From Szabonella alba (GTDB taxonomy: Bacteria; Pseudomonadota; Alphaproteobacteria; Rhodobacterales; Rhodobacteraceae), in assembly GCF_016765775.1 (NCBI RefSeq), contig NZ_JAESVN010000003.1:372001-436000 (forward strand): DNA of 64,000 nucleotides, written 5' to 3'. A program made the position numbers and the translations under genes. This document shows positions 1 to 64,000 of this stretch, piece by piece (position 1 is the stretch's first letter; each line of letters opens with the position of its first letter). Under the pieces are notes generated by a model. The model had not been told where the DNA came from. It saw nothing but the letters and a program-made list of their open reading frames with translations, and ran no database searches.

Positions 1-52
1 GGATTGGCGATGCGTCATGAATCCATGCCGGGAAGGTGCTGCCGGTCATCAT
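1..52 (-). CDS. Phage terminase large subunit, N-terminal 17 codons only
   Basis: Translation from the ATG at 52 (or 49) gives MMTGSTFPAWIHDASPI before the window ends. The Pro-Ala-Trp and Ser-Pro-Ile residues match the start of large terminases that accompany P27-type small subunits, as I remember them. The start codon overlaps the TGA of the small-terminase gene (TATGATGA), the usual coupling of terS and terL. The ATPase and nuclease domains lie off the window, so function is inferred from position and this short N-terminus. Confidence 0.6.
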   Translation of the reverse strand, partial: MMTGSTFPAWIHDASPI

Positions 53-447
53 ACCACGGCCAAGGGGTTGTCGGTGTCGTCGTCATCCTCTGCAGGCTGC
101 CCCATCCTCGCCCGGCTGACCGGATCAAGCCCGAGGGTCGCGGCGATCTGCCGGGCGGTCTGTGCAGCACGGTTCTGCACCCCGAACATTTTGGGGTCGA
201 TCTGACCGCCCGCAAGTTGACGCTCTACCTCAACTTGCTTCACTAAGCCGTTCATAAGGCAATAGGTTTCTACCTGTGCCAGATCGGCAGCACAGATCAC
301 CCGCCGGGCCACCAGCACCGGCAAAACCCGCTTCCATTCCTCGCGGGCATAGGTGCTGAACCACGCGGGCGCTTTCGGCGCGCGTGTCAGCGGTTCCTGA
401 TCCGGGCGAATAGCGGGCTTCACGCCCCGCAGATGCTTGGCACTCAT
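49..447 (-). CDS. Phage terminase small subunit, P27 family
   Basis: 132 residues, the usual size for P27-type small terminases, which recognise packaging DNA and deliver it to the large subunit. The N-terminus is basic and proline-rich (residues 1-30). A helical core with Trp-Lys-Arg-Val-Leu and Ala-Asp-Leu-Ala-Gln-Val-Glu follows. The C-terminus has Gln-Thr-Ala-Arg-Gln plus Leu-Gly-Leu-Asp-Pro-Ser/Val-Ser-Arg, typical of the family. It ends in an acidic tail. It is the last full packaging gene in the window and is separated from the head-closure gene by a plus-strand cargo gene, so it probably needs its own promoter or read-through across antisense cargo. Confidence 0.85.
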   Translation of the reverse strand: MSAKHLRGVKPAIRPDQEPLTRAPKAPAWFSTYAREEWKRVLPVLVARRVICAADLAQVETYCLMNGLVKQVEVERQLAGGQIDPKMFGVQNRAAQTARQIAATLGLDPVSRARMGQPAEDDDDTDNPLAVV

Positions 448-494
448 ACCGGCACCGAATATGTTTTACCAAAGCAACACACGGAAAGCGCCGC

Positions 495-875
495 ATGAGC
501 CGAACTCTTATCGCAATTCTTGTCGTCACAAACCTTGCGACTGGCTACCAACTCTACGTCACCAATCACCGATATCAGGCTACAGTTTCGGATAAAGTCA
601 CAGACCGGGAACGCGACGTTTATGGGACCGCTTGCGTTGACTGGCTGAACGGAAAAGCAACAGAGCGCGGCTTTACTCTGGCGCTTGGAAGGTCGTGGAA
701 AAAGCACGGTCAGTTGATTTTTGAGATTATTCCAGCGTCTGACAAAGATTGGACAATCGCTAGAGATAGGATGCCCAATGACGATTCCCCTTCGATGCTC
801 TGCACTTATGACAAGCAAAGCCGCATGATGTATCCGGTTGTCGGAGAAGAACGCGAACGCTGGATGTTCTACTAG
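495..875 (+). CDS. Small membrane-anchored cargo protein of unknown function
   Basis: 126 residues on the strand opposite to the packaging genes. Residues 3-21 (Leu-Ile-Ala-Ile-Leu-Val-Val) form one N-terminal hydrophobic segment that could be a signal anchor. The rest is soluble and charged, with two cysteines (in TACVDW and MLCTYD). No known family is recognised. Codon and base use is more AT-rich than the flanking terminase and head-closure genes. It ends 5 bases before the convergent stop of the head-closure gene. Location inside a packaging operon and foreign composition suggest an accessory (moron) gene, possibly altering the host envelope or excluding other phages; that role is inference. 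Confidence 0.6.
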   Translation: MSRTLIAILVVTNLATGYQLYVTNHRYQATVSDKVTDRERDVYGTACVDWLNGKATERGFTLALGRSWKKHGQLIFEIIPASDKDWTIARDRMPNDDSPSMLCTYDKQSRMMYPVVGEERERWMFY

Positions 876-880
876 GCGGT

Positions 881-1192
881 TCATGCGGCCACCGCCCGCA
901 GTTCCAAGCCCTTCCTGCGCCCGATCTCGGCAATCGCGACGATGTTCCAAGCCTTCCCGGCATGAATGATCCGATCCGCGACAGACACACCCGGCAGCCA
1001 GCGCAGCAAAAACACCGCGTTATTCGCCACGCCCTCACCATAGGTTGTCAGGAACTCGGAAACCCCGGCCTGCCGAAGTTCCGCCCTGCCGGTCGCATAG
1101 GTCGTCCAGACCTGTGCAGCCGCCCCGCTCGGGCTGACTGTCTCGGCCATGCGCTGCAACTCGATTGCGTGCTGAAGTTTCCCGGCCTTCAT
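881..1192 (-). CDS. Phage head closure / head-tail adaptor protein
   Basis: 103 residues from the ATG at 1192, chosen because GGTGGAGGG precedes it and because ATGA overlaps the upstream DUF3168 gene. An in-frame start 54 bases upstream gives a non-conserved arginine/cysteine-rich extension. The body (LQHAIELQRMAET, then a beta-rich part with Trp-Thr-Thr-Tyr-Ala and Gly-Lys-Ala-Trp-Asn-Ile) matches the head-tail joining family around SPP1 gp16 / HK97 gp9, which closes the filled head at the portal vertex. The order connector, gp10, DUF3168, adaptor differs slightly from the textbook order but stays within one overlapping operon. Confidence 0.75.
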   Translation of the reverse strand: MKAGKLQHAIELQRMAETVSPSGAAAQVWTTYATGRAELRQAGVSEFLTTYGEGVANNAVFLLRWLPGVSVADRIIHAGKAWNIVAIAEIGRRKGLELRAVAA

Positions 1193-1614
1193 GCTGCCAC
1201 CCTCCACCGCAGGACAGCCCGCAGCGCGACAGCGCCATGGGCGCAAGACTGCGCCGGGTCAGGGTCGGGCATCCAGACCAGTTCAGGGCGATCCCAATCA
1301 TCAATCGTGAAGCCCTGCCCTGCCGGTGCATCCATCAGGACAGCCAGCACCGCGCCCGCAATCGCCTGCGCGACCTCGGAACCGTCCTGCACTGTCCAGA
1401 TATGAAGCATGGCGCGAACCTCTGCGACGATCTGACCGCCCGAGGCGCGGCCCATCACTTCGACACGGGCCGGGGCAAGCACGATCCCCGGCATGTTCAC
1501 AGACCGGATTGAACCGGCGCGGATATTCTCGGGCGCGACATGCTGAAGGACAGCAGGGTTGCCGATCAGCGCCGCGCGCACTACGGTTTGAAGGGCAAGG
1601 CTTGGCTCAATCAT
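1189..1614 (-). CDS. DUF3168 family tail-terminator / tail-completion protein
   Basis: 141 residues from the ATG at 1614 (MIEPSLALQTVVRAALIGN). This start overlaps the end of the gp10-like gene by 4 bases and avoids a low-complexity extension of 26 residues. The pattern of an N-terminal helix, then HVAPENIRAG, then a beta-sheet with a near-C-terminal Trp is that of DUF3168 proteins. These form the ring joining head connector and tail tube in siphophages. In a tail-less element such a protein would be the docking surface for a helper tail. Downstream gene overlaps by ATGA. Confidence 0.75.
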   Translation of the reverse strand: MIEPSLALQTVVRAALIGNPAVLQHVAPENIRAGSIRSVNMPGIVLAPARVEVMGRASGGQIVAEVRAMLHIWTVQDGSEVAQAIAGAVLAVLMDAPAGQGFTIDDWDRPELVWMPDPDPAQSCAHGAVALRAVLRWRVAA

Positions 1615-2069
1615 TCCGCCGCCCCCTTCTTCACTTCCGAACGGATCACACGGCGCAGCCGGTTCCGAACGCGGGTCTTGTTCAGCCGCCATGCGGGCAG
1701 CAGGAAGGGCTTCGCGGGCATCGTGCCCGTAGGGCTGCCGTCCTTATGAACCCGCTCGGCCGTTCCGAACTCGACCAGATGCCCATGCCGCGCATCAGGA
1801 TCACCAGCCGTCACGAAAGCCTGCCCTTCATCAGCGGTGCGCCTGCCCCCATCCGAGGCGAAGGCGGGCGTCGTCTCACCCGGTGCTGTTGCCTCGATAG
1901 ACTCCACCAGCGCACCAGACCGGCGCGATGACTCGGCCAGCGCACGGGCATCGGCTGCGATTTCCTGCACCGATCTGGTCAGCGCCGGGCGCAGCGCTTC
2001 AAGAACCGACTGCGGAATCGCGGCCATGCGCTTCGCCAGCGCCTCAGAACCCGTTACCCGCTTCGGCAT
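1611..2069 (-). CDS. HK97 gp10-like phage morphogenesis protein
   Basis: 152 residues. The pattern is N-terminal helices (ALAKRMAAIPQSVLEAL), a central LVESIEATAPGETTPAFAS, then GHLVEFGTAERVHKDG and a basic C-terminal tail. The Val-Glu-Phe-Gly-Thr motif followed by Pro-Ala-Lys-Pro-Phe-Leu is diagnostic of the HK97 gp10 / neck-completion family. Its start overlaps the connector stop by one base (TAATG), and its stop overlaps the DUF3168 start by four, indicating translational coupling. Predicted role: neck assembly or tail-completion at the head vertex. Confidence 0.85.
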   Translation of the reverse strand: MPKRVTGSEALAKRMAAIPQSVLEALRPALTRSVQEIAADARALAESSRRSGALVESIEATAPGETTPAFASDGGRRTADEGQAFVTAGDPDARHGHLVEFGTAERVHKDGSPTGTMPAKPFLLPAWRLNKTRVRNRLRRVIRSEVKKGAAE

Positions 2070-2371
2070 TACGCGGCCTCCGGTTCGGGTCTATAGCCCG
2101 TCACGCGGTCTTTCAGCGGCGACAGAAGGTCATGAACCCCGAACGGAAGCTGGTAGGCACTGGCAAAGCTGACAGCCTCGCGCGCCTCATACTGGTGCGC
2201 GATCAGCAGAAGCGCTGCCTGCACCATCAGCGGGCTTGCGGTGTCGAAGGGCTGGCCGGTGTAAGCCTGAACCCATGCCTCGGCCACGTTGGCATAATGG
2301 GTCAGCAAGGATTCGTCGCGGTCGTCGTCAAGGTTCAGATGGGACCGGATCAGGTCAAGAGACAGGGGCAT
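2069..2371 (-). CDS. Head-tail connector protein (HK97 gp6-like)
   Basis: 100 residues, matching the size of gp6-type connectors that form a ring below the portal. It begins LSLDLIRSHLNLDDDRDESLL, the family's typical start, followed by helical AEAWVQAYTGQPFDT and AALLLIAHQYEAREA. It is the first gene of the second packaging transcription unit. Its start codon is 33 bases downstream of a copy of the shared near-palindrome at 2405-2426. It is followed without gaps by gp10-like, DUF3168 and head-closure genes. Confidence 0.85.
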   Translation of the reverse strand: MPLSLDLIRSHLNLDDDRDESLLTHYANVAEAWVQAYTGQPFDTASPLMVQAALLLIAHQYEAREAVSFASAYQLPFGVHDLLSPLKDRVTGYRPEPEAA

Positions 2372-2404
2372 ACTGGATACTCACAAGGGAACAGGACTTC
2401 CCTA

Positions 2405-2426
2405 TACGGTATCATATTACCCCAGT
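2405..2426 (-). promoter_or_regulatory. Shared near-palindromic site, copy B, upstream of the connector operon
   Basis: Plus-strand core GGTAT-CATA-TTACC with TAC on the left and CCAGT on the right. It matches 20 of 22 bases of copy A at 8307-8328. Read in the direction of the packaging genes it contains TATGAT, which could be a -10 box. It lies 33 bases before the connector start. A shared 10-mer CACAAGGGAA also occurs near both copies (2382-2391 here). The site is a candidate operator or activator-binding site controlling both head operons; no regulator for it is visible in the window. Confidence 0.6.
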
Positions 2427-2650
2427 AGTGAAAAGTTATATTATAACGTGTCTTGCGTGACGCTCCCAACGCCGGTTCCCATCAGGGGGCGGAAGTTGGG
2501 GGGTGCCCGGGGCATCCCAACAGATGCGCCCCGCCCTCTGAAGGACTACAAAAAGCGGTTGCCGAGACAGGATATTGTGTGTCAGGTTCGACTAGATAGC
2601 ACTAAAAGTGCATTGATGTGACCGCGTAATCACGAAATCTTTCCATCTGC
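2427..2650. other. Intergenic stretch between packaging operon and cargo cassette
   Basis: No gene is supported here. Next to copy B is an AT-rich patch with TTATATTATAAC (2436-2447). Around 2500-2520 a GC-rich imperfect hairpin (GGGTGCC / GGCATCCC) is present, without a clear T-run. The remainder is unremarkable and moves from phage-like to AT-rich composition before the cassette. Confidence 0.4.
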
Positions 2651-2671
2651 GTTTCACTTGTTACTTGAAAC
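2651..2671 (+). promoter_or_regulatory. Inverted repeat upstream of the cargo cassette, possible autoregulatory operator
   Basis: GTTTCA (2651-2656), nine bases, then TGAAAC (2666-2671): a perfect six-base inverted repeat. A second nested repeat TTGTT / AACAA overlaps it. It ends 19 bases before the first ATG of the cassette at 2691. The cassette encodes an XRE-type DNA-binding protein, and toxin-antitoxin-like operons commonly repress themselves through such a site, so autoregulation is a reasonable inference. Confidence 0.4.
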
Positions 2672-2690
2672 AACTCGACGGTTGACATAA

Positions 2691-3176
2691 ATGCCAACAC
2701 CTGCGCAGCTCTCAAGAGAAGGCCAACTGAAGGTTTGGCCGCACAAGCTGGCGCTGGGAAAGCCCGTCGTGAGGAACATTTACATATGTAGGCGTGCTGA
2801 AGATTGGATTCTTGAAAACTTGAAGAATCTTAAGCCGGATGGATTCTTTGATGGAGTTGAGAACCCTCGTGAGCAATTGGCCGATGTATTTCGGCGTGTA
2901 ATGACAGGAGAGAATGTAAATGCTTTTCCTCCAAAGACACTCTGGAAACAACCAGAATGGTTGCATGAACTCCGGACGGCTGATCTTAGGATATTCGGCT
3001 GGTTCTGGCGAAGCACTGACCTAATCGTATCCACAATCCTTCCAAAGTCGGAGTTTAGCGCTAGGCGTGTGACGTATGCGGGCTGCTTGGAAACATGTCG
3101 TGCAGACAGGGATGCACTTGACCTTACTCCACCGAAGTTCATCGAAGGTGAAATAAATGACATTCTTGGATTTTGA
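2691..3176 (+). CDS. Possible toxin-like protein, first gene of a three-gene cargo cassette
   Basis: 161 residues, not matched to a named family. After a basic N-terminus, the most distinctive segment is ELRTADLRIFGWFWRSTDLIV around residues 91-111, an alternating Arg/aromatic strand pattern. The C-terminus carries two cysteines (AGCLETC) and ends in an amphipathic helix. It overlaps the following XRE gene by 20 bases, so the two are translated together. A protein of this size directly before an XRE gene is the layout of HigB/HigA-type toxin-antitoxin pairs; that and nothing stronger suggests toxicity. Composition is clearly more AT-rich than the packaging genes on either side. Confidence 0.55.
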   Translation: MPTPAQLSREGQLKVWPHKLALGKPVVRNIYICRRAEDWILENLKNLKPDGFFDGVENPREQLADVFRRVMTGENVNAFPPKTLWKQPEWLHELRTADLRIFGWFWRSTDLIVSTILPKSEFSARRVTYAGCLETCRADRDALDLTPPKFIEGEINDILGF

Positions 3177-3585
3177 GATCGATGAAAAGGATCTCGCGTC
3201 AGCTAAATTTATTGGCGAAACGAGGCGTGGCCTTGTTTTAGCCCTATTGGAAGCAAAGAAGAATTCACCTGGCGTTTGTCAAGCTGAAATTGCACGAGCA
3301 ATTGGCATGGATAAGGCCACCTTGTCAAAAGCTCTCAATGGACAAGGCAATATGACACTCCGGACGATAAGTGAGATTGCGTGGGCTTTGGACCTTTTCC
3401 CTGTAGTGCACTACTGCCCAATGGAGAATGATGCCATAAAAGGAAATCATAAACGCCAGATAATTTCCGGCGCCCACAGCGCAAACATTCCAACCCACTC
3501 TTGGGGTGACCATAAAGGGAAGGAAACTTTTGTAAAAGCACGAAATGCTGTGAGAAACATTAGGCTTGACAATGCCAGCCATTAG
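3157..3585 (+). CDS. XRE-family helix-turn-helix regulator / possible antitoxin
   Basis: 142 residues. Residues about 41-62 (CQAEIARAIGMDKATLSKALNG) form a helix-turn-helix of the XRE/HigA type, followed by TLRTISEIAWALDL, the usual next helices. The C-terminal 50 residues are basic and His/Gly-rich and unlike standard HigA, so they may bind the partner. The ATG overlaps the end of the preceding gene by 20 bases with GAAGG upstream. The gene end overlaps the next gene's ATG by 14. Likely DNA-binding regulator of its own cassette; antitoxin activity is inferred from pairing only. Confidence 0.75.
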   Translation: MTFLDFEIDEKDLASAKFIGETRRGLVLALLEAKKNSPGVCQAEIARAIGMDKATLSKALNGQGNMTLRTISEIAWALDLFPVVHYCPMENDAIKGNHKRQIISGAHSANIPTHSWGDHKGKETFVKARNAVRNIRLDNASH

Positions 3586-3988
3586 AACAGACGCAATTCT
3601 ATGCGATGGCATCCATCAGGAAGTTAACGGCAAGTTTATCCTTGTTGGCGTGATGGCTGGGGTATTGGAAACCAATGGTCCATTTTTTAAATCTGATTTC
3701 TGTCTATATGTTAACTTTCACGGCCTCCCAGAAGGTAAACACAATATTGATCTGAAGTTGACTTCACCAGAGAAAAAGTCCACTCAGACCCAGATTAGCG
3801 CTTTCATCCCAGAAGGCGTGATGGGAGCCACACTTCAGATCACGGGAATTCCATTTAACACTGAGCAATCGGGATCGTTTGTTTTGTCGTGGAAGCTTTC
3901 TGACTCAAAAAAATGGACTACTCTACTTGAAGTTCCAGTTGAGCTATCTGTCGACATGACTGAAATTAGCGCATTAGATGAATCTTGA
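3572..3988 (+). CDS. DUF6941-like protein, third gene of the cargo cassette
   Basis: 138 residues from the ATG at 3572 (AGG seven bases upstream). A TTG two codons earlier is possible. The N-terminus AILCDGIHQEVNGKFILVGV resembles the DUF6941 family as I remember it. The rest alternates short beta strands (FCLYVNFHGLP, TLQITGIPF, SFVLSWKLSD), suggesting a small beta-sandwich. No signal peptide or membrane segment is present. No function is known to me. Its stop codon abuts the stop of the convergent phage gene (3989) with zero spacing, so the cassette fits exactly between two late genes. Confidence 0.6.
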   Translation: MPAIRTDAILCDGIHQEVNGKFILVGVMAGVLETNGPFFKSDFCLYVNFHGLPEGKHNIDLKLTSPEKKSTQTQISAFIPEGVMGATLQITGIPFNTEQSGSFVLSWKLSDSKKWTTLLEVPVELSVDMTEISALDES

Positions 3989-4249
3989 TTACTGTTTGAC
4001 ATCAGGAAGGAATATTTTTTCTGCTATCCTCTCCACAAGCGCACCCATGTCAACGCCTGCCATCTCACAGACAAGCGCAAGGTCTTCGCTGGGTTCGGTC
4101 AGGTAGGCGCGGGCTTCGGTGTATTCCTCTTGCCTGCGGCGCGGTATCTTCCCGCCATCCGAGTCAAGTCGGGCGTCAGATATCACGCGGTATAGCACTT
4201 CCTGCCATAGGGCGCGCTCAGGACTGCTGCGGCCCGGATCGTCAAACAT
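3989..4249 (-). CDS. Small phage protein, unknown function, next to HNH nuclease
   Basis: 86 residues. Recognisable segments are RALWQEVLYRVISDA and AYLTEPSEDLALVCEMAGVD. The pattern AR-x-(F/Y)L-(x)n-S-x-D---VC-x-x-AG-(V/L)-D is one I associate with small proteins beside HNH or terminase genes in HK97-type phages, without known function. It starts within the HNH gene (8-base overlap) and is the last gene of the portal-led transcription unit. It ends tail-to-tail with the cargo cassette, with adjacent stop codons. Confidence 0.6.
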   Translation of the reverse strand: MFDDPGRSSPERALWQEVLYRVISDARLDSDGGKIPRRRQEEYTEARAYLTEPSEDLALVCEMAGVDMGALVERIAEKIFLPDVKQ

Positions 4250-4586
4250 CGCGCGCCCGTTCCTGCCGCTGCTTCACGCAGTTATGACAATGGGCGCAGA
4301 GGGACTGCAGGTTGTTCCAGTTCAGCACCAGCGCAGCGTCGCCCCTGTGGCGCTTGATATGGTCAACATGTTCAGCCGGTGATCCACAGAAAGCGCAGGC
4401 CGGGTGCAGGCGCAGGAACTCGGCCCGCAGGGCTTCCCATTGGCGTGTATAGCCGCGCTGGCGGCTGTTCGGGCGTCTGGCGTCATGGCGACGGTTGCGG
4501 GCGCGTGTTGCCTCGATCTGACAGGCGCAGAGGCTTCCGGCAGGCACGATCTCACCACAGGAACACAGGCGGGGCGGTTTGCTCAT
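4242..4586 (-). CDS. HNH endonuclease, phage packaging-associated
   Basis: 114 residues with a full HNH fold. It has a zinc-type CAFCG, the catalytic EHVDHIKRHRGD, an asparagine in WNNLQSLC, and a closing CAHCHN. An extra Cys cluster near the N-terminus (CSCGEIVPAGSLCAC) may bind another zinc. HNH proteins of this type work with P27-type terminases in DNA nicking or maturation during packaging in HK97-like phages (established for HK97 gp74; inferred here). The gene overlaps the upstream gene by 4 and the downstream gene by 8 bases. Confidence 0.9.
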   Translation of the reverse strand: MSKPPRLCSCGEIVPAGSLCACQIEATRARNRRHDARRPNSRQRGYTRQWEALRAEFLRLHPACAFCGSPAEHVDHIKRHRGDAALVLNWNNLQSLCAHCHNCVKQRQERARDV

Positions 4587-5197
4587 CCGCGCAGCTTGGA
4601 CCTCAGCGCCCGCAACTTCTCGCGGTCAAATTCCGGATCAAGCCCTGCGGCAATGTTCGCTTTTCGCTGCGCGTCCTTCGCGGCGGTGTCGGTCGGTTCC
4701 ACCCCTGCCCTGCGCAACTCGCGGTCGGCCTGCGCTTCAAGCGCGGTGACGATCTCGGACACACTGGCATTCCAGACTTCGGACGGAGGCCAGTGCAGCC
4801 AGCTTGTCGCGCGGCTGAACAGTTCGGTGAAAAACTGCGAAAGCGTGATCTCGGGACCGGCAGCCGGTTCAGGGTTTGACGCCTCGCCCTGCGCAGGCAG
4901 GAGACAGGCCCACATCAGGGCGAGGCAATCCGCCTGCGCGCTCCGGAGGAAAGCGGCAAGCGGTTCCGTGCCGACATGCGCCAGAAGCCTTTCGGCCTCG
5001 GCCATGTCTTTCGCGGCGGCACGAATGACGGTGTAGGTTGCCGAAAGGCTCTGCCCGGCGATCTGATCGAACAGACCTGCAAAGCCTTCCGGCGTGTTTT
5101 CCAGCGCGACCGCAGCCCGCAGGGACGCCCGCAGCGTCACGGTGTAGTCACCATGGCGCAGCAGGACTTCCGAAGCGGGCCGGATCGTGCCGGGCAT
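4583..5197 (-). CDS. Phage protein resembling tail-assembly chaperones (two-part)
   Basis: 204 residues. The N-terminal half (VLLRHGDYTVTLRASLRAAVALE, then FAGLFDQIAGQSL) resembles the GTA gp10 type. The C-terminal half has FTELFSRATSWLHWPPSEVWNAS followed by a helix, recalling the short tail-chaperone family in which a Trp-Pro-Pro is followed by Trp and a Thr/Ser-x-x-Glu. If correct it is a natural fusion of the two chaperone types normally made separately or by frameshift in siphophages. It sits between capsid and HNH with 1-base and 4-base junctions, and no tail genes are near. Assignment rests on pattern memory, so moderate confidence. Confidence 0.5.
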   Translation of the reverse strand: MPGTIRPASEVLLRHGDYTVTLRASLRAAVALENTPEGFAGLFDQIAGQSLSATYTVIRAAAKDMAEAERLLAHVGTEPLAAFLRSAQADCLALMWACLLPAQGEASNPEPAAGPEITLSQFFTELFSRATSWLHWPPSEVWNASVSEIVTALEAQADRELRRAGVEPTDTAAKDAQRKANIAAGLDPEFDREKLRALRSKLRG

Positions 5198-5198
5198 G

Positions 5199-6701
5199 TC
5201 ACGCGCTCATTTTCAGCTTGCGGAACACATCGGGGCGCACCACACCAGCACCGACACGGCGGCGGGCATGGAAGCGGGCAAGCCCTGTCGTGCGCTGGGT
5301 CAGCAGGTCGGGCAGCACGTCCAGCGTCACGCGGTCATAGATGCGATAACCTGCCTTGAAGTCACCGAAGATGATCGGGGTTTCATCCTCGGCAATGTCG
5401 GGCATGTCCACCGCTTCCACCACAGGACGCCCGAGGATGGTTTCAGGCTGGCCTGCCTGATAGCTCGGCTGCCACAGGTAATTGCCGTTCCCGTCCTTCA
5501 TGGTGCGGATCGTCGCAAGCGTGGTGCCGTTCATCACCCAGGAACCCCGGTTCCGATAGGTCGCGGGCATCGCATACATGAGTTGAATCAGCGCATCGGC
5601 GGCAAGGGTCGCAACATGCCCGTTGCTCGTTTCCGCGATACCGGCAGCGGTCATAAAGCCGGTCGGTTCAACGGCGGTGCTGCCCTTCACAAAGGCCAGC
5701 GCTTCCTTCGCGCCGAAGTCCTCGGCCAGTGCAAGGCGAACCTCGGCCTCGACATTGCCGGAATCTTCCAGCATCCGCAGCGACAGATCAACATGCGTGG
5801 CGATTTCCTTCACCGCGATTTCCGACTGGTCAAAGGTCGGTTCCGAGGCGGTGCGGGCAGTCGTTTCACCCACCCAGACCGCATTCGTGATCCCGGTGCG
5901 CTTGGGCAGCAGGATTGTATGACTGCCGGTGCTGCGCACGTCAGCGATGGACCGGATCGGGCTAAACTCGACCAGATTGCGGATGAACTCGCCCGAGGTT
6001 TCTTCAGGGGCCAGCACATAGGCCGGGGCGTCATTGGCGACGGTCAGGGCCTTCTTGTCAAAGTCACCGCCCTGAAGGAAGGAAACGAAAGCCTTCCGTT
6101 CGGTTTCGTCGCCCTGAACAATGGCCGGGGCGGCGGGCCGGTTCGCTTTGGCTTCCAGCTTATCCAGCCGCGACAGCATCGCGTTGAAAGCCTTCGTGTC
6201 GATTTCCGGCGCATTGGCCGGGGTCTTGGGGTCGTCATTCTCCACAGGGGGTTCCTCACTCGTTACAGATTTCAAAGAGGTGATCCGCGCGCCCGGATGT
6301 GCCGGGACCGCAACAATGCTGATTTCATGCAGCGCAAGGGCGCTGATCGTGCGCCCCTTGCCATGGCGCTTTGCGCCTTTCGTCACGAAACCGATGGACA
6401 GGCCCGAGACAGCCCCGGCCCTGACCATGGCGCGGACCTCGCGGGCGCGTTCCACATCATCCACCAGAAGCCGCCCCTTCACGGTCAGCCCGCTATCGGT
6501 TTCGGCAATCTCATCCCAAACGCCGATTACCTGTGTCGGATCATGGGAAAAAAGCATGGGCAATGTCTCGGGGCGGTCAAATGCGCCCTTCTCGATCACA
6601 TCACCCACGCGGTCAGGCGAACCGAAGGGCCATGCGGTGCCGGTGATCTCGCCCGCATCCGAGACGGTCAGGGATGCCTTGACCTCAAGCCGATCGGTCA
6701 T
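5199..6701 (-). CDS. Fused HK97-type prohead protease and major capsid protein
   Basis: 500 residues. Residues 1-145 form the U35-type prohead protease. His53 (LFSHDP) and Ser102 (VSGLSIGF) are the expected catalytic pair, and HEISIVAVPAHPGA is the conserved end of the domain. Residues about 170-205 look like a scaffold helix (FNAMLSRLDKLEAKANR). Residues about 215-500 are HK97-fold capsid, including RSIADVRSTGSHTILLPKR, EIATHVDLSLRMLED, SWVMNGTTLATIRTMKDGNG and GDFKAGYRIYDRVTLDVLPD. In most HK97-like phages these are separate genes. The single frame continues through the junction without a stop, so the protein must release the capsid by self-cleavage. Its start overlaps the upstream gene by 4 bases. 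Confidence 0.92.
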   Translation of the reverse strand: MTDRLEVKASLTVSDAGEITGTAWPFGSPDRVGDVIEKGAFDRPETLPMLFSHDPTQVIGVWDEIAETDSGLTVKGRLLVDDVERAREVRAMVRAGAVSGLSIGFVTKGAKRHGKGRTISALALHEISIVAVPAHPGARITSLKSVTSEEPPVENDDPKTPANAPEIDTKAFNAMLSRLDKLEAKANRPAAPAIVQGDETERKAFVSFLQGGDFDKKALTVANDAPAYVLAPEETSGEFIRNLVEFSPIRSIADVRSTGSHTILLPKRTGITNAVWVGETTARTASEPTFDQSEIAVKEIATHVDLSLRMLEDSGNVEAEVRLALAEDFGAKEALAFVKGSTAVEPTGFMTAAGIAETSNGHVATLAADALIQLMYAMPATYRNRGSWVMNGTTLATIRTMKDGNGNYLWQPSYQAGQPETILGRPVVEAVDMPDIAEDETPIIFGDFKAGYRIYDRVTLDVLPDLLTQRTTGLARFHARRRVGAGVVRPDVFRKLKMSA

Positions 6702-7084
6702 GCTGCCACCGGCAAGGCAGCGGCGAAGCGTTCGAAGTCTGCGACCGCGTTCTGGTCAATATCGTCGGGCGTTTCGGTCTTGCCGGTCCAGCGCGCGGCC
6801 ATGATCTCAAAGGACAGCCCCAGCACCTCGGCCAGCGGGCGGTTCACGCCGTAAGCATCGCAAAGGCGCTTCGCCTGTTCGGGGTTCATACCCCCACCGA
6901 TCAGGCCAAGCCGGATGATCTCGCGCAGATACTCGGCAGGATAGGCCAGATTCAGCATCTGGAAATACAGCGCACCGACGCCAAGGCCGGTGATCCTTTC
7001 CAGTTCGGTCAGCATCGGATCGGTCAGGCAGAAGGAATATTCGGCATCGCCAAAAAAGGCGCGGTGCGTGATCGTGTCATTCAT
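6698..7084 (-). CDS. GTA gp10-like family protein (tail-chaperone type) inside the head operon
   Basis: 128 residues from the ATG at 7084 (MNDTITHRAFFGDAEYSF). This start gives an 8-base overlap with the portal gene and avoids a proline/arginine-rich extension. The sequence LTELERITGLGVGALYFQML, then EIIRLGLIGGGMNPEQAKRL and VNRPLAEVLGLSFEIMAARW, fits the gene-transfer-agent gp10 family closely. In GTAs and siphophages that family lies downstream of the major tail protein and serves tail assembly. Here it is between portal and protease-capsid, a displaced position in an element showing no tail genes. Confidence 0.75.
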   Translation of the reverse strand: MNDTITHRAFFGDAEYSFCLTDPMLTELERITGLGVGALYFQMLNLAYPAEYLREIIRLGLIGGGMNPEQAKRLCDAYGVNRPLAEVLGLSFEIMAARWTGKTETPDDIDQNAVADFERFAAALPVAA

Positions 7085-8288
7085 TCGGGGTTTCCTCGGG
7101 TTCAGGCGCAGGGGCATCTGCGCCGGTCGTGGTGAAGGGGTTCTGTAGGGCGTCACCCTCGGCCATCGGCGGCAGGTTCAGACCGGAACGGACTTCATTC
7201 GCGGTCATGACGCCCATGGCCCGATACTGACTGTAGGCGGTTGCACGGGCGGCGAACTCGACCGACAGAAGGTCATCCGGCGTGGCCTCGATATAAAAGG
7301 CGGCGCGTTCCTCGGGGGTCAGCAGGACGCGGGAATAGGCAGCCTGCCAGCGGGCAATCCATGGGCGCAGGGTGCCGGTCAGAAAATCGCGGTGCGACTG
7401 TTCAAAGTTGCTCCAAGTGCCCCGCGACAGTTCATAAAGCAGCGCAGGGGGCACGTTGAAGGCGCGGGCGATCTCGCGGACCTGTTCGCGCCGGACCTCG
7501 GAAAACTCGGCATCGGCCAGCTTTACGGCGATCTCTTTGAAGTCCATGCCTTCATCAAGAATTGCGGTCGATCCTGACTGTTCCCCGCCATGCGACTGAA
7601 ACCAGCTTGCGGCCAGCTTCTTTGAGGTTTCGGCTTCCAGCTTGTTCGGATGCAGGATCACGCCCGAGGGGCGGCCCCCATTGCGAAAGAACCCGGCAAG
7701 GTGGCCCTCGGCAGCCAAGGCCAGCCCGACAGCTTCACGCGCAAGGGTGATCGGTGACACGCCCCGCAGCGCCTGAATGTGCAAAACGTCATGATGCGCA
7801 AGGATCGTGCTGCGGCCATCGATCAGCCGGACGCGGTAGGATGGTTCGCTGTAGGCATCATATTCAATGGCGACCGCGCCGGGGTCCATCCGGTGCAGTT
7901 CAACCGGCTTGCCCTCGGCATTGCGCACCACCTGCGCGAAGCCGTGTCCAGTCAGCAGGGCATCGGCGGTCAGCAGTTCGCGCAGTTCCTCGGCGCTGGT
8001 CCAGTCGTTCGCCCAGTCATGCACCAGCCCATAGGACGGATGCGCCTTCGCGGCGTCCTTCCCTTCTGTGTAGGTCTTGAAAGGCAGCGTTGCGACGGAT
8101 TCCGCGATCAGGGAAACAGCCCTGCGAACAGCAGGAACGCGCATCGCAGTTTGTGCAGTGATGGAAACGCCCGAGGCGGCAGGGGTCGCTGCGAACAGCG
8201 CATACGCCTCGGGCGAAGAAAGGGGGAAACCCTTCTGTTCGGATGCGCCCCGCCCGACAAAGCGGGCGAGGCTGGACAGGATACCCAT
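7077..8288 (-). CDS. Phage portal protein, HK97 family
   Basis: 403 residues, the normal length for HK97-type portals, which form the dodecameric DNA gate in the capsid. The N-terminus MGILSSLARFVGRG and AVRRAVSLIAESVATLPFKTY are typical. So is ELHRMDPGAVAIEYD in the clip region. FSEVRREQVREIARAFNVPPALLYELSRGTWSNFEQSHRDFL marks the wing/stem, with RSGLNLPPMAEGDAL near the end. It is the first gene of its transcription unit. Its ATG is 18 bases from copy A of the shared near-palindrome, and the integrase gene is its upstream neighbour, which is unusual. Confidence 0.93.
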   Translation of the reverse strand: MGILSSLARFVGRGASEQKGFPLSSPEAYALFAATPAASGVSITAQTAMRVPAVRRAVSLIAESVATLPFKTYTEGKDAAKAHPSYGLVHDWANDWTSAEELRELLTADALLTGHGFAQVVRNAEGKPVELHRMDPGAVAIEYDAYSEPSYRVRLIDGRSTILAHHDVLHIQALRGVSPITLAREAVGLALAAEGHLAGFFRNGGRPSGVILHPNKLEAETSKKLAASWFQSHGGEQSGSTAILDEGMDFKEIAVKLADAEFSEVRREQVREIARAFNVPPALLYELSRGTWSNFEQSHRDFLTGTLRPWIARWQAAYSRVLLTPEERAAFYIEATPDDLLSVEFAARATAYSQYRAMGVMTANEVRSGLNLPPMAEGDALQNPFTTTGADAPAPEPEETPNE

Positions 8289-8306
8289 AAGGAACTCGTT
8301 ACTGAC

Positions 8307-8328
8307 TACGGTATCATAATACCACAGT
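8307..8328 (-). promoter_or_regulatory. Shared near-palindromic site, copy A, upstream of the portal operon
   Basis: Plus-strand GGTAT (8310-8314), CATA, ATACC (8319-8323) is a perfect five-base inverted repeat flanked by TAC and ACAGT. It matches copy B at 2405-2426 in 20 of 22 bases. In the reading direction of the portal gene it includes TATGAT and ends 18 bases before the start codon. CACAAGGGAA, also shared with the other copy region, lies at 8341-8350. Two copies only, each before one packaging operon, point to coordinated control. Confidence 0.65.
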
Positions 8329-8363
8329 CAGGAATCCGCCCACAAGGGAAATGTTATGTTATA

Positions 8364-10160
8364 TCACAAAAGATGATCCAGACTCAGACCGGGATAGGCA
8401 ATGGCGTTCACCAGTTCCACGCGCTGTTCCAGCATCCCTTGGGGCATGATGCCATATTTGCCCGTCATGCTAGGTTCAGCATGTCCAAGGATGAAGCCGA
8501 ATTGCTGATCCAAGAAACCACCCCGGCGCAAGGCGTCGGTTGCACCATGGCGGAAGGAATAGAGGCTAAGGCCCCTGCCCTCTTTCAAGCCGATCTTGGT
8601 CATGTAGCGCCCGAACTCGCGCGATACATCGGCCATCATCTGCCCGCGCGAATTGCGCACCGCACCGGGGAACAGCGAAGCCCCGCCCGCTTTCACCCGG
8701 CCCGCGTGGTAATCAATGAAGCCTAGCCGGATCAGTTCCGGGTGAACCGGCACCACGCGCATTGAACCGGCTGTCTTCACAGACTTTCCTTCGTCGGTTT
8801 CATCGCCTTCGGTCGTGATGTGCATGATCCAATGCCCATGCTGTTGCCGAACATCGTTCACCGCAAGCTGGCCGATCTCGCCGGGGCGGGCACCAGAGAA
8901 CAGCATGATCAGCGGAACCCAAAAACGGTGATCTCTAATCAGAACATCACCCGGCTTGGCGACATTGCGCCATTCGTCGGCACTCTTGCAGCCCGCGAAC
9001 CAAGGCGAGTTGAACAGCTTAGTCAGTTGTTCGGTCTTGAAGGGCAAGGTCGGGGCCTTGGCCTTTTTATTCAACATCAGCCCCTCGGTCGGGTTGCTGG
9101 TGATGTAGCCTTGATCAACCGCCCATGACAGGAAAGCCCCAAGACTGGATAAGTAGCGGTTCACCGTGCGGTCAGCCAGCACCGGCTTCCCCACTTTCTC
9201 GTTCGCCTTAATGATCTGATGAATGTTCATCCCGGCGAAGGCTTTGGTTTCGGTGGCCTTCACCGGATACATGATCAGAAGTTGCTTCCATGTGCGAACC
9301 TCGACCTTCGTAATCTTGGCGATAGGAAAGCTGGCACCGACAACATCAAGAAAGGTGCCAATGTCGCGCCGGGATTGGTCAAGCCGATCCTTCGCCACAC
9401 CGTTCTTGTTTTCGCGGGCGAAGATTTCAAAGATTTCCATGATCGTTTCGCCGGGCTTCGCGACCTCGCGGCGGGTGCCCGTGGCAGGCTTCACCAGCGG
9501 GTCACTCGGCTGCCCGGTGTAATCGCCCCGGTCGCGTTCCCTACTGCGCTGTAGCGCCTCGACCTCGGCCCGCATCATGTGACGGGCAAGGCTAATCCAG
9601 TCAGGCGTTCCACGCTGCACCAGCAAGCGGTTTTTCTCCAGATAGTCGTCAACCTCATGCGCGATCAGCGGAGTCTCACCTTTCGCAAGGTGTTTGCGAA
9701 GTTCAGCCTGCTTCACCTTGCGGAACTCTGCGCTGATCTCGCCCGCCTTCTGCGTCACTTGCAGGTCAAGGGTCGCGTCAAGGATCGTCAAAGGATCAGT
9801 GCCGGTGATCTCGCCCCGATCCACCCTTGCATGAAGTTCGGCGGTTTCGGCCTCTATCTCGGCTGCGCCCGGCAGTCCTGCGCGCGCACTGTCGTCGCGA
9901 TCCAAAGTCGCGGTGTAGTGATCCCAGACCGCGTTTTCCCGGTCGGCAGGCATCAAGTCGCGACGGGCGCGCAGGTCGTCAAACTGAAGCTGCCAGTTCG
10001 CTAGGACCGGATGCAGGCGGCGCTTGGCTTCGGCTTCATCCTTGGTTTTCAGCGACTGCTTCAAGGTCGGTTTTTTCAGCACCGGCACCAGATCAAGAGG
10101 AACGTCAATCCGGGCGTAATAGACCGAACCACGACGCCAAAGGTATGAGATACGGGCCAC
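8364..10160 (-). CDS. Tyrosine recombinase / phage integrase
   Basis: 598 residues from a GTG at 10160, chosen because GGAGG stands seven bases upstream. An ATG 87 bases earlier has no good ribosome site. The N-terminus (ARISYLWRRGSVYYARIDVP) matches integrases with a DUF6538-type arm region. A core-binding segment follows in the middle. The catalytic part has Arg about 422 (FSGARPGEIGQL), Arg about 535 (YSFRHGATDAL, with Tyr in place of the usual first His), LGHAEPSM, and nucleophile Tyr about 568 (GKYG). It is long for the family, mainly in the N-terminal half. It should catalyse integration and excision of this element next to trpG. It shares direction with the packaging genes and lies directly upstream of the portal. 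Confidence 0.92.
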   Translation of the reverse strand: MARISYLWRRGSVYYARIDVPLDLVPVLKKPTLKQSLKTKDEAEAKRRLHPVLANWQLQFDDLRARRDLMPADRENAVWDHYTATLDRDDSARAGLPGAAEIEAETAELHARVDRGEITGTDPLTILDATLDLQVTQKAGEISAEFRKVKQAELRKHLAKGETPLIAHEVDDYLEKNRLLVQRGTPDWISLARHMMRAEVEALQRSRERDRGDYTGQPSDPLVKPATGTRREVAKPGETIMEIFEIFARENKNGVAKDRLDQSRRDIGTFLDVVGASFPIAKITKVEVRTWKQLLIMYPVKATETKAFAGMNIHQIIKANEKVGKPVLADRTVNRYLSSLGAFLSWAVDQGYITSNPTEGLMLNKKAKAPTLPFKTEQLTKLFNSPWFAGCKSADEWRNVAKPGDVLIRDHRFWVPLIMLFSGARPGEIGQLAVNDVRQQHGHWIMHITTEGDETDEGKSVKTAGSMRVVPVHPELIRLGFIDYHAGRVKAGGASLFPGAVRNSRGQMMADVSREFGRYMTKIGLKEGRGLSLYSFRHGATDALRRGGFLDQQFGFILGHAEPSMTGKYGIMPQGMLEQRVELVNAIAYPGLSLDHLL

Positions 10161-10553
10161 GAAAACCTCCAAAAATCGGCACTCCGGACCACGATTCCGG
10201 AACACCCGTCCGGAACACTTTTGCGTTGAAAATCTATTGTTTGTCAATTACATATAAGAAAATAAGGGCTTAGAAAAAACTGTAATAATGTCCTGGCGCC
10301 CCAGCCAATCGTATTTTTCCTGACATCGTTACAGAAGATCGGCGAATTCTGCACCGGTCGCGATATCGCAACCTCCAGAACCTCCCAATCGCGAACGGTT
10401 GCCCTGCCGGGGCAGATCGGCGATAAGCGGGTGACGTTCCTCGGGGCCGAAACCGGCCCGGCGCGACGGCGGCATGACCTGCCGGAATCGCGGCGGGCAA
10501 CCCGGCAGACGACCACGGAAGGAACCCAAGGAACAGAATGGGTTACGACCGAT
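10161..10553. other. Element-chromosome junction and trpG upstream region
   Basis: No gene is supported. 10,220-10,330 is AT-rich (TTTGTCAATTACATATAAG, TAGAAAAAACTGTAATAATG) and belongs with the mobile element. From about 10,330 the base composition is that of the GC-rich chromosome. I see no tRNA, no tmRNA end and no obvious core repeat. An 11-codon ORF (10537-10572, [11 protein letters not shown]) preceded by AAGGAAC overlaps the trpG start. Confidence 0.4.
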
Positions 10554-11135
10554 ATGCTGCTGCTGATCGATAATTATGACAGTTTCACCTATAACCTTGT
10601 CCATTATTTCGGCGAATTGGGCGCCGATATCCGGGTGGAACGCAATGACGCGCTGGATGTGCAGGCGGCGATGGCGCTGCGGCCTTCTGCAATCGTGCTG
10701 TCCCCCGGCCCCTGTGACCCCGATCAGGCCGGGATCTGCCTGCCGCTGACACTGGCGGCGGTCGAGGCAGGGATCCCGCTTCTGGGCGTTTGCCTTGGTC
10801 ATCAGACCATCGGTCAGGCCTTTGGCGGCCGCGTCGTGCGCTGTCATGAAATCGTGCATGGCAAGATGGGCGCGATGCAGCATGAGGGCAAAGGCGTCTT
10901 TGCGGGTCTGCCCTCCCCCTTCCTTGCGACGCGCTATCATTCATTGATCGTCGAACGCGACAGTCTGCCGGATTGTCTTGAAGTGACCGCCAGCCTTGCC
11001 GATGGCACGATCATGGGGCTGCGGCATCGTGAAAAGCCGGTTGAGGGCGTGCAGTTCCACCCCGAAAGCATCGCCTCGGAACATGGGCATCAGATCCTGC
11101 GCAATTTCCTGAATCTGGCGAGGGTTGCGGCATGA
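10554..11135 (+). CDS. trpG: Anthranilate synthase component II (glutamine amidotransferase)
   Basis: 193 residues, class I glutamine amidotransferase that supplies ammonia to anthranilate synthase (and possibly to aminodeoxychorismate synthase). Nucleophile Cys80 lies in LGVCLGHQ. His169 and Glu171 are in VQFHPESI. The N-terminus [12 protein letters not shown] is diagnostic. The ATG at 10554 fits the family start; longer versions add unrelated residues. No strong Shine-Dalgarno lies directly before it. TGA overlaps the trpD ATG (ATGA). No trpE is in the window: the integrated element occupies the upstream side, so trpG must have its own promoter or one inside the element end. Confidence 0.95.
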
Positions 11136-12145
11136 GCGGTGATCTGAAACCGCTGATCGGGCTGGCCGCCGACCGCGCCTTAAGCCGGACCGAGGCCGAA
11201 ACCGCCTTTACTGCCCTTTTTGAAGGGGAGGCCACGCCTGCCCAGATGGGCGGTTTCCTGATGGCGCTGCGCACGCGCGGCGAAACGGTGGATGAAATCG
11301 CCGCCGCCGCCGCCGTGATGCGCGCGAAATGCAATCCGGTGACGGCGCCTGCGGGCGCGATGGATATTGTCGGCACCGGCGGCGATGGCAAGGGCACGCT
11401 GAATATCTCGACCGCGACGGCCTTTGTCGTCGCCGGGGCGGGTGTGGTGGTGGCCAAACATGGCAATCGCAACCTGTCCTCGAAATCGGGCGCGGCGGAT
11501 GCTCTGACCGAACTGGGGCTGAATGTCATGGTCGGCCCCTCGGTGGTGGAGCGCTGTCTGGATCAGGCGGGTATCGGCTTCATGATGGCGCCGATGCACC
11601 ATCCTGCAACCCGCCATGTCGCACCGGTGCGGCTGGAACTGGGCACAAGAACGCTGTTCAACGTGCTGGGACCGCTGACAAATCCCGCCGGGGTGAAGCG
11701 GCAGCTTTCGGGGGCGTTTTCCGCAACCCTGATCCGGCCCATGGCCGAGGTGCTGCGCGCGCTCGGGTCCGAGGCGGCATGGCTTGTTCATGGGTCCGAC
11801 GGGACCGATGAGATCACCATTGCCGGGACGACACAGGTGGCCGCCCTTGAAAACGGCACAGTGCGCGAGTTTGAGGTCCATCCCGAGGAAGCGGGCCTGC
11901 CCGTCCATCCGTTCGAGGCGATCCTTGGCGGCACACCTGCCGAGAATGCACAGGCCTTCCGCGCGCTGCTGGACGGCGCGCCCGGGGCCTACCGCGATGC
12001 GGTGCTGCTGAACGCGGCTGCAGCCCTGCTGGTGGCGGGCAAGGCGGGCGACCTGAAGGAAGGTGCGGCCATGGCGCGCAGCAGTATCGACAGCGGTGCC
12101 GCGCGGGCCAAGGTGGCCGCACTGGCCAAGCTGACCAACGCCTGA
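11132..12145 (+). CDS. trpD: Anthranilate phosphoribosyltransferase
   Basis: 337 residues, family length. It joins anthranilate to phosphoribosyl pyrophosphate, the second committed step of tryptophan synthesis. The PRPP loop [14 protein letters not shown] is near residues 82-95, followed by [21 protein letters not shown]. Asp/Glu metal residues occur in the GSDGTDEI segment. It overlaps trpG by four bases and the ung ATG by one (TGATG), so trpG-trpD-ung are coupled. Confidence 0.96.
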
Positions 12146-12789
12146 TGTGGCCCGACATTCCTGCAAGCTGGGCGGATCTGCCATTTTTCCAGAATGACTG
12201 GAACAGGTTGCAGGCCGAACTTGATGCAGAAAGCGGCTGGCAGCCCCCGCGCGATCAGGTCTTTCGCGCCCTGCACCTGACCCCGCGTGATCGGGTGCGC
12301 GTGGTTATATTGGGACAGGATCCCTATCACACAGCGGGCCGGGCGACGGGGCTTGCCTTTTCCTTCCCGCCCGGCACGCCGCCGCGCGACAGCCTGAAGA
12401 ACATCCTGACCGAACTGGAAACCGATCTGGGCATCCCCCGCGTCTCGGGCGATCTGTCCGGATGGGCGGAACAGGGGGTGCTTTTGCTCAATACCGTGCT
12501 GACCGTGCCCGTCGGGCGCGCCCATGGCCATAAACGGCGGGGATGGGAGCGGCTGGTGTCGCAGGTTCTGGCGGCGGTGGCGGGCGACGGGCCGCGCGCC
12601 TTTCTGCTTTGGGGCGGGCCTGCGCAGAAACTGTGCCGCACCCTGCCGCGTGACGGCCATCTGTTTCTGGAAACCGCGCATCCCTCACCGCTGTCGGTCT
12701 ATCGCGGCTTTTACGGCTCGCGTCCCTTTTCCGCCGTCAATGACTGGCTGGCCGGACAGGGGGAACGCCCCATCGACTGGGCGCGTTGA
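12145..12789 (+). CDS. ung: Uracil-DNA glycosylase, family 1
   Basis: 214 residues. It removes uracil from DNA as the first step of base excision repair. The water-activating motif GQDPYH is at about residues 57-62. The leucine-loop motif HPSPLS is at about 179-184. WAEQGVLLLNTVLTV and GHKRRGWERL are also typical of family 1. It begins inside the trpD stop codon and is therefore translated as part of the trp transcript, an unusual location for a repair gene. About 100 bases then separate it from trpC. Confidence 0.95.
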   Translation: MWPDIPASWADLPFFQNDWNRLQAELDAESGWQPPRDQVFRALHLTPRDRVRVVILGQDPYHTAGRATGLAFSFPPGTPPRDSLKNILTELETDLGIPRVSGDLSGWAEQGVLLLNTVLTVPVGRAHGHKRRGWERLVSQVLAAVAGDGPRAFLLWGGPAQKLCRTLPRDGHLFLETAHPSPLSVYRGFYGSRPFSAVNDWLAGQGERPIDWAR

Positions 12790-12894
12790 CGGGATATGCG
12801 GGCGCGGCAAGCCGGGCCCATCTTGCGAAGGGCTGGCCAGCGCGCCGGTTTCGCCCTAAGCAAAGTCAAATCCCCCTGAAGGACGTTTTCCGCC

Positions 12895-13710
12895 ATGGCC
12901 ACCATCCTCGACAAGATCAAAGCCTATAAGCTGGAGGAGGTCGCGGCCCGCAAGGCCGCCCGACCGCTCAGCGATCTGGAGGACGCCGCCCACGAGGCGC
13001 CAGCGCCGCGTGGCTTTGCCCAGGCGCTGAAATCGGCAGCGCAACAGGGGTATGGGCTGATTGCGGAAATCAAGAAGGCCAGCCCCTCCAAGGGCCTGAT
13101 CCGCGCCGATTTCGACCCGCCCGCGCTTGCCCGCGCCTATGAGGCGGGCGGCGCCACCTGCCTTTCGGTGCTGACCGACGGCCCGTCCTTTCAGGGTGCG
13201 GACGAATTTCTGATGCAGGCGCATGAGGCGACCGAACTGCCCTGCCTGCGCAAGGATTTCCTCTATGATCCCTGGCAGGTGACCGAGGCGCGCGCGCTGA
13301 ATGCCGATTGCATTCTCATCATCATGGCCTCGGTTTCGGACACTCAGGCCGCCGAGCTTGAAGATGCGGCCTTCGCCCTTGGCATGGATGTGCTGATCGA
13401 GGTGCATGACCGGGCCGAACTGGACCGCGCCGCGATGCTGAAATCCTCGCTGCTTGGGATCAACAACCGCAACCTGCATTCCTTTGAGGTGACGCTGCAG
13501 ACCACGCGGGATCTGGCGCGCATGGTGCCCGAGGACCGGCTGATCATCTCGGAATCGGGGCTGTTCACCCCGGCCGATCTTGCCGATGTGGCCCGGTTCG
13601 GCGCGCGCTGCTTTCTGATCGGGGAAAGCCTGATGCGGCAGGCGGATGTGACGGCGGCCACCCGCGCCATTCTGGCCCGCCCCGAAATGCCGCCCGGGGG
13701 CGGAATGTGA
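12895..13710 (+). CDS. trpC: Indole-3-glycerol phosphate synthase
   Basis: 271 residues, a single-domain TIM barrel that closes the indole ring in tryptophan synthesis. The catalytic [13 protein letters not shown] is at about residues 54-66. [25 protein letters not shown] and [14 protein letters not shown] follow in the expected order. [14 protein letters not shown] forms the phosphate site. GAAGGAC precedes the ATG. Its stop overlaps the moaC start (GTGATG), continuing the operon into molybdenum cofactor genes. Confidence 0.96.
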
Positions 13711-14216
13711 TGGCAGGAACGCTGACGCATTTCGACGCGGCGGGCCATGCGCATATGGTCGATGTCTCGGACAAGCCCGTGACCGCGCGGCTGGCGGTGG
13801 CCGAGGGGTTCGTGCGCATGACCTCTGAGACGCTGGCGCTCATTTCCGAAGGCCGCGCCAAGAAGGGCGATGTTCTGTCGGTGGCGCGGCTGGCCGCGAT
13901 CATGGGGGCCAAGAAAACCGCCGATCTGATCCCGCTTTGCCATCCTTTGCCGATCACCAAGGTTGCGGTGGATTTGCGCGCCGATCCCGACCTGCCGGGC
14001 ATCCGCATCGAGGCGACCGTCAAGACCGGCGGCCAGACCGGGGTTGAGATGGAGGCGCTGACCGCCGTGTCCGTCGCCGCCCTGACCGTCTATGACATGG
14101 TCAAGGCCGCCGACAAGGCGATGGAGATCGGCGGCATCCGCCTTTTGCTGAAAGAGGGCGGCAAATCGGGGCGTTATGCGGCGGGATCAGCGCCTGATAC
14201 GGACCCTGCACCATGA
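13710..14216 (+). CDS. moaC: Cyclic pyranopterin monophosphate synthase
   Basis: 168 residues. It converts the MoaA product to cyclic pyranopterin monophosphate in molybdenum cofactor synthesis. It has [20 protein letters not shown] at the start, [13 protein letters not shown] in the middle, and [24 protein letters not shown], all classic MoaC. The ATG overlaps the trpC stop (TGATG); a GTG one codon earlier could also initiate. It is followed by moeA with an ATGA overlap. Confidence 0.95.
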
Positions 14217-15394
14217 TTTCGGTTGATGAGGCGCTTGCCCGGGTTTTCGCGCTCGTCTCTCCCCTGCCGGTGGAAACGGTGCCCCTGAGACAGGCCAATG
14301 GCCGGATTCTTGCCGCGCCGGTCACTGCTCTGCGCGATCAGCCGCCCTTTGATGCCTCGGCCATGGATGGTTATGCGATCCATGATGCCGCCCGCCCGGG
14401 CCTGTCGCTGCGCGTGATCGGCACGGCTCAGGCGGGCAAGGGGTTTGCAGGCCGTGTCGGACCGGGTGAGGCCGTGCGCATCTTCACCGGTGCGCCGGTC
14501 CCCGAAGGCGCAGACCGTGTGGTAATTCAGGAAGATGTGACGGCTGCAGGCGACCGCATCACGCTGAACCCGGGGCTGGATGAAGGCCGCCATATTCGCC
14601 CGCGCGGGCAGGATTTCCGGGCCGGGGCCGAGGTCACGCCGCGCCTTTTGCGCCCTGCCGATCTGGCGCTGCTGGCCTCGATGAATATCGCGCGCGTTCC
14701 GGTTCATCGCCGCCCCGTCATCGCACTGATCGCGACGGGGGATGAGTTGGTCATGCCGGGTGAGACCCCCGGCCCCGACCAGATCATCACCTCAAACACA
14801 TTCGCCCTTGCCGCGATGGTCGAGGAGGCAGGCGGCATCGCACGGATGCTGCCCATTGCCCGCGACACCGAGGCCGATCTGCGCATGGTGCTGCGGCTGG
14901 CGCTGGACGCCGATCTGGTGGTGACAATCGGCGGAGCTTCGGTCGGGGATCATGACCTTGTGGGACGGGTGGCCGAGGCGATGGGGATGGACCGCGCCTT
15001 CTACAAGATCGCGATGCGGCCCGGAAAGCCGCTGATGGCGGGGCTTTTGCAGGGCGTGCCGATGCTGGGCCTGCCGGGCAATCCCGTCTCGGCCATCGTC
15101 TGCGCGCATCTGTTCCTGATCCCGGCCCTGCGGCATCTGGCGGGTCAGCCCGCCCAAGCGCCTGCACGGCTGCGCGCGGTTCTGGTCAGCGAGACCGGCC
15201 CCGCCGGGCCACGCCGCCACTATATGCGCGCCCGGCTGGAGCCGCAGACGGATGGCCTGCCCCATATCACGCCCTTCGGGCTGCAGGACAGTTCCCTTCT
15301 GGGCGTGCTGGGCGGGGCGGATGCCCTGTTGATCCGGCCCGAGGGCGATGGACCACTGCCTGCGGGCAGCGTGGTCGAATACCATCCGATCTGA
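14213..15394 (+). CDS. moeA: Molybdopterin molybdotransferase
   Basis: 393 residues. It inserts molybdate into adenylylated molybdopterin. [15 protein letters not shown] near the N-terminus, [19 protein letters not shown], and the MPT-binding [11 protein letters not shown] and [13 protein letters not shown] motifs are all present. [24 protein letters not shown] follows and a beta-barrel domain IV closes the protein. Overlap with moaC by four bases. The operon order trpC-moaC-moeA-lexA is standard in the Rhodobacteraceae. The product would serve, among others, the CO-dehydrogenase-like protein at 23238-25532. Confidence 0.95.
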
Positions 15395-15425
15395 AGCAGC
15401 CGTCCCAGCAGCGCAGTGGCAGGGC

Positions 15426-15454
15426 TTGACACAAACCGGGAACACGGGCAGAAC
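15426..15454 (+). promoter_or_regulatory. lexA promoter with alphaproteobacterial SOS box
   Basis: GAAC (15440-15443), seven bases, GAAC (15451-15454) is an exact match to the GAAC-N7-GAAC LexA site known from Rhodobacter and other alphaproteobacteria. TTGACA at 15426-15431 is a good -35 box, so bound LexA would cover the -10 region. The site is about 90 bases before the lexA start, as expected for autorepression. Confidence 0.8.
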
Positions 15455-15542
15455 AGTCAGGCAACCCCGGCAGGCCGAACAGGTGCCGAAAACCGGGAAG
15501 GCCCTGCGCGCATCCTGTCGGGGCCCCTTACGGAGGATTGGC

Positions 15543-16265
15543 ATGCTGACCCGCAAGCAACTGGAACTGCTGGATTTCATCCGAAACCGCATGGCGGCGG
15601 AAGGCGTGCCCCCCTCGTTTGACGAGATGAAGGAGGCGCTGGATCTGAAATCGAAATCCGGCATCCACCGGCTGATCACTGCGCTGGAAGAACGCGGCTT
15701 CATCCGCCGTCTGGCGCATCGTGCCCGCGCGATTGAGATCGTGAAGCTGCCCGAGGCGATGGAACGGGCCGGTTTCGTGCCCGGGGGGGCTGCGGCGGCC
15801 GCCTCCGGCTTCACCCCCCGCGTGATCGAGGGCGATCGCCCCGCCCAGCCCAGGGGCGCGCGGCCTGTCGAACCCGTCCATGCGCTGGAACTGCCTGTCA
15901 TGGGCCGGATCGCCGCCGGTGTGCCGATCGAGGCGATTCAGGAAGTGTCGCATCATATCGCCGTGCCCGGTGCCATGCTGTCGGGCCGGGGCCAGCACTA
16001 CGCGCTGGAGGTGCGGGGCGATTCGATGATCGAGGCCGGGATCAATGACGGCGATATCGTCGTGATCCGCGAACAGACCACCGCCGAAAATGGTGATATC
16101 GTCGTAGCGCTGGTCGAGGATCAGGAGGCAACGCTGAAACGCTTTCGCCGTCGCGACAGCATGATCCTGCTGGAGGCTGCAAATCCCGCCTATGAAACCC
16201 GCGTCCTGCCCTCGCATAAGGTGAAGGTTCAGGGGCGTCTGGTCGGGTTGATCCGGTCTTATTGA
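15543..16265 (+). CDS. lexA: LexA repressor, SOS master regulator
   Basis: 240 residues from the ATG at 15543, preceded by CGGAGGA. The winged helix is at residues 1-65 ([31 protein letters not shown]). Self-cleavage site Ala125-Gly126 is in IAAGVPIEA. Catalytic Ser161 is in GDSMIEAG and Lys199 in ATLKRF. The linker (residues 75-115) is long and Ala/Pro-rich, as in other alphaproteobacterial LexA. It follows moeA by 148 bases with its own SOS-box promoter. Confidence 0.97.
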
Positions 16266-16503
16266 CCAAAGCCGCTGGGGGGATGGGGCCCGGCCTGCCG
16301 CTGCGCTTTGCCTTTGGGGGCGTTGCAGGACAGGGTCGCAGGCAGTCCCGCCGCGCGATCCATTCTGACGGGCCTGCCCCTCTGACCATTCGAAACAAGG
16401 ACCGGTCAATTGGCCCACCATTCCGGGCAGTCGGGATGCTGCGGTGTGAACTGGTAGTTCCGGGGTTTCGGGCCGATGGTTCCGCGGTTTGGTCTTCTCA
16501 TTT
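16266..16503. other. Convergent gap between lexA and comEC
   Basis: No gene and no strong intrinsic terminator is seen. The sequence is GC-rich with scattered short inverted repeats but no T-run. Confidence 0.3.
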
Positions 16504-18714
16504 TCAGGGCTGCTTTGGCACATCCTCAAGACCGGCCGCATTCCTCTCGGACGTGATCTCCGGTCCTTTCTCAGCGCGTGGGCGGCTCAGGATCATCGCC
16601 GCACTGGCCTTGCCCCCGGTCCAGAGCCTTGCCCGCGCGCGGGCCGGATCCAGCCGCAACCGCCCCCCGCCCAGATCGGTCAGCGAAACCGCGCCCGTTC
16701 TGCGCAACAGTCGTGCATCAATCAGCAGGCAGGGGCCGGGCGCGGCATCCCTTGGGGCAAATCCCGCAAGGATCACCAGATCGGCCCCGGCACAGACCGC
16801 CTGCAAACGATCCGCCGCCCCCTTCCCCTTGATCTGCACCGCGCGCCATGTGCCAAAGGTGAAGCGGCGTTCGCGCGCCTCACCGTGAAATCCTGGCCGC
16901 ACTGCCGCATCGTCCTGCAGGGCCATATCACCATCATTCTCAAGCCATTGGCGGACCGCGAAACTGCCGCCCTGGGGCGCGGACAGGCTGCGCCCCTGCG
17001 GGGTCATCAGCCCGACGATGCCGCCATCCGAGGTGATCAGCACCTGCGGCCGTTCGGCCCCCGCCCAGATCGCGAAAGCAGCCAGCACCGGCGGCAGCCC
17101 CGCCAGCGCCAGCGGCCCACGCCAGAGGATCATCCACAAACCGCCAAGCGCCAGCAGTGGCAGGACAAGCATGCCGGGCTGCGGCACGGGATGGACGGAA
17201 TGGTCCAGTTCCGCCACCAGCGCCGCAACCCAAAGAATCCACCGCGTGCCCTGTTCCATCACCCACAGGGCCGGGGCCTCAAGCCCGAAAGGGACCAGCA
17301 GCCCGGCCAGTGCCGCCGCTGGCATGACCGCCGTCCCCATGACCGGCACCGCCATCAGATTGGCCACGAGACCATAGCTTGACAGGCGGTTGAAATGTGC
17401 CGCCCCCACCGGGGCGGTTGCAAGCCCGGCCAGCGTCGAGGACAGGATCAGCGTGAAGACAGGGCGCAGCCAGCGGGGCATGCGCCGCATCCCGGCCCCT
17501 GCGCCGCCGCCGCCCTTGCCGCCCGCGTTGCCCGTGCCATAGACCGCCGCAAATCCTGCAACCAGCGCCACTGTCGCGGCAAAGGACATCTGGAAACCGG
17601 GCTCCAGCAACGCCTCGGGCTGGATCAGCAGCAGGATCACCGCCGCCAGCGCGACAGATCGCAGCGACAGCGCGCGCCGGTCGAACAGCACCGCCCCCAG
17701 CATGACCGACACCATCACATAGGCGCGTTCCGTCGCGACATTGCCGCCCGACAGCGCAAGATAGATCCCCCCCGCCATCAGCGCCACGACCGCCGCGACC
17801 TTCTTGACCGGCAGCCGCAGCGCCAGAACCGGCACCGCCGCCAGCGCCAGCCGCGCCCCGCCAAAGAAGATGCCCGCCAGCAGCCCCATATGCAGCCCCG
17901 AAATCGCCAGCAGATGCGCAAGGTTTGAGCGCCGCAGATCCTCCAGCACCGCCTGCCCGATCCCGGCCCGGTCCCCGGTCAGAAGGGCCGCTGAAAAGGC
18001 CCCCGGCTCTCCGCCGATCCGGGCCTCGACCCCGGCGCGGATCAAGGCGCGCAGCCGGTTGATCCGCTGCTCCCCCGGCGCGGGCGGGGCCCAGATCACC
18101 GCCGGAACGCGGGTATAGCCGACGGCACCCAGCCGGTCGAAAAAGGCCATCCGCTGGAAATCAAAGGCGCCGGGCTCTACCGGCCCATCGGGGGGCGACA
18201 GATGTGCGGTCATCAGCACGGTCTGGCCCGGTTCGGGGCGCAGGTGCGCCTGATCGCCATGCAGGGACACGCGCACCCGCGCAGGCGTCGCATCGGGTGC
18301 CAGATCGGCCAGAATCACCCGGTCCAGCGTCAGGCGCATCCGGTCCGATTGCGCGCGGTCGATCATCACAATCCGCCCCTGCACCGGGCCGTAATAGCGC
18401 CCGTCAAGGATGGGGGCGGCCAGCAGATGCGCCCTTGCCCCGGCCGCCATAAACCCAAGCGCCAGACAGAAAAGCGCGATCCCCGGCGCATGCAGCCCTT
18501 CCGCCCCCCGCCAGCGCAGCGCAATCCCCGTCAGCAGCACCGCCGCCGCCAGCAGATAGGCCCCGGCCTGCGGCTCGGTCGTCAGGGTGAACCACAACCC
18601 CGTCCCCACCGCCATCAGAACCGGCACGAAGGGAAAGAGCCCGCCCCGCACCGGGGCCGAGGCCGCCCGCCACTCTGCCAGCCTTCCGCGCAGCGCCGCC
18701 GCAAGGTCGCCCAC
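16504..18714 (-). CDS. comEC: ComEC/Rec2 family competence membrane protein
   Basis: 736 residues. ComEC forms the inner-membrane channel for single-stranded DNA in natural transformation. An N-terminal pair of membrane helices (residues 20-75) is followed by the DUF4131/OB-like region. The competence domain has FSAALLTGDRAGI, LRRSNLAHLLAISGLHMGLLAG, and VATERAYVMVSVMLGAVLFDRRAL. LAVPVMGTAVMPAAALAGLL marks the later helices. The C-terminal 180 residues are in the position of the metallo-beta-lactamase-like domain, but I see no HxHxDH motif, so that nuclease site seems lost, as in many alphaproteobacteria. Divergent from gltX. Confidence 0.9.
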   Translation of the reverse strand: MGDLAAALRGRLAEWRAASAPVRGGLFPFVPVLMAVGTGLWFTLTTEPQAGAYLLAAAVLLTGIALRWRGAEGLHAPGIALFCLALGFMAAGARAHLLAAPILDGRYYGPVQGRIVMIDRAQSDRMRLTLDRVILADLAPDATPARVRVSLHGDQAHLRPEPGQTVLMTAHLSPPDGPVEPGAFDFQRMAFFDRLGAVGYTRVPAVIWAPPAPGEQRINRLRALIRAGVEARIGGEPGAFSAALLTGDRAGIGQAVLEDLRRSNLAHLLAISGLHMGLLAGIFFGGARLALAAVPVLALRLPVKKVAAVVALMAGGIYLALSGGNVATERAYVMVSVMLGAVLFDRRALSLRSVALAAVILLLIQPEALLEPGFQMSFAATVALVAGFAAVYGTGNAGGKGGGGAGAGMRRMPRWLRPVFTLILSSTLAGLATAPVGAAHFNRLSSYGLVANLMAVPVMGTAVMPAAALAGLLVPFGLEAPALWVMEQGTRWILWVAALVAELDHSVHPVPQPGMLVLPLLALGGLWMILWRGPLALAGLPPVLAAFAIWAGAERPQVLITSDGGIVGLMTPQGRSLSAPQGGSFAVRQWLENDGDMALQDDAAVRPGFHGEARERRFTFGTWRAVQIKGKGAADRLQAVCAGADLVILAGFAPRDAAPGPCLLIDARLLRRTGAVSLTDLGGGRLRLDPARARARLWTGGKASAAMILSRPRAEKGPEITSERNAAGLEDVPKQP

Positions 18715-18790
18715 CTTGTTTCCCGTCCTGCGATTGCCTAGACAAGGCCCGAGCCTATCCCTCCCATGGTTTCCGAAAGGTTAATGCTGC

Positions 18791-20197
18791 ATGTCCGTCC
18801 CCCGCCCCGTTGTGACCCGTATCGCCCCCTCGCCGACGGGTTACATGCATATCGGTACGGCCCGGACGGCGCTGTTCAACTGGCTATATGCCCGGGGACG
18901 GGGCGGGAAATTCCTGCTGCGCATCGAGGATACCGACCGTGAGCGATCCACGCCCGAGGCGACGGCAGCAATCCTGCGCGGGATGCGCTGGCTGGGGCTG
19001 GACTGGGACGATGACGCCGTCAGCCAGTTTGAGCAACGCCACCGTCATGCCGAAGTCGCCCATGAAATGCTGGCGCGGGGGGCCGCCTATAAATGCTTTG
19101 CCACGCAGGCCGAGATCGAGGCGTTCCGCGCCGAGGCAGAGGCGGAAAAACGCTCTACCCTCTATCGCAGCCCCTGGCGCGATGCCGACCCCGCCAGCCA
19201 TCCCGATGCCCCCTATGTAATCCGCATGAAGGCCCCGCGTGAGGGCGAGACGGTGATCGAGGATCGCGTGCAGGGCCGCGTTACCTTCCGCAACGATCAG
19301 TTGGATGACATGGTGGTGTTACGATCCGACGGCACACCGACCTATATGCTGGCGGTGGTGGTGGACGATCACGATATGGGGGTGACGCATGTGATCCGGG
19401 GGGATGACCACCTGAACAATGCCGCGCGTCAGCAGATGGTCTATGATGCGATGGGATGGGACATCCCGGTCTGGGCGCATATCCCGCTGATCTTTGGCCC
19501 GGACGGCAAGAAACTGTCCAAGCGTCACGGGGCCACGGGTGTCGAGGAATATCAGGCCATGGGCTATCCTGCGGCGGGGATGCGCAATTACCTGACCCGG
19601 CTGGGCTGGGCGCATGGGAATGAGGAGTTTTTCACCTCGGCGCAGGCGATGGACTGGTTCGATCTGGACGGAATCGGCCGCGCCCCGGCCCGGCTGGATT
19701 TCAAGAAGCTGGAAAACCTGTGCGGCCAGCATATCGCCGCCGACGACGATGCTGCACTGCTGCATGAAATTACCGATTATCTGGTGGCGGCCGGGCGTCC
19801 TGCCCTGACCCCGGAACAGGCGGAGGGGCTGGGGCGGGCGCTTTACTGCGTCAAGGATCGCGCCAAGACCTTCCCTGAACTTCTTGAAAAGGCTCATTTT
19901 GTGCTGACGGCCCGGCCGCTGGAGATTGCGACGGATGCGGGCGAAAGCCTTGATGCGGTATCCCGTGGTATACTGAAGGAATTGACGCCGCGCCTGCAAA
20001 ATGCTAGCTGGACCAAGGACGCTCTGGAGCCCATCCTGACCGAAACCGCCGCCGCGCATGGCCTTGGCTTCGGCAAGCTGGCAGCCCCCCTGCGTGCCGC
20101 CCTTGCCGGCCGTAAAGTGACGCCAAGCGTCTATGACATGATGCTGGTCATCGGGCAGGATGAGACGATTGCACGTCTGAACGACGCCGCCGGGTAA
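18791..20197 (+). CDS. gltX: Glutamate--tRNA ligase
   Basis: 468 residues, class I synthetase. [22 protein letters not shown] contains the HIGH-type signature. KLSKRHG at about residue 240 is the KMSKS motif. The helical anticodon-binding domain follows (residues about 310-468). It divergently neighbours comEC with a 76-base gap. A separate truncated paralogue, gluQRS, is at 58544-59395. The hairpin at 20230-20245 follows about 30 bases after the stop. Confidence 0.96.
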
Positions 20198-20229
20198 GGA
20201 TCCGGCCCCGTTCGGGACGTAGCGGAATA

Positions 20230-20245
20230 CCCCCGGAAACGGGGG
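20230..20245 (+). terminator. Hairpin between gltX and gltA
   Basis: CCCCCG-GAAA-CGGGGG is a perfect six-base stem with a GNRA-type loop, 32 bases after the gltX stop. No T-run follows, so it may act as a weak or factor-assisted terminator or as a stabilising mRNA 3' structure. Confidence 0.4.
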
Positions 20246-20310
20246 AGCCTGTGTATTGGTCGCGCCCCTTAGGGGGGCTGCGGCCACCCAACCGAGAGAG
20301 GGACCGGACC

Positions 20311-21606
20311 ATGGCAGACTCGACGAAATCCGCGACGTTGAAGCTGGGCGACAAGGAGATCGACTTTCCCGTCTATTCCCCGACCCTTGGCCCCGATGTG
20401 GTCGATATCTCCAAGCTTTATGCCCAAGGCGATATCTTCACCTATGACCCGGGCTTCACCTCGACCGCCGCCTGTGAAAGCGCGATCACCTTCATCGATG
20501 GCGACAAGGGCGAACTGCTGCATCGGGGCTATCCGATCGAGCAACTGGCCGAACATTCGCATTTTCTGGAACTGTGCTATCTGCTGCTTTACGGCGAACT
20601 GCCGAGCGCCAGCCAGATGACCGATTTCGAGACCCGCGTGACGCGGCACACGATGGTGCATGAACAGATGCACAACTTCTTCCGTGGGTTCCGCCGGGAC
20701 GCGCATCCGATGGCAACCATGGTGGGCGTCGTCGGCGCGATGTCGGCCTTCTATCACGACAGCACTGATATTTCCGACCCCTGGCAGCGTGAAGTGGCCG
20801 CGATCCGCATGATCGCGAAACTGCCGACCATCGCCTCCATGGCCTATAAATATTCCATCGGTCAGCCCTTCGTCTATCCGAAGAACACACATTCCTATGC
20901 CGGGAATTTCCTGCATATGTGTTTCGCGGTTCCGGCCGAGGATTATGTCGTCGATCCGGTCCTTGAAAAGGCGATGGACCGGATCATGATGCTGCATGCC
21001 GATCATGAACAGAACGCCTCCACCTCAACCGTGCGTCTGGCCGGATCGTCGGGCGCGAACCCCTTTGCCTGTATCGCGGCCGGGATCGCCTGTCTTTGGG
21101 GTCCGGCGCATGGCGGGGCCAATCAGGCCTGTCTGGAAATGCTGCGCGAAATCGGCACCGTGGACCGCATTCCCGAATTCATCGCCCGCGCCAAGGACAA
21201 GGACGATCCCTTCCGCCTGATGGGCTTTGGTCACCGGGTCTACAAGAATTTCGACCCACGCGCCAAGGTGATGAAGGAAAGCGCCGATGAGGTGCTGGCC
21301 CTGATGGGGATCCACAACAATCCGACCCTGCAGGTCGCCAAGGAACTGGAGCGGATCGCGCTGGAGGATGACTATTTCATCTCGAAAAAGCTCTATCCCA
21401 ATGTTGATTTCTATTCGGGCATCATCCTTGACGCGATGGGATTCCCGACCTCGATGTTCACGCCGATCTTTGCGCTGTCGCGCACGGTGGGCTGGATTTC
21501 GCAATGGAAAGAGATGATTGCCGACAAGAACCAGCGCATCGGCCGTCCCCGGCAGCTTTACATCGGTGAGGCGCGGCGCGACTACAAGGATCTGTCCGGG
21601 CGCTGA
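20311..21606 (+). CDS. gltA: Citrate synthase, type II
   Basis: 431 residues. It makes citrate from oxaloacetate and acetyl-CoA, entry step of the TCA cycle. [36 protein letters not shown] starts the large domain. Catalytic His is in [16 protein letters not shown], and [19 protein letters not shown] and the Asp-containing [20 protein letters not shown] follow. The ATG at 20311 follows CGAGAGAGGGACC. It belongs to the NADH-sensitive hexameric bacterial type by length and sequence. A clear terminator follows. Confidence 0.97.
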
Positions 21607-21618
21607 TACCGGATGCTG

Positions 21619-21643
21619 CGGCGGCCCCTGGGCCGCCGTTTTT
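21619..21643 (+). terminator. Intrinsic terminator of gltA
   Basis: CGGCGGCCC, two bases, GGGCCGCCG then TTTTT: a GC-rich perfect stem followed at once by a T-run, 13 bases after the gltA stop codon. One of the clearest terminators in the window. Confidence 0.9.
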
Positions 21644-21674
21644 CCTTGGTCGTTTTTCTTTGCAGGAGCGGGTG

Positions 21675-22157
21675 ATGACCCCCGAGAATTTCGTGCAATC
21701 GGCAGAAGACGTGCCGGGGCGACAGCTTATCCTGTCCATGTCGGGGCTGGATTACATGCGCGAAATGCTGGCCGGGCGCGTGCCGCATCCGGCGATTGCG
21801 GGGCTGTTCGGCTATCGGCTGCGCGAAGTCGACGACGGGCAGGTTACCTTTGAGGCCTTGGCCCGCCTGCCCCATACCAACCCGATGGGGGCGGTGCATG
21901 GCGGATGGTATGGCACGCTGCTGGATTCGGCACTTGGCTGCGCGGTGATGACAAAGGTGCCGCAGGGGCGCTGGTATACGACGCTGGAATACAAGGTGAA
22001 CCTGCTGCGCGCCCTGCCACTGGAGACCCCAGTGCTTGTGACCGGGTTCAGCGAACATGCGGGCCGAACCACAGCCACTGCCAGGGCCGAGATGCGGGGG
22101 GCCGGGGATAACCGGCTTTACGCCACAGGCAGCACGACCTGCATCCTATTGGACTGA
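21675..22157 (+). CDS. PaaI-family acyl-CoA thioesterase (hotdog fold)
   Basis: 160 residues from ATG 21675, with CAGGAGCGGG directly upstream; a TTG five codons earlier is less likely. NPMGAVHGGWYGTLLDSALGCAVMTK is the hotdog helix with the active-site HGG, and TTLEYKVNLLRALP and TTATARAEMRG give the beta strands. It should hydrolyse an acyl- or aryl-CoA; substrate unknown. It may be linked loosely to a PaaG-like hydratase at 44192, but the two are far apart. Confidence 0.85.
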   Translation: MTPENFVQSAEDVPGRQLILSMSGLDYMREMLAGRVPHPAIAGLFGYRLREVDDGQVTFEALARLPHTNPMGAVHGGWYGTLLDSALGCAVMTKVPQGRWYTTLEYKVNLLRALPLETPVLVTGFSEHAGRTTATARAEMRGAGDNRLYATGSTTCILLD

Positions 22158-22173
22158 CCTCTCATCCGGGCCT

Positions 22174-23286
22174 TCATTCGGGATCAACCACGGTAACCGG
22201 CCCCTGTTTCGGGCTGAGCGCCGTGGGATGCAGCCGCTCGGACCGGTCGCGCCCGACGATCCTTCGGCGGCGCAGCAGGAACAGCGCCCCCCATCCCCGC
22301 CATGTGCCAACCATCGGGGCCGAGGCATCGCAGGGAAAGCGGTCTTTCCAGCCCGGTGGCAGCGCCAGCCCACAGCTTTCCATCCGGTCCAGCATCCAGA
22401 CCAGCGGAATATGTGACAAGGGCCGCGCCCGGGGCTTCCAGCCGACCTGCCCGCCGATATCGGCATGGGCACCGCGAAACCAGACCTGCTCGACATTGCC
22501 ATGCCAGTCGGGCGGACAGTCCCACAGCACCGGCTGAAAGGCGACGCGCGTCTCATCCAGCGCCAGCGCATGAAAGCCGTGCCGGATCCCCGACCCCAAC
22601 TGATGGTTGTGGAACCTGTGATTGCCCTCGGTCAGCATCCACAACAGCGGCAGGCGGATGCCAAGCGCCTTGACCGTATCCCAGACGCCCACCGCCTCGA
22701 TCGGGGTCCGGGCATGGCAGAACCGGCGGGCAAAGGCGCGGGCCGCCACGCGGTCAGGATCTCGCCGGTAATGGCGAAAGGCCAGCCGCAGGTTGCGTTC
22801 GGTCGCGTGATCGCGCTGCAAAAGCCCGATCCGGTCGATCACCCCCGCCAGGGACCGCACCGCATAGGCGCCACGCGAATAGCCAATCAGGAAAATCCGG
22901 TCGCCGGGGCGGTAACGACTGGCCAGATAGCCATAGGCCCGCAGAATCTGACGGTTGATACCCCGCCCCTGCGCCACCGCCGCCAGATGGCGCCAGTCCT
23001 CAAACTGTACGCCGGGTTCGTAATAGACCGTCCGCTGCCGGTTGCGCCCGCCCTCGGTCAGCAGCTTGAAGGTCAGTCCGGCATTGGTTTCATAGCCCCG
23101 GCGCAGGCTGGACATCGTGCCGTCAAGGATGACGACATGATCCACCTGCCCGCGTTGCAGGGCACCGGCAGCGGGCGGCGCCTCGGTGACGACAACCGGG
23201 CCAGGCCGGAAATAGGACCAGAGACGTTTGAAAAAGCTCAGCGCCTCGCCTCCGCCCCGGCCTCCGCTTGCGCCGCGAGCAGCCAT
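22174..23286 (-). CDS. DUF2235 alpha/beta-hydrolase family protein
   Basis: 370 residues. The DUF2235 pattern is clear: VVILDGTMSSLRRGYETNAG at the start, ILRAYGYLASRYRPGDRIFLIGYSRGAYAVRSLAGVI with the nucleophile in GYSRG, then VGVWDTVKALG and VWFRGAHADIGG with the His-Ala-Asp pair. The family includes type VI secretion phospholipases (Tle1-like) but also many chromosomal proteins of unknown role. No secretion genes are nearby. The start at 23286 overlaps the end of the upstream dehydrogenase gene by 49 bases; no better in-frame start exists before the conserved region, so the two may be coupled. Confidence 0.8.
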   Translation of the reverse strand: MAARGASGGRGGGEALSFFKRLWSYFRPGPVVVTEAPPAAGALQRGQVDHVVILDGTMSSLRRGYETNAGLTFKLLTEGGRNRQRTVYYEPGVQFEDWRHLAAVAQGRGINRQILRAYGYLASRYRPGDRIFLIGYSRGAYAVRSLAGVIDRIGLLQRDHATERNLRLAFRHYRRDPDRVAARAFARRFCHARTPIEAVGVWDTVKALGIRLPLLWMLTEGNHRFHNHQLGSGIRHGFHALALDETRVAFQPVLWDCPPDWHGNVEQVWFRGAHADIGGQVGWKPRARPLSHIPLVWMLDRMESCGLALPPGWKDRFPCDASAPMVGTWRGWGALFLLRRRRIVGRDRSERLHPTALSPKQGPVTVVDPE

Positions 23287-25532
23287 GACCAGATCCGCTG
23301 CGGCGTGAAGGGCATATCGACCCGGGCCACACCCGCGCCCGCCAGCGCATCGGCCACCGCATTCGACACGGCCCCCAGCGATCCGACCGTGCCTGCCTCG
23401 CCGCAGCCCTTCATGCCAAGCGGATTGTTGGTCGAAGGCGTGGATTCGGTATCAAACCGGATCGGCGGGAAATCGGCGGCGCGCGGCATGGCGTAATCCA
23501 TGAAACTCGCCGTCAGAAGCTGCCCCTGCGCGTCATAGACAGCATTTTCCAGAACCGCCTGACCAAAGCCCTGCGCGATACCGCCATGGACCTGTCCTTC
23601 CACCAGTTGCGGGGCGATCAGCGTGCCGAAATCATCGGTCACCGTGTAGCGGTCCAGCACCAGCGCGCCGGTTTCGGGGTCAATCTCCACCTCGGCCAGA
23701 TGCGCGCCATTCGGAAAGGACCGGCCCGGCAGGCGAGTCGTGCGGCTGTGGCGCAAAAGGTCGGTCCGTCCCGCCGCCCGCGCCCGTTCCGCCGCCTCGA
23801 CAAGCGTGATGCGCAGATTGCTGCCCGGGGCACCGAAGGCCCCGTCGTCAAAATGCGCCCCGGCCCCCAGTTCATCGGCCAGAAAGGCCGCAAAATCCGC
23901 GATCATGCCGCCCGACAGCGCGCCGATGGCCATGCCTTGCGTCGTGACCGAACGCGAGCCCCCGGTGCCGCCGCCCTTGTCGATGCGGTCACTGTCGCCC
24001 TGCACCACGCGGATCAGATCGGTCGCGATGCCGGTCTGTTCCGACAGCATCCGTGCATAGACCGTTTCATGGCCCTGCCCATTCGACTGCGTACCGACAA
24101 AAAGTGACACGCCGCCATCGTCATCAAAACTGACCGCCGCCGTTTCCGACGGATCGCCCAGCACGGTTTCGACATAGCAGGCCAGCCCCATGCCCCGCAG
24201 CATTCCCTTCGCCGCCGAGGCCGCCTTGCGCGCGCCATATCCGGCCAGATCGGCATTGACCCGCAGCGCATCCAGCACGCGCTGGAAATCGCCGACATCG
24301 ACGACCTCGCCATTGACCATCGAATAGGGAAATTCGCGGATGAAATTGCGTTCCCGCAGTTCGAACGGATCGACGCCCAGGGCCCGTGCGGCATAATCCA
24401 TTGCCCTTTCGATGGTCAGAATCGCCTCGGGCCGGCCCGCGCCGCGATAGGCGTCCAGCGGCACGCTATGGGTATAGATCCCGCAGGCATCCAGCCGCGC
24501 CACCTTGATATCGTAAAGCCCGGTCAGCACCTTGGCGAACAGTTCGGACTGGATGATCTGGCCTTCCTGCGAATTGTAAGCGCCCATATTTGACATGACA
24601 TCAGCATGATAGGCCGTGATCTTCAGATCTTGGTCGAAGCCGATCCTGACCCGCGCCACCAGATCGCGCGCGCCGTTATCGGTCAGCATCGCCTCGGTCC
24701 GGTCCGACATCCAGCCCACCGGATGGCCCAGTTGCCGCGCCGCCTGTGCCAGCACCACATATTCGGGATAGGCCATGGCCTTCATGCCGAACCCGCCGCC
24801 GACATCGGGATTGGTGACGCGCACCGCCTCGGGATCAAGCGCCAGCATCCGCGCCAGTTCGGCCTTCTGGTTCCACACGCCCTGCCCGTTCACGCACAGA
24901 TGCAGCCGCCCATCTGCCCATGCCGCCCATGCACCGCGCGGTTCCATCGAATTGACGATAACGCGATTATGTACCACCTCGACCGGCACCACATGGGCCG
25001 ATGCGGCAAAAGCCGCCTCGACCGCCGCCGCATCGCCCAGACCAAAGCGATAGGCGCGGTTGTCGGGGGCCTCGGGATGCACCACCACCCCGCCGGGGGC
25101 GATATCCAGCTTGGCCGTCGCATCCGCATAATCGAATTCGATCAGTTCCAGCGCATCGCGGGCGGCGGAAAGGCTTTCGGCCACCACCATCGCCACCGGT
25201 TCCCCGACATGGCGCAGCGCCTTGCGGGCCAGTACGGGGCGTTCCGGGGTCGCCCCCTTGGTACCATCCTCGGCCCGAACGGTCGTGCCCTTCATGCCAA
25301 GAATGACACCTGCAGCCTCAAGCCGTTCGGCGGTCAGCACCAGACGCACGCCGGGCGCGGCCTCGGCCTCCGAAACATCCAGCGACAGGATCTGGCCCGC
25401 AGCAACCGGGGACCGCAGGAACAGCGCCTGCAGCACCCCTGCGGGCGCGGTATCCTCGACATAGCGGCCCCCGCCGGTCAGAAAGCGGCGATCCTCAAAC
25501 CGTCCGCCCTGTGCCTTGCCGAAACTGTCCAT
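23238..25532 (-). CDS. Xanthine dehydrogenase family molybdopterin-binding subunit (form II CoxL-like)
   Basis: 764 residues, full length for a molybdenum hydroxylase large subunit. GGRYVEDTAPAGVLQALFLRSPVA starts the hammerhead domain. VGGGFGMKAMAYPEYVVLAQAARQLG and QSNGQGHETVYARMLSEQTGI bind the cofactor, and LGMKGCGEAGTVGSLGAVSNAVADAL holds the active-site Glu. The loop reads PLDAYRGAGRPE, the AYRGAGR form II type, not the AYRCSFR of true aerobic CO dehydrogenase, so the substrate is probably an aldehyde, purine or other heterocycle. The iron-sulfur and FAD subunits normally encoded next to it are absent here. Confidence 0.9.
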   Translation of the reverse strand: MDSFGKAQGGRFEDRRFLTGGGRYVEDTAPAGVLQALFLRSPVAAGQILSLDVSEAEAAPGVRLVLTAERLEAAGVILGMKGTTVRAEDGTKGATPERPVLARKALRHVGEPVAMVVAESLSAARDALELIEFDYADATAKLDIAPGGVVVHPEAPDNRAYRFGLGDAAAVEAAFAASAHVVPVEVVHNRVIVNSMEPRGAWAAWADGRLHLCVNGQGVWNQKAELARMLALDPEAVRVTNPDVGGGFGMKAMAYPEYVVLAQAARQLGHPVGWMSDRTEAMLTDNGARDLVARVRIGFDQDLKITAYHADVMSNMGAYNSQEGQIIQSELFAKVLTGLYDIKVARLDACGIYTHSVPLDAYRGAGRPEAILTIERAMDYAARALGVDPFELRERNFIREFPYSMVNGEVVDVGDFQRVLDALRVNADLAGYGARKAASAAKGMLRGMGLACYVETVLGDPSETAAVSFDDDGGVSLFVGTQSNGQGHETVYARMLSEQTGIATDLIRVVQGDSDRIDKGGGTGGSRSVTTQGMAIGALSGGMIADFAAFLADELGAGAHFDDGAFGAPGSNLRITLVEAAERARAAGRTDLLRHSRTTRLPGRSFPNGAHLAEVEIDPETGALVLDRYTVTDDFGTLIAPQLVEGQVHGGIAQGFGQAVLENAVYDAQGQLLTASFMDYAMPRAADFPPIRFDTESTPSTNNPLGMKGCGEAGTVGSLGAVSNAVADALAGAGVARVDMPFTPQRIWSWLLAAQAEAGAEARR

Positions 25533-25630
25533 GCCGCGCCCTCCATTGATCTTGCATTGATTTTGGGCGCAGAGTAGCCCCCCGGCGGGTTTTGTCCAGC
25601 CGGGGGAAAGGTCTTCCTGCGGTTGTGTGG

Positions 25631-26776
25631 TCAGAGTTTCAGCGACAGCACCGTGGCCATGGCCAACTCGCCAAAGCCGTTGAACCTTGTATTGGTCACC
25701 GTGGAATAGGCCCCCATGCCGTGGAAAATCAGGAAATCACCCTCGGAAATCCCCGCATCCAGCGCCAGTTCCCCCGGCAGACGGTCGACCGAATCACAGG
25801 TCGGGCCAAAGACGATACGATTGGCTGTTTCGCCCTGACGTTTTTCCCCCGTGGCGGTCAGAACCTCGGTCCGGTCGATCACGCCGATCATCGGCAGTTC
25901 GGTCAACGACCCATAAACCCCGTCGGTCAGGAAGACATGGGTATCGTCGCGCACGGCCTTGACGCAGGACGCGACCGAAAACGCATCCCCCACCAGCCCG
26001 CGGCCGGGTTCACAAATCAGAATCGGGCGCTGTTCACCGAAGGCCTCAGACGCGACGCGGTCAATCGTGGCAAAGATCGCCTCAAGATCCGGGGCCACCG
26101 CCGCCAGACGATGCGAGGGGAAGCCACCGCCGACATTCAGACGCGCAATTGTCACGCCCGCATCGCGCGCGATTTCAGCCGCAACGCGGATATAGCTTTC
26201 CCAGGCGGCAGGCTCGGTGCATTGCGTGCCGGGATGGAAGGTGATCGAGGGGATGAACCCCGCATCCGCCACGGATTTCAGCAGATCGACCGCCAGTTCC
26301 GCCGTTGCCCCGAATTTCGCGCCGAAATTATAGGCAGCCCCCGCCACCGGCAGCTTGAAGCGCACGGTGATCTCGGTGCCTTCGGCGGGCACCAGTTCGA
26401 TCAGCTTGGCCAGTTCCGAGGCGCTGTCGATGGAATAGGATTTCACGCCCAGTTCCACCGCCACGCCAATCTCGGCCCGGCTGCGGACGGGATTGTTGTA
26501 ATGCAACGCCGCATCGGGGGCGAGACGGCGGATCAGCCGCATCTCGAAGGGGGATGCCACATCGAAACCGCGCAGACCGGCCGCGACCAGATTTTCGATC
26601 ACCGCCTCTTCGGGGTTGGATTTCACGGCATAGGTAACCATGCCCGGAAACCCGTCGATGAAACGGCGGGCGGTCGTCTGCAGAACCGAAGGCGCAAAGA
26701 ACAGAACCGGGTTTTCCGGCTGCACATTGCGCAGATATTCGGTCGGGTTGGTCCAGATTGTTTTCGAGAGTCCCAT
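25631..26776 (-). CDS. Type III PLP-dependent ornithine/lysine decarboxylase
   Basis: 381 residues from ATG 26776 with GGAAAGGA upstream; the frame extends further but the added residues are not family-like. Alanine-racemase fold: Schiff-base Lys52 in VTYAVKSNP, FDVASPFEMRLI, NVGGGFPSHR for phosphate binding, ICEPGRGLVGD, and the dimer-site Cys in FGPTCDSVDRL. It makes putrescine (or cadaverine) by decarboxylation. It lies divergent from an Lrp/AsnC regulator (26999), which probably controls it. The arginase at 50885 could supply ornithine. Confidence 0.88.
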   Translation of the reverse strand: MGLSKTIWTNPTEYLRNVQPENPVLFFAPSVLQTTARRFIDGFPGMVTYAVKSNPEEAVIENLVAAGLRGFDVASPFEMRLIRRLAPDAALHYNNPVRSRAEIGVAVELGVKSYSIDSASELAKLIELVPAEGTEITVRFKLPVAGAAYNFGAKFGATAELAVDLLKSVADAGFIPSITFHPGTQCTEPAAWESYIRVAAEIARDAGVTIARLNVGGGFPSHRLAAVAPDLEAIFATIDRVASEAFGEQRPILICEPGRGLVGDAFSVASCVKAVRDDTHVFLTDGVYGSLTELPMIGVIDRTEVLTATGEKRQGETANRIVFGPTCDSVDRLPGELALDAGISEGDFLIFHGMGAYSTVTNTRFNGFGELAMATVLSLKL

Positions 26777-26931
26777 CGGCGTCGTCCTTTCCGAGCCCGA
26801 GACGCAAGCTTCAGGCCCTGCCCGGGTTGCGGGCGGGTCGTGGGCACCTGCGCGGTTTATCCAAAACCAGGCCAGGTGCGTATGAGCCGCCCTTTTCCTG
26901 AAAACAAGGATGCCGTAAATGGGGCACATAA

Positions 26932-26951
26932 TCACCGATCAAAATAGGTGA
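26932..26951. promoter_or_regulatory. Inverted repeat between decarboxylase and Lrp-type regulator
   Basis: TCACC (26932-26936), ten AT-rich bases, GGTGA (26947-26951). The arms are perfect and the centre is GATCAAAATA, the shape favoured by Lrp/AsnC regulators. It is the only clear palindrome in this 222-base divergent gap, 47 bases before the regulator start and about 155 before the decarboxylase start. Candidate shared operator. Confidence 0.4.
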
Positions 26952-26998
26952 ATCGCATCGCATCTTCGTCACAATGACGAAAAAGGAAGGCAAACTGC

Positions 26999-27430
26999 AT
27001 GGATGACCTCGATCGCAACATCCTCGGCCTTCTGGGGGCGGATGCCCGCATGTCGGTTGCGGTACTGGCGCGGCGGCTGAAGGTCGCGCGCTCGACCATT
27101 CAGGCGCGGCTGGAACGGCTGGAAACCACCGGCATCATCGCGGGTTATACCGTGAAACTGGGAGAGGCCGGGCGTCAGGGACGGTTGCGCGCCTCGGTTC
27201 TGATCACGATTGAACCGCGCGCGCAGGCCGCTATCCTGACGCGTCTCAAATCCGTGGCCGAGGTGGAGCGGGTCTTTACCACCTCGGGGCGGTTCGATCT
27301 GCTGTTGCAGATCTCGGCCCCGAACACGCAGGTTCTGGATCAGGTTCTGGATGAGATCGGCGCAATGACCGGGGTGCGCAGCTCGGAAAGCCTGATCCAT
27401 CTGTCGACCAAGATCGACCGCGCGATCTGA
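26999..27430 (+). CDS. Lrp/AsnC family transcriptional regulator
   Basis: 143 residues. The winged helix is at residues 1-60 (DDLDRNILGLLGADARMSVAVLARRL, RSTIQARLERLETTGII). The RAM ligand domain starts about residue 70 (SVLITIEPRAQAAILTRL, VFTTSGRFDLLLQI). GAAGG precedes the ATG. These regulators respond to amino acids and often control a divergent neighbour, here the ornithine/lysine decarboxylase. It is followed after 111 bases by valS on the same strand. Confidence 0.9.
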   Translation: MDDLDRNILGLLGADARMSVAVLARRLKVARSTIQARLERLETTGIIAGYTVKLGEAGRQGRLRASVLITIEPRAQAAILTRLKSVAEVERVFTTSGRFDLLLQISAPNTQVLDQVLDEIGAMTGVRSSESLIHLSTKIDRAI

Positions 27431-27541
27431 TCCGCCGCTTTCGCCCCCGCGCGGCGCTTTCCCTTCGCCCGCCGCCGCGATAGAACCCGTCCCGACAAAG
27501 GCCCCCCGCGCCGGGGCCGCAGCGCCGCAAGGATGAATGAC

Positions 27542-30500
27542 ATGCCGATGGAAAAAACCTTCAACGCCGCCGAGGCCGAACCCCGCATCACCGCGATGTG
27601 GGAGGAAAAGAACGCCTTCGCCGCCGGGGCCAACAAGTCGCGCGATGACTCCTTCTGCGTCATGATCCCGCCGCCCAATGTGACCGGCGCGCTACATATG
27701 GGGCATGCCTTCAACAACACGCTGCAGGATATCCTGACGCGCTGGCACCGGATGCGGGGGTTCGATACACTCTGGCAGCCCGGCACCGACCATGCGGGGA
27801 TTGCCACCCAGATGGTGACCGAGCGCGAAATGGCCGCGAAGGGCGAACCGAGCCGGCGCGAAATGGGCCGCGAGGCGTTTCTGGAGCGGGTCTGGCAGCA
27901 GAAGATCAAGTCGCGTGGCACGATCATCGGGCAGTTGAAGCGGCTTGGCGCGTCCTGCGACTGGTCGCGCGAGGCTTTCACCATGTCCGGCGCGCCCAAT
28001 GCGCCCGAGGGTGAAGAGGGCAATTTCCACGATGCCGTCATCAAGGTTTTTGTCGATCTTTACAACAAGGGCCTGATCTATCGCGGCAAGCGGCTGGTCA
28101 ACTGGGACCCGCATTTCGAAACCGCGATCTCGGATCTTGAGGTCGAGAATATCGAAATGCCCGGCCATATGTGGCATTTCAAATATCCGCTGGCCGGTGG
28201 CGAAACCTATGACTATGTCGAGAAGGACGCCGAGGGCAATGTGACCCTTCGCGAGACGCGCGACTATATCTCAATTGCCACGACGCGGCCCGAAACCATG
28301 CTGGGCGATGGCGCGGTCGCGGTTCACCCATCGGATGAGCGTTATGCGCCAATCGTCGGGAAACTTTGTGAAATCCCCGTTGGGCCGAAGGAACACCGCC
28401 GCCTGATCCCGATCATCACTGACGAATATCCCGACCCGAGTTTCGGTTCGGGTGCCGTGAAGATCACCGGCGCGCATGATTTCAACGATTACGCCGTGGC
28501 CAAGCGTGGCAATATCCCCTGTTACCGGCTGATGGATACACAGGGCAATCTTCGGACAGACGGTGCACCGTATGCCGAATCCGCCATGATCGCACAAGAA
28601 GTAGCGCGCGGTGAGCGGACGTTAACAGAGGCTGAGATTGATGCGCTGAATCTCGTGCCGGATGACTTAAGGGGGCTGCACAGGTTCAAGCGCCCGGAAG
28701 ACAACAAACCACAAGCCCGAGAGCGCGTGGTAGAGCAGATCACCGCCGAAGGGCTGGCGGTGATGATCCCGGCCCCGCCCACGACACCCCGCCCCGGGCT
28801 TGACCCGGGGCCTCTGGCTGAACCGGGCGCTGCGGCATCGGACGAGGTCCCGGGTCAGGCCCGGGACGGGGTTGCGATGGTGCCTTATGTCGAGGCCAAG
28901 CCGATCATGCAGCCCTTTGGCGACCGGTCGAAAGTGGTGATCGAGCCGATGCTGACGGATCAGTGGTTTGTCGATACCGCGAAAATCGTGGAACCGGCGC
29001 TGGAGGCCGTGCGGAACGGCACCACCAAGATCATCCCCGAAAGCGGCGAGAAGGTCTATTTCCATTGGCTTGAGAATATCGAGCCGTGGTGCATCAGCCG
29101 CCAGTTGTGGTGGGGGCATCAGATTCCGGTTTGGTACGCAACCGCACCTGAAGACTTTGATGCTTATCGCGAAAAACTTGAATGGGTCAGAAATCAAGGA
29201 AGTGCTTATGACGGGAAAGAGCCCGAACGATTTGCAGGTCTAAAGGTCGTTCGGCACGAGGTTTGTGCTTCTACTGAAAGTGAAGCTCTTAAGAAGCTCG
29301 CACGAAAACTGCCCGCAGGAACAAAACTGAAGCTCGCTTATAACAATCTTGTTTCAAGAGAGAACGATGAGCTTGGCGGTTTTGGAATTGAAAATACTGG
29401 CGCTTGGGTAGTTTTCGTTTCCCGCGACCCCGACGTGCTCGACACTTGGTTTTCCTCCGGCCTCTGGCCCCTCGGCACGCTCGGCTGGCCCGAACAGACC
29501 CCGGAACTGCAACGCTATTTCCCAACATCGGTCCTTGTGACCGGGCAGGATATCCTGTTCTTCTGGGTCGCCCGGATGATGATGATGCAGCTTGCGGTGG
29601 TTGATCAGGTGCCGTTTCACACCGTCTATCTCCACGGCCTCGTGCGCGATGCCAAGGGCAAGAAGATGTCGAAATCGCTTGGCAATGTCATCGACCCCTT
29701 GGAAATCATCGACGAATACGGCGCCGATGCGCTGCGCTTTACCAATGCGGCCATGGCCTCCCTCGGGGGCGTGCTGAAGCTCGATACCGCGCGCATCGCG
29801 GGCTATCGCAACTTCACCACCAAGCTCTGGAATGCCTGCCGTTTTGCCGAAATGAATGGCGTCTGGGAGGGGCACAGCACCCAATCCGCCCCGCCCGATG
29901 CCACAGCCACCGCGAACCGCTGGATCATCGGTGAAACCGTCCGCACCCTGCATGAGGTGGACGCCGCCCTTGCCGAATACCGCTTCGATCAGGCCGCCGA
30001 CACGCTTTACAAATTCGTCTGGGGCAAGGTCTGCGACTGGTATGTGGAATTCGCAAAACCCCTGTTCGACGGCGACAGCGCCGCAGAAACCCGCGCCACG
30101 ATGGGCTGGGTGCTGGATCACTGCATGATCCTGCTGCATCCGATCATGCCCTTCATCACCGAAGAGCTGTGGGAAACCACCGGCAAACGCGTCGCCCCCC
30201 TGACCCTGACCGACTGGCCCAACCTGCCCGAGACGCTGATCGACGCGCCCTCGATGCGGGAAATGACCTGGGTGACGGGGCTGATCGACGCCATCCGGTC
30301 GGCCCGCGCGCAGATGCATGTGCCCGCAGGGCTGAAGGTCACGCTGCTGCGCATCGGGCTGGATGACACGGCCCGCGCCGCCTGCGACCGCAATGCCGGT
30401 CTGATCGCGCGGCTGGCCCGGATCGAAACGGTGACAGATGCCGAAACCGTGCCCAAGGGTGCGCTGACCATCGCGGCCGAAGGCGGCACGTTCGCGATTC

Positions 30501-30727
30501 CGCTGGAAGGGCTGATCGACATTGCCGAGGAGAAGGCGCGGCTGGAAAAGACGCTGGCGAAACTGGAAAAGGATCTGGCGGGACTGCGCGCGCGCCTGTC
30601 CAATCCGAAATTTGTCGCAAGCGCCAAGGAAGAGGTGGTCGAGGAAACCCGCGGGAAACTCGCACAAGGCGAGGAGGAGGCCGCGACTCTGTCCGCCGCC
30701 CTTGCGCGCCTTGCGGAGCTGCTCTGA
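27542..30727 (+). CDS. valS: Valine--tRNA ligase with an in-frame palindromic insertion and an extra AT-rich segment
   Basis: 1061 residues from ATG 27542 (AAGGA eight bases before); an ATG three codons upstream lies right on the AAGG and is less likely. HIGH motif in [11 protein letters not shown] near residue 52-56, KMSKS in [15 protein letters not shown], plus [13 protein letters not shown], the editing domain with [29 protein letters not shown] and [13 protein letters not shown]. The C-terminal coiled coil is [20 protein letters not shown]. It is longer than usual (E. coli about 950). About 28 residues come from a palindromic repeat at 28787-28871, and about 85 come from an AT-rich stretch at about 29140-29425 between the CISRQ and VLDTW motifs. 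All catalytic motifs are intact, so it should be functional. Confidence 0.94.
28787..28871 (+). repeat. Palindromic repeat element inserted in frame in valS
   Basis: The left arm at 28787-28812 and the reverse complement of the right arm at 28846-28871 agree in 23 of 26 positions; the shared core is CCCGGGC-(T/C)-TGACCCGGG. A 33-base spacer separates them. It is read through as Pro-Gly-Leu-Asp-Pro-Gly-Pro and Val-Pro-Gly-Gln-Ala-Arg-Asp-Gly without a stop or frameshift. It resembles dispersed REP/palindromic elements of alphaproteobacteria, which are usually intergenic. Confidence 0.75.
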
Positions 30728-30954
30728 GCTTTTTCGTTGGTCAACTACCCTTGGGCTCAAACATCCCCGGGGGGGAAGGCCGTCCGGGCCGAGGGGGGCA
30801 GACAGCCCCCCTTCCCGTTCTCCGTCAGGTATGACCCGTCCCGCACAACGCTGCCGCACATAACTTTGCACAGCGCAAATTTGCACAGCCCAATGCTGCA
30901 AACCCCGCCAGAGGCGACGGCCAGAATCAGCATGAAATCAGCACAGGAATGATC
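30728..30954. other. Gap between valS and tRNA-Leu with GC-rich hairpin
   Basis: GGGGGGC-AGACA-GCCCCCC (30793-30811) is a perfect seven-base hairpin followed by TTCCCGTTCT, a possible valS terminator. It belongs to the dispersed hairpin family described elsewhere, with CATCCCCGG on its left side. Further right, TTTGCACAGC occurs twice (about 30862-30890). No gene is supported. Confidence 0.45.
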
Positions 30955-31038
30955 TGGTACGGGTGGTCGGACTCGAACCGACACTCCTTGCGGAAACAGA
31001 TTTTGAGTCTGTCGCGTCTACCATTCCGCCACACCCGC
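30955..31038 (-). tRNA. tRNA-Leu (anticodon CAA)
   Basis: 84 bases including an encoded CCA. Acceptor stem GCGGGTG pairs with CACCCGT (first pair G-U), discriminator A. Anticodon stem ACAGA / TCTGT encloses loop CTCAAAA, giving anticodon CAA, which reads UUG. The variable arm is long, as in class II tRNAs. The T stem is GTCGG / CCGAC around TTCGAGT. It is transcribed in the same direction as the metallopeptidase gene, 161 bases beyond that gene's stop. Confidence 0.95.
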
Positions 31039-31199
31039 CCGTCCGGCCCTCCCATGGCAGAAACGCGCCGTTCGGCACGTCGGGATGGCCCTCGCCCCGG
31101 TATGAAACACCAAGGCTCTGCGCGGGATTTAGCGCGCAGGCCGCCGCGCGTCAATCCGCCGCGAACGGGTCGGATCACCATGGCGGCCCCCTTTGCCGA

Positions 31200-32045
31200 T
31201 CAAAGGCGTGCCGCCGTAAATGTATCGCAATCGTCCATCTGCCCGCTGCGATACCCGGTCACGAACCAGCGCGCGCGCTGTTCCGATGTGCCATGGGTAA
31301 AGGTATGGGGCACCGGCCTGCGTCCGGCATTGCGCTGCAGGATGTCATCGCCGATCTGGCGCGCGGCATTGACCGCCTCTTGCAGATCGCCCGCCTCTAC
31401 CGTGCCCAGACGCGCCTCGGCCTCGCGCGCCCAGATCCCGGCCAGACAATCGGCCTGCAATTCGGTGCGCACCGACAGCGCATTGCTTTGCGCCTCGGAC
31501 ACCTGACGGCGCAGCTGATGCACCTCGGCAAGGACACCCAGTTCATTCTGCACATGATGCGCGATCTCATGGGCCACGACATAGGCGGCGGCGAAATCGC
31601 CCTGCGCGCCCAGCCGGTCGCGCAATGTCGCAAAGAACCGTGTGTCGAGATAGGCCTTGCGATCCGCCGGACAGTAAAACGGCCCCGAGGCCCCCTCGGC
31701 CCCGCCGCAGGGCGAACCCGTCACATCGGAAAACAGCACCATCACCGCAGGCCGGTACTCGCGGCCAAGCTGTTCACGGAACACCGCCTGCCAGACCTCT
31801 TCGGTATCGGCCAGCGTGACGGCCACAAACTCCCCCGCGCCGCCGTCATCGGTCGCGGCCTGCGGCGTCTGGCTGCTGCGGCCGCCCTGCGGATCCAGCA
31901 ATTGCGTCACATCGACACCCAGGAAATACCCCAGCGCCAGCACGACGATCAGCCCGACCCCGCCGATCCGCGCGCCGCCTGCCCCCCGGCCCCCGCCGCG
32001 CCGGTCCTCGACATTGCGGCTTGTGCGCCGACCCTTCCACTGCAT
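31200..32045 (-). CDS. Neutral zinc metallopeptidase, YpfJ family
   Basis: 281 residues from ATG 32045 with AAGG seven bases upstream. One N-terminal membrane anchor (about residues 27-45, IGGVGLIVVLALGYFLG). Zinc-binding HEIAH in AAYVVAHEIAHHVQNELG, and the third ligand probably in RTELQADCLAGIW. Cys pair in GSPCGG and FYCPAD. The family is a putative periplasmic peptidase of unknown substrate. The next feature on the same strand is tRNA-Leu. Confidence 0.88.
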   Translation of the reverse strand: MQWKGRRTSRNVEDRRGGGRGAGGARIGGVGLIVVLALGYFLGVDVTQLLDPQGGRSSQTPQAATDDGGAGEFVAVTLADTEEVWQAVFREQLGREYRPAVMVLFSDVTGSPCGGAEGASGPFYCPADRKAYLDTRFFATLRDRLGAQGDFAAAYVVAHEIAHHVQNELGVLAEVHQLRRQVSEAQSNALSVRTELQADCLAGIWAREAEARLGTVEAGDLQEAVNAARQIGDDILQRNAGRRPVPHTFTHGTSEQRARWFVTGYRSGQMDDCDTFTAARL

Positions 32046-32248
32046 TTCGGAACCTTTCCCCGAACACCTCTGACCCGGGTGCAGCTTAGCTGGCTTGCCG
32101 CCAGCCCGGAAGCCTGACAATCGGCATTTGCGCCTCCACCCGCCACCGGGGCGCGCCAATCCGCCAACTGCCCCTGCGGCCCGCATGCTGGCCACTTGAC
32201 CCCGCCCCCGCCCCATGGTCAGAGGCCCGGACCCCGACGGAGATCCGC

Positions 32249-32827
32249 ATGATCCGCGCCCTTTATGACTGGACGATGTCGCTGGCGCAGTCGCGCCATG
32301 CGCTTTGGGCGCTGGCCATCGTGGCCTTTGTCGAAAGCTCCTTCTTCCCGATCCCGCCCGATGTTCTGATGATCCCGATGATCCTTGCCGCACCGCGCCG
32401 CGCCTTCCTGATCGCGGGCGTGGCGACACTGTTTTCGGTGCTGGGGGGGGCGTTCGGCTACTGGATCGGGGCGACGTTTTTCGAAAGCATCGGCCAGCCG
32501 GTGCTGGAATTCTACGGCAAGGAGGCCCATGCCGCAGACTTTTTCGAACGGCTGAATGCCTGGGGCACCTGGGTCGTGCTGGTCGCCGGGGTCACGCCCT
32601 TTCCCTACAAGGTCATCACGATCCTGTCAGGCATGTCTGATCTGTCCTTTACTGTCTTCATGTTTGCCTCCCTTCTTGCCCGGGGGCTGCGGTTTTTCAT
32701 TGTCGCGGCCCTTTTGTGGAAATTCGGCGCGCCGATCCGTGACTTCATCGAGCGACGGCTCGGCTTGATGTTCACACTGGCCTGTGCCTTGTTGATCGGA
32801 GGATTTGTTGTGGTGAGGTATCTGTGA
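32249..32827 (+). CDS. DedA / VTT-domain membrane protein (YqaA-type)
   Basis: 192 residues with about five hydrophobic segments. ALAIVAFVESSFFPIPPDVLMIPMILA is the conserved first re-entrant region, and FGYWIGATFFE and WVVLVAGVTPFPYKVITILSG mark the VTT core with its Gly and Pro residues. Members of this superfamily move lipid carriers across the inner membrane. The dsbB start (GTG) lies within its last codons (GTGA overlap), so the two are co-translated. Confidence 0.85.
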   Translation: MIRALYDWTMSLAQSRHALWALAIVAFVESSFFPIPPDVLMIPMILAAPRRAFLIAGVATLFSVLGGAFGYWIGATFFESIGQPVLEFYGKEAHAADFFERLNAWGTWVVLVAGVTPFPYKVITILSGMSDLSFTVFMFASLLARGLRFFIVAALLWKFGAPIRDFIERRLGLMFTLACALLIGGFVVVRYL

Positions 32828-33309
32828 GATCACGCGACGCGATGAGGGCCGAGGGCCGCCTGCTGGCATTGGTCGCAGGCAGCGGTTCAGCGATCCTGCT
32901 GGGTGCGGCCTTTGCTTTTGAACATCTGGGCGGCCTGTTCCCCTGTGAACTTTGCCTCTGGCAACGCTGGCCGCATGCGGTGGCGGTTCTGCTCGCACTT
33001 CTGGCGCTGATCTTCGGCACAAGGGTTCTGGGCTGGCTCGGTGCGCTGGCCATGCTGGTCACCGCCGGGATCGCGCTGTTTCATACCGGGGTCGAATATG
33101 GCTGGTGGGAAGGGCTTGCCGCCTGTTCGGGCGGTTCGCTTTCGGGTCTGGCGGCGGGCGATCTGCTGAACCCCGATATCGCGGTCGCCAATCCGGTGCG
33201 CTGCGATACGGTTGCCTGGGAGTTCCTGTCGCTGTCGATGGCCAGTTGGAACGGCATCGCCTCCTTGCTGCTGGCCTTCTTCTGGGTCGCGGCGGCACGG
33301 CGCGGCTGA
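32824..33309 (+). CDS. dsbB: Disulfide bond formation protein B
   Basis: 161 residues, four membrane segments. Cys41-Glu-Leu-Cys44 is the quinone-proximal pair. The second pair is probably Cys101 (AACSGG) and Cys127 (VRCDTV) in the second periplasmic loop. Reoxidises DsbA-type oxidase using quinone. The GTG at 32824 overlaps the dedA-like stop; an ATG at 32842 is an alternative. No dsbA is adjacent. Confidence 0.88.
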   Translation: MRSRDAMRAEGRLLALVAGSGSAILLGAAFAFEHLGGLFPCELCLWQRWPHAVAVLLALLALIFGTRVLGWLGALAMLVTAGIALFHTGVEYGWWEGLAACSGGSLSGLAAGDLLNPDIAVANPVRCDTVAWEFLSLSMASWNGIASLLLAFFWVAAARRG

Positions 33310-33339
33310 CGCCCGTAGCGCCCCCGCCGCGCGAAGGTG

Positions 33340-34008
33340 TCAGTCGCCCCCCGGCAGCACATCGCGCAGAAAGGCCAGTGCCACCGACAGACCATCCGGC
33401 GCGATGCCATGGCCGGTGCCTTCCATCACATGTCCATAGGTCGTGAACCCCGCGCCCAGCAGCGCGTCCCCGGCAAGGCCCATATCGGCAAAGGGCACGA
33501 CCGGATCCGCATCGCCATGGATCAGCAGAACGGGCGGCTTCGACACCGCCTCGGCGGCCAGCAACTCCGGCGCCAGCAACCGGCCCGAAATCGCCACCAC
33601 CCCGGCGATGGGTTCTGCGCGGCGCGGTGCCACATGCAGCGCCATCATCGCGCCCTGACTGAACCCGACCAGCGCCAGCGCCTCGGGCCCCAGCCCTTCC
33701 CCGGACAGCCGCGCCTCCAGAAAGGCATTGAGATCGGCCACCGAACGCTGCAGCCCCGCACGGCTTTCCGCCTCACTGGATCCGTCCAGCCAGGGGATCG
33801 GGAACCATTGCCGCCCGAACGGCGCGCCCGGCACCCGTTCGGGCGCATCCGGCGCAAGGAATACCGTGTCGGGCAGATGCGGCGCCAGAGGATCGGCCAG
33901 CCCCAGCAGATCGGCGCCATCCGCGCCATACCCATGCAGGAAGACCACCATCCGCCGCGCCGTGCCGGGGGCCGCGCCCTTGCGTCCGAACTGCAATTCC
34001 CGCGTCAT
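33340..34008 (-). CDS. Phospholipase/carboxylesterase family alpha/beta hydrolase
   Basis: 222 residues from ATG 34008, which overlaps the upstream glycosylase stop (ATGA). MVVFLHGYGADGADLLGLA forms the oxyanion region, LVGFSQGAMMALHVA holds the nucleophile Ser, LLIHGDADPVVPF the Asp and EGTGHGIAPDG the His. This is the small serine esterase family around bacterial carboxylesterase and acyl-protein thioesterase. It is convergent with dsbB, 30 bases away. Confidence 0.88.
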   Translation of the reverse strand: MTRELQFGRKGAAPGTARRMVVFLHGYGADGADLLGLADPLAPHLPDTVFLAPDAPERVPGAPFGRQWFPIPWLDGSSEAESRAGLQRSVADLNAFLEARLSGEGLGPEALALVGFSQGAMMALHVAPRRAEPIAGVVAISGRLLAPELLAAEAVSKPPVLLIHGDADPVVPFADMGLAGDALLGAGFTTYGHVMEGTGHGIAPDGLSVALAFLRDVLPGGD

Positions 34009-34634
34009 GTGATCCCTTCCCGTGATGTTTCCACCCGGTAGTAGGCCCAAAGCAGCCGCGCCGCAACCGAACGCCAGGGTGACCAATCCGCCGCCATGGC
34101 ACGCAGATCCCGCTCTTTCGGGCGCGCCGCCAGCCCGAACAGCCGCCGCGCGCTTTCCTGCAAGGCCAGATCGCCCGGGGCAAAGATATCCGCCCGGCCA
34201 AGGCTGAACATCGCATAAATCTCGGCGGTCCAGATCCCGATCCCCGGCAGGGCTGTCAGATCCGCCATGATCCGCGCATCCTCCATCCCGCGCAGGGCGT
34301 CAAAATCCAGATCGGCCCGGGCCAGCGCCTGTGCATAGCGGATCTTCTGGCGCGACAATCCGCAAAGCCGCAAATCCTCATCCGTCGCCGCCGCAACTGC
34401 CGCGCGGTCGGTCAGCCCCGCCGCCTCAAGCCGCGCGGTGATCACCCGGGCCGAGGCGACGCTGACCTGCTGGCTGACAATCGCCCCCAGAAGGGCGGCA
34501 AAGCCGTCAGGGCGTAGCCTGTCAGGCAAGGGACCGGTCAGGGCCAGCGCATGGGCAAAGCGCGGCTCATGCGCTGCAAGCCATGCCGCGCCTTCGGCCA
34601 CGCATTCCGCGCCCCTGATGATCCGTCCAACCAT
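34005..34634 (-). CDS. DNA-3-methyladenine glycosylase, AlkA-like (HhH-GPD)
   Basis: 209 residues from ATG 34634; longer frames add an unrelated arginine-rich stretch. FAALLGAIVSQQVSVASARVI is the usual entry, LPGIGIWTAEIYAMFSLGR the helix-hairpin-helix, and DIFAPGDLALQE holds the catalytic Asp. No iron-sulfur Cys cluster. Base excision repair of alkylated bases. A copy of the dispersed hairpin repeat lies just upstream. Confidence 0.9.
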   Translation of the reverse strand: MVGRIIRGAECVAEGAAWLAAHEPRFAHALALTGPLPDRLRPDGFAALLGAIVSQQVSVASARVITARLEAAGLTDRAAVAAATDEDLRLCGLSRQKIRYAQALARADLDFDALRGMEDARIMADLTALPGIGIWTAEIYAMFSLGRADIFAPGDLALQESARRLFGLAARPKERDLRAMAADWSPWRSVAARLLWAYYRVETSREGIT

Positions 34635-34891
34635 TCCAGCCTCCGTTTTCCGCCAGCCTAGCGCCATCCCGGCGCAAAGGGAAACCGCACCCTGCCCTTT
34701 CATCCTGGCCGAAATACCTCGGGGGAAGCCCGGAATGGGCGCGGGGGCAGCGCCCCCGTTCCGCCGTTTCCCCGTCCTGATGCGCTCGGTCGTGCCACCA
34801 GCGACGGATCCGCGCCCCCCTGTCACGGCCGATTGTCCCCGGCACAATTTCGCGCTGGACCTTCGCGGCAGGGCGGGCCTAATCCTGCGGG
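34635..34891. other. Divergent gap between alkA-like gene and MFS transporter
   Basis: Contains a copy of the dispersed hairpin repeat (34696-34765, minus orientation). The right part of the gap has no recognisable element beyond the promoter space needed for the transporter. Confidence 0.4.
34696..34765 (-). repeat. Dispersed hairpin repeat, copy 1
   Basis: Minus-strand order: hairpin GGGGGC-GCT-GCCCCC, then CCCCCGAGGTATTTCGGCC, then AGGATGAAAG. The block GAGGTATTT-(n)-GCC(A)-GATGAAAG recurs at 48189-48240 and 51855-51905. Here it precedes the alkA-like start and follows no gene on its own strand, so it is not simply a terminator. Confidence 0.6.
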
Positions 34892-36133
34892 ATGACACAG
34901 ATCCCCTCCCCGACCGCCGCAGCACTCCCCGCCGATGACCGGCAGGCGCGCCGCAATGTGCTTGTGCTGGTCGCCGCACAGGCGATCCTTGGCGCGCAGA
35001 TGCCGATGATCTTTACCATCGCGGGTCTGGCCGGACAGACGCTGGCGACGAATGCCTGCTGGGCAACCTTGTCGATCTCGGTCATGGTTATCGGCTCGAT
35101 GCTGTCGGCCACCCCGCTTTCGGCGCTGATGCAGCGGCATGGGCGGCGCGCGGGCTTTGTCGCGGGTACGCTGATCGGCGGGCTGGGTGCCGCCATCGGG
35201 GCCTGGGGTCTGCTGGTCGCCTCGTTCCCGCTGTTCCTGCTGGGGGCGTTGTTCTCGGGCAGTTACATGTCGGCGCAGGGGTTTTACCGCTTTGCCGCCG
35301 CCGATACCGCATCCGAGGCGTTCCGGCCCAAGGCGATTTCCTGGGTCATGGCGGGGGGGCTGCTGTCAGCGGTGATCGGGCCGCAACTGGTCAAGGTGAC
35401 CGCCGAATCCATGGTTGTGCCCTTTCTTGGCACCTATCTGGCGGTGATCGCACTGAACCTCGTGGGATCCTTCCTGTTCGTTTTCCTGAAAATCCCGAAA
35501 CCCGCCCCGCCCCGGCAGGGTGACATCCCGATCCGGTCCCGGCGTGAGATGCTGCGCAATCCGCGCATTGCGGTCGCGGTGATCTGCGCGACCGTGTCCT
35601 ATGCGCTGATGAACCTCGTGATGACGTCGTCACCGCTCGCGGTGGTGGGCTGCGGCTTTTCAACCTCGGATGCTGCCGATGTGGTGACGGCGCATGTGCT
35701 GGCCATGTATGCGCCTTCCTTCTTCACCGGCCATCTGATCGCGCGGTTCGGGGTCGAGAAGATCGTGGCCACCGGGCTTGTGATCCTTGCCGCTGCGGGT
35801 GCTGTGGCGCTGACCGGGGTGGAATTGCCGAATTTCTTCCTGGCGCTGATCCTGCTGGGGCTGGGCTGGAATTTCGGTTTCATCGGTGCGACGACCATGC
35901 TGGCCGGGGCCCATTCCCCGGCAGAACGCGGGCGGATGCAGGGGCTGAATGATTTTCTGGTCTTTGGCGGGGTGACGCTGGCCTCATTTTCCTCCGGCGG
36001 GCTGATGAACTGTTCCGGCGGCTCGGTCGAGGCAGGCTGGCAGGCGGTCAACCTTGCCATGCTGCCCTTCCTTGTGCTGGCGGGCGGCGCGCTGATCTGG
36101 CTGGCCCTGCGCCCGCGTGAGATGCGGGGCTGA
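34892..36133 (+). CDS. MFS transporter, substrate unknown
   Basis: 413 residues with about twelve hydrophobic segments. The loop after helix 2 (ALMQRHGRRAG) is the MFS motif A in degenerate form. GLGWNFGFIGATTMLAGAHSPAERGRMQGLNDF between later helices is characteristic of a Rhodobacterales subgroup. A hydrophilic loop around residue 215 (PAPPRQGDIPIRSRRE) separates the two halves. No neighbouring gene indicates the substrate. It is convergent with bolA, 8 bases apart. Confidence 0.88.
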   Translation: MTQIPSPTAAALPADDRQARRNVLVLVAAQAILGAQMPMIFTIAGLAGQTLATNACWATLSISVMVIGSMLSATPLSALMQRHGRRAGFVAGTLIGGLGAAIGAWGLLVASFPLFLLGALFSGSYMSAQGFYRFAAADTASEAFRPKAISWVMAGGLLSAVIGPQLVKVTAESMVVPFLGTYLAVIALNLVGSFLFVFLKIPKPAPPRQGDIPIRSRREMLRNPRIAVAVICATVSYALMNLVMTSSPLAVVGCGFSTSDAADVVTAHVLAMYAPSFFTGHLIARFGVEKIVATGLVILAAAGAVALTGVELPNFFLALILLGLGWNFGFIGATTMLAGAHSPAERGRMQGLNDFLVFGGVTLASFSSGGLMNCSGGSVEAGWQAVNLAMLPFLVLAGGALIWLALRPREMRG

Positions 36134-36141
36134 CGGCGCCC

Positions 36142-36396
36142 TTAACCCGCGTCGATGGCCAGCGCGTGGATCTGCCCGACGATTTCGGGGCCAAGGGCGG
36201 CATGGATGGCCCGGTGCCGCGCGACCCGCGATTGCGGGGCCAATGCCCCGGCGCGGATCATCACCGCGAAATGCGATTCCCCCGATCCGTCATCGCCTGC
36301 ATGGCCCGCATGGCGGTGGCTTTCGTTCACGACGTCCAGCCGATCCGGGCGGAAGGCCGCCTGCAGCCGGTCACGAATGCGCTCTGCCATGTCCAT
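36142..36396 (-). CDS. bolA: BolA family protein
   Basis: 84 residues from ATG 36396. ERIRDRLQAAFRPDRLDVVNESHRHAGH is the class II KH-like fold with its conserved Ser-His-(x)-His. GESHFAVMIRAGALAPQSRVARHRAIHAAL completes the family pattern. BolA proteins pair with monothiol glutaredoxins in iron-sulfur handling. It is divergent from the J-domain gene with 73 bases between. Confidence 0.92.
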   Translation of the reverse strand: MDMAERIRDRLQAAFRPDRLDVVNESHRHAGHAGDDGSGESHFAVMIRAGALAPQSRVARHRAIHAALGPEIVGQIHALAIDAG

Positions 36397-36469
36397 ATCT
36401 CTGTCAACCCCCTTCAATCCGCGTGGCATTGATCTAAACTCTTGCCTCCGAGTCGGAAAGGCAAGTCTC

Positions 36470-37108
36470 ATGAGTAATCGGCCCCCCTTCGAATTCGACA
36501 TGCGCGTGTCTGCGGACAAGAAGAAGCGCAAAACCGGGCGCAGGGGCATGTCGGGGGCTTTTGAGACCTCGACCCGGGTCTGTGAATATCCCGGCTGTCA
36601 GGAGCCCGGCGTTTACCGTGCCCCGAAAAGCCCGGACCTGCTGGATGAATATCTGTGGTTCTGCCGGGACCATGTGCGCGAGTATAACCTGAAATGGAAT
36701 TTCTTTCAGGGCAGCAGCGATGAGGATTTTCAGGCCTTCCTTGAAAAGGACCGGCTTTGGGGACGTGAGACCCAGCCCTTTGCCAAACGCCCGGATGAGG
36801 GGCGCGTCTGGTCGCGGCTGGGGGTGAATGATCCGATGGCGCTTCTGGGGGAAAAGGCGACACAGAACCCCGGCAAGCAACCCATGTCGGGCGCAACCCG
36901 GAAACTGCCCCCGACCGAGCGCAAGGCGGTCGAAATTCTGGACGCGCGCGACAGCTGGACAAAGTCGGAAATCCGCAAGCAATACAAAAGTCTGGTGAAG
37001 GATCTTCACCCCGATCTGAACGGCGGAAACCGCGCCGATGAGGAACGCCTGCAAGAGGTGGTCTGGGCCTGGGATCAGATCAAGGACAGCCGCAATTTCC
37101 GGGATTGA
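36470..37108 (+). CDS. J-domain protein (DnaJ-like, C-terminal J domain)
   Basis: 212 residues. The J domain is at the C-terminus (about 155-212) with the HPD motif in LVKDLHPDLNGGNR. The N-terminal part (FEFDMRVSADKKKRK, then CEYPGCQEPGVYRAP and FCRDHVREYNLKWNFF) has a Cys pair and is conserved in alphaproteobacteria. No G/F or zinc-finger region, so not DnaJ itself; a co-chaperone for Hsp70 with an unknown client. The ATG at 36470 fits the family start. Confidence 0.88.
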   Translation: MSNRPPFEFDMRVSADKKKRKTGRRGMSGAFETSTRVCEYPGCQEPGVYRAPKSPDLLDEYLWFCRDHVREYNLKWNFFQGSSDEDFQAFLEKDRLWGRETQPFAKRPDEGRVWSRLGVNDPMALLGEKATQNPGKQPMSGATRKLPPTERKAVEILDARDSWTKSEIRKQYKSLVKDLHPDLNGGNRADEERLQEVVWAWDQIKDSRNFRD

Positions 37109-37147
37109 GGGGCTGTTACCGGCCAAGTCCTGCAACCGGCCTGACGA

Positions 37148-38530
37148 TCAGGACGCGGCGGTGCCGGACGCGGCGGGGGCCTTGGCTTCGCGCCGCGTCA
37201 CGCGCAGGCGGATCCCGTCCCGGGCGCGCACCGTCAGATGCGCCACCGGCACGGGCACATCGCCCGGCAGCGTCGCGAAGTGGAATTCACCGATCAGGCG
37301 CGCCAGCAACAGCGTGCCCTCGATCATCGCGAACCCCGCGCCGGGGCAGACGCGCGGACCGGCGGAAAAGGGAATATAGGCCTCCCGCGCGGCATGGCGG
37401 CAGCTCTCGGTCTGCCAGCGGTCGGGGTCGAAGTCGTCGGGCCGATCCCAGATGCGGGAATGGCGGTGCAGATGCCAGGGGCTCAGCACCATCTGCGCAC
37501 CGGGGGCGATATCGCGCCCACGCAGATGTTCGGGGCATTGATTCTGGCGCACCATCATCGGCACGGGGGGGTAAAGACGAAGCGCCTCACGAAACACATC
37601 CCGGGTGAACCGCAGCCGCGCCATGGCCGAAAATTCCGGCGCCGTGCCAAGGTCTGCCGCCTCGGCCGCGACACGCGCTTGCGCTTCGGGGAACTGCGCC
37701 AGCAGATAAAGCGACCATGCCAGCGCCGAGGCCGAGGTTTCATGCCCGGCCAGAAAGAAGATCGCAACCTGATCGACCATTTCGGAGGTGCCGAACCGCG
37801 CGCCGGTTTCGGGGTCGGGTGTCTGCATGATCTTGGTTGCAAGATCCTGCGGTGCCCGCCCTTCGGCGATCTCAGCCGCACGGGCCTCGGTCAGCCCGGT
37901 GATCAGGCTGCGGATCACCTGCGCCGTGCGCCTTGTCTCGGCGCGGTGAAAGCGCGGAAACCAGCGTGGCAGCGGCAGGAAGGCCGCAAGGTTCAGGATC
38001 GGCTGGCTGCGCTGATGGGCGCGGAATTCTGCAAAGACCCGGCTCGCGATCTCATGTTCGATGGGCAGCGAGAACAGCGTGCGGAAGATCACATCGGCAG
38101 CGGCATGGCTGGCCTGTTCCTCAACCTCGACCACGCCTTCGGGCATGCGCGCCACCGCCGCCCCTGCCGCCGCCCGGAAAGCCGGAAAACTGTCGCGCAG
38201 CCGCCCGCCCTCGAATGCCGGGTCGATGATGCGGCGCTGGCCTTCCCAGACCGCACCATTGGTGACAAAGACCGAATTCCCCAACAGCGGGCGCAACCCC
38301 TCCCCCACGCGGTCGGATTTCGGAAAATCGCGCGGGCGTTCCTGCAGGATCAGCCGCACCAATGCGGGATCGTTGCACAGAAAGCTGCGGAAAAACGGCG
38401 TGCGGAATTCAGCCATCCAGGCGCGGTACAGCCGCGCGGGCTGCGCCGACAGGATATCCTGCCGGAACAGCCGCAGATAGCGCCAGAGGGAAACCCGGTC
38501 AGGCCGGGCGGCGGGTTTGGGCGGTTGCAT
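37148..38530 (-). CDS. Cytochrome P450
   Basis: 460 residues from ATG 38530. The heme-binding loop FSAGPRVCPGAGFA has Cys395. The I-helix is LAGHETSASAL, and the ExxR is in FREALRLYPP. The N-terminal region FRTPFFRSFLCNDPALVRLILQERPRDFPK suits the CYP102/CYP4-like clan. No redox partner is adjacent. Its ATG overlaps the stop of the upstream alpha/beta-hydrolase gene by one base (TGATG), so the two are made together. Confidence 0.93.
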   Translation of the reverse strand: MQPPKPAARPDRVSLWRYLRLFRQDILSAQPARLYRAWMAEFRTPFFRSFLCNDPALVRLILQERPRDFPKSDRVGEGLRPLLGNSVFVTNGAVWEGQRRIIDPAFEGGRLRDSFPAFRAAAGAAVARMPEGVVEVEEQASHAAADVIFRTLFSLPIEHEIASRVFAEFRAHQRSQPILNLAAFLPLPRWFPRFHRAETRRTAQVIRSLITGLTEARAAEIAEGRAPQDLATKIMQTPDPETGARFGTSEMVDQVAIFFLAGHETSASALAWSLYLLAQFPEAQARVAAEAADLGTAPEFSAMARLRFTRDVFREALRLYPPVPMMVRQNQCPEHLRGRDIAPGAQMVLSPWHLHRHSRIWDRPDDFDPDRWQTESCRHAAREAYIPFSAGPRVCPGAGFAMIEGTLLLARLIGEFHFATLPGDVPVPVAHLTVRARDGIRLRVTRREAKAPAASGTAAS

Positions 38531-39765
38531 CAGGCGGCCATCGTGACATGGCCCGACACCGCCCGCTCGATCCGGCTTTTTGACGGCGCGCGGCCTGCAA
38601 AGCGCTCGGCCAGCGTCAGCGGCCCGGCGGTGATGCGGAAATAATCGTAATCCCCGGGCCGGTCGAAGGCGCAAAGATACTGAAAATGCAGCCGGAAAAA
38701 CCGCCAGCGCAATGCGCGCCAGCGCGCAGGGGACAGCGTGCGGGTGAAGGCGGCCGAAATGACCAGCGGCCAGCGCTTGCCCGATGCAGGCGCCACGCCC
38801 GAAACCGCCACCGGATCGCACAGCGCAAAGGCGCAGCCATCGCCGGGGGCGGTGACGTCGAGCCATGTCAGATCATCGCGCTGGCACAGGTCATGCAGAT
38901 CAGCGCGCAGCCGCCCCGCCCCCGGCAGGAAGGACATCATCGGCACGACCTGCCCGAGGCTGAGAAATCCAAGGCGCGGCCCCCTGCCGGAACCCGTGGC
39001 GGGAATGCCGCCAGCCCTTCCCAGATCAGCCAGAATCGACACCGCCAGATGCGCGCCCGAGGAATGGCCGACGACCAGAACCTCATCCTCATCGCCCTGC
39101 AGGGCCGCGGCGATCTCATGGCGAAACAGGGCCATCCGCGCCTCAAGCTCGGGCGGGTTCGCGCCGCCCGCCTGCGCGGAATAGGCATAATCATGCATCA
39201 GGTAATAGGCAAAGAACCGGTTGTCATGGCGGCGGAACAGATGCAGCAGCCCCCAGCCGGCCGCAAGGCCCGCGATCCAGCCCGTAGCCACGCCAAGCGA
39301 CGCCGGCAGAGCCGCCTTTGCCAGCGCGACCAGTGCCAGACACAGCCCTACCGCCATGCCCAGTTGCGCCAGCAGGAACAGCACCGGATAAAGCGCGGCA
39401 ATCACCGGCCCCTTGCGCAGCCGCATCAGCCGGAACAGCGCCCCCGACCCGATATAGGCCCATGCGGTGCGGAAAAGCTGCAGATAGGTGGCCAGAATGC
39501 CGCTGCCCATGGATCCGCGCACGATATCGGACCAGACCAGCACCTCGATCTCAGCCTCGGTGCGGCGCCCCTCGATCGCGGTCGTGACATGCCAGCCATA
39601 GCGCCCCTTGCGCGCGGCGGGCGTCAGATGCAGCAGGTAGCCCGAAATTTCCGCCTGCGCCGCCCCTTCGCTGCGGTAAAGCTCGCGGTAGCGGCGGGGA
39701 TGGAACGGATCATAGCCGGGAATATAGAACACCTTGCGCCGGAAGACCGCCGTTTTCGCCTGCAT
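38530..39765 (-). CDS. Membrane-associated alpha/beta hydrolase-like protein, partner of the P450
   Basis: 411 residues from ATG 39765 with CAGGAACGGGA upstream; two earlier in-frame ATGs lack a site. Two hydrophobic segments lie near residues 120-185 (IAALYPVLFLLAQLGMAVGLCLAL, ATGWIAGLAAGWGLL). The likely nucleophile is in VLVVGHSSGAHLAVSIL, and the oxyanion region could be FYIPGYDPFHP near the start. ALCDPVAV and a late His-containing YDYFRI follow. Not matched to a named family beyond alpha/beta hydrolase. Coupling to the P450 suggests a common lipid or terpenoid substrate, as inference. Confidence 0.65.
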   Translation of the reverse strand: MQAKTAVFRRKVFYIPGYDPFHPRRYRELYRSEGAAQAEISGYLLHLTPAARKGRYGWHVTTAIEGRRTEAEIEVLVWSDIVRGSMGSGILATYLQLFRTAWAYIGSGALFRLMRLRKGPVIAALYPVLFLLAQLGMAVGLCLALVALAKAALPASLGVATGWIAGLAAGWGLLHLFRRHDNRFFAYYLMHDYAYSAQAGGANPPELEARMALFRHEIAAALQGDEDEVLVVGHSSGAHLAVSILADLGRAGGIPATGSGRGPRLGFLSLGQVVPMMSFLPGAGRLRADLHDLCQRDDLTWLDVTAPGDGCAFALCDPVAVSGVAPASGKRWPLVISAAFTRTLSPARWRALRWRFFRLHFQYLCAFDRPGDYDYFRITAGPLTLAERFAGRAPSKSRIERAVSGHVTMAA

Positions 39766-39873
39766 TCCCGTTCCTGCCCTGTCCCTGACCATTCGCACCG
39801 GCATCGCCGCCCTTGTCCCGGACCATCATGCTGGAAAAATCAAGCAAGACCATGAAGAAATGCCGCAATCGCC

Positions 39874-40626
39874 TCAGCCCAGCGTGGATAGAACCGGAAA
39901 TGTTTCCAGCAGATAGAATGAGAAATCCGAGAATGCCCCGGTCATCAGCGCCAGCCCGACGATCAACAGCAAAATCCCCATCACCCGTTCGATCAGGCGC
40001 ATATGGCGCTTCAGCCGCCCCATCACCCCCATCGCCCGCTCGATGAACAGGGCGGCCAGCAGGAAAGGCAGGCCCAGCCCCAGCGCATAGACCCCCAGCA
40101 GGGTGGTGCCCCGCGCGATACTGGCCTCGGTCGCGGCAATCGACAGGATCGCGCCCAGTTGCGGACCGATGCAGGGCGTCCAGCCAAAGGCGAAGGCCAG
40201 TCCCAGAAGATAGGCACCAAAGGCCGAACCGCCCTGATCCCCCGCATCCAGTCGCGCCTCACGATCCAGCAGCGGAATGCGGAACAGGCCCAGAAAATGC
40301 AGCCCGAACACAATCACCACAGCGCCCGAGATCTTGGACAGAATATCCTGATATTGCAGGAAAAACCGCCCGAAGATCGAGGCGGTGAAGCCCAGAAACA
40401 GAAAGACCGTCGACAATCCCAGCACGAAGAACAGCGCAGGCAGCAGAACCCGCCGCCGCGCCACACCGTCCTGCCGGATCTCGCCCATCGAGATGCCGCC
40501 CATATAGGCCAGATAGGGCGGCACGATGGGCAGGACACAAGGCGACAGAAAGGACAGGATCCCCGCCAGCAGTGCCACAAACATCGCCGGCAGAAGGGCT
40601 GCGTCGATCAGGTCTATTCCGGCCAT
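39874..40626 (-). CDS. ccdA: Cytochrome c biogenesis protein CcdA (thiol-disulfide transmembrane reductase)
   Basis: 250 residues with six membrane segments. Cys30 in SPCVLPIVPPYLAYMGG and Cys152 in FGWTPCIGPQLGAIL are the paired redox cysteines. Transfers reducing power from cytoplasmic thioredoxin to periplasmic thiols for cytochrome c maturation. Fits with ccmF and ccmH at 45,050-47,478. Confidence 0.95.
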   Translation of the reverse strand: MAGIDLIDAALLPAMFVALLAGILSFLSPCVLPIVPPYLAYMGGISMGEIRQDGVARRRVLLPALFFVLGLSTVFLFLGFTASIFGRFFLQYQDILSKISGAVVIVFGLHFLGLFRIPLLDREARLDAGDQGGSAFGAYLLGLAFAFGWTPCIGPQLGAILSIAATEASIARGTTLLGVYALGLGLPFLLAALFIERAMGVMGRLKRHMRLIERVMGILLLIVGLALMTGAFSDFSFYLLETFPVLSTLG

Positions 40627-40727
40627 GCTCCGCCTCGCTTTCTGCCCTTCGATTAGCCCGGATCGCGCGCGGCGTCACCCGGTCATCGCGTCACATTGCC
40701 GTGGCCGTATGCCGCGCGCGCCAAGTG

Positions 40728-40759
40728 AAAGGGGCGCAGATCCCCCGGATCTGCGCCCC
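40728..40759 (-). terminator. Terminator hairpin downstream of rne
   Basis: A perfect 13-base inverted repeat (40731-40743 with 40747-40759; core GGGGCGCAGATCC) lies 29 bases beyond the rne stop. In the rne direction it is followed by TTTCACTT, a modest T-run. The stem is strong enough to act as terminator or 3' protection. Confidence 0.75.
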
Positions 40760-40787
40760 CTGATCTTGACCATAAGCTTTGGTCCGG

Positions 40788-43670
40788 TCAGCGACCGAGG
40801 CTCCACCAGCCGCGACGGCGGGGCTTGCTTGCCTCATCCGGTTCTGCCTCGGCGGCGGGTTCCGGGTTGGATTCAGCCTGCGTCACCTCGGCATCGGCCG
40901 GCGTTTCGGTGGCCTCTGCTTCGGCTTTGGGCGCCGCTGCGACCGGTTCGGGCTGCGGGGCGGGCGCGGGCTCTGCCGGGGCGGTCTCTGCCATCACCGG
41001 TCCGGCCTCGGTTCCGGCCTCCGCAGTCGCAGCCTGTGCCGCGTCCGCATCCGCCTTGGTCGCGGATTTGGAACTGCGGGGCTTGCGCGTCCGCTTGGGC
41101 TTCTCGGCCTCGGCTTCGGGCGCTGCTTCGCCTGCGCCAGCAGTTTCCGTCCCGGCGGCTTCGGTCTTGTCCGATCTGGACTTGCTGGACCGCGACCGGC
41201 TGGAAGCAGACCTGCTGGTTTTCTTCGGCGCCGTTTCGGCCTCGGCGGTTTCAGACCCTGCGGTTTCGGCAGTTTCCACCCCGGCAGCATTCGCCCCGCT
41301 TGCCGCGACTTCGGCCTGCGCAACGGTCTCAGCCTCAGCCTCAGCAGACTTTGCACTCCGCGACTTCGAACCCGTGGATTTCGAGCTCCGGCTTCTGGAC
41401 CTTCTGGCCTTGGGTTCCTCTGCGGCTTCCTCGGGGGTTTCGGCAGATGCCGCAGCGGGCGTCACGTCTGCGCCAGCCTCGGCCTCATCCTCACCGCCCT
41501 CATCATCGCCATTGGAGCCGTTTTCGCCATTTCCGTTCTCGTCCGACCCGCTCCGCCGACGCCGCCGACGACGGCGCTTCTTGCGTCCGGTGCCATTGCC
41601 CTCGGCGTCTTCACGCGGCGCGGATGCGGTTGTTTCGGCCTCAACCTCGGCGGCGTCTTCTTCCTCTTCATCCGGGATATCGGGATCTTCGATATCATCC
41701 ACCGCCGCCCCCATGAGCGAGGCATTGCCCGAGATCGCAGCCGAAAGTTCGGGCACGTTACGGGTGGCGGTCTTGAACTTCTCGATGGTGAAATCGGGGC
41801 TGATCATCGCGGGATCGGCCTCGATCCGCACCGACATGCCATAGCGCGCCTCGATCATCGCGATATGTTCGCGCTTCTGGTTCATCAGGAAATTCACCAC
41901 CGCGACCGGCGCGCGCAGCAAAACCTCCTTGGAGCGCTTGCGCGTGCCTTCCTCTTCCAGCGCGCGCAGGATGGTCAGCGCCATGCTGTCATCGGACCGG
42001 ATCAGACCCGTGCCATGGCAATGCGCGCAAGGCTGCGTCGTGGATTCCAGCATCCCGGGGCGCAGGCGCTGGCGGCTCATCTCCAGAAGGCCGAAGCCCG
42101 AGATGCGCCCGACCTGAATCCGCGCGCGGTCGGTTTTCAGCTTGTCCTTCAGCCGCTTCTCGACAGCGGCATTGTTGCGCCGCTCTTCCATGTCGATGAA
42201 GTCGATCACGATCAGCCCGGCCAGATCGCGCAGGCGCAACTGGCGGGCCACTTCCTCGGCGGCCTCAAGGTTGGTCTTGAGCGCGGTTTCCTCGATCGAG
42301 CCTTCCTTGGTGGCCCGGCCCGAGTTGACGTCGACCGCAACCAGCGCCTCGGTGATACCGATGACGATATAGCCACCCGATTTCAGCTGCACTGTCGGGT
42401 TGAACATGCCCGCCAGATAGCTTTCGACCTGATAACGCGCGAACAACGGCACGGCATCGTTATAGGGCTGAACGGCCTTTGCATGGGAGGGCATGATCAT
42501 CCGCATGAAATCCTTGGCCACGCGGTAACCCTCGGCCCCCTCGACCAGAACCTCGTCAATCTCGCGGCTGTAAAGATCGCGGATCGAGCGCTTGATCAGG
42601 TTGCCTTCCTCGTAGATCGCGGCGGGTGCGATGGATTTGAGGGTCAGTTCGCGGATCTGTTCCCAAAGCCGCATGAGGTATTCGTAGTCGCGCCGGATCT
42701 CGGGCTTGGTGCGCTTGGCCCCTGCCGTGCGGATGATCAGCCCGGCACCTTCCGGCACCTCGATTTCCGAGGCGATTTCCTTCAGCTTCTTGCGGTCATT
42801 GGCCTGCGTGATCTTGCGGCTGATGCCACCGCCACGCGCGGTATTGGGCATCAGGACGCAATAGCGACCTGCAAGCGACAGATAGGTGGTCAGCGCAGCC
42901 CCCTTGTTGCCGCGCTCTTCCTTGACGACCTGCACCAGCATGATCTGGCGGACCTTGACGACCTCCTGAATCTTGTAGCGGCGCGCACGCGGGCGACGGG
43001 GGGCTCGGATTTCCTCGCTCACATCCTCATCCGCGACGGATTCGATCTCGTCATCGGTATCCGAGGCGCTGTCCATCGCGCGATAGGGTTTGCCCTCTTC
43101 CTCAGACCCATTGTCCCCGTTGCGGCTGTCCCCATTGCGGCTGTCGGCGTTGCGGGACGTCCCCTTGCGGGCGGTTTCGGCCTCGGGGGACGCTGCGGTA
43201 TCGGCAGTGGTCAGCGACAGGTCGGGACCGCCCTGATCTTCCTCCTCGCCCAGATCGACGACATCCATGCTGCCGACCTCGGCGCTGCGGGTCTCGTCAT
43301 TCGATTTCGCCTGTTCGGCCCGGGCGGGACGCGGGCGGCGGCGGCGGTTGCCGTCGCGCTCTTCCTCATCCTCGGCTCGCGCCATGGCGCGTTCCTCATC
43401 CAGCAGCGCCTTCCGGTCGGCCACGGGGATCTGATAATAGTCGGGATGGATTTCTGCAAAGGCGAGGAACCCGTGACGGTTGCCGCCATAATCGACAAAG
43501 GCCGCCTGAAGCGAGGGTTCGACCCGCGTCACCTTTGCCAGATAGATATTGCCCGCAAGCTGGCGCTTGTTGACAGTCTCGAAATCAAATTCCTCGACTT
43601 TGTTCCCGTCCACAACCACCACACGCGTCTCTTCGGCGTGGGTGGCATCGATCAACATTTTCTTTGCCAT
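40788..43670 (-). CDS. rne: Ribonuclease E/G
   Basis: 960 residues from ATG 43670. The N-terminal KKMLIDATHAEETRVVVVDGNKV and S1 domain are split by a long acidic, Asn/Ser/Arg-rich insertion (about residues 105-245, with repeated RNGDS units). The catalytic Asp residues are in ITEALVAVDVNSGRAT and LAGLIVIDFIDMEE. The zinc link is QPCAHCHGTG. The C-terminal 300 residues are low complexity, alternating Ala/Glu-rich and SRS/SSKS-rich basic stretches, and end in RRRGWWSLGR: the scaffold for degradosome partners and RNA. mRNA decay and rRNA processing. A 521-base leader with no gene precedes it. Confidence 0.95.
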   Translation of the reverse strand: MAKKMLIDATHAEETRVVVVDGNKVEEFDFETVNKRQLAGNIYLAKVTRVEPSLQAAFVDYGGNRHGFLAFAEIHPDYYQIPVADRKALLDEERAMARAEDEEERDGNRRRRPRPARAEQAKSNDETRSAEVGSMDVVDLGEEEDQGGPDLSLTTADTAASPEAETARKGTSRNADSRNGDSRNGDNGSEEEGKPYRAMDSASDTDDEIESVADEDVSEEIRAPRRPRARRYKIQEVVKVRQIMLVQVVKEERGNKGAALTTYLSLAGRYCVLMPNTARGGGISRKITQANDRKKLKEIASEIEVPEGAGLIIRTAGAKRTKPEIRRDYEYLMRLWEQIRELTLKSIAPAAIYEEGNLIKRSIRDLYSREIDEVLVEGAEGYRVAKDFMRMIMPSHAKAVQPYNDAVPLFARYQVESYLAGMFNPTVQLKSGGYIVIGITEALVAVDVNSGRATKEGSIEETALKTNLEAAEEVARQLRLRDLAGLIVIDFIDMEERRNNAAVEKRLKDKLKTDRARIQVGRISGFGLLEMSRQRLRPGMLESTTQPCAHCHGTGLIRSDDSMALTILRALEEEGTRKRSKEVLLRAPVAVVNFLMNQKREHIAMIEARYGMSVRIEADPAMISPDFTIEKFKTATRNVPELSAAISGNASLMGAAVDDIEDPDIPDEEEEDAAEVEAETTASAPREDAEGNGTGRKKRRRRRRRRSGSDENGNGENGSNGDDEGGEDEAEAGADVTPAAASAETPEEAAEEPKARRSRSRSSKSTGSKSRSAKSAEAEAETVAQAEVAASGANAAGVETAETAGSETAEAETAPKKTSRSASSRSRSSKSRSDKTEAAGTETAGAGEAAPEAEAEKPKRTRKPRSSKSATKADADAAQAATAEAGTEAGPVMAETAPAEPAPAPQPEPVAAAPKAEAEATETPADAEVTQAESNPEPAAEAEPDEASKPRRRGWWSLGR

Positions 43671-44191
43671 TGTGTTCCATGGCACCCGGTCTAGCCCGTC
43701 TGCCCGGCAGCGCCGGAGGCCGCAGGCGTGAACCGTGGTGACTTGTAGGGGCGTGTGCGCGCATCGACCAGACGGGCAGCGGCCCCGCAGGGCCCCTTTC
43801 CGTCCATGATCCTTGTTCGGCGCGCCGCATCGCGATGTGTCCCGAATGCCTCTCGGCACCCTGATAAGAAGCCCGCAAACCCTTGATCTGCCGGGCGATT
43901 TCTGACCTTTCGGCCGGTGATCCGCTTTCGGCGTGACGGGTGATCCTGCGATCACTGCCCCTGCCGCAGCGCGAAACCTTCAACGTAGTGTCCTGTAACA
44001 GCGACAAGACAGACGCATGTGCTGACCATAAGGCCAGCCCATGCGGAATGACAATGACCAATTTCGCACCCGCCCTCCGGCAGGCAGCAATCGGCCCCGT
44101 CATGGCCCCCGTCATGGCCCCCGTCATCGCCCCCGTCATCGCCCCCGTCATCGCCCCTGCCACCCAGGGGCGAGCGGAGGCGCAGTCGGGT
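43671..44191 (-). other. Long leader region of rne, with a 12-base tandem repeat
   Basis: 521 bases without a supportable gene between rne and the hydratase gene upstream. RNase E genes often have long leaders through which the enzyme limits its own synthesis, so this is probably a leader plus promoter; that is inference. Near its upstream end is the tandem repeat at 44094-44158. ORFs on both strands across it have no family features. Confidence 0.45.
44094..44158. repeat. 12-base tandem repeat, about five and a half copies
   Basis: Unit GCCCCCGTCATC (or ...CATG): copies start at 44094 (one base short), 44105, 44117, 44129 and 44141, then a diverging partial. It lies 34 bases beyond the stop of the hydratase gene. 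Units divisible by three keep any frame open, but neither strand's ORF looks like a real protein. Confidence 0.85.
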
Positions 44192-44968
44192 CTAGCGGCC
44201 CTCGAAATTTGCAGGGCGCTTTTCAAGGAAGGCCAGAACCCCCTCCTTGAAATCATGGGTCATGCCACAGGCGCCCTGCAACTGCGCCTCAAGCGCCAGC
44301 TGGGTTTCCAGATCATTGCCGAAACTGGCCCGGATCGCGGTCTTGACGCCGCGATAGGCCACGGTCGGCCCCGTGGCCAGTGACGCGGCGCGCGCCTGCC
44401 AATGGGCGGCGAAGGTGGCATCAGGTACATATTCATAGATCATGCCCCAGTCAGCCGCCTGTTTCGCGCTGATCCGGTCGGCAAAGAGCGCCGCCCCCAT
44501 GGCCCGCGCCGTCCCGATCTGGCGCGGCAGCCAATAGCTGCCCCCGGCATCGGGAACCAGCCCGATCCGCGTGAAGGCCTGAATGAACCCCGCGCTTTCG
44601 GTCGCGATCACCACATCGGCGGCCAATGCCAGATTGGCCCCCGCCCCCGCCGCGGTGCCATTGACCGCCGCGATGGTCGGCACCGGACAGTCATAGATCG
44701 CGTTCAACAGCGGTTCATATTCGTCGCGCAGCGTGCGTTCCAGATCAATCGCCCCCAGACGCGCCCCGTCACCCAGATCCTGCCCGGAACAAAAGGCCCG
44801 CCCTGCCCCGGTCAGCACCAGAACCCGGGCCGTTTTCGCGCTTTCCCGCACCGCATGCAGCAGTTCGGCCCGCATCTGCGATGACAGCGCATTCATCACC
44901 TCGGGCCGGTTCAGCGTGATGACCCCGATCCCGTCCTCGATCTGACAGGTGATGGTTGCATAATCCAT
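44192..44968 (-). CDS. Enoyl-CoA hydratase/isomerase family protein, PaaG-like
   Basis: 258 residues from ATG 44968. Crotonase fold: GIGVITLNRPEVMNALSSQM, AGRAFCSGQDLGDGA, PTIAAVNGTAAGAGANLALAADVVIA for the oxyanion hole, and IQAFTRIGLVPDAGGSYWLPRQIG. The Gly-Leu-Val-Pro-Asp-Ala-Gly segment, with Asp where hydratases have Glu, suits PaaG-type ring-opening isomerases. No other phenylacetate genes are near, so the substrate is open. Confidence 0.85.
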   Translation of the reverse strand: MDYATITCQIEDGIGVITLNRPEVMNALSSQMRAELLHAVRESAKTARVLVLTGAGRAFCSGQDLGDGARLGAIDLERTLRDEYEPLLNAIYDCPVPTIAAVNGTAAGAGANLALAADVVIATESAGFIQAFTRIGLVPDAGGSYWLPRQIGTARAMGAALFADRISAKQAADWGMIYEYVPDATFAAHWQARAASLATGPTVAYRGVKTAIRASFGNDLETQLALEAQLQGACGMTHDFKEGVLAFLEKRPANFEGR

Positions 44969-45049
44969 GATCCGCTCCCGCATGTTCCGATGGCGCAGCA
45001 TAGCGCCTGCGCCGCCCGGCGAAAGCGGAACGGCACGTCATCCGCGCGG

Positions 45050-45511
45050 TCAGCGGTCCAGAATCTGGTCCAGCCGCTTCTGTTCTTCGGGGGAAAGCGG
45101 CGTATCGGGCAAGGTCGCATCGGTCCGGCGGCGGCGGATATAGACCAGTGAGACCCCACCCCCCAGAATCAGCATCGCTGGCCCCGCCAGCCAGAGCAGC
45201 AGGTTCATCCCCTCACGCCGGGGATTGAGCAGCACATATTCACCATAGCGGTCGACGATGAAATCGACCACTTCGCGGTTGCTGTCGCCTTCCAGCAGCC
45301 TTTCGCGCACCAGAAGCCGCAGATCGCGGGCAAGGCCCGCATCGCTGTCGTCGATATTCTCGTTCCGGCAGACCAGACAGCGCAGATCGCGGGAAATTTC
45401 CCGCGCCCGCGCCTCCAGCGCCGGATCGTCCAGTATCTCATCGGGCTGCACGGCCAGCGCGGGACCGGCCAGAAACCCCGCAAGGGCAAGGGGAAGCAGG
45501 ATCCGTCTCAT
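45050..45511 (-). CDS. ccmH: Cytochrome c-type biogenesis protein CcmH
   Basis: 153 residues. Signal peptide at residues 1-20 (LLPLALAGFLAGPALA), heme-handling redox pair Cys45-Leu-Val-Cys48 in LRCLVCRNENI, and a membrane anchor near residues 104-124, with a cytoplasmic tail. It keeps apocytochrome c cysteines reduced for heme attachment, with CcmF. Its start overlaps the ccmF stop by four bases. Confidence 0.94.
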   Translation of the reverse strand: MRRILLPLALAGFLAGPALAVQPDEILDDPALEARAREISRDLRCLVCRNENIDDSDAGLARDLRLLVRERLLEGDSNREVVDFIVDRYGEYVLLNPRREGMNLLLWLAGPAMLILGGGVSLVYIRRRRTDATLPDTPLSPEEQKRLDQILDR

Positions 45512-47478
45512 TCCGCGGCCACCGCATTACTGCGCCTGCGCGCGCCCGCCGCAACCCGGAACCGCCGGTCGGCAAGGCTGATCGCGCCGCCAAGCGCCAT
45601 CAGGATTGCCCCGCCCCAGATCCAGTTGGCAAAGGGCTTGTGATAGCTGCGAACCGCCCAGCTTCCGTTCTGCTGCGCATCTCCGATCACCAGATAAAGA
45701 TCGCGCCAGATGCCGTAATCAATCGCGGCCTCGGTCGTGGGCATGTTCGCCACCGGATAGACACGCTTTTCCGGCATCAGGATCGCGACGGGGGCGTTAT
45801 CCCGCTCAACGATCATCGTGGCCATGGTGGACAGGTAATTCGGCCCCTCCACCCGGTCGACCGCCGCCAGCGTGATGTCATAGCCGCGCATCGTGAACGT
45901 CTCGCCGATATTCACCGTGCGGATATCTTCGGTCTGCCATGCGATCATCGCGGAACAGGCAAAGACCGTGACCCCAAACCCGGCATGGGCAACCATCTTG
46001 CCCCAGTCGCCGCGCGGCAGACGCGTCAGCCGTCCGAACCGCCCCGCCAGGGCCCCCCGCCCGCTGCGGGTCCAGATCTCGGTGATGGCCCCGAAAACAA
46101 CCCAGGCCCCCAGCGCCAGACCGACCGGCCCCAGCGCCGAACCACCGGTCTGCAGGGCAAAGGCCAGCGCCATCAGCGCCACGGCCAGCACTCCGGCAGG
46201 CCAGAGCGGGCGCAACGCCCCGCCGATCCGGCCGCGTTTCCACGGCATCAGCGCCCCGACAGGCAGGATCAACGCCAGCACCACCATGAAAGGCGTGAAG
46301 GCCGCGTTGAAGAAGGGCTCCCCCACCGACAGGGTCTGCCCCCAAAGCATTTCGGCCACCAGCGGCCAGATCGTGCCGACAAACACCACGAAGCAGGACA
46401 CCGCAAGGATCAGATTGTTGGCGACCAGCGCGCTTTCGCGGCTGACCGGGGCGAAGATGCCCTTGGCCTCCATCACCCCCGCCCTCAGGGCAAACAGCGT
46501 CAGCGCGCCGCCCATGAAGATACCCAGGATCAGCAGGATGAAGACACCGCGTTCGGGATCATTGGCAAAGGCATGGACCGAGGTCAGCACGCCCGAGCGC
46601 ACGATGAACGTGCCGATAAGCGAAAAGCCGAAGGCCAGGATCGCCAGCAGGATCGTCCAGGCCTTCAGCGCCTCGCGCTTTTCCACGACAATCGCCGAAT
46701 GCAGCAGGGCCGCAGCCAGCAGCCAGGGCATGAAACTGGCGTTTTCCACCGGATCCCAGAACCAGAACCCGCCCCAACCCAGCTCGTAATAGGCCCACCA
46801 GGACCCCAGCGCGATGCCGATGGTCAGGAAGATCCAGGCCGCCAGCGTCCAGGGCCGCACCCAGCGGCCCCAAGCCGCATCGACGCGACCTTCGATCAGG
46901 GCGGCGACGGCAAAGGAAAAGGCGACCGACAGCCCGACATAGCCAAGATACAGAAAGGGCGGATGGAAGGCGAGCCCGGGATCCTGCAAAAGCGGGTTCA
47001 GATCCTGCCCGTTGAACGGCGGCACTTCCAGCCGCAGGAACGGATTCGATGTCAGCAGCATGAACAACAGGAACGCCACCCCGATCGAGCCCTGCACCCC
47101 GATCACCCGGGCGCGCAGCGTGGGCGGCAGGTTGCCGCCGAAAAAGGCAACGCAGGCCCCGAACAGCGCAAGGATCAGCGCCCAGAGCAGCAACGAGCCT
47201 TCATGATTCCCCCAGACGCCGGAAATCTTGTAGATCATCGGCTTCATCGTATGGGAATTGGCGACCACCAGCCGCAGCGAGAAATCCGAAACCACAAAGG
47301 CATAGGTCAGCGCGGCAAAGCTGAACCCGATCAGGAGGACCTGAATCACCGCCGCCGGTTCCCCCAGCGCCATCCAGCCCGGGCGGCGCAGATGCGCCCC
47401 GGCCAGCGGCACGACCGTCTGCACCACCGCCACGCAAAGCGCGAGGATCAGGGCGAAATGTCCAAGTTCGACGATCAT
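45508..47478 (-). CDS. ccmF: Heme lyase CcmF (cytochrome c maturation)
   Basis: 656 residues from ATG 47478 (GGAG five bases upstream); a GTG two codons earlier is weaker. About fifteen membrane segments. The conserved WD/tryptophan-rich motif is WWAYYELGWGGFWFWDPVENASFMPWL. WGNHEGSLLLWALIL and FNGQDLNPLLQDPGLAFHPPFLYLGYVG surround the heme-binding histidines. It ligates heme to apocytochrome c together with CcmH. ccmE, usually near, is not in the window. Confidence 0.95.
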   Translation of the reverse strand: MIVELGHFALILALCVAVVQTVVPLAGAHLRRPGWMALGEPAAVIQVLLIGFSFAALTYAFVVSDFSLRLVVANSHTMKPMIYKISGVWGNHEGSLLLWALILALFGACVAFFGGNLPPTLRARVIGVQGSIGVAFLLFMLLTSNPFLRLEVPPFNGQDLNPLLQDPGLAFHPPFLYLGYVGLSVAFSFAVAALIEGRVDAAWGRWVRPWTLAAWIFLTIGIALGSWWAYYELGWGGFWFWDPVENASFMPWLLAAALLHSAIVVEKREALKAWTILLAILAFGFSLIGTFIVRSGVLTSVHAFANDPERGVFILLILGIFMGGALTLFALRAGVMEAKGIFAPVSRESALVANNLILAVSCFVVFVGTIWPLVAEMLWGQTLSVGEPFFNAAFTPFMVVLALILPVGALMPWKRGRIGGALRPLWPAGVLAVALMALAFALQTGGSALGPVGLALGAWVVFGAITEIWTRSGRGALAGRFGRLTRLPRGDWGKMVAHAGFGVTVFACSAMIAWQTEDIRTVNIGETFTMRGYDITLAAVDRVEGPNYLSTMATMIVERDNAPVAILMPEKRVYPVANMPTTEAAIDYGIWRDLYLVIGDAQQNGSWAVRSYHKPFANWIWGGAILMALGGAISLADRRFRVAAGARRRSNAVAAE

Positions 47479-47618
47479 GCTCACTCCTCAGCCGGATCGG
47501 GCCGCCGCCGGACAGGGGGCCGGATCGCGACCGAGGTTACGCCGGATCGGCGGGCGGGCCAATGGGGATGCGCCAAGGCGCCGCAGGCTGGCGGCGCCCG
47601 GCCCCCCACTCCCCGCCC

Positions 47619-48179
47619 CTAGATTCCGCGCGCCAGTGCCGCCACCCCGGTCCGCGCGATCTCTCGCAGGCCCAAGGGGCGCATCAGTTCGGCAAAGGCG
47701 TCGATCTTTTCCGGCGTCCCGGTCATCTCGAAGACAAAGCTTTCCAGCGTGCTGTCCACGACATTGGCGCGGAAGATCTCGGCCAGACGCAGCGCCTCGA
47801 TCCGGTGATCGCCCTTGCCCGCCACCTTGACCAGCGCCAGTTCGCGCTGCACCGATGGCCCTTCAACCGTCAGATCATGCACATCATGCACCGGCACCAT
47901 CCGGCCCAGTTGCGCCTTGATCTGGTCGATCACCTGCGGCGTGCCGCGCGTGACGATGGTGATACGGCTGCGATGGCCTTCATGATCGGTTTCGGCGACG
48001 GTCAGGCTTTCGATATTGTAGCCCCGGCCGGAAAACAGCCCGATCACCCGCGCCAGAACGCCACTTTCATTGTCCACGACCACGGCCAGCGTATGCTGTT
48101 CGATCACCTCGGCATTGGGATCGCGCAGGTCATAGGCGGAATGGCTGGTCGAACCTTGCTTGATATTGAGCGGCGACAT
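47619..48179 (-). CDS. ilvN: Acetolactate synthase regulatory (small) subunit
   Basis: 186 residues. ACT domain from about residue 27 (EQHTLAVVVDNESGVLARVIGLFSGRGYNIESLTVAET), which binds valine for feedback control. The C-terminal half (ALVKVAGKGDHRIEALRLAEIFRANVVD) stabilises the catalytic subunit. It follows ilvB after 76 bases, with a dispersed hairpin repeat filling the gap. Confidence 0.95.
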   Translation of the reverse strand: MSPLNIKQGSTSHSAYDLRDPNAEVIEQHTLAVVVDNESGVLARVIGLFSGRGYNIESLTVAETDHEGHRSRITIVTRGTPQVIDQIKAQLGRMVPVHDVHDLTVEGPSVQRELALVKVAGKGDHRIEALRLAEIFRANVVDSTLESFVFEMTGTPEKIDAFAELMRPLGLREIARTGVAALARGI

Positions 48180-48188
48180 CGCCTCTCC

Positions 48189-48240
48189 CTTTCATCTTGG
48201 CAAAAATACCTTGGGGGTCCGGGGGTAAAACCCCCGGCGC
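48189..48240 (-). repeat. Dispersed hairpin repeat, copy 2, between ilvB and ilvN
   Basis: Minus-strand order: hairpin CCGGGGG-TTTT-ACCCCCGG, then CCCCCAAGGTATTTTTGCC, then AAGATGAAAG, ending nine bases before the ilvN ATG. The block matches copies at 34696 and 51855. Lying inside an operon, it may partly terminate or process the transcript and so set the ilvB:ilvN ratio. Confidence 0.7.
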
Positions 48241-48255
48241 TGTCAGTTGACGGGA

Positions 48256-50010
48256 TCAGACCAGAACCGCACCACCGGCCTGAATCGCGCCTTTGGTCTC
48301 GGCATCTCCCAGCAGCATCTCGTTATGCGGCTTGCCGGAGGGGATCATGGGGAAGCAGTTTTCGTGCTTTTCCACCAAACAGTCGAAAATCACCGGCCCG
48401 TCATAGCGGATCATCTCGATGATCGCGTCATCCAGATCCTTCGGATCGGACACCTTGATCCCCTTGCAGCCGAAGGCTTCGGCCAGTTTCACGAAATCGG
48501 GCAGGCTTTCCGACCAGCTTTGCGAATAGCGTTCCCCGTGCAGAAGCTCCTGCCACTGGCGCACCATGCCCAGCCGTTCATTGTTCAGGATGAACTGCTT
48601 GACCGGGGCGCGGAACTGCATGGCCGTGCCCATTTCCTGCATGTTCATCAGCCAGGATGCCTCCCCCGCCACATTGATCACCAGCGCTTCGGGATGGGCC
48701 ACCTGCACGCCGATACTGGCAGGCAGGCCGTATCCCATGGTGCCAAGACCACCCGATGTCATCCAGCGGTTCGGGGCATCAAAGCCCAGAAACTGCGCGG
48801 CCCACATCTGATGCTGACCCACTTCTGTGGTGATGTAGCGGTCCATCCCCTTGGTCAGCGCCTCAAGCCGTTCCAGCGCATATTGCGGTTTGATGACCTT
48901 GTCGGAATTGCGATAGGTCAGGCAGCGCACCGCGCGCCATTCCTCGATCCGGGCCCACCATGCGGCCAGACCTTCCTTGTTGACCTTGCGCCCGCGTGCC
49001 TTCCAGATCCGCAGCGCATCTTCCAGCACATGCGCGACATCGCCCTGAATCGGCACATCGACCCGGATCACCTTGTTCAGGCTGGAGGCGTCGATATCAA
49101 TATGCACCTTGCGCGAACCGGGGCTGAAATCGGCAATCCGCCCGGTGATGCGGTCATCGAAGCGCGCGCCGACATTGATCATCAGATCGCAGCCATGCAT
49201 GGCGAGGTTCGCCTCATAAAGCCCGTGCATCCCCAGCATGCCCAGCCAGGCCTTGCCGCTGGCCGGATAAGCCCCCAGCCCCATCAGCGTCGAGGTGACG
49301 GGAAAGCCCGTCGCCTCGACGAATTCGCGCAGCAACTGACTGGCCGCAGGGCCGGAATTCACCACCCCGCCGCCGGTATAGAACACCGGCCGCTCGGCGG
49401 TTTCCAGCATCTCGACCATGCGGGTGATCGCCTCGATATCGCCCTTCACCCGGGGCTGATAGTGCGACACCTTGGCCTTGGGTTTCGGCGTATAATCGGC
49501 CGTGGCGAACTGCACATCCTTGGGTATGTCCACCAGCACCGGCCCCGGACGGCCCGAGGTCGCGACATGGAAGGCCTGATGGATCACTTCCGACAGTTTC
49601 GCCGTGTCCTTCACCAGCCAGTTGTGTTTCGTGCAGGGCCGGGTGATGCCGACGGTATCGGCCTCCTGAAACCCGTCCGTGCCGATCATGAAGGTCGGCA
49701 CCTGTCCCGACAGCACCACCAGCGGGATACTGTCCATCAGCGCATCGACCAGCCCCGTCACCGCATTGGTCGCCCCCGGCCCCGAGGTCACCAGCACCAC
49801 GCCCGGCTTGCCGGTGGACCGCGCATAGCCCTCGGCCATATGCACGGCACCCTGTTCATGCCGCACAAGGATGTGGCGGATGTCATTTTGCTGGAAAATC
49901 TCGTCATAGATGGGCAGAACCGCCCCGCCCGGATATCCGAATACGGTATCGACCCCCTGTTCGCGCAGGGCCTCAACCACCATTCTCGCGCCGGTCATCG
50001 CCTTCGACAT
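48256..50010 (-). CDS. ilvB: Acetolactate synthase catalytic (large) subunit
   Basis: 584 residues. TPP enzyme making acetolactate or acetohydroxybutyrate for Val, Leu and Ile. Catalytic Glu is in HEQGAVHMAEGYAR. FAD/central domain includes GSVARFDDRITG-like GARFDDRITGRIADF. The TPP/metal site reads INVAGEASWLMNMQEMGTAM and ILNNERLGMVRQW; the usual GDG/GDA is GEA here, which I recall as normal in this family of bacteria. Expression is very likely controlled by the leader peptide and attenuator directly upstream. Confidence 0.96.
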   Translation of the reverse strand: MSKAMTGARMVVEALREQGVDTVFGYPGGAVLPIYDEIFQQNDIRHILVRHEQGAVHMAEGYARSTGKPGVVLVTSGPGATNAVTGLVDALMDSIPLVVLSGQVPTFMIGTDGFQEADTVGITRPCTKHNWLVKDTAKLSEVIHQAFHVATSGRPGPVLVDIPKDVQFATADYTPKPKAKVSHYQPRVKGDIEAITRMVEMLETAERPVFYTGGGVVNSGPAASQLLREFVEATGFPVTSTLMGLGAYPASGKAWLGMLGMHGLYEANLAMHGCDLMINVGARFDDRITGRIADFSPGSRKVHIDIDASSLNKVIRVDVPIQGDVAHVLEDALRIWKARGRKVNKEGLAAWWARIEEWRAVRCLTYRNSDKVIKPQYALERLEALTKGMDRYITTEVGQHQMWAAQFLGFDAPNRWMTSGGLGTMGYGLPASIGVQVAHPEALVINVAGEASWLMNMQEMGTAMQFRAPVKQFILNNERLGMVRQWQELLHGERYSQSWSESLPDFVKLAEAFGCKGIKVSDPKDLDDAIIEMIRYDGPVIFDCLVEKHENCFPMIPSGKPHNEMLLGDAETKGAIQAGGAVLV

Positions 50011-50054
50011 CGTCTTTATCCTCTGCTGCCGCGCATTCGCGGCGATCCTGCAAC

Positions 50055-50082
50055 AAAAAGCCCCCGGGGGTCAGTCGGGGGC
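50055..50082 (-). terminator. Attenuator terminator of the ilvBN leader
   Basis: In the transcript direction the stem arms are at 50076-50082 and 50060-50066 (GCCCCCG / CGGGGGC), nine-base loop, followed directly by TTTTT. It stands between the leader-peptide stop (50108) and the ilvB ATG (50010), the expected place for an attenuator. Confidence 0.8.
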
Positions 50083-50107
50083 GCATGGAGTGTGATCTGG
50101 GAGACCG

Positions 50108-50152
50108 TCACCGACCCATGCGCCACGCCCCGACTACAAGAAGAATTTCCAT
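50108..50152 (-). CDS. ilv leader peptide (attenuation control)
   Basis: 14 codons: Met-Glu-Ile-Leu-Leu-Val-Val-Gly-Ala-Trp-Arg-Met-Gly-Arg, then TGA. Codons 3-7 are all for branched-chain amino acids, so a ribosome stalled by shortage of Ile, Leu or Val would stop right there. AAGGGG precedes the ATG. A promoter at 50176-50204 and an intrinsic terminator at 50055-50082 bracket it. Too short for routine gene calling but well supported by its composition and setting. Confidence 0.8.
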   Translation of the reverse strand: MEILLVVGAWRMGR

Positions 50153-50175
50153 GATCGACCCCTTTGGACCGGGCG

Positions 50176-50204
50176 ACCTTATGGCGGGCATTCCGGGGCG
50201 TCAA
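50176..50204 (-). promoter_or_regulatory. Promoter of the ilv leader-ilvBN operon
   Basis: Reading on the minus strand: TTGACG (50204-50199), exactly 17 bases, TAAGGT (50181-50176). Transcription would start near 50169, about 17 bases before the leader-peptide ATG. Spacing and sequence suit sigma-70. Confidence 0.7.
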
Positions 50205-50381
50205 CCGCCAAAAGACGGAATAATCTGTCTCTGGGTGGTTTTTTTCTTTCCGTATATTGCGGAGATGGGGCGCCTGGTCGCAAGAACAGCAAACTCAGCG
50301 ATGTTATCCGACTCATCCAGCCGGGCAGATCCGACGGCCTGCGCTGTCAGCCCACGACCGGGATCACCCTGCCGCCCAGGC

Positions 50382-50693
50382 CTAGCGCCTGTCGCGTTCG
50401 CGGATATAGGCCGCCGAGACATAGCCGCGCAGCCCCCGCGCGCGTTCCAATGAAACCTCGCACCAGCGCGTGCTGCCGGTCTGTTCGCAGCGATGCACGC
50501 GCAGCGCGGTGCCATTCGGCAAGCCCAGGATGATGTTGAATCCCGTGCCGGGGCCTGCGCGCATTTTCAGCATGTCGTCATCGCTGACGCCATAAACCTC
50601 ATACCAGCCGGGCGATGCCGCCCCGGCAGGCAGGGCCGCCGCCCCGCCCGTCACCAATGCGGCCAGCATCGCGGCCTTGATTGTCCTGTCCAT
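50382..50693 (-). CDS. Secreted SH3-domain protein
   Basis: 103 residues. Signal peptide at 1-26 (AAMLAALVTGGAAALPAGAAS). A bacterial SH3-like domain follows: LKMRAGPGTGFNIILGLPNGTALRVHRCEQ, TRWCEVSLERARGLRGYVSAAYI. Cys pair (HRCEQ, RWCEV) probably disulfide-bonded. Such domains often bind cell wall or partner proteins; specific role unknown. Confidence 0.82.
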   Translation of the reverse strand: MDRTIKAAMLAALVTGGAAALPAGAASPGWYEVYGVSDDDMLKMRAGPGTGFNIILGLPNGTALRVHRCEQTGSTRWCEVSLERARGLRGYVSAAYIRERDRR

Positions 50694-50884
50694 GATCCGT
50701 CCTGTTTCTGCCTCTGGCCGGTTTTACCCCGACCGGCGGGGGTCCGAACAGCCCCTTGCCCAGCCATGTTGCGCGGTCATGGGGCCTTTTCGCTTGTCGC
50801 GGACCGGCAGAGTGCGGGATAACGCCCCCAGAAAGGCGCCCCGGCCGGTCGGGATGCGCCGGCCCCGGCCGAGAAGGAAAGCCC

Positions 50885-51808
50885 ATGCCGAAATCCTGTC
50901 TGCTGATCGGAGCACCCATTGATGCAGGCCAGCGCCGCGCGGGCTGCCTGATGGGGCCTGTCGCCTATCGCGTGGCGGGACTGGCGCAGGCGATCCGCGA
51001 TCTGGGGCATGAGGCGACCGATCTGGGCGATGTTGCGATGACGCCGCAAATGGATGCCACCTGCGACAATCCGGCCGTGCATTCCCTGGCAGAGGTTCTG
51101 GGCTGGACCGCGGCCCTGCGCCGCGTCATGGCCGAGGCGCTGCCGCATGGCTTTCCGATCATCATGGGCGGCGATCATTCGCTGGCGCTTGGCACGGTCG
51201 CTGGTGCGGCGGATCATGCCGCGCGGGTGGGGCGGCCGCTGTTCCTGCTCTGGCTGGATGCGCATTCCGATTTCCACACGCCGATGACCACCACATCGGG
51301 CAATCTGCATGGCACACCCGTCGCCTATATCGCGGGGCGTTCGGGATTTGCGCCCTTCCCGCCCTTCCCGGCCCCGATCCCGGCGGAACGGATCTGTCTT
51401 TACGGCATCCGGTCGGTCGATCCCGCAGAGCATGCGGCGTTGCTGGACCATGATATCGCGATCAATGACATGCGGGTGCTGGACGAACAGGGCGTCGTCG
51501 CCCCGCTGCGCGCCTTTCTGGATCAGGTCCGCGCGGCGAATGGCCTGCTGCATGTCAGTCTGGATGTTGATTTCCTCGACCCCGCCATCGCCCCCGCCGT
51601 GGGCACGACCGTGCCCGGTGGCACCACCTTCCGCGAGGCGCATCTGGTGATGGAACTGCTGCACGAATCGGAACTGGTCACATCGCTGGATCTGGTAGAG
51701 CTGAACCCGTTTCTGGACGATCGCGGCATGACCGCAAAACTGATGGTCGATCTGGTCGGTTCGCTGATGGGACGCAAGGTGTTCGACCGGCCGACGCGCA
51801 GCAAGTAG
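50885..51808 (+). CDS. rocF: Arginase
   Basis: 307 residues from ATG 50885, with AGAAGGAAAG upstream. Manganese ligands are in GGDHSLALG, WLDAHSDFHTP and SLDVDFLDP. TTSGNLHGTPVAY and GTTVPGGTTFREAHLVMELL are typical of true arginases rather than agmatinases. Hydrolyses arginine to ornithine and urea, giving a substrate for the ornithine decarboxylase at 25631. Convergent with the liv operon. Confidence 0.93.
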   Translation: MPKSCLLIGAPIDAGQRRAGCLMGPVAYRVAGLAQAIRDLGHEATDLGDVAMTPQMDATCDNPAVHSLAEVLGWTAALRRVMAEALPHGFPIIMGGDHSLALGTVAGAADHAARVGRPLFLLWLDAHSDFHTPMTTTSGNLHGTPVAYIAGRSGFAPFPPFPAPIPAERICLYGIRSVDPAEHAALLDHDIAINDMRVLDEQGVVAPLRAFLDQVRAANGLLHVSLDVDFLDPAIAPAVGTTVPGGTTFREAHLVMELLHESELVTSLDLVELNPFLDDRGMTAKLMVDLVGSLMGRKVFDRPTRSK

Positions 51809-51854
51809 CGCGCCGAAGGGGGGACGGGTCTGAACCCATGGGCAGCTTGGGCAG

Positions 51855-51905
51855 CGCGCGGGGGCCAGCCCCCGCAACCCCGAGGTATTTTGCCAAGATG
51901 AAAGC
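51855..51905 (+). repeat. Dispersed hairpin repeat, copy 3
   Basis: Plus-strand order: GCGGGGGC-CA-GCCCCCGC hairpin, then AACCCCGAGGTATTTTGCC, then AAGATGAAAG. It begins 47 bases after the arginase stop in the convergent gap with livM and could terminate the arginase transcript. Confidence 0.7.
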
Positions 51906-51946
51906 AGGGACAGGTGATGGGAGAGGGGTTTCCCCCTCTCCCTTGG

Positions 51947-53245
51947 TCATTTTTCCGGGATCAGGCCGCGTGGGCTGAAGCGCAGCACCAGAAGCAGAAT
52001 CACACCCATCGTCAGCAGCCGCATATGCGCCGAGGCATCCTGCAGATGCGATTTCAGCCAGGACCCTTCGGCCATGCCCGAGGTGATGCCGGCAATCAGC
52101 GCCAGCCCCAGCGGCTCTACCATCACCCAAAGCCACCAGATCAGGAAGCCGCCCAGAACCGCGCCCCAGTTGTTGCCCGAACCGCCGACGATCACCATGA
52201 CCCAGATCAGGAAGGTGAAGCGCAAGGGCTGATAGGTGCCCGGCGTCAGTTGCCCGTCCAGCGTCGTCATCATCGCCCCGGCAATGCCGATCACCGCCGA
52301 TCCCAGAATGAAGATCTGCAGATGGCGACGGGTGACATCCTTGCCCATCGCCTCGGCCGCAACCTCATTGTCGCGGATCGCGCGCATCATCCGGCCCCAG
52401 GGGCTGCGCAGCGCCATTTCCGACAACCAGACGATGGCCAGCAGCACGACCAGAAACAGCCCGCAATAGGACAGTTTGACAAGAACCGACGAGGCCGTGA
52501 CCGGATCGAAGCCCCAGCCCTGCGCCCAGTCAAGGAAACCCGGATCGCGCTGCAGGTTCACCTCATAGGGCACCGGGCGCGGCAGGCCGATCACGTTCTT
52601 GACGCCGCGCGCCAGCCAGTCCTCATTCTTCATCACGGCGATGACGATCTCGGCAATGCCCAGCGTGGCGATGGCCAGATAGTCCGAGCGCAGGCCAAGC
52701 GCCGTCTTGCCGATCACCCAGGCGGCGGCGGCGGCCAGAAGCCCGCCCGCAGGCCAGGCCAGGACCACCGGCAGGCCCAGCCCGCCCAGATTGCCCGAAA
52801 CCGAAGGGTTGATCGCCTCGACCGCCGCAACATTGGGGTCGAGAACCGCCCGGAACAGGAAGAACCCGCCGATCAGCACCCCCAGCAGCAGCACCATGCG
52901 CGCCAGCCCCGGTGCCATGCGTTTATAGACCTGCACCGCTGCCGTGACGGTGACCGCCCCCAGCACCAGCGCCAGCAGGATCCCCGGCCCGCCCGCGCGC
53001 CAGGCCTCGGGCTCGGGGGCCGAAGCGGTCAGCACCACCGCAAGCCCGCCAAGCGCCGCAAAACCCATGACGCCGACATTGAACAGCCCCGCATAGCCCC
53101 ACTGGATATTGACCCCCAGCGCCATGATCGCCGAGACCAGCGCCATTTGCAGGATCGACAGCGAAAGGTTCCAGCTTTGCAGAAAGCCGGTGACCGCGAA
53201 CAGCAGCCCGACCAGCGCGAAAAGCATGAAATTGCGCCCGTTCAT
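51947..53245 (-). CDS. livM: Branched-chain amino acid ABC transporter permease LivM
   Basis: 432 residues from ATG 53245, overlapping the livH stop (ATGA). Many membrane segments; SIMALGVNIQWGYAGLFNVGVMGFAALGGL near the start, LGLRSDYLAIATLGIAEIVIAV and the coupling-helix RMMRAIRDNEVAAEAMG are LivM signatures. VIVGGSGNNWGAVLGGF follows late. It is longer than many LivM because of extra helices around residues 90-160. Last gene of the operon. Confidence 0.93.
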   Translation of the reverse strand: MNGRNFMLFALVGLLFAVTGFLQSWNLSLSILQMALVSAIMALGVNIQWGYAGLFNVGVMGFAALGGLAVVLTASAPEPEAWRAGGPGILLALVLGAVTVTAAVQVYKRMAPGLARMVLLLGVLIGGFFLFRAVLDPNVAAVEAINPSVSGNLGGLGLPVVLAWPAGGLLAAAAAWVIGKTALGLRSDYLAIATLGIAEIVIAVMKNEDWLARGVKNVIGLPRPVPYEVNLQRDPGFLDWAQGWGFDPVTASSVLVKLSYCGLFLVVLLAIVWLSEMALRSPWGRMMRAIRDNEVAAEAMGKDVTRRHLQIFILGSAVIGIAGAMMTTLDGQLTPGTYQPLRFTFLIWVMVIVGGSGNNWGAVLGGFLIWWLWVMVEPLGLALIAGITSGMAEGSWLKSHLQDASAHMRLLTMGVILLLVLRFSPRGLIPEK

Positions 53246-54252
53246 ACCGATTTCCCCTTGAAAAGCCCCGTCGGCATGAACAGCAGAACAAGGATGAGGA
53301 TCGCAAAACTGACCGCGAATTTGTAATCTGTCGACATCAGCTGCACCAGTTCGGTGGGCGCCAGACTGTCCGGCAGAATATAGGTCAGCACCTTTTTCCA
53401 GGCATAGGTCACCGTCACCTCGGAAAAGGCGATAACGAACCCGCCCACGATGGCGCCCAGCGGATTGCCAAGCCCGCCGACAATGGCCGATGCGAAGATC
53501 GGCAGCAGAAGCTGGAAATAGGTGAAGGGGTTGAAGCTCTTGTCGAGCCCGTAAAGCACCCCCGCCGTGGTCGCCAGCGCCGCCGTGATGATCCATGTCA
53601 CCGCGACAACCCGTTCGGGATTGATGCCGGACAGAAGTGCCAGATCCTCATTATCGGAATAGGCGCGCATCGACTTGCCCGTGCGGGTGCGGTTCAGAAA
53701 CCAGAACAGCAGTGCCACCGCAATCACCGCAACCACCACCGTCACCACCTGTGTTGTGCGGATCGCCAGCCCCTCGGCCAGCCCGGTGGCGTCCCGGAAC
53801 CCGCGCGCGGTGACAAGGAAACGCTCACCATCCGCGAAACTCTGGTCCTGAACGCCGATGATGAAGCGGGTGACCCCGTTCATCACGAACATCACCCCAA
53901 GACTGACGATCACAAGGATCGAGGGGCTGACCTTGCGCTTGCGATAGAAGCGATAGACCACCCGGTCCGTGCCCAGCACGACAAGTGCTGTGACCGCAAT
54001 CGCGAAGGGCAGCGCCAGCAATGCAGTCGGCAGCGGGCCAAAGCTGATACCGGCCGCCTGCAGACCCCATGTCATCAGGATCGCCGCCGTGGTGCCAAGC
54101 GCCATCGTATCGCCATGGGCGAAATTCGAGAACCGCAGGATACCATAGATCAGAGTCACCCCCAGCGCACCAAGCGCAAGCTGCGCGCCATAGGCGGTTG
54201 CCGGGACAACAACGAAGTTGAGAAATGCCACAAGGGCGTTGAGAAGATCCAT
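53242..54252 (-). CDS. livH: Branched-chain amino acid ABC transporter permease LivH
   Basis: 336 residues. LALGALGVTLIYGILRFSNFAHGDTMALGTTAAI is the LivH opening, and KSMRAYSDNEDLALLSGINPERV is the coupling helix. VGGLGNPLGAIVGGFVIAFSEV closes the pattern. Membrane channel of the HAAT-type importer. 3 bases separate it from livF; it overlaps livM by four. Confidence 0.94.
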   Translation of the reverse strand: MDLLNALVAFLNFVVVPATAYGAQLALGALGVTLIYGILRFSNFAHGDTMALGTTAAILMTWGLQAAGISFGPLPTALLALPFAIAVTALVVLGTDRVVYRFYRKRKVSPSILVIVSLGVMFVMNGVTRFIIGVQDQSFADGERFLVTARGFRDATGLAEGLAIRTTQVVTVVVAVIAVALLFWFLNRTRTGKSMRAYSDNEDLALLSGINPERVVAVTWIITAALATTAGVLYGLDKSFNPFTYFQLLLPIFASAIVGGLGNPLGAIVGGFVIAFSEVTVTYAWKKVLTYILPDSLAPTELVQLMSTDYKFAVSFAILILVLLFMPTGLFKGKSV

Positions 54253-54255
54253 GCC

Positions 54256-54966
54256 TCAGCCCCCCAGAAAAGAACGACGCACCTCCGGGTCGGCCATCAG
54301 GGCCTTGCCGGTATCGGTGAAACGGTTTGCGCCCTGCACAAGGACATAGCCCTTGTCGGCAATCTCCAGCGCCTGCCGGGCATTCTGTTCGACCATCAGG
54401 ATCGAAATGCCGGTGCGCGCCACCTCGATGATGCGGTCGAAAAGCTCATCCATCACGATGGGGCTGACGCCCGCTGTCGGTTCATCCAGCATCAGAACCT
54501 GCGGCCGCGTCATCAGCGCACGCCCCACCGCAACCTGCTGGCGCTGCCCGCCCGAAAGTTCCCCTGCGGGCTGGCGGCGCTTTTCCTTGAGGATCGGGAA
54601 CAGGTCATAGACCTGCGCCATGGTCCCCGAAATATCGTCGCGCCGCAAAAACGCGCCCATTTCCAGATTCTCCTCGACCGTCATCGAGGTGAAGATGTTC
54701 GCGGTTTGCGGCACGAAGGCCATGCCCTGCGCCACGCGGTCCTGCGGCGACAGGGCGGTAATATCCACCCCCGCCAGCCGGACCTGACCGGCGCGCAGGT
54801 TCAGCATGCCGAAAACCGCCTTCATCGCGGTCGATTTGCCCGCGCCATTGGGGCCGACAATCACCGCGATCTCGCCCTTTTCCACCGCGATGGTGCAGCC
54901 ATGCAGGATATCCGCCCCGCCATAGCCTCCGGTCATGGCATCCCCGATCAGGAATGGCTCAGCCAT
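54256..54966 (-). CDS. livF: Branched-chain amino acid ABC transporter ATP-binding protein LivF
   Basis: 236 residues. Walker A GPNGAGKSTAMKA, Q-loop VPQTANIF, signature LSGGQRQQVAVGRAL, Walker B VLMLDEPTAGVSP, switch His replaced in context VEQNARQAL, the usual LivF form. A 125-base gap holding a diverged hairpin repeat separates it from livG. Confidence 0.94.
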   Translation of the reverse strand: MAEPFLIGDAMTGGYGGADILHGCTIAVEKGEIAVIVGPNGAGKSTAMKAVFGMLNLRAGQVRLAGVDITALSPQDRVAQGMAFVPQTANIFTSMTVEENLEMGAFLRRDDISGTMAQVYDLFPILKEKRRQPAGELSGGQRQQVAVGRALMTRPQVLMLDEPTAGVSPIVMDELFDRIIEVARTGISILMVEQNARQALEIADKGYVLVQGANRFTDTGKALMADPEVRRSFLGG

Positions 54967-54971
54967 GCGTC

Positions 54972-55065
54972 CGCCCCTTCATCTGTTTGAAAATATCCCC
55001 GGAAAATGGAGGTTGGGGGGGTGAGGATTTGCCCCGAAAATCCGAGGGGGGCAGACGGCGCCCCT
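54972..55065 (-). repeat. Dispersed hairpin repeat, diverged copy 4, between livG and livF
   Basis: Minus-strand order: GC hairpin ending in GGGGGG-type run (near 55045-55064), later CCGGGGATATTTTC then AAACAGATGAAG, six bases before the livF ATG. The GATATTT...AGATGAAG block parallels GAGGTATTTT...AGATGAAAG of other copies. The left half shares GAGGGGGGCAGAC with the element after valS (30793). Confidence 0.5.
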
Positions 55066-55091
55066 GCCCGGCCGGAAACTGCACCCAACGG

Positions 55092-55883
55092 TCACGCATG
55101 GGCGACCTCCGCTTTCACCTTGTTCTTCAATCCGGTGCCCAGATAGGCCTCGATCACCCGTTCGTCGTTCTTCACGTCCTCGACCGTTCCTTCTGCCAGA
55201 ACCTTACCTTCGGCCATGCAGATGACCGGATTGCACAGCCTGCCGATGAAATCCATGTCATGTTCGATCACGCAGAACGTATAGCCGCGTTCCTCGTTCA
55301 GGCGGATGATCGCATCGCCGATCGTGTTCAGCAGCGTGCGGTTCACACCCGCGCCCACCTCATCCAGAAAAACGATCTTCGCATCGACCATCATCGTGCG
55401 GCCCAGTTCCAGCAGCTTTTTCTGGCCGCCGGAAATCTGGCTGGCCTTCTGATCGGCCAGATGGTCGATGGTCAGGAATTTCAGCACCTCTTGTGCCTTG
55501 TCGCGCAGCCGCGCCTCCTCCGCCGCCACGGCGCCGCGCCGGAACCACGCATTCCACAGCGTTTCCCCCAACTGGGCGCCCGGCACCGTCATCAGGTTTT
55601 CCAGACAGCTCATCGAGCCGAATTCATGCGCAATCTGGAAGGTGCGCAAAAGCCCCTTGTGAAACAGTTCATGAGGCGTCAGTCCGGTAATATCCTCACC
55701 CGCCATCGAAACCCGGCCCGAGGTCGGCTTCAGCCGCCCGGCGATCACGTTGAACAGCGTGGTCTTGCCCGCACCGTTCGGGCCGATCAGCCCGGTGATC
55801 GAGCGCTCCGCGATAGACAGCGACGCGCCATCCACGGCATGGAAACCGCCAAAATGCTTGTGAAGCCCGTCAACGACGATCAT
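55092..55883 (-). CDS. livG: Branched-chain amino acid ABC transporter ATP-binding protein LivG
   Basis: 263 residues. Walker A GPNGAGKTTLFNVI, RTFQIAHEFGSMSCLENLM as the Q-loop region, signature ISGGQKKLLELGRTM, Walker B IVFLDEVGAGVNRTL, switch His in VIEHDMDFIGRL, and a LivG-type C-terminal extension. The DEVGAG variant of Walker B-D-loop is normal for LivG. Located just after the terminator-like hairpin at 55958-55994. Confidence 0.94.
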   Translation of the reverse strand: MIVVDGLHKHFGGFHAVDGASLSIAERSITGLIGPNGAGKTTLFNVIAGRLKPTSGRVSMAGEDITGLTPHELFHKGLLRTFQIAHEFGSMSCLENLMTVPGAQLGETLWNAWFRRGAVAAEEARLRDKAQEVLKFLTIDHLADQKASQISGGQKKLLELGRTMMVDAKIVFLDEVGAGVNRTLLNTIGDAIIRLNEERGYTFCVIEHDMDFIGRLCNPVICMAEGKVLAEGTVEDVKNDERVIEAYLGTGLKNKVKAEVAHA

Positions 55884-55957
55884 TCCCTCATACTCCCCTG
55901 TCGCCCCGGTCTTTCCGGCCCGTATCGGAGCCGCCGCCAGAGCTTTTGCCTTAAGTC

Positions 55958-55994
55958 AACGGCCCGGGGCATCATTGCTGCGCCCCGGGCCGTT
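55958..55994 (-). terminator. Hairpin between livJ and livG
   Basis: A perfect 13-base inverted repeat: 55958-55970 (AACGGCCCGGGGC) and 55982-55994. It follows the livJ stop (56016) by about 21 bases. No T-run comes after it, so it probably protects the livJ mRNA or lets only part of the transcription continue, giving more binding protein than transporter. Confidence 0.65.
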
Positions 55995-56015
55995 CCCAGT
56001 TCTGTCAGGTCGCGA

Positions 56016-57200
56016 TCAACGGAAGCGGACCGTCTCGATCACGCCGTCCTTGATCTCGATCTCGCGGTAATTGCCCGCACTTTCGCCCGGTCCGATCAGT
56101 TCCACCGCTGTCGCGCCGATATAGTCGATCTCGACGCCTTGCGCGATCAGATCCAGCGCCTTGCCCAGTTCGCCCGGCAGGATCGGCTCACCCGGTGCAT
56201 TGGCCAGATCCATCACCTTGGGGGCCCAGTCCTTGCTGTCGGTCGATCCCGCCGCCGCCATGGCAAGCATGATCAACGCCGCCGCGTCATAGCTTTCCGG
56301 GGCAAAGGCGCCAGTGCCTTCAAAGCCCGCAGCCGTCGCCATGCCTTGGAAGATTTCCGCGCCTTCGCTGTCGGTGCCCGGATACTGGCCGAAGCTGCCG
56401 GTCAGGCCATCGCCGATATCATCGACCAGTTGCTGTCCGACCATGCCATCGGGCAGAACGAAGGTATCGAAGGCGCCCGAATCGAGGCTGGCCTGAATGA
56501 TGCCCTTGCCGCCCTTGTCGGTATAGCCCGCCACGACCAGCACATCGCCACCGGCAGCGGCCAGCGCGCCGACCTCGGCCGAATAGTCGGCCTTGTTGTC
56601 CTCATGCGCGGCCGAAATGGTGACGGTGCCGCCCGCAGCCTCGAACGCCGCCTGGAAGCTGTCGGCCAGACCCTTGCCGTAATCGTTGTTGGTATAGGTC
56701 ACGGCGACGGTCTTGATGTCCTTGTCCATCAGGATGTCCGTCATCACGACGCCCTGACGCGCATCCGAGGGTGCGGTGCGGAAGAACAGACCGTCATCCT
56801 CGGCGGTGGACAGGCCCGGCGAAGTGGCCGAGGGCGAGATCATCGCAATGCCATTGGGACGCGCCACATTCTGCAGGATCGCACCGGTGACGCCCGAGCA
56901 ATCCGACCCCATGATCGCCTTGATCCCGTCAGAGGTGACCAGACGTTCGGCGGCGGCGGTGGCGGCGGCGGCATCGACGCAGGTGCTGTCGGCACGGACC
57001 GGAACGACGGACGAGCCATCCATGAACTTGCCCGAATCCGTGACTTCCTTCATCGCCAGTTCAGCACCGGCAGCCATGCCGGGCGTGATCGATTCCAGCG
57101 GGCCGGTGAAGCCCAGAATGATGCCGATCTTGACCTCTTCGGCCATTGCGGCACCGGCGAACAGTGCGGTCGCGGCAGTGGCGGCAAGCAATTTTTTCAT
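56016..57200 (-). CDS. livJ: Branched-chain amino acid ABC transporter substrate-binding protein
   Basis: 394 residues. Signal peptide at 1-20 (KKLLAATAATALFAGAAMA). Type I periplasmic fold: EEVKIGIILGFTGPLESITPGMAAGAELAMKEV, IKAIMGSDCSGVTGAILQNVA, MISPSATSPGLST, and VAVTYTNNDYGKGLADSFQAAFEAAGG. Delivers an amino acid to LivHM. Cys pair in STCVDAA and SDCSG. First gene of the liv operon; a strong hairpin follows. Confidence 0.93.
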   Translation of the reverse strand: MKKLLAATAATALFAGAAMAEEVKIGIILGFTGPLESITPGMAAGAELAMKEVTDSGKFMDGSSVVPVRADSTCVDAAAATAAAERLVTSDGIKAIMGSDCSGVTGAILQNVARPNGIAMISPSATSPGLSTAEDDGLFFRTAPSDARQGVVMTDILMDKDIKTVAVTYTNNDYGKGLADSFQAAFEAAGGTVTISAAHEDNKADYSAEVGALAAAGGDVLVVAGYTDKGGKGIIQASLDSGAFDTFVLPDGMVGQQLVDDIGDGLTGSFGQYPGTDSEGAEIFQGMATAAGFEGTGAFAPESYDAAALIMLAMAAAGSTDSKDWAPKVMDLANAPGEPILPGELGKALDLIAQGVEIDYIGATAVELIGPGESAGNYREIEIKDGVIETVRFR

Positions 57201-57387
57201 TGGTCTCTCCCATGTTGGACCTTGATCCTGTGCAACAGGTTAGACGCGGCCAAACCAAAAGAAAAGCGCCGAAAAGCAGTGTTATGCGGCCTTTCCCCAC
57301 GGATTTGTGAGCCTTGGAACGAAGTTTACAAGGTTGCCGCAGCGGCAGGCAGCCCCAGATTGATGGGAAAGCCGCAAAGGAGCCGTC

Positions 57388-58536
57388 ATGCCGAACCCTG
57401 CACGCATCCCCCCCGCCCGCAGCATAAATCACCTCCGCGCCCGCGTTGCAGCACCCGCCGCTCTGGCGCTGGCGCTTGCCGCAACCATGTTTGAACCCGG
57501 ATCACTGGCCGCGCAGGAACTGCGCATAACACCGGTCGTGCAGGGCCTGAATGAACCCTGGGGCGTGGCCTTCCTGCCCGATACCGGCTTTCTGGTGACC
57601 GAACGGGGGGGGCGTCTGCTGCATTTCGCGGGCGAAGGGGCTGATCCGGTCGGGGTTTCGGGCCTGCCTGAGATTGCCGTCGGCGGTCAGGGCGGGTTGC
57701 TGGATGTGCTGGTGCCGCGCGATTTCGCCCAAAGCCGCCGCATCTGGATCAGTTTCGCCGCCCCCGCCGATGGCGGCGGCGCAGGCACGTCATTGGGATA
57801 TGGGCACCTGTCCGGGGATGGACGCACGCTGGAGGATTTCCGCATCCTGCATGAACCGGCAGCGCGCAATGGCGGTCGGCATTTCGGCGCGCGACTGGTC
57901 GAGGCGGCGGATGGGGTGGTCTTTCTGACAACCGGCGACCGGGGCACCGGCGATCTGGCCCAGGATATCAGCCGACCCGAGGGCAAGGTGCTGGCCTTCG
58001 CCCCGACCGGTGCGCCGCAGACCGCCCCCGCCTTCACCTCGATGTCCGATGCGGTGCCGGGACTGCACAGTTTCGGCCATCGCAATATTCAGGGTGCCGC
58101 GCTGGATGCCGAGGGTCAGCTTTGGGTCGTCGAACACGGTGCGCGCGGCGGCGATGAGGTCAACCGCGTGGAGGCGGGTCTGAATTACGGCTGGCCGGTG
58201 ATTTCCTATGGCGTGAATTACAACGGCACGAAGATCGGTGAGGGCACAACGCATCCGGGTATGGAACAGCCCGCCCATTACTGGGATCCCTCTATCGCGC
58301 CCTCGGGGCTTACGATCCTGAAGGGCGATCTGTTTCCCGGCTGGCAGGGCCATTTCCTGACCGGCAGCCTGAATTCCGATTTCATCTCACGCCTCGACCC
58401 TGCCGACCGGTTCCGCGAATACCGGATTGAGACGCCCGAGACCGGCCGGGTGCGCGATGTGACCGAGGCGCCGGACGGGGCGATCTGGTTCCTGTCGGTG
58501 GCCGACGGCGCGCTTTACCGGATGGTACCGGGCTGA
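57388..58536 (+). CDS. Secreted PQQ-dependent aldose/sorbosone-type sugar dehydrogenase
   Basis: 382 residues. Signal peptide with a long N-region, cleaved near residue 43 (MFEPGSLAAQ). Six-bladed propeller of the GSDH type: GLNEPWGVAFLPDTGFLVTERGGRL, GGRHFGARLVEAADGVVFLTTGDRG with the catalytic His, HSFGHRNIQGAALDAEGQLWVVEHGARGGDEVNRVEAGLNYGWPVISYG. Oxidises aldoses in the periplasm with PQQ (family knowledge). Convergent with gluQRS, 7 bases apart. Confidence 0.92.
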   Translation: MPNPARIPPARSINHLRARVAAPAALALALAATMFEPGSLAAQELRITPVVQGLNEPWGVAFLPDTGFLVTERGGRLLHFAGEGADPVGVSGLPEIAVGGQGGLLDVLVPRDFAQSRRIWISFAAPADGGGAGTSLGYGHLSGDGRTLEDFRILHEPAARNGGRHFGARLVEAADGVVFLTTGDRGTGDLAQDISRPEGKVLAFAPTGAPQTAPAFTSMSDAVPGLHSFGHRNIQGAALDAEGQLWVVEHGARGGDEVNRVEAGLNYGWPVISYGVNYNGTKIGEGTTHPGMEQPAHYWDPSIAPSGLTILKGDLFPGWQGHFLTGSLNSDFISRLDPADRFREYRIETPETGRVRDVTEAPDGAIWFLSVADGALYRMVPG

Positions 58537-58543
58537 TTGCGGA

Positions 58544-59395
58544 TCAGACGGGCAACAGGCCGACCCGCGCGCGGATATCCTGCGGGCTGGCCCCTTCGTC
58601 GCGGAACTTCGCAATGGCGCGCGCATCGTCGCGCTTGGCCAGCCGCTTGCCCGCCTCATCCCGGATCAGGCGGTGATGGTGATAGACCGGCACCGGCAGG
58701 CCAAAGAGATGCAGCAGGATCACCTGCACCGGCGTGAAATCGAACAGGTCCTCCCCCCGGATGACATGGGTGATGCCCTGATCGGCATCGTCGAAGGCCG
58801 AGGCGAGGAAATAGGCGACGATATCCTCACCCTTGCGGCTGAGCACGATATCGCCGATCCGCGTGATGGCCTGATCGGGGTCAATGCGGTGGTCCCCGGC
58901 CTGTCCGGGGCCGGTTTCGGCAAAGACCGGGAGGTCCGGTCCCAGCCGCGCCAGCGCACGGCCCAGATCCAGCCGCAGCGCATCACCCGGTTGCCGGTCG
59001 GACATCGGCCTGCCCCGGCAGGTGCCGGGATAATGCGGATGCACCACCCCCTCTTGTGGCGCCGAAACGGCGGCCCGGATATCGCCGCGGCTGCAGGAAC
59101 AGGGGTAAAGCAGCCCGGCATCGGCCAGACCTTCCAGCCGTCGGTTATAGTCGGGGATCTTCGGGGACTGGCGGTGCACCGGGCCATCAAACGTCAACCC
59201 CAGCCAGTCAAGATCGGCGATGATCGCCGCCTCCCATTCGGGTTTACTGCGTTGGAGGTCGGTGTCTTCCATCCGAAGCAGAAACCGCCCGCCTGCCGCC
59301 CGGGCACGGTCATGCGCCAGCATCGCCGAATAGGCATGGCCCAGATGCAATGGGCCGGTGGGCGAAGGTGCGAAACGGGTGACAAATTCACCCAT
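58544..59395 (-). CDS. gluQRS: Glutamyl-Q tRNA(Asp) synthetase
   Basis: 283 residues from ATG 59395. Truncated glutamyl-tRNA synthetase without anticodon domain: RFAPSPTGPLHLGHAYSAMLAHD (HIGH), zinc ligands CSCSRGD and YPGTCRG, and KRLAKRD in place of KMSKS. Attaches glutamate to queuosine at position 34 of tRNA-Asp. It begins 4 bases after the trmFO stop, so the two tRNA-modification genes form an operon. Confidence 0.93.
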   Translation of the reverse strand: MGEFVTRFAPSPTGPLHLGHAYSAMLAHDRARAAGGRFLLRMEDTDLQRSKPEWEAAIIADLDWLGLTFDGPVHRQSPKIPDYNRRLEGLADAGLLYPCSCSRGDIRAAVSAPQEGVVHPHYPGTCRGRPMSDRQPGDALRLDLGRALARLGPDLPVFAETGPGQAGDHRIDPDQAITRIGDIVLSRKGEDIVAYFLASAFDDADQGITHVIRGEDLFDFTPVQVILLHLFGLPVPVYHHHRLIRDEAGKRLAKRDDARAIAKFRDEGASPQDIRARVGLLPV

Positions 59396-59399
59396 CACA

Positions 59400-60740
59400 T
59401 CAATCCTGACCGGCAAGCCATTGGGAAAACGCCTCTTTCGCCCGCGACGTATAGGCAAGATAGCGGTCCTTTCGCCCCTTGCGTCCGCCTTTGGCGTCAA
59501 TCGGCGGAAACAGCCCGAAATTGACATTCATCGGCTGGAAACTTTTCGCCTCCGCCCCTCCGGTGATATGGGTAATCAGCGCCCCCATCGCGGTTTCGGG
59601 CGGCGGCGGCGGCAGATGGCGCCCTGACAGTTCAGCCGCAGCCATCCGGCCTGCAAGCAATCCCATGGCCGCACTTTCGACATAGCCCTCAACCCCGGTG
59701 ATCTGCCCGGCAAAGCGGATATTGGGGCGAGAGCGCAGCCGCATCCGGTCATCCAGCAGGGTGGGCGAATTGATGAATGTATTGCGGTGAATGCCGCCAA
59801 GCCGCGCGAAACTGGCCCGCTCCAGCCCCGGAATCAATTTGAAAACAGCGGTTTGCGCGCCGTATTTCATCTTGGTCTGGAAGCCCACTATATTGTAAAG
59901 TGTGCCCAGCTTGTTGTCGCGGCGCAGTTGCACCACGGCATAGGCCTTGACCTGCGGATCATGCGCATTGGTCAGCCCGACGGGCTTCATCGGACCAAAG
60001 CGCAGCGTTTCCCGCCCGCGTTCAGCCATCACCTCAATGGGCAGGCAGCCGTCGAAATAGCCTGCCGTCTCCCCCTCATGGAATTCGGTCTTGTCCGCCG
60101 CCAGCAGCGCGTCGATGAAGGTTTCATACTGATCCTTCGTCATCGGGCAGTTGATATAGGCGGTGCGTTCCTCTTCCGTCTCGCCCTTGTCATAGCGGCT
60201 TTGCCGCCATGCCACGGACATGTCGATGCTGTCTGCATAGACGATCGGGGCAATCGCGTCGAAAAACGCCAGCGCCTCGGCCCCTGTCTCGCCCCGGATG
60301 CTGTCGGCCAGCGCCGATGAGGTCAGCGGCCCGGTCGCGATGATCCATTGGCCGTCCTGCGGCAGTTCGGTGATCTCCTCACCGCTGACAGTTACGCGGG
60401 GATGGGCCCGCAGGCGCGCCGTGACAGCGGCAGAAAACGCATCGCGGTCCACCGCCAGCGCACCGCCCGCAGGCAGTTTATGCGCCCGGGCGCAGTCCAT
60501 CACCAGACCACCCGCCGCCGTCATTTCCCAGTGCAACAGCCCCACGGCATTGCGTTCGTCATCATCCGAGCGGAAGGAATTGGAGCAGACCATCTCGGCC
60601 AGATCGCCAGTGCGATGCGCGAAAGTACCGGTTTTCGGGCGCATCTCATGGATCACCACATCCACGCCCGCCTCGGCCGCCTGCCATGCCGCCTCTGATC
60701 CGGCCATCCCGCCGCCGATGATATGCAGCTTCTGCGTCAT
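59400..60740 (-). CDS. trmFO: Folate-dependent tRNA (uracil-54-C5)-methyltransferase
   Basis: 446 residues from ATG 60740 with GGAGGACAGC upstream. FAD-binding [52 protein letters not shown] is the family signature with the Cys. [35 protein letters not shown] and [19 protein letters not shown] follow. Makes ribothymidine-54 using methylenetetrahydrofolate and FADH2. Confidence 0.95.
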
Positions 60741-60800
60741 GCTGTCCTCCGGGTCCGTTGCGACCGGGATAGGACGAAAGCCGGGCAAGGGAAAGGCCAG

Positions 60801-60831
60801 AAAAAACCGCCATTCACAAGGAATGGCGGTT
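60801..60831 (-). terminator. Intrinsic terminator, minus direction
   Basis: A perfect 11-base stem AACCGCCATTC / GAATGGCGGTT with a five-base loop, followed in the minus direction by a run of six T. It lies upstream of trmFO and 322 bases beyond the LysR stop, so it most likely ends a separate short transcript coming from the 60,840-61,070 region. Confidence 0.85.
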
Positions 60832-61060
60832 CAAGTTGAGAGCGTGTAGGTTACAAACCGAACTCGTGACAAACCCGTCCGAAAGACGGCGGACAGGGCG
60901 AGGGTTCGACACGCCCCATGTCCGGCCTTTCAATTTCAAATGAGCATGCGATCCTGACCGAAATCCGCCTGTGCTTGCGTGCCGGAAGTCTAAGCCTCAT
61001 TCCGGGGCGGATGGTGGTGCAGTCAGAGGGAACACCCTCTTAGCCCACCGCAACAGACTG
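60832..61060 (-). ncRNA. Candidate structured RNA gene, class unknown
   Basis: No protein is supported between trmFO and the LysR gene, yet the stretch is full of perfect nested stems. These are GGTGG/CCACC (61013-61017, 61045-61049) enclosing AGAGGG/CCCTCT (61025-61030, 61035-61040), and ATCCGCC/GGCGGAT (60963-60969, 61006-61012) enclosing CCGGAA/TTCCGG (60982-60987, 61000-61005). A third is GGAC-A-GGGCG / CGCCC-CAT-GTCC (60891-60923). The strong T-run terminator at 60801-60831 would end a minus-strand RNA of about 250 bases. Size would suit 6S or another abundant RNA, and GAGCATGC recalls 6S, but I could not fit it to 6S, tmRNA, SRP or RNase P. Confidence 0.35.
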
Positions 61061-61152
61061 CCCGTAACAGATTGACAGAAAAATACTCTCGGCCTCAGGT
61101 TGTTTTATGCTCGTTATCTTCACCTTCAGGCACAGCGCACCCGATCACAACC

Positions 61153-62019
61153 CTATAAATCCGAAACATCGGGTTTACAGGAATGACGAATTTCGCATTT
61201 TGCAAAACTTGCGAGGATCCAGTCGACCGTTGCCCGCAATGCACGGTCATTGCGCCGGGTCTCGTGATAGGTCAGCCAGAGATCGGACTGGATCTCCATG
61301 CCGGTCCAGACCGGCTCCAGCCGGTCATCGGCAGCGGCAAGGATATCGGGCAGCAGACCGGGCAGACCGGTAGCAAGGATCGCCTCGCGCAGATGGCCGA
61401 ACTGCGAGACGCGCAGCGATGGCGGGCAACCGAGAATTTCTGCCGCGCGGCGCATGGGCGCAAAATCATCCAGATCGCGCGTCAGCCCCGCCCAACGGTC
61501 CATCCTGCGGGTTCCGACCGGACGGTAAAGCCGGAATCCGGTGGCACCGGCGCGGCGCGTCACCAGCCGCCCCCCTTCGGGTTGCCCGTGCCGCAGCAGG
61601 ATATCGCAATCGCCCAGCCCCTGCTCCATCGCCCGGTCATGGATCGTCAGTTCAACATGTTCGGGCAATTCCCCAGCCTCGGTCATGTTCGGCAGCAGGA
61701 TGCAGGAGGCGATATAGGGCGGACAGCCAAGCGCCAGCGCCGTCGTGACCCGCGTCGAGGCATCATTGAGATTGTTGTGCTGCACTTCCATCTCATCCGC
61801 GAACCGGCTGATCACCTCCAGCACCGGTTCAAGATCCGGATTGAGGACCCAGCGTTCGCCCCGGCGGCTGAAAACGGGAAAGCCGAATCTGTGATTCACC
61901 TTCTCGATCCGGCGTGAAACGGTCGCGGTTGTGGTGTTCAGCCTGCGCGCGACTGCCGCCATCGTGCCCAGACGATGCAGATGATGCATGAAGCGGTAGT
62001 CATCCCAGGAATGCGGCAT
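61153..62019 (-). CDS. LysR family transcriptional regulator
   Basis: 288 residues. Winged helix at 5-65 (DDYRFMHHLHRLGTMAAVARRLNTTTATVSRRIEKVNHRFGFPVFSRRGERW). Effector-binding domain from about 90 (VTTALALGCPPYIASCILLPNM). The DNA-recognition helix has Thr-Thr-Thr-Ala-Thr-Val-Ser-Arg-Arg, a subtype I link to single-domain regulators beside transporters in this family of bacteria. Its target is not evident: flanking genes are gyrA and the RNA-like region. Confidence 0.85.
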   Translation of the reverse strand: MPHSWDDYRFMHHLHRLGTMAAVARRLNTTTATVSRRIEKVNHRFGFPVFSRRGERWVLNPDLEPVLEVISRFADEMEVQHNNLNDASTRVTTALALGCPPYIASCILLPNMTEAGELPEHVELTIHDRAMEQGLGDCDILLRHGQPEGGRLVTRRAGATGFRLYRPVGTRRMDRWAGLTRDLDDFAPMRRAAEILGCPPSLRVSQFGHLREAILATGLPGLLPDILAAADDRLEPVWTGMEIQSDLWLTYHETRRNDRALRATVDWILASFAKCEIRHSCKPDVSDL

Positions 62020-62134
62020 CGGTTATTCCGTAACACCGGGGCAGCACAGGGTCTGCCGTAAATGAATTTCGGGCGGATGCCGTGGCATCCGCCCGCCAAT
62101 GTGGGGCAACGCAAGAGGTCGGTTCCGGTTCCCG

Positions 62135-64000
62135 TCAGGTCGGATCGCCCTGTTCGGCAACCCGCGCGACCGAGACAACTTGCTCTCCAGCCGTCACGTT
62201 GAAGACGCGCACCCCGCCCGCCGAACGCGAACGGAAGCTGATCTGATCGACCGGAACCCGGATCGACTGACCGGTTGAGGTGGCCAGCATGATCTGATCG
62301 GACATCTCGACCGGGAATGAGGCCACAAGCCGCCCGCCCCGCATCGCCTTGTCCATGGCCGTGACGCCCATGCCGCCGCGCCCGCGCACCGGATAGCCAT
62401 GGCTTGACGACAGCTTGCCCGCCCCGCCGGTGGTGATGGTCAGGATCAGATCCTCGGATGCCGACATTTCGGCATAGCGTTCGGGCGAAAGCTGCCCGCT
62501 GGCCACGCCGTCCTCTTCCTCGTCGCTTTCGGCCTCATCCTCGGTCACGCCTGCCATCAGGCGGCGCTGTTTCAGATAGGCCACGCGTTCCTCGGGGCTG
62601 GCCTCGAAATGCCGGATGATCGACATCGAGACCACCTTGTCCCCTGTTGCCAGACGGATGCCCCGCACCCCGGTTGAGCCGCGCGACTTGAAGACGCGGA
62701 TTTCCGTGGTGGAAAAGCGGATCGCCCGGCCAAGTTCGGTGACCAGCATCACATCGTCATTCTCATCCGCGATGGCGGCATTCACAAGCGTCACGCCTTC
62801 CGGCAGCCGCATCGCGATCTTGCCGTTGCGCATGACATTGGTGAAATCCGACAGATCGTTCTGACGCACATCGCCATCCGAGGTTGCAAAGACGATCTGC
62901 AGATTTTCCCAGTTTTCTTCGGGTTCATCCACCGGCATCAGTGCTGCGATGGTGATGCCGGACTGGATTGGCAGGACGTTGACCATGGCCTTGCCCCGGG
63001 CCGTGCGTCCCGCCAGCGGCAGACGCCATGTCTTGAGCTTGTAGACCATGCCATCGGTGGTGAAAAACAAAAGCCATGTATGGGTATTGGCAACGAACAG
63101 CGTGGTGACCACGTCATCCTCTTTCGTCGCCATCGAGGCCAGACCCTTGCCGCCCCGGTTCTGCTGGCGGAATTCGGCCAGCGGCGTACGCTTGATATAG
63201 CCTCCGCTCGTGATGGTGACGACCATATCCTCCCGCTCGATAAGGTCTTCATCCTCCATATCGCCGGCCCAGTCCACGATCTCGCTGCGGCGGGGCACGG
63301 CGAACAATTCGCGCACCTCGCGCAGCTCATCCGAGATGATGGCCATGATCCGGTCGCGCGAGGACAGGATATCAAGGTAATCCTTGATCTTCGCGGCCAG
63401 TTCTTCCAGCTCGTCTGTGACTTCCTTGACCCCAAGCTGCGTCAGGCGCTGCAGACGCAGTTCCAGAATGGCGCGGGCCTGTGTTTCGGACAGGTTGTAG
63501 GTTCCGTCCTCATTCATCTTGTGGGCCGGATCGTCGATCAGCAGGATGAAGGGCGCGATCTCGGCCGCAGGCCAGCGTCGCGTCATCAGCTTTTCGCGCG
63601 CCTCGGCCGCATCGGCACTGGCGCGGATCGTGCGCACGACCTCATCGACATTGGAAACGGCCACGGCCAGACCGCACAAAACATGGCTGCGTTCGCGCGC
63701 GCGGCGCAATTCATAGGCCGTGCGCCGGGCCACCACATCCTCACGGAAGGTGATGAAATGCGACAGGAAATCGCGCAGCGTCAGTTGTTCGGGCCGCCCG
63801 CCGTTCAGCGCCAGCATGTTGCAGCCGAACGAGGTCTGCATCGGTGTGAAGCGGAATAGCTGGTTCAGCACCACATCGGGCGTCGCGTCGCGCTTCAGTT
63901 CGATCACCACACGCACGCCGATCCGGTCGGATTCGTCGGCCACGCCGGAAATGCCCTCGATCCGCTTTTCGCGCACCATGTCGGCGATTTTCTCGATCAT
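62135..64000 (-). CDS. gyrA: DNA gyrase subunit A (C-terminal part; start beyond window)
   Basis: 621 residues to the window edge, lacking roughly the first 290 including the catalytic tyrosine. FRFTPMQTSFGCNMLALNGGRPEQLTLRDFL and the DDPAHKMNEDGTYNLSETQARAILELRLQRLTQLG of the coiled coil end the breakage-reunion domain. The GyrA box reads FRQQNRGGKGLA, so the tail wraps DNA (gyrase, not ParC). The six-bladed C-terminal propeller carries an acidic loop (TEDEAESDEEEDG). gyrB is not in view. Confidence 0.95.
   Translation of the reverse strand: MIEKIADMVREKRIEGISGVADESDRIGVRVVIELKRDATPDVVLNQLFRFTPMQTSFGCNMLALNGGRPEQLTLRDFLSHFITFREDVVARRTAYELRRARERSHVLCGLAVAVSNVDEVVRTIRASADAAEAREKLMTRRWPAAEIAPFILLIDDPAHKMNEDGTYNLSETQARAILELRLQRLTQLGVKEVTDELEELAAKIKDYLDILSSRDRIMAIISDELREVRELFAVPRRSEIVDWAGDMEDEDLIEREDMVVTITSGGYIKRTPLAEFRQQNRGGKGLASMATKEDDVVTTLFVANTHTWLLFFTTDGMVYKLKTWRLPLAGRTARGKAMVNVLPIQSGITIAALMPVDEPEENWENLQIVFATSDGDVRQNDLSDFTNVMRNGKIAMRLPEGVTLVNAAIADENDDVMLVTELGRAIRFSTTEIRVFKSRGSTGVRGIRLATGDKVVSMSIIRHFEASPEERVAYLKQRRLMAGVTEDEAESDEEEDGVASGQLSPERYAEMSASEDLILTITTGGAGKLSSSHGYPVRGRGGMGVTAMDKAMRGGRLVASFPVEMSDQIMLATSTGQSIRVPVDQISFRSRSAGGVRVFNVTAGEQVVSVARVAEQGDPT

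Follow-up and report, generated by a model that had tools for sequence, protein, structure and literature searches.

The valyl-tRNA synthetase gene (valS) of the 64,000-nt stretch of DNA analysed here (the window) carries, in frame, a palindromic element composed of two REP-like hairpin units, and the loop of the enzyme that holds it appears to be a recurrent site for the conversion of repeat DNA to protein. REP elements were recognised in 19 of 224 distinct valS loops, 12 of them CGTC-like and seven of the GTAG type. In-frame REPs within genes are already known, both as Rickettsia palindromic elements (RPEs) and in tRNA synthetases (PMC3733652, consulted in part). Recurrence at one loop of an essential enzyme, by two REP superfamilies, seems to be the new part, and a literature search, which did not extend to the target-gene list of Di Nocera 2013 (Additional file 3), returned no paper that describes REPs at valS. 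REPs are usually defined as extragenic (PMC12306157, consulted in part), and this is how small palindromic repeats in general tend to be viewed; here, one loop has apparently received them many times, in frame. A single repeat-in-gene anecdote thereby becomes a countable, replicated series within one bacterial family, which makes it possible to measure how often repeats are captured, which frame is preferred, how the DNA hairpin decays and what becomes of the added peptide.

The palindromic element and its copies in the same genome

The element spans 87 nt, or 29 codons (28786-28872), and its parts are listed in Table 1. The sequence-only reading had described arms at 28787-28812 and 28846-28871, complementary at 23 of 26 positions around a 33-base spacer and read through in frame within valS. 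These figures were exact on recheck, and the 29 codons lie inside one uninterrupted ORF. In an inverted-repeat listing of the window (arms of at least 18 nt, gap of at most 200 nt), the arms extend to 29 nt each, with 26/29 positions complementary and 29 nt between them, and this is the strongest of the 11 repeats listed. The RNA of the element has a predicted folding energy of -74.9 kcal/mol, compared to -48.4 (s.d. 3.7) for 200 shuffled sequences, none of which was as stable (z = -7.2). Each arm forms its own small hairpin, with a stem of 8 bp and a loop of 5 nt (6 nt in some relatives' arms), making the whole a head-to-head dimer of GC-rich REP-like units.

Table 1. Coordinates of the valS element, its host gene and loop, and the related arm in glyS
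Feature	Position	Strand	Basis or remark
Left arm, one REP-like hairpin unit	28786..28814		Model R1 match 28787-28814, minus strand, 49.6 bits; the same arm is among the model's 15 training sequences
Spacer of head-to-head dimer, 29 nt	28815..28843		Resembles the spacer in valS of G208 (L220)
Right arm, second REP-like hairpin unit	28844..28872		Model R1 match 28844-28871, plus strand; peptide EVPGQARDG
valS, valyl-tRNA synthetase, 1064 aa, intact	27533..30727	+	ORF list; Pfam PF00133, PF08264, PF10458
ValRS residues 417-444, predicted disordered loop holding the element	28781..28864	+	AlphaFold2 model
glyS, single REP arm	L004 1501-1527 (G000:C48:283172-283198)		Open frame read through

Stem pairing was assessed in an alignment of 15 arms, 14 of them distinct, from the window's genome and three relatives. 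Standard pairs fill 99.1% of cells, a value that is biased upward because the alignment was built around the hairpin. The changes seen are from C-G to T-A and from G-C to C-G or A-T. Both sides of the stem are altered in 13 cells, a number reached in none of 500 shuffles. The number of positions with change on both sides (two) and the number of further pair types were not above chance (345/500 and 496/500 shuffles, respectively, were as high), and both measures are unremarkable because variation is limited to two of the eight stem positions. An Rfam search of 28500-29100 returned four microRNA models only, all under their gathering scores.

A scan of the window's genome with a two-mismatch pattern was not selective enough, giving 49 matches on each strand versus 44 on each in a reversed control, and a covariance model of the arm was used in its place. 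Nine strong matches were obtained, at 40.8-49.6 bits, with the next at 22.8; as all nine arms were in the model, the informative part is the score gap and the absence of further strong copies. The nine arms make up five loci, four dimers and one single arm, and four of these loci are on one contig. The single arm is in frame in glyS and identical to the left arm of valS at 27/27 bases. Besides the valS element, one dimer lies 10 nt past the stop codon of cysS, ahead of a citramalate synthase gene, and two others flank a small gene between dihydropyrimidinase and amidohydrolase genes. This small gene encodes 95 aa from its first Met, is GIY-YIG-like by eye, and had no NCBIfam match. Judged from likely start codons, the last two dimers are read as intergenic, so that two of the five loci are intragenic, both in tRNA synthetase genes. 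The host genus is represented by this one genome. No Y1 transposase (PF01797) was detected in it; the family is present in 7 of the 41 genomes searched.

The arms resemble the CGTC REPs of alphaproteobacteria (Di Nocera, De Gregorio and Rocco 2013; PMC3733652, here and below as consulted in part) in their 8-bp stem and 5-nt loop (4-5 nt in CGTC REPs), their dispersal mostly as head-to-head dimers, and their occasional location within genes, tRNA synthetase genes included. However, stems of CGTC REPs (8-9 bp) begin with A-T pairs, while those in the window begin with G-C and then C-G or T-A; the published tag (CGTC, TGTC or CCTC) is unpaired, while in the window just one arm has CGTC, and its GTC is paired in the stem; and the tail is CTC instead of CCA. 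As it lacks the unpaired tag and the A-T stem start, we did not file the element as a CGTC REP. By analogy, it behaves as an intragenic CGTC REP, with membership of the four published CGTC families unproven, and we term it CGTC-like.

According to the parts of PMC3733652 consulted, intragenic REP dimers or groups encode 20 to 30 residues, and REPs occur in tRNA synthetases of three species and also in repair genes. Thus, insertion into an essential gene without loss of frame, which the sequence-only reading considered unusual, has precedents. In the same parts of the paper, no dedicated transposase was found for CGTC REPs, and a same-site REP hit is given for recB of two Xanthomonas only, whereas one valS loop holds REPs of two superfamilies in at least 16 genus codes. 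The earlier comparison to Rickettsia was apt, as RPE-4 and RPE-6 of R. conorii are counted among the CGTC REPs (CGTC-4 and CGTC-1; PMC3733652) and the window's arms are CGTC-like. The likeness, drawn without sequence comparison, lies in a palindrome read in frame within genes, here with an open frame through valS and glyS; RPEs belong to another host and are found in many genes (PMC10969869, consulted in part), in contrast to the few recurring sites seen here. The GTAG REPs, which are RAYT-associated, do not include the window's element, although seven other valS loops carry GTAG-type units. The Caulobacter CIR contains CcrM (GANTC) sites within the repeat. CIR, a name taken from the consulted part of PMC10969869, is also an alphaproteobacterial inverted repeat; the window's element lacks GANTC in 28786-28872.

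The valS loop across relatives

The valS product matches the Pfam families for class I tRNA synthetases, anticodon binding and the ValRS C-terminus, and its best solved chain, by sequence and by fold (Z 34.2), is Thermus ValRS 1gax. The element-bearing loop is situated between the GLAV and QPFGDRS motifs and, with respect to Thermus ValRS, in an unaligned stretch between a first match (residues 5-352) and a block starting at 468. In an AlphaFold2 model based on 26 sequences (mean pLDDT 78.6), residues 417-444 are coil, flanked by strands 411-413 and 449-451, with pLDDT values below 50 (mean 32 over 421-440). This model supports, although it does not prove, the idea of a permissive surface loop.

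A ValRS match was present in all 61 genomes of a first survey, some perhaps merely a related synthetase. Loops, defined as the GLAV-QPFGDRS interval, were taken from the window, from 109 relatives (29 + 80 loci), which include some other Alphaproteobacteria besides Rhodobacteraceae, and from 120 further family loci. Among the latter, the anchor is absent in L296, L337 and L338, L240 was unparsed, and two duplicates were removed, leaving 224 loops. This set was drawn from the matches listed, without G117, G143 and G161, and some genera are represented by more than one species among the named valS loci. Loop length is highly variable, for example 8-53 residues in one set of relatives. The alignment of relatives and the search for genomic copies, both proposed in the sequence-only reading, bear out an insertion: the insert is missing in nearly all relatives, the loop is not a conserved insert, and other copies exist, genic and intergenic.

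The CGTC-like loops are those of the window, L220, L097, L336, L331, L301, L300, L258, L250, L130, L121 and L106, and the GTAG-type loops are L298, L285, L267, L041, L038, L265 and L310. The latter hold nine units with a 7-bp stem and a short loop, seven with the GTAG tag and two with GCAA in its place (L285 and one unit of L041). Eighteen of the 19 carriers came from a pattern written after the loops were seen; L106 was added by eye. Sixteen carrier loops belong to genomes of different genus codes (the window, G208, G077, G115, G119, G073, G094, G114, G102 with L121, G139, G087, G129, G066, G148, G020 and G011), with L097, L130 and L106 not assignable to codes.

Two further observations concern individual loops. 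That of L336 has three REP-like arms, of which the third, GAGATCCCCGATCAAGTCGGGGATGAC, shows by eye an A-T stem start and a TGTC tag, like the canonical CGTC families. That of L309 contains a palindrome, CGTCTGACGCCCGTCAGACG, which matched neither REP superfamily.

Arms matching the pattern number 30 in the 21,912 nt of loop, which make up 4.6% of the DNA scanned, versus five in the remaining 454,887 nt. Judged by offset and sequence, these five, at two places, appear to be native coding sequence and chance-like. Perfect 8-bp hairpins occur in 17/224 loops (L309 included), while 0.94% of 8,960 windows of equal length, drawn from other parts of these genes, contain hairpins of at least 8 bp (binomial p ~8e-11). 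For 7-bp hairpins, the chance level is ∼5% of same-length windows. A second variable stretch of ValRS, 26-122 residues long, served as a control in 98 sequences (12 of 110 being unparsed); it has 8-bp hairpins in two, neither REP-like by eye, and zero pattern matches. This control is weak alone, because the first loop has just five carriers in those 98 sequences (the window, L097, L130, L121 and L041).

Resident copies, reading frame and other genic sites

Seven CGTC-like carriers were searchable, and they contain at least 69, 41, 9, 151, 67, 73 and 5 CGTC-like arms (valS arms included). These counts are lower bounds, because the model searches scored ∼150 first-look candidates per genome. Even the poorest of the seven, G077, has arms on two other contigs, and hence 7/7 tested carriers have at least two arms outside valS. 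At least two arms were found in 5 of 31 genomes without a CGTC-like valS element (Fisher p = 6e-5 versus the carriers), namely 17 in G003, 11 in G009, 90 in G010, 73 in G020 and 2 in G022, again as lower bounds. In all 31, the valS loop was seen; 24 come from a first search (E ≤ 0.1 plus stricter filters) and seven from a second (E ≤ 0.01). Omitted from the comparison were G004, G008, G014, G017, G021 and G029, in which the valS loop was not seen (two arms in G021, zero in the others). The GTAG model (R2) gave 8-114 matches, likewise minimum counts, in each of the seven GTAG carriers. It also gave 1-65 matches in 6/9 genomes without a GTAG valS element, with 8 or more in four, which makes the association between copies and carriers weak for this type. 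PF01797 was not detected in the GTAG carriers G011 and G020. Arms were most numerous in G073, where the count (at least 151) is near the number of candidates scored, and some are arranged serially in steps of ∼120 bp (C2:254826-255447).

The right-hand kind of arm is read in one frame, E-V/A-P-x-Q-x-R, in 11/11 CGTC-like valS dimers with a recognisable arm; in L130, this arm stands first. The consensus arm has no stop codon in any of its three frames. In glyS, both carriers use a frame different from that of valS (GGPGSSPGR), and in nrdJ, the valS frame is used in G010 and G020 (EAPDQVRG) and the glyS frame in G139 (L470; GGPGSASG). Selection on the peptide, a phase fixed by the target, or exchange between lineages could each give rise to the uniformity seen in valS.

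To what extent these elements enter genes elsewhere can be gauged from 45 REP clusters, taken in score order from 40 stretches of G010 and G020. Four lie inside genes confirmed by NCBIfam (yjeF/nnrD, glyS, and nrdJ twice); L360, a coding-like cluster with two opposed candidate frames, was not counted, and the filter could miss other coding clusters. The sequence-only reading took the valS insert as a sign that the element can spread through coding DNA: insertion into genes holds, while free spread is not demonstrated by 4/45 clusters in family-confirmed genes. Three of the four are at sites occupied in another genome too. The glyS insert of G010, a double arm (L354, L389), is in the same loop as the single arm of the window's genome, which belongs to another genus, and in nrdJ the arms of G010 and G020 coincide in position.

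REP arms were present in 2/47 glyS loci and 3/49 nrdJ loci, shares that are not unbiased because the queries came from carriers. For glyS, we took 50 of 145 matching genomes (the 30 best, followed by 20 more in rank order, omitting G079 and G161), three of which lacked the anchor; for nrdJ, 50 of 134 (30 best, 14 next and six hand-picked), one of which lacked it. We propose that the glyS and nrdJ loops are further permissive sites in core genes besides the valS loop. In nrdJ, which encodes B12-dependent ribonucleotide reductase, the arms come from three genera (L410, L411, L470), and the peptide GEAPEQVRG of L465 gives the impression of an arm-derived segment kept after loss of the hairpin.

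Origin of the insertions

A tree of ∼283 flanking residues, with the loop excluded, is short and poorly resolved. On this tree, the 20 labelled carriers (the 19 REP loops and L309) correspond to 20 changes, to 19 when scored as any element versus none, and to 12 when scored as CGTC-like versus the rest; the nearest row of every carrier is one without an element. A single clade for the ten head-to-head carriers was rejected (53 rows; 493 log units worse, p-AU 2e-127). A clade of the window plus L220 was not rejected (p-AU 0.28), and hence common descent suffices for this pair. L300, L301 and L258 together were weakly rejected (p 0.035). Element type alone points to several events: CGTC-like dimers are head-to-head or, in L130, tail-to-tail, L106 has another stem, and the GTAG type comprises two or more sub-types. 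The L300 dimer sits inside a long loop that otherwise resembles the L149 loop.

Among the genomes surveyed, the window's element with a near-identical spacer is found in one other, G208 (L220), and the left boundary is also common to the two. Identity is 87-98% in 45-nt windows from 28781 to 28885, and 60-70% in some stretches nearby. The excess similarity of the insert is weak evidence for exchange, because the adjoining conserved valS blocks reach 87-96% identity as well. None of three other G208 loci contained the spacer of the window's dimer (best local scores 11-12). Among other carriers, spacers differ while arms stay near-perfect, and L300, L301 and L258 have a common left boundary, AAACCCGCCCCGG. 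No target-site duplication was recognised by eye.

Taking the findings as a whole, we consider it probable that a dispersed REP-like dimer entered a tolerant, disordered loop of valS that has been occupied repeatedly. A non-autonomous palindrome would have been inserted head-to-head into the gene, at a probably surface-exposed position of ValRS able to accept extra in-frame codons, and read as 29 additional Pro/Gly-rich residues. REPs of two superfamilies would have landed in this loop again and again and survived in different Rhodobacteraceae, with tolerance rather than choice of target accounting for the recurrence, and the copies may have been made by a transposase acting in trans or by a replication or repair process. 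This account builds on the insert itself, its genome-resident relatives, its patchy presence, the different elements in the same loop and the predicted disorder. Against it, the single frame in 11/11 dimers is not predicted by random in-frame tolerance; with all three frames open, tolerance fits only if reading the arm in another frame does harm or if the target imposes the phase. Furthermore, valS is free of REPs in the REP-rich genomes G010, G003 and G009, and resident copies alone do not predict insertion, as the GTAG copies in 6/9 genomes without the valS element illustrate. The near-identity of the window and G208 elements, spacer included, makes exchange between lineages possible, and both the resolution of the tree and the second-region control are weak. 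Copying of a REP-bearing valS segment between lineages by homologous recombination, from few original insertions, would explain the element, spacer and left boundary common to the window and G208, their higher identity than in places nearby, the constant phase of the right-hand arm, and the boundary common to L300, L301 and L258. We nevertheless regard this explanation as rather unlikely, given that the adjoining blocks are similar too, that the window and L220 may form a clade, and that other carriers have differing spacers, a tail-to-tail order (L130), a different stem (L106) or, in seven loops, GTAG-type units. One ancient insertion in the ancestor of the family, lost or decayed in most lineages, would account for the same loop and phase, and the GEARDE-like peptides read in some non-carrier loops give the impression that they might be decayed arms. 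This scenario is very improbable, being rejected by the test against one clade, and it is also at odds with the two superfamilies, both dimer orders, near-perfect arms beside differing spacers, and the L300 dimer within a loop otherwise like that of L149.

The machinery that makes the copies could instead favour a sequence of this loop (e.g. AAACCC|GCC) or an exposed single strand in it, and thereby fix the phase; one phase in valS and another in glyS, as well as similar left boundaries in several carriers, are consistent with this. We think such a preference unlikely, since most boundaries differ, GTAG-type elements without that sequence occupy the same loop, nrdJ has two phases, and inspection by eye revealed no target-site duplication. 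A role for the valS mRNA hairpin or the added peptide in regulating or improving ValRS would be in keeping with the very stable predicted fold, the one reading phase and the retention of the element in two genera (those of the window and G208), but is improbable in view of the 205/224 loops with no recognised REP, the differing peptides and hairpins in the loop, and the predicted disorder. There is practically no chance that the palindrome arose fortuitously from a Pro/Gly-rich, GC-rich coding loop: the gene is GC-rich and 7-bp hairpins do occur by chance, but the homologous copies elsewhere in the genome and the concentration of arms in the loop refute this idea, and the stem changes are paired. 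More speculative than repeated insertion into a tolerant loop, and on balance doubtful, is a reading in which the ValRS loop is a docking site that captures unrelated palindromes, with the phase set by target or selection, giving the enzyme a new surface, and in which the loops of glyS and nrdJ are docking sites too, though weaker ones. If it were true, the Rhodobacteraceae would represent a natural replicated experiment in the conversion of non-coding selfish DNA to protein. The valS loop is also a place to look for the mover of CGTC-like REPs, for which no dedicated transposase was found in PMC3733652 (as consulted in part), and a comparison of close strains with differing valS loops would reveal recent insertions together with the sites they entered.

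Other features of the window stand apart from the element. At 29153-29422, 90 valS codons have a third-position GC content of 0.27-0.40, compared to 0.53-0.93 elsewhere in the gene. Neither Pfam nor blastp against the 109 relatives (E ≤ 1e-3) gave a match for this segment, and by composition it is a foreign-looking, putative second insert in the same gene. An eight-residue insert, KRPEDNKP (28688-28711), adjoins the conserved DRFEAR motif, and the letters RPED are found in only one of the 109 relatives, L033 (G036). Outside valS, an inverted repeat at 40722-40768 has arms of 22 nt that are 82% complementary and 3 nt apart.
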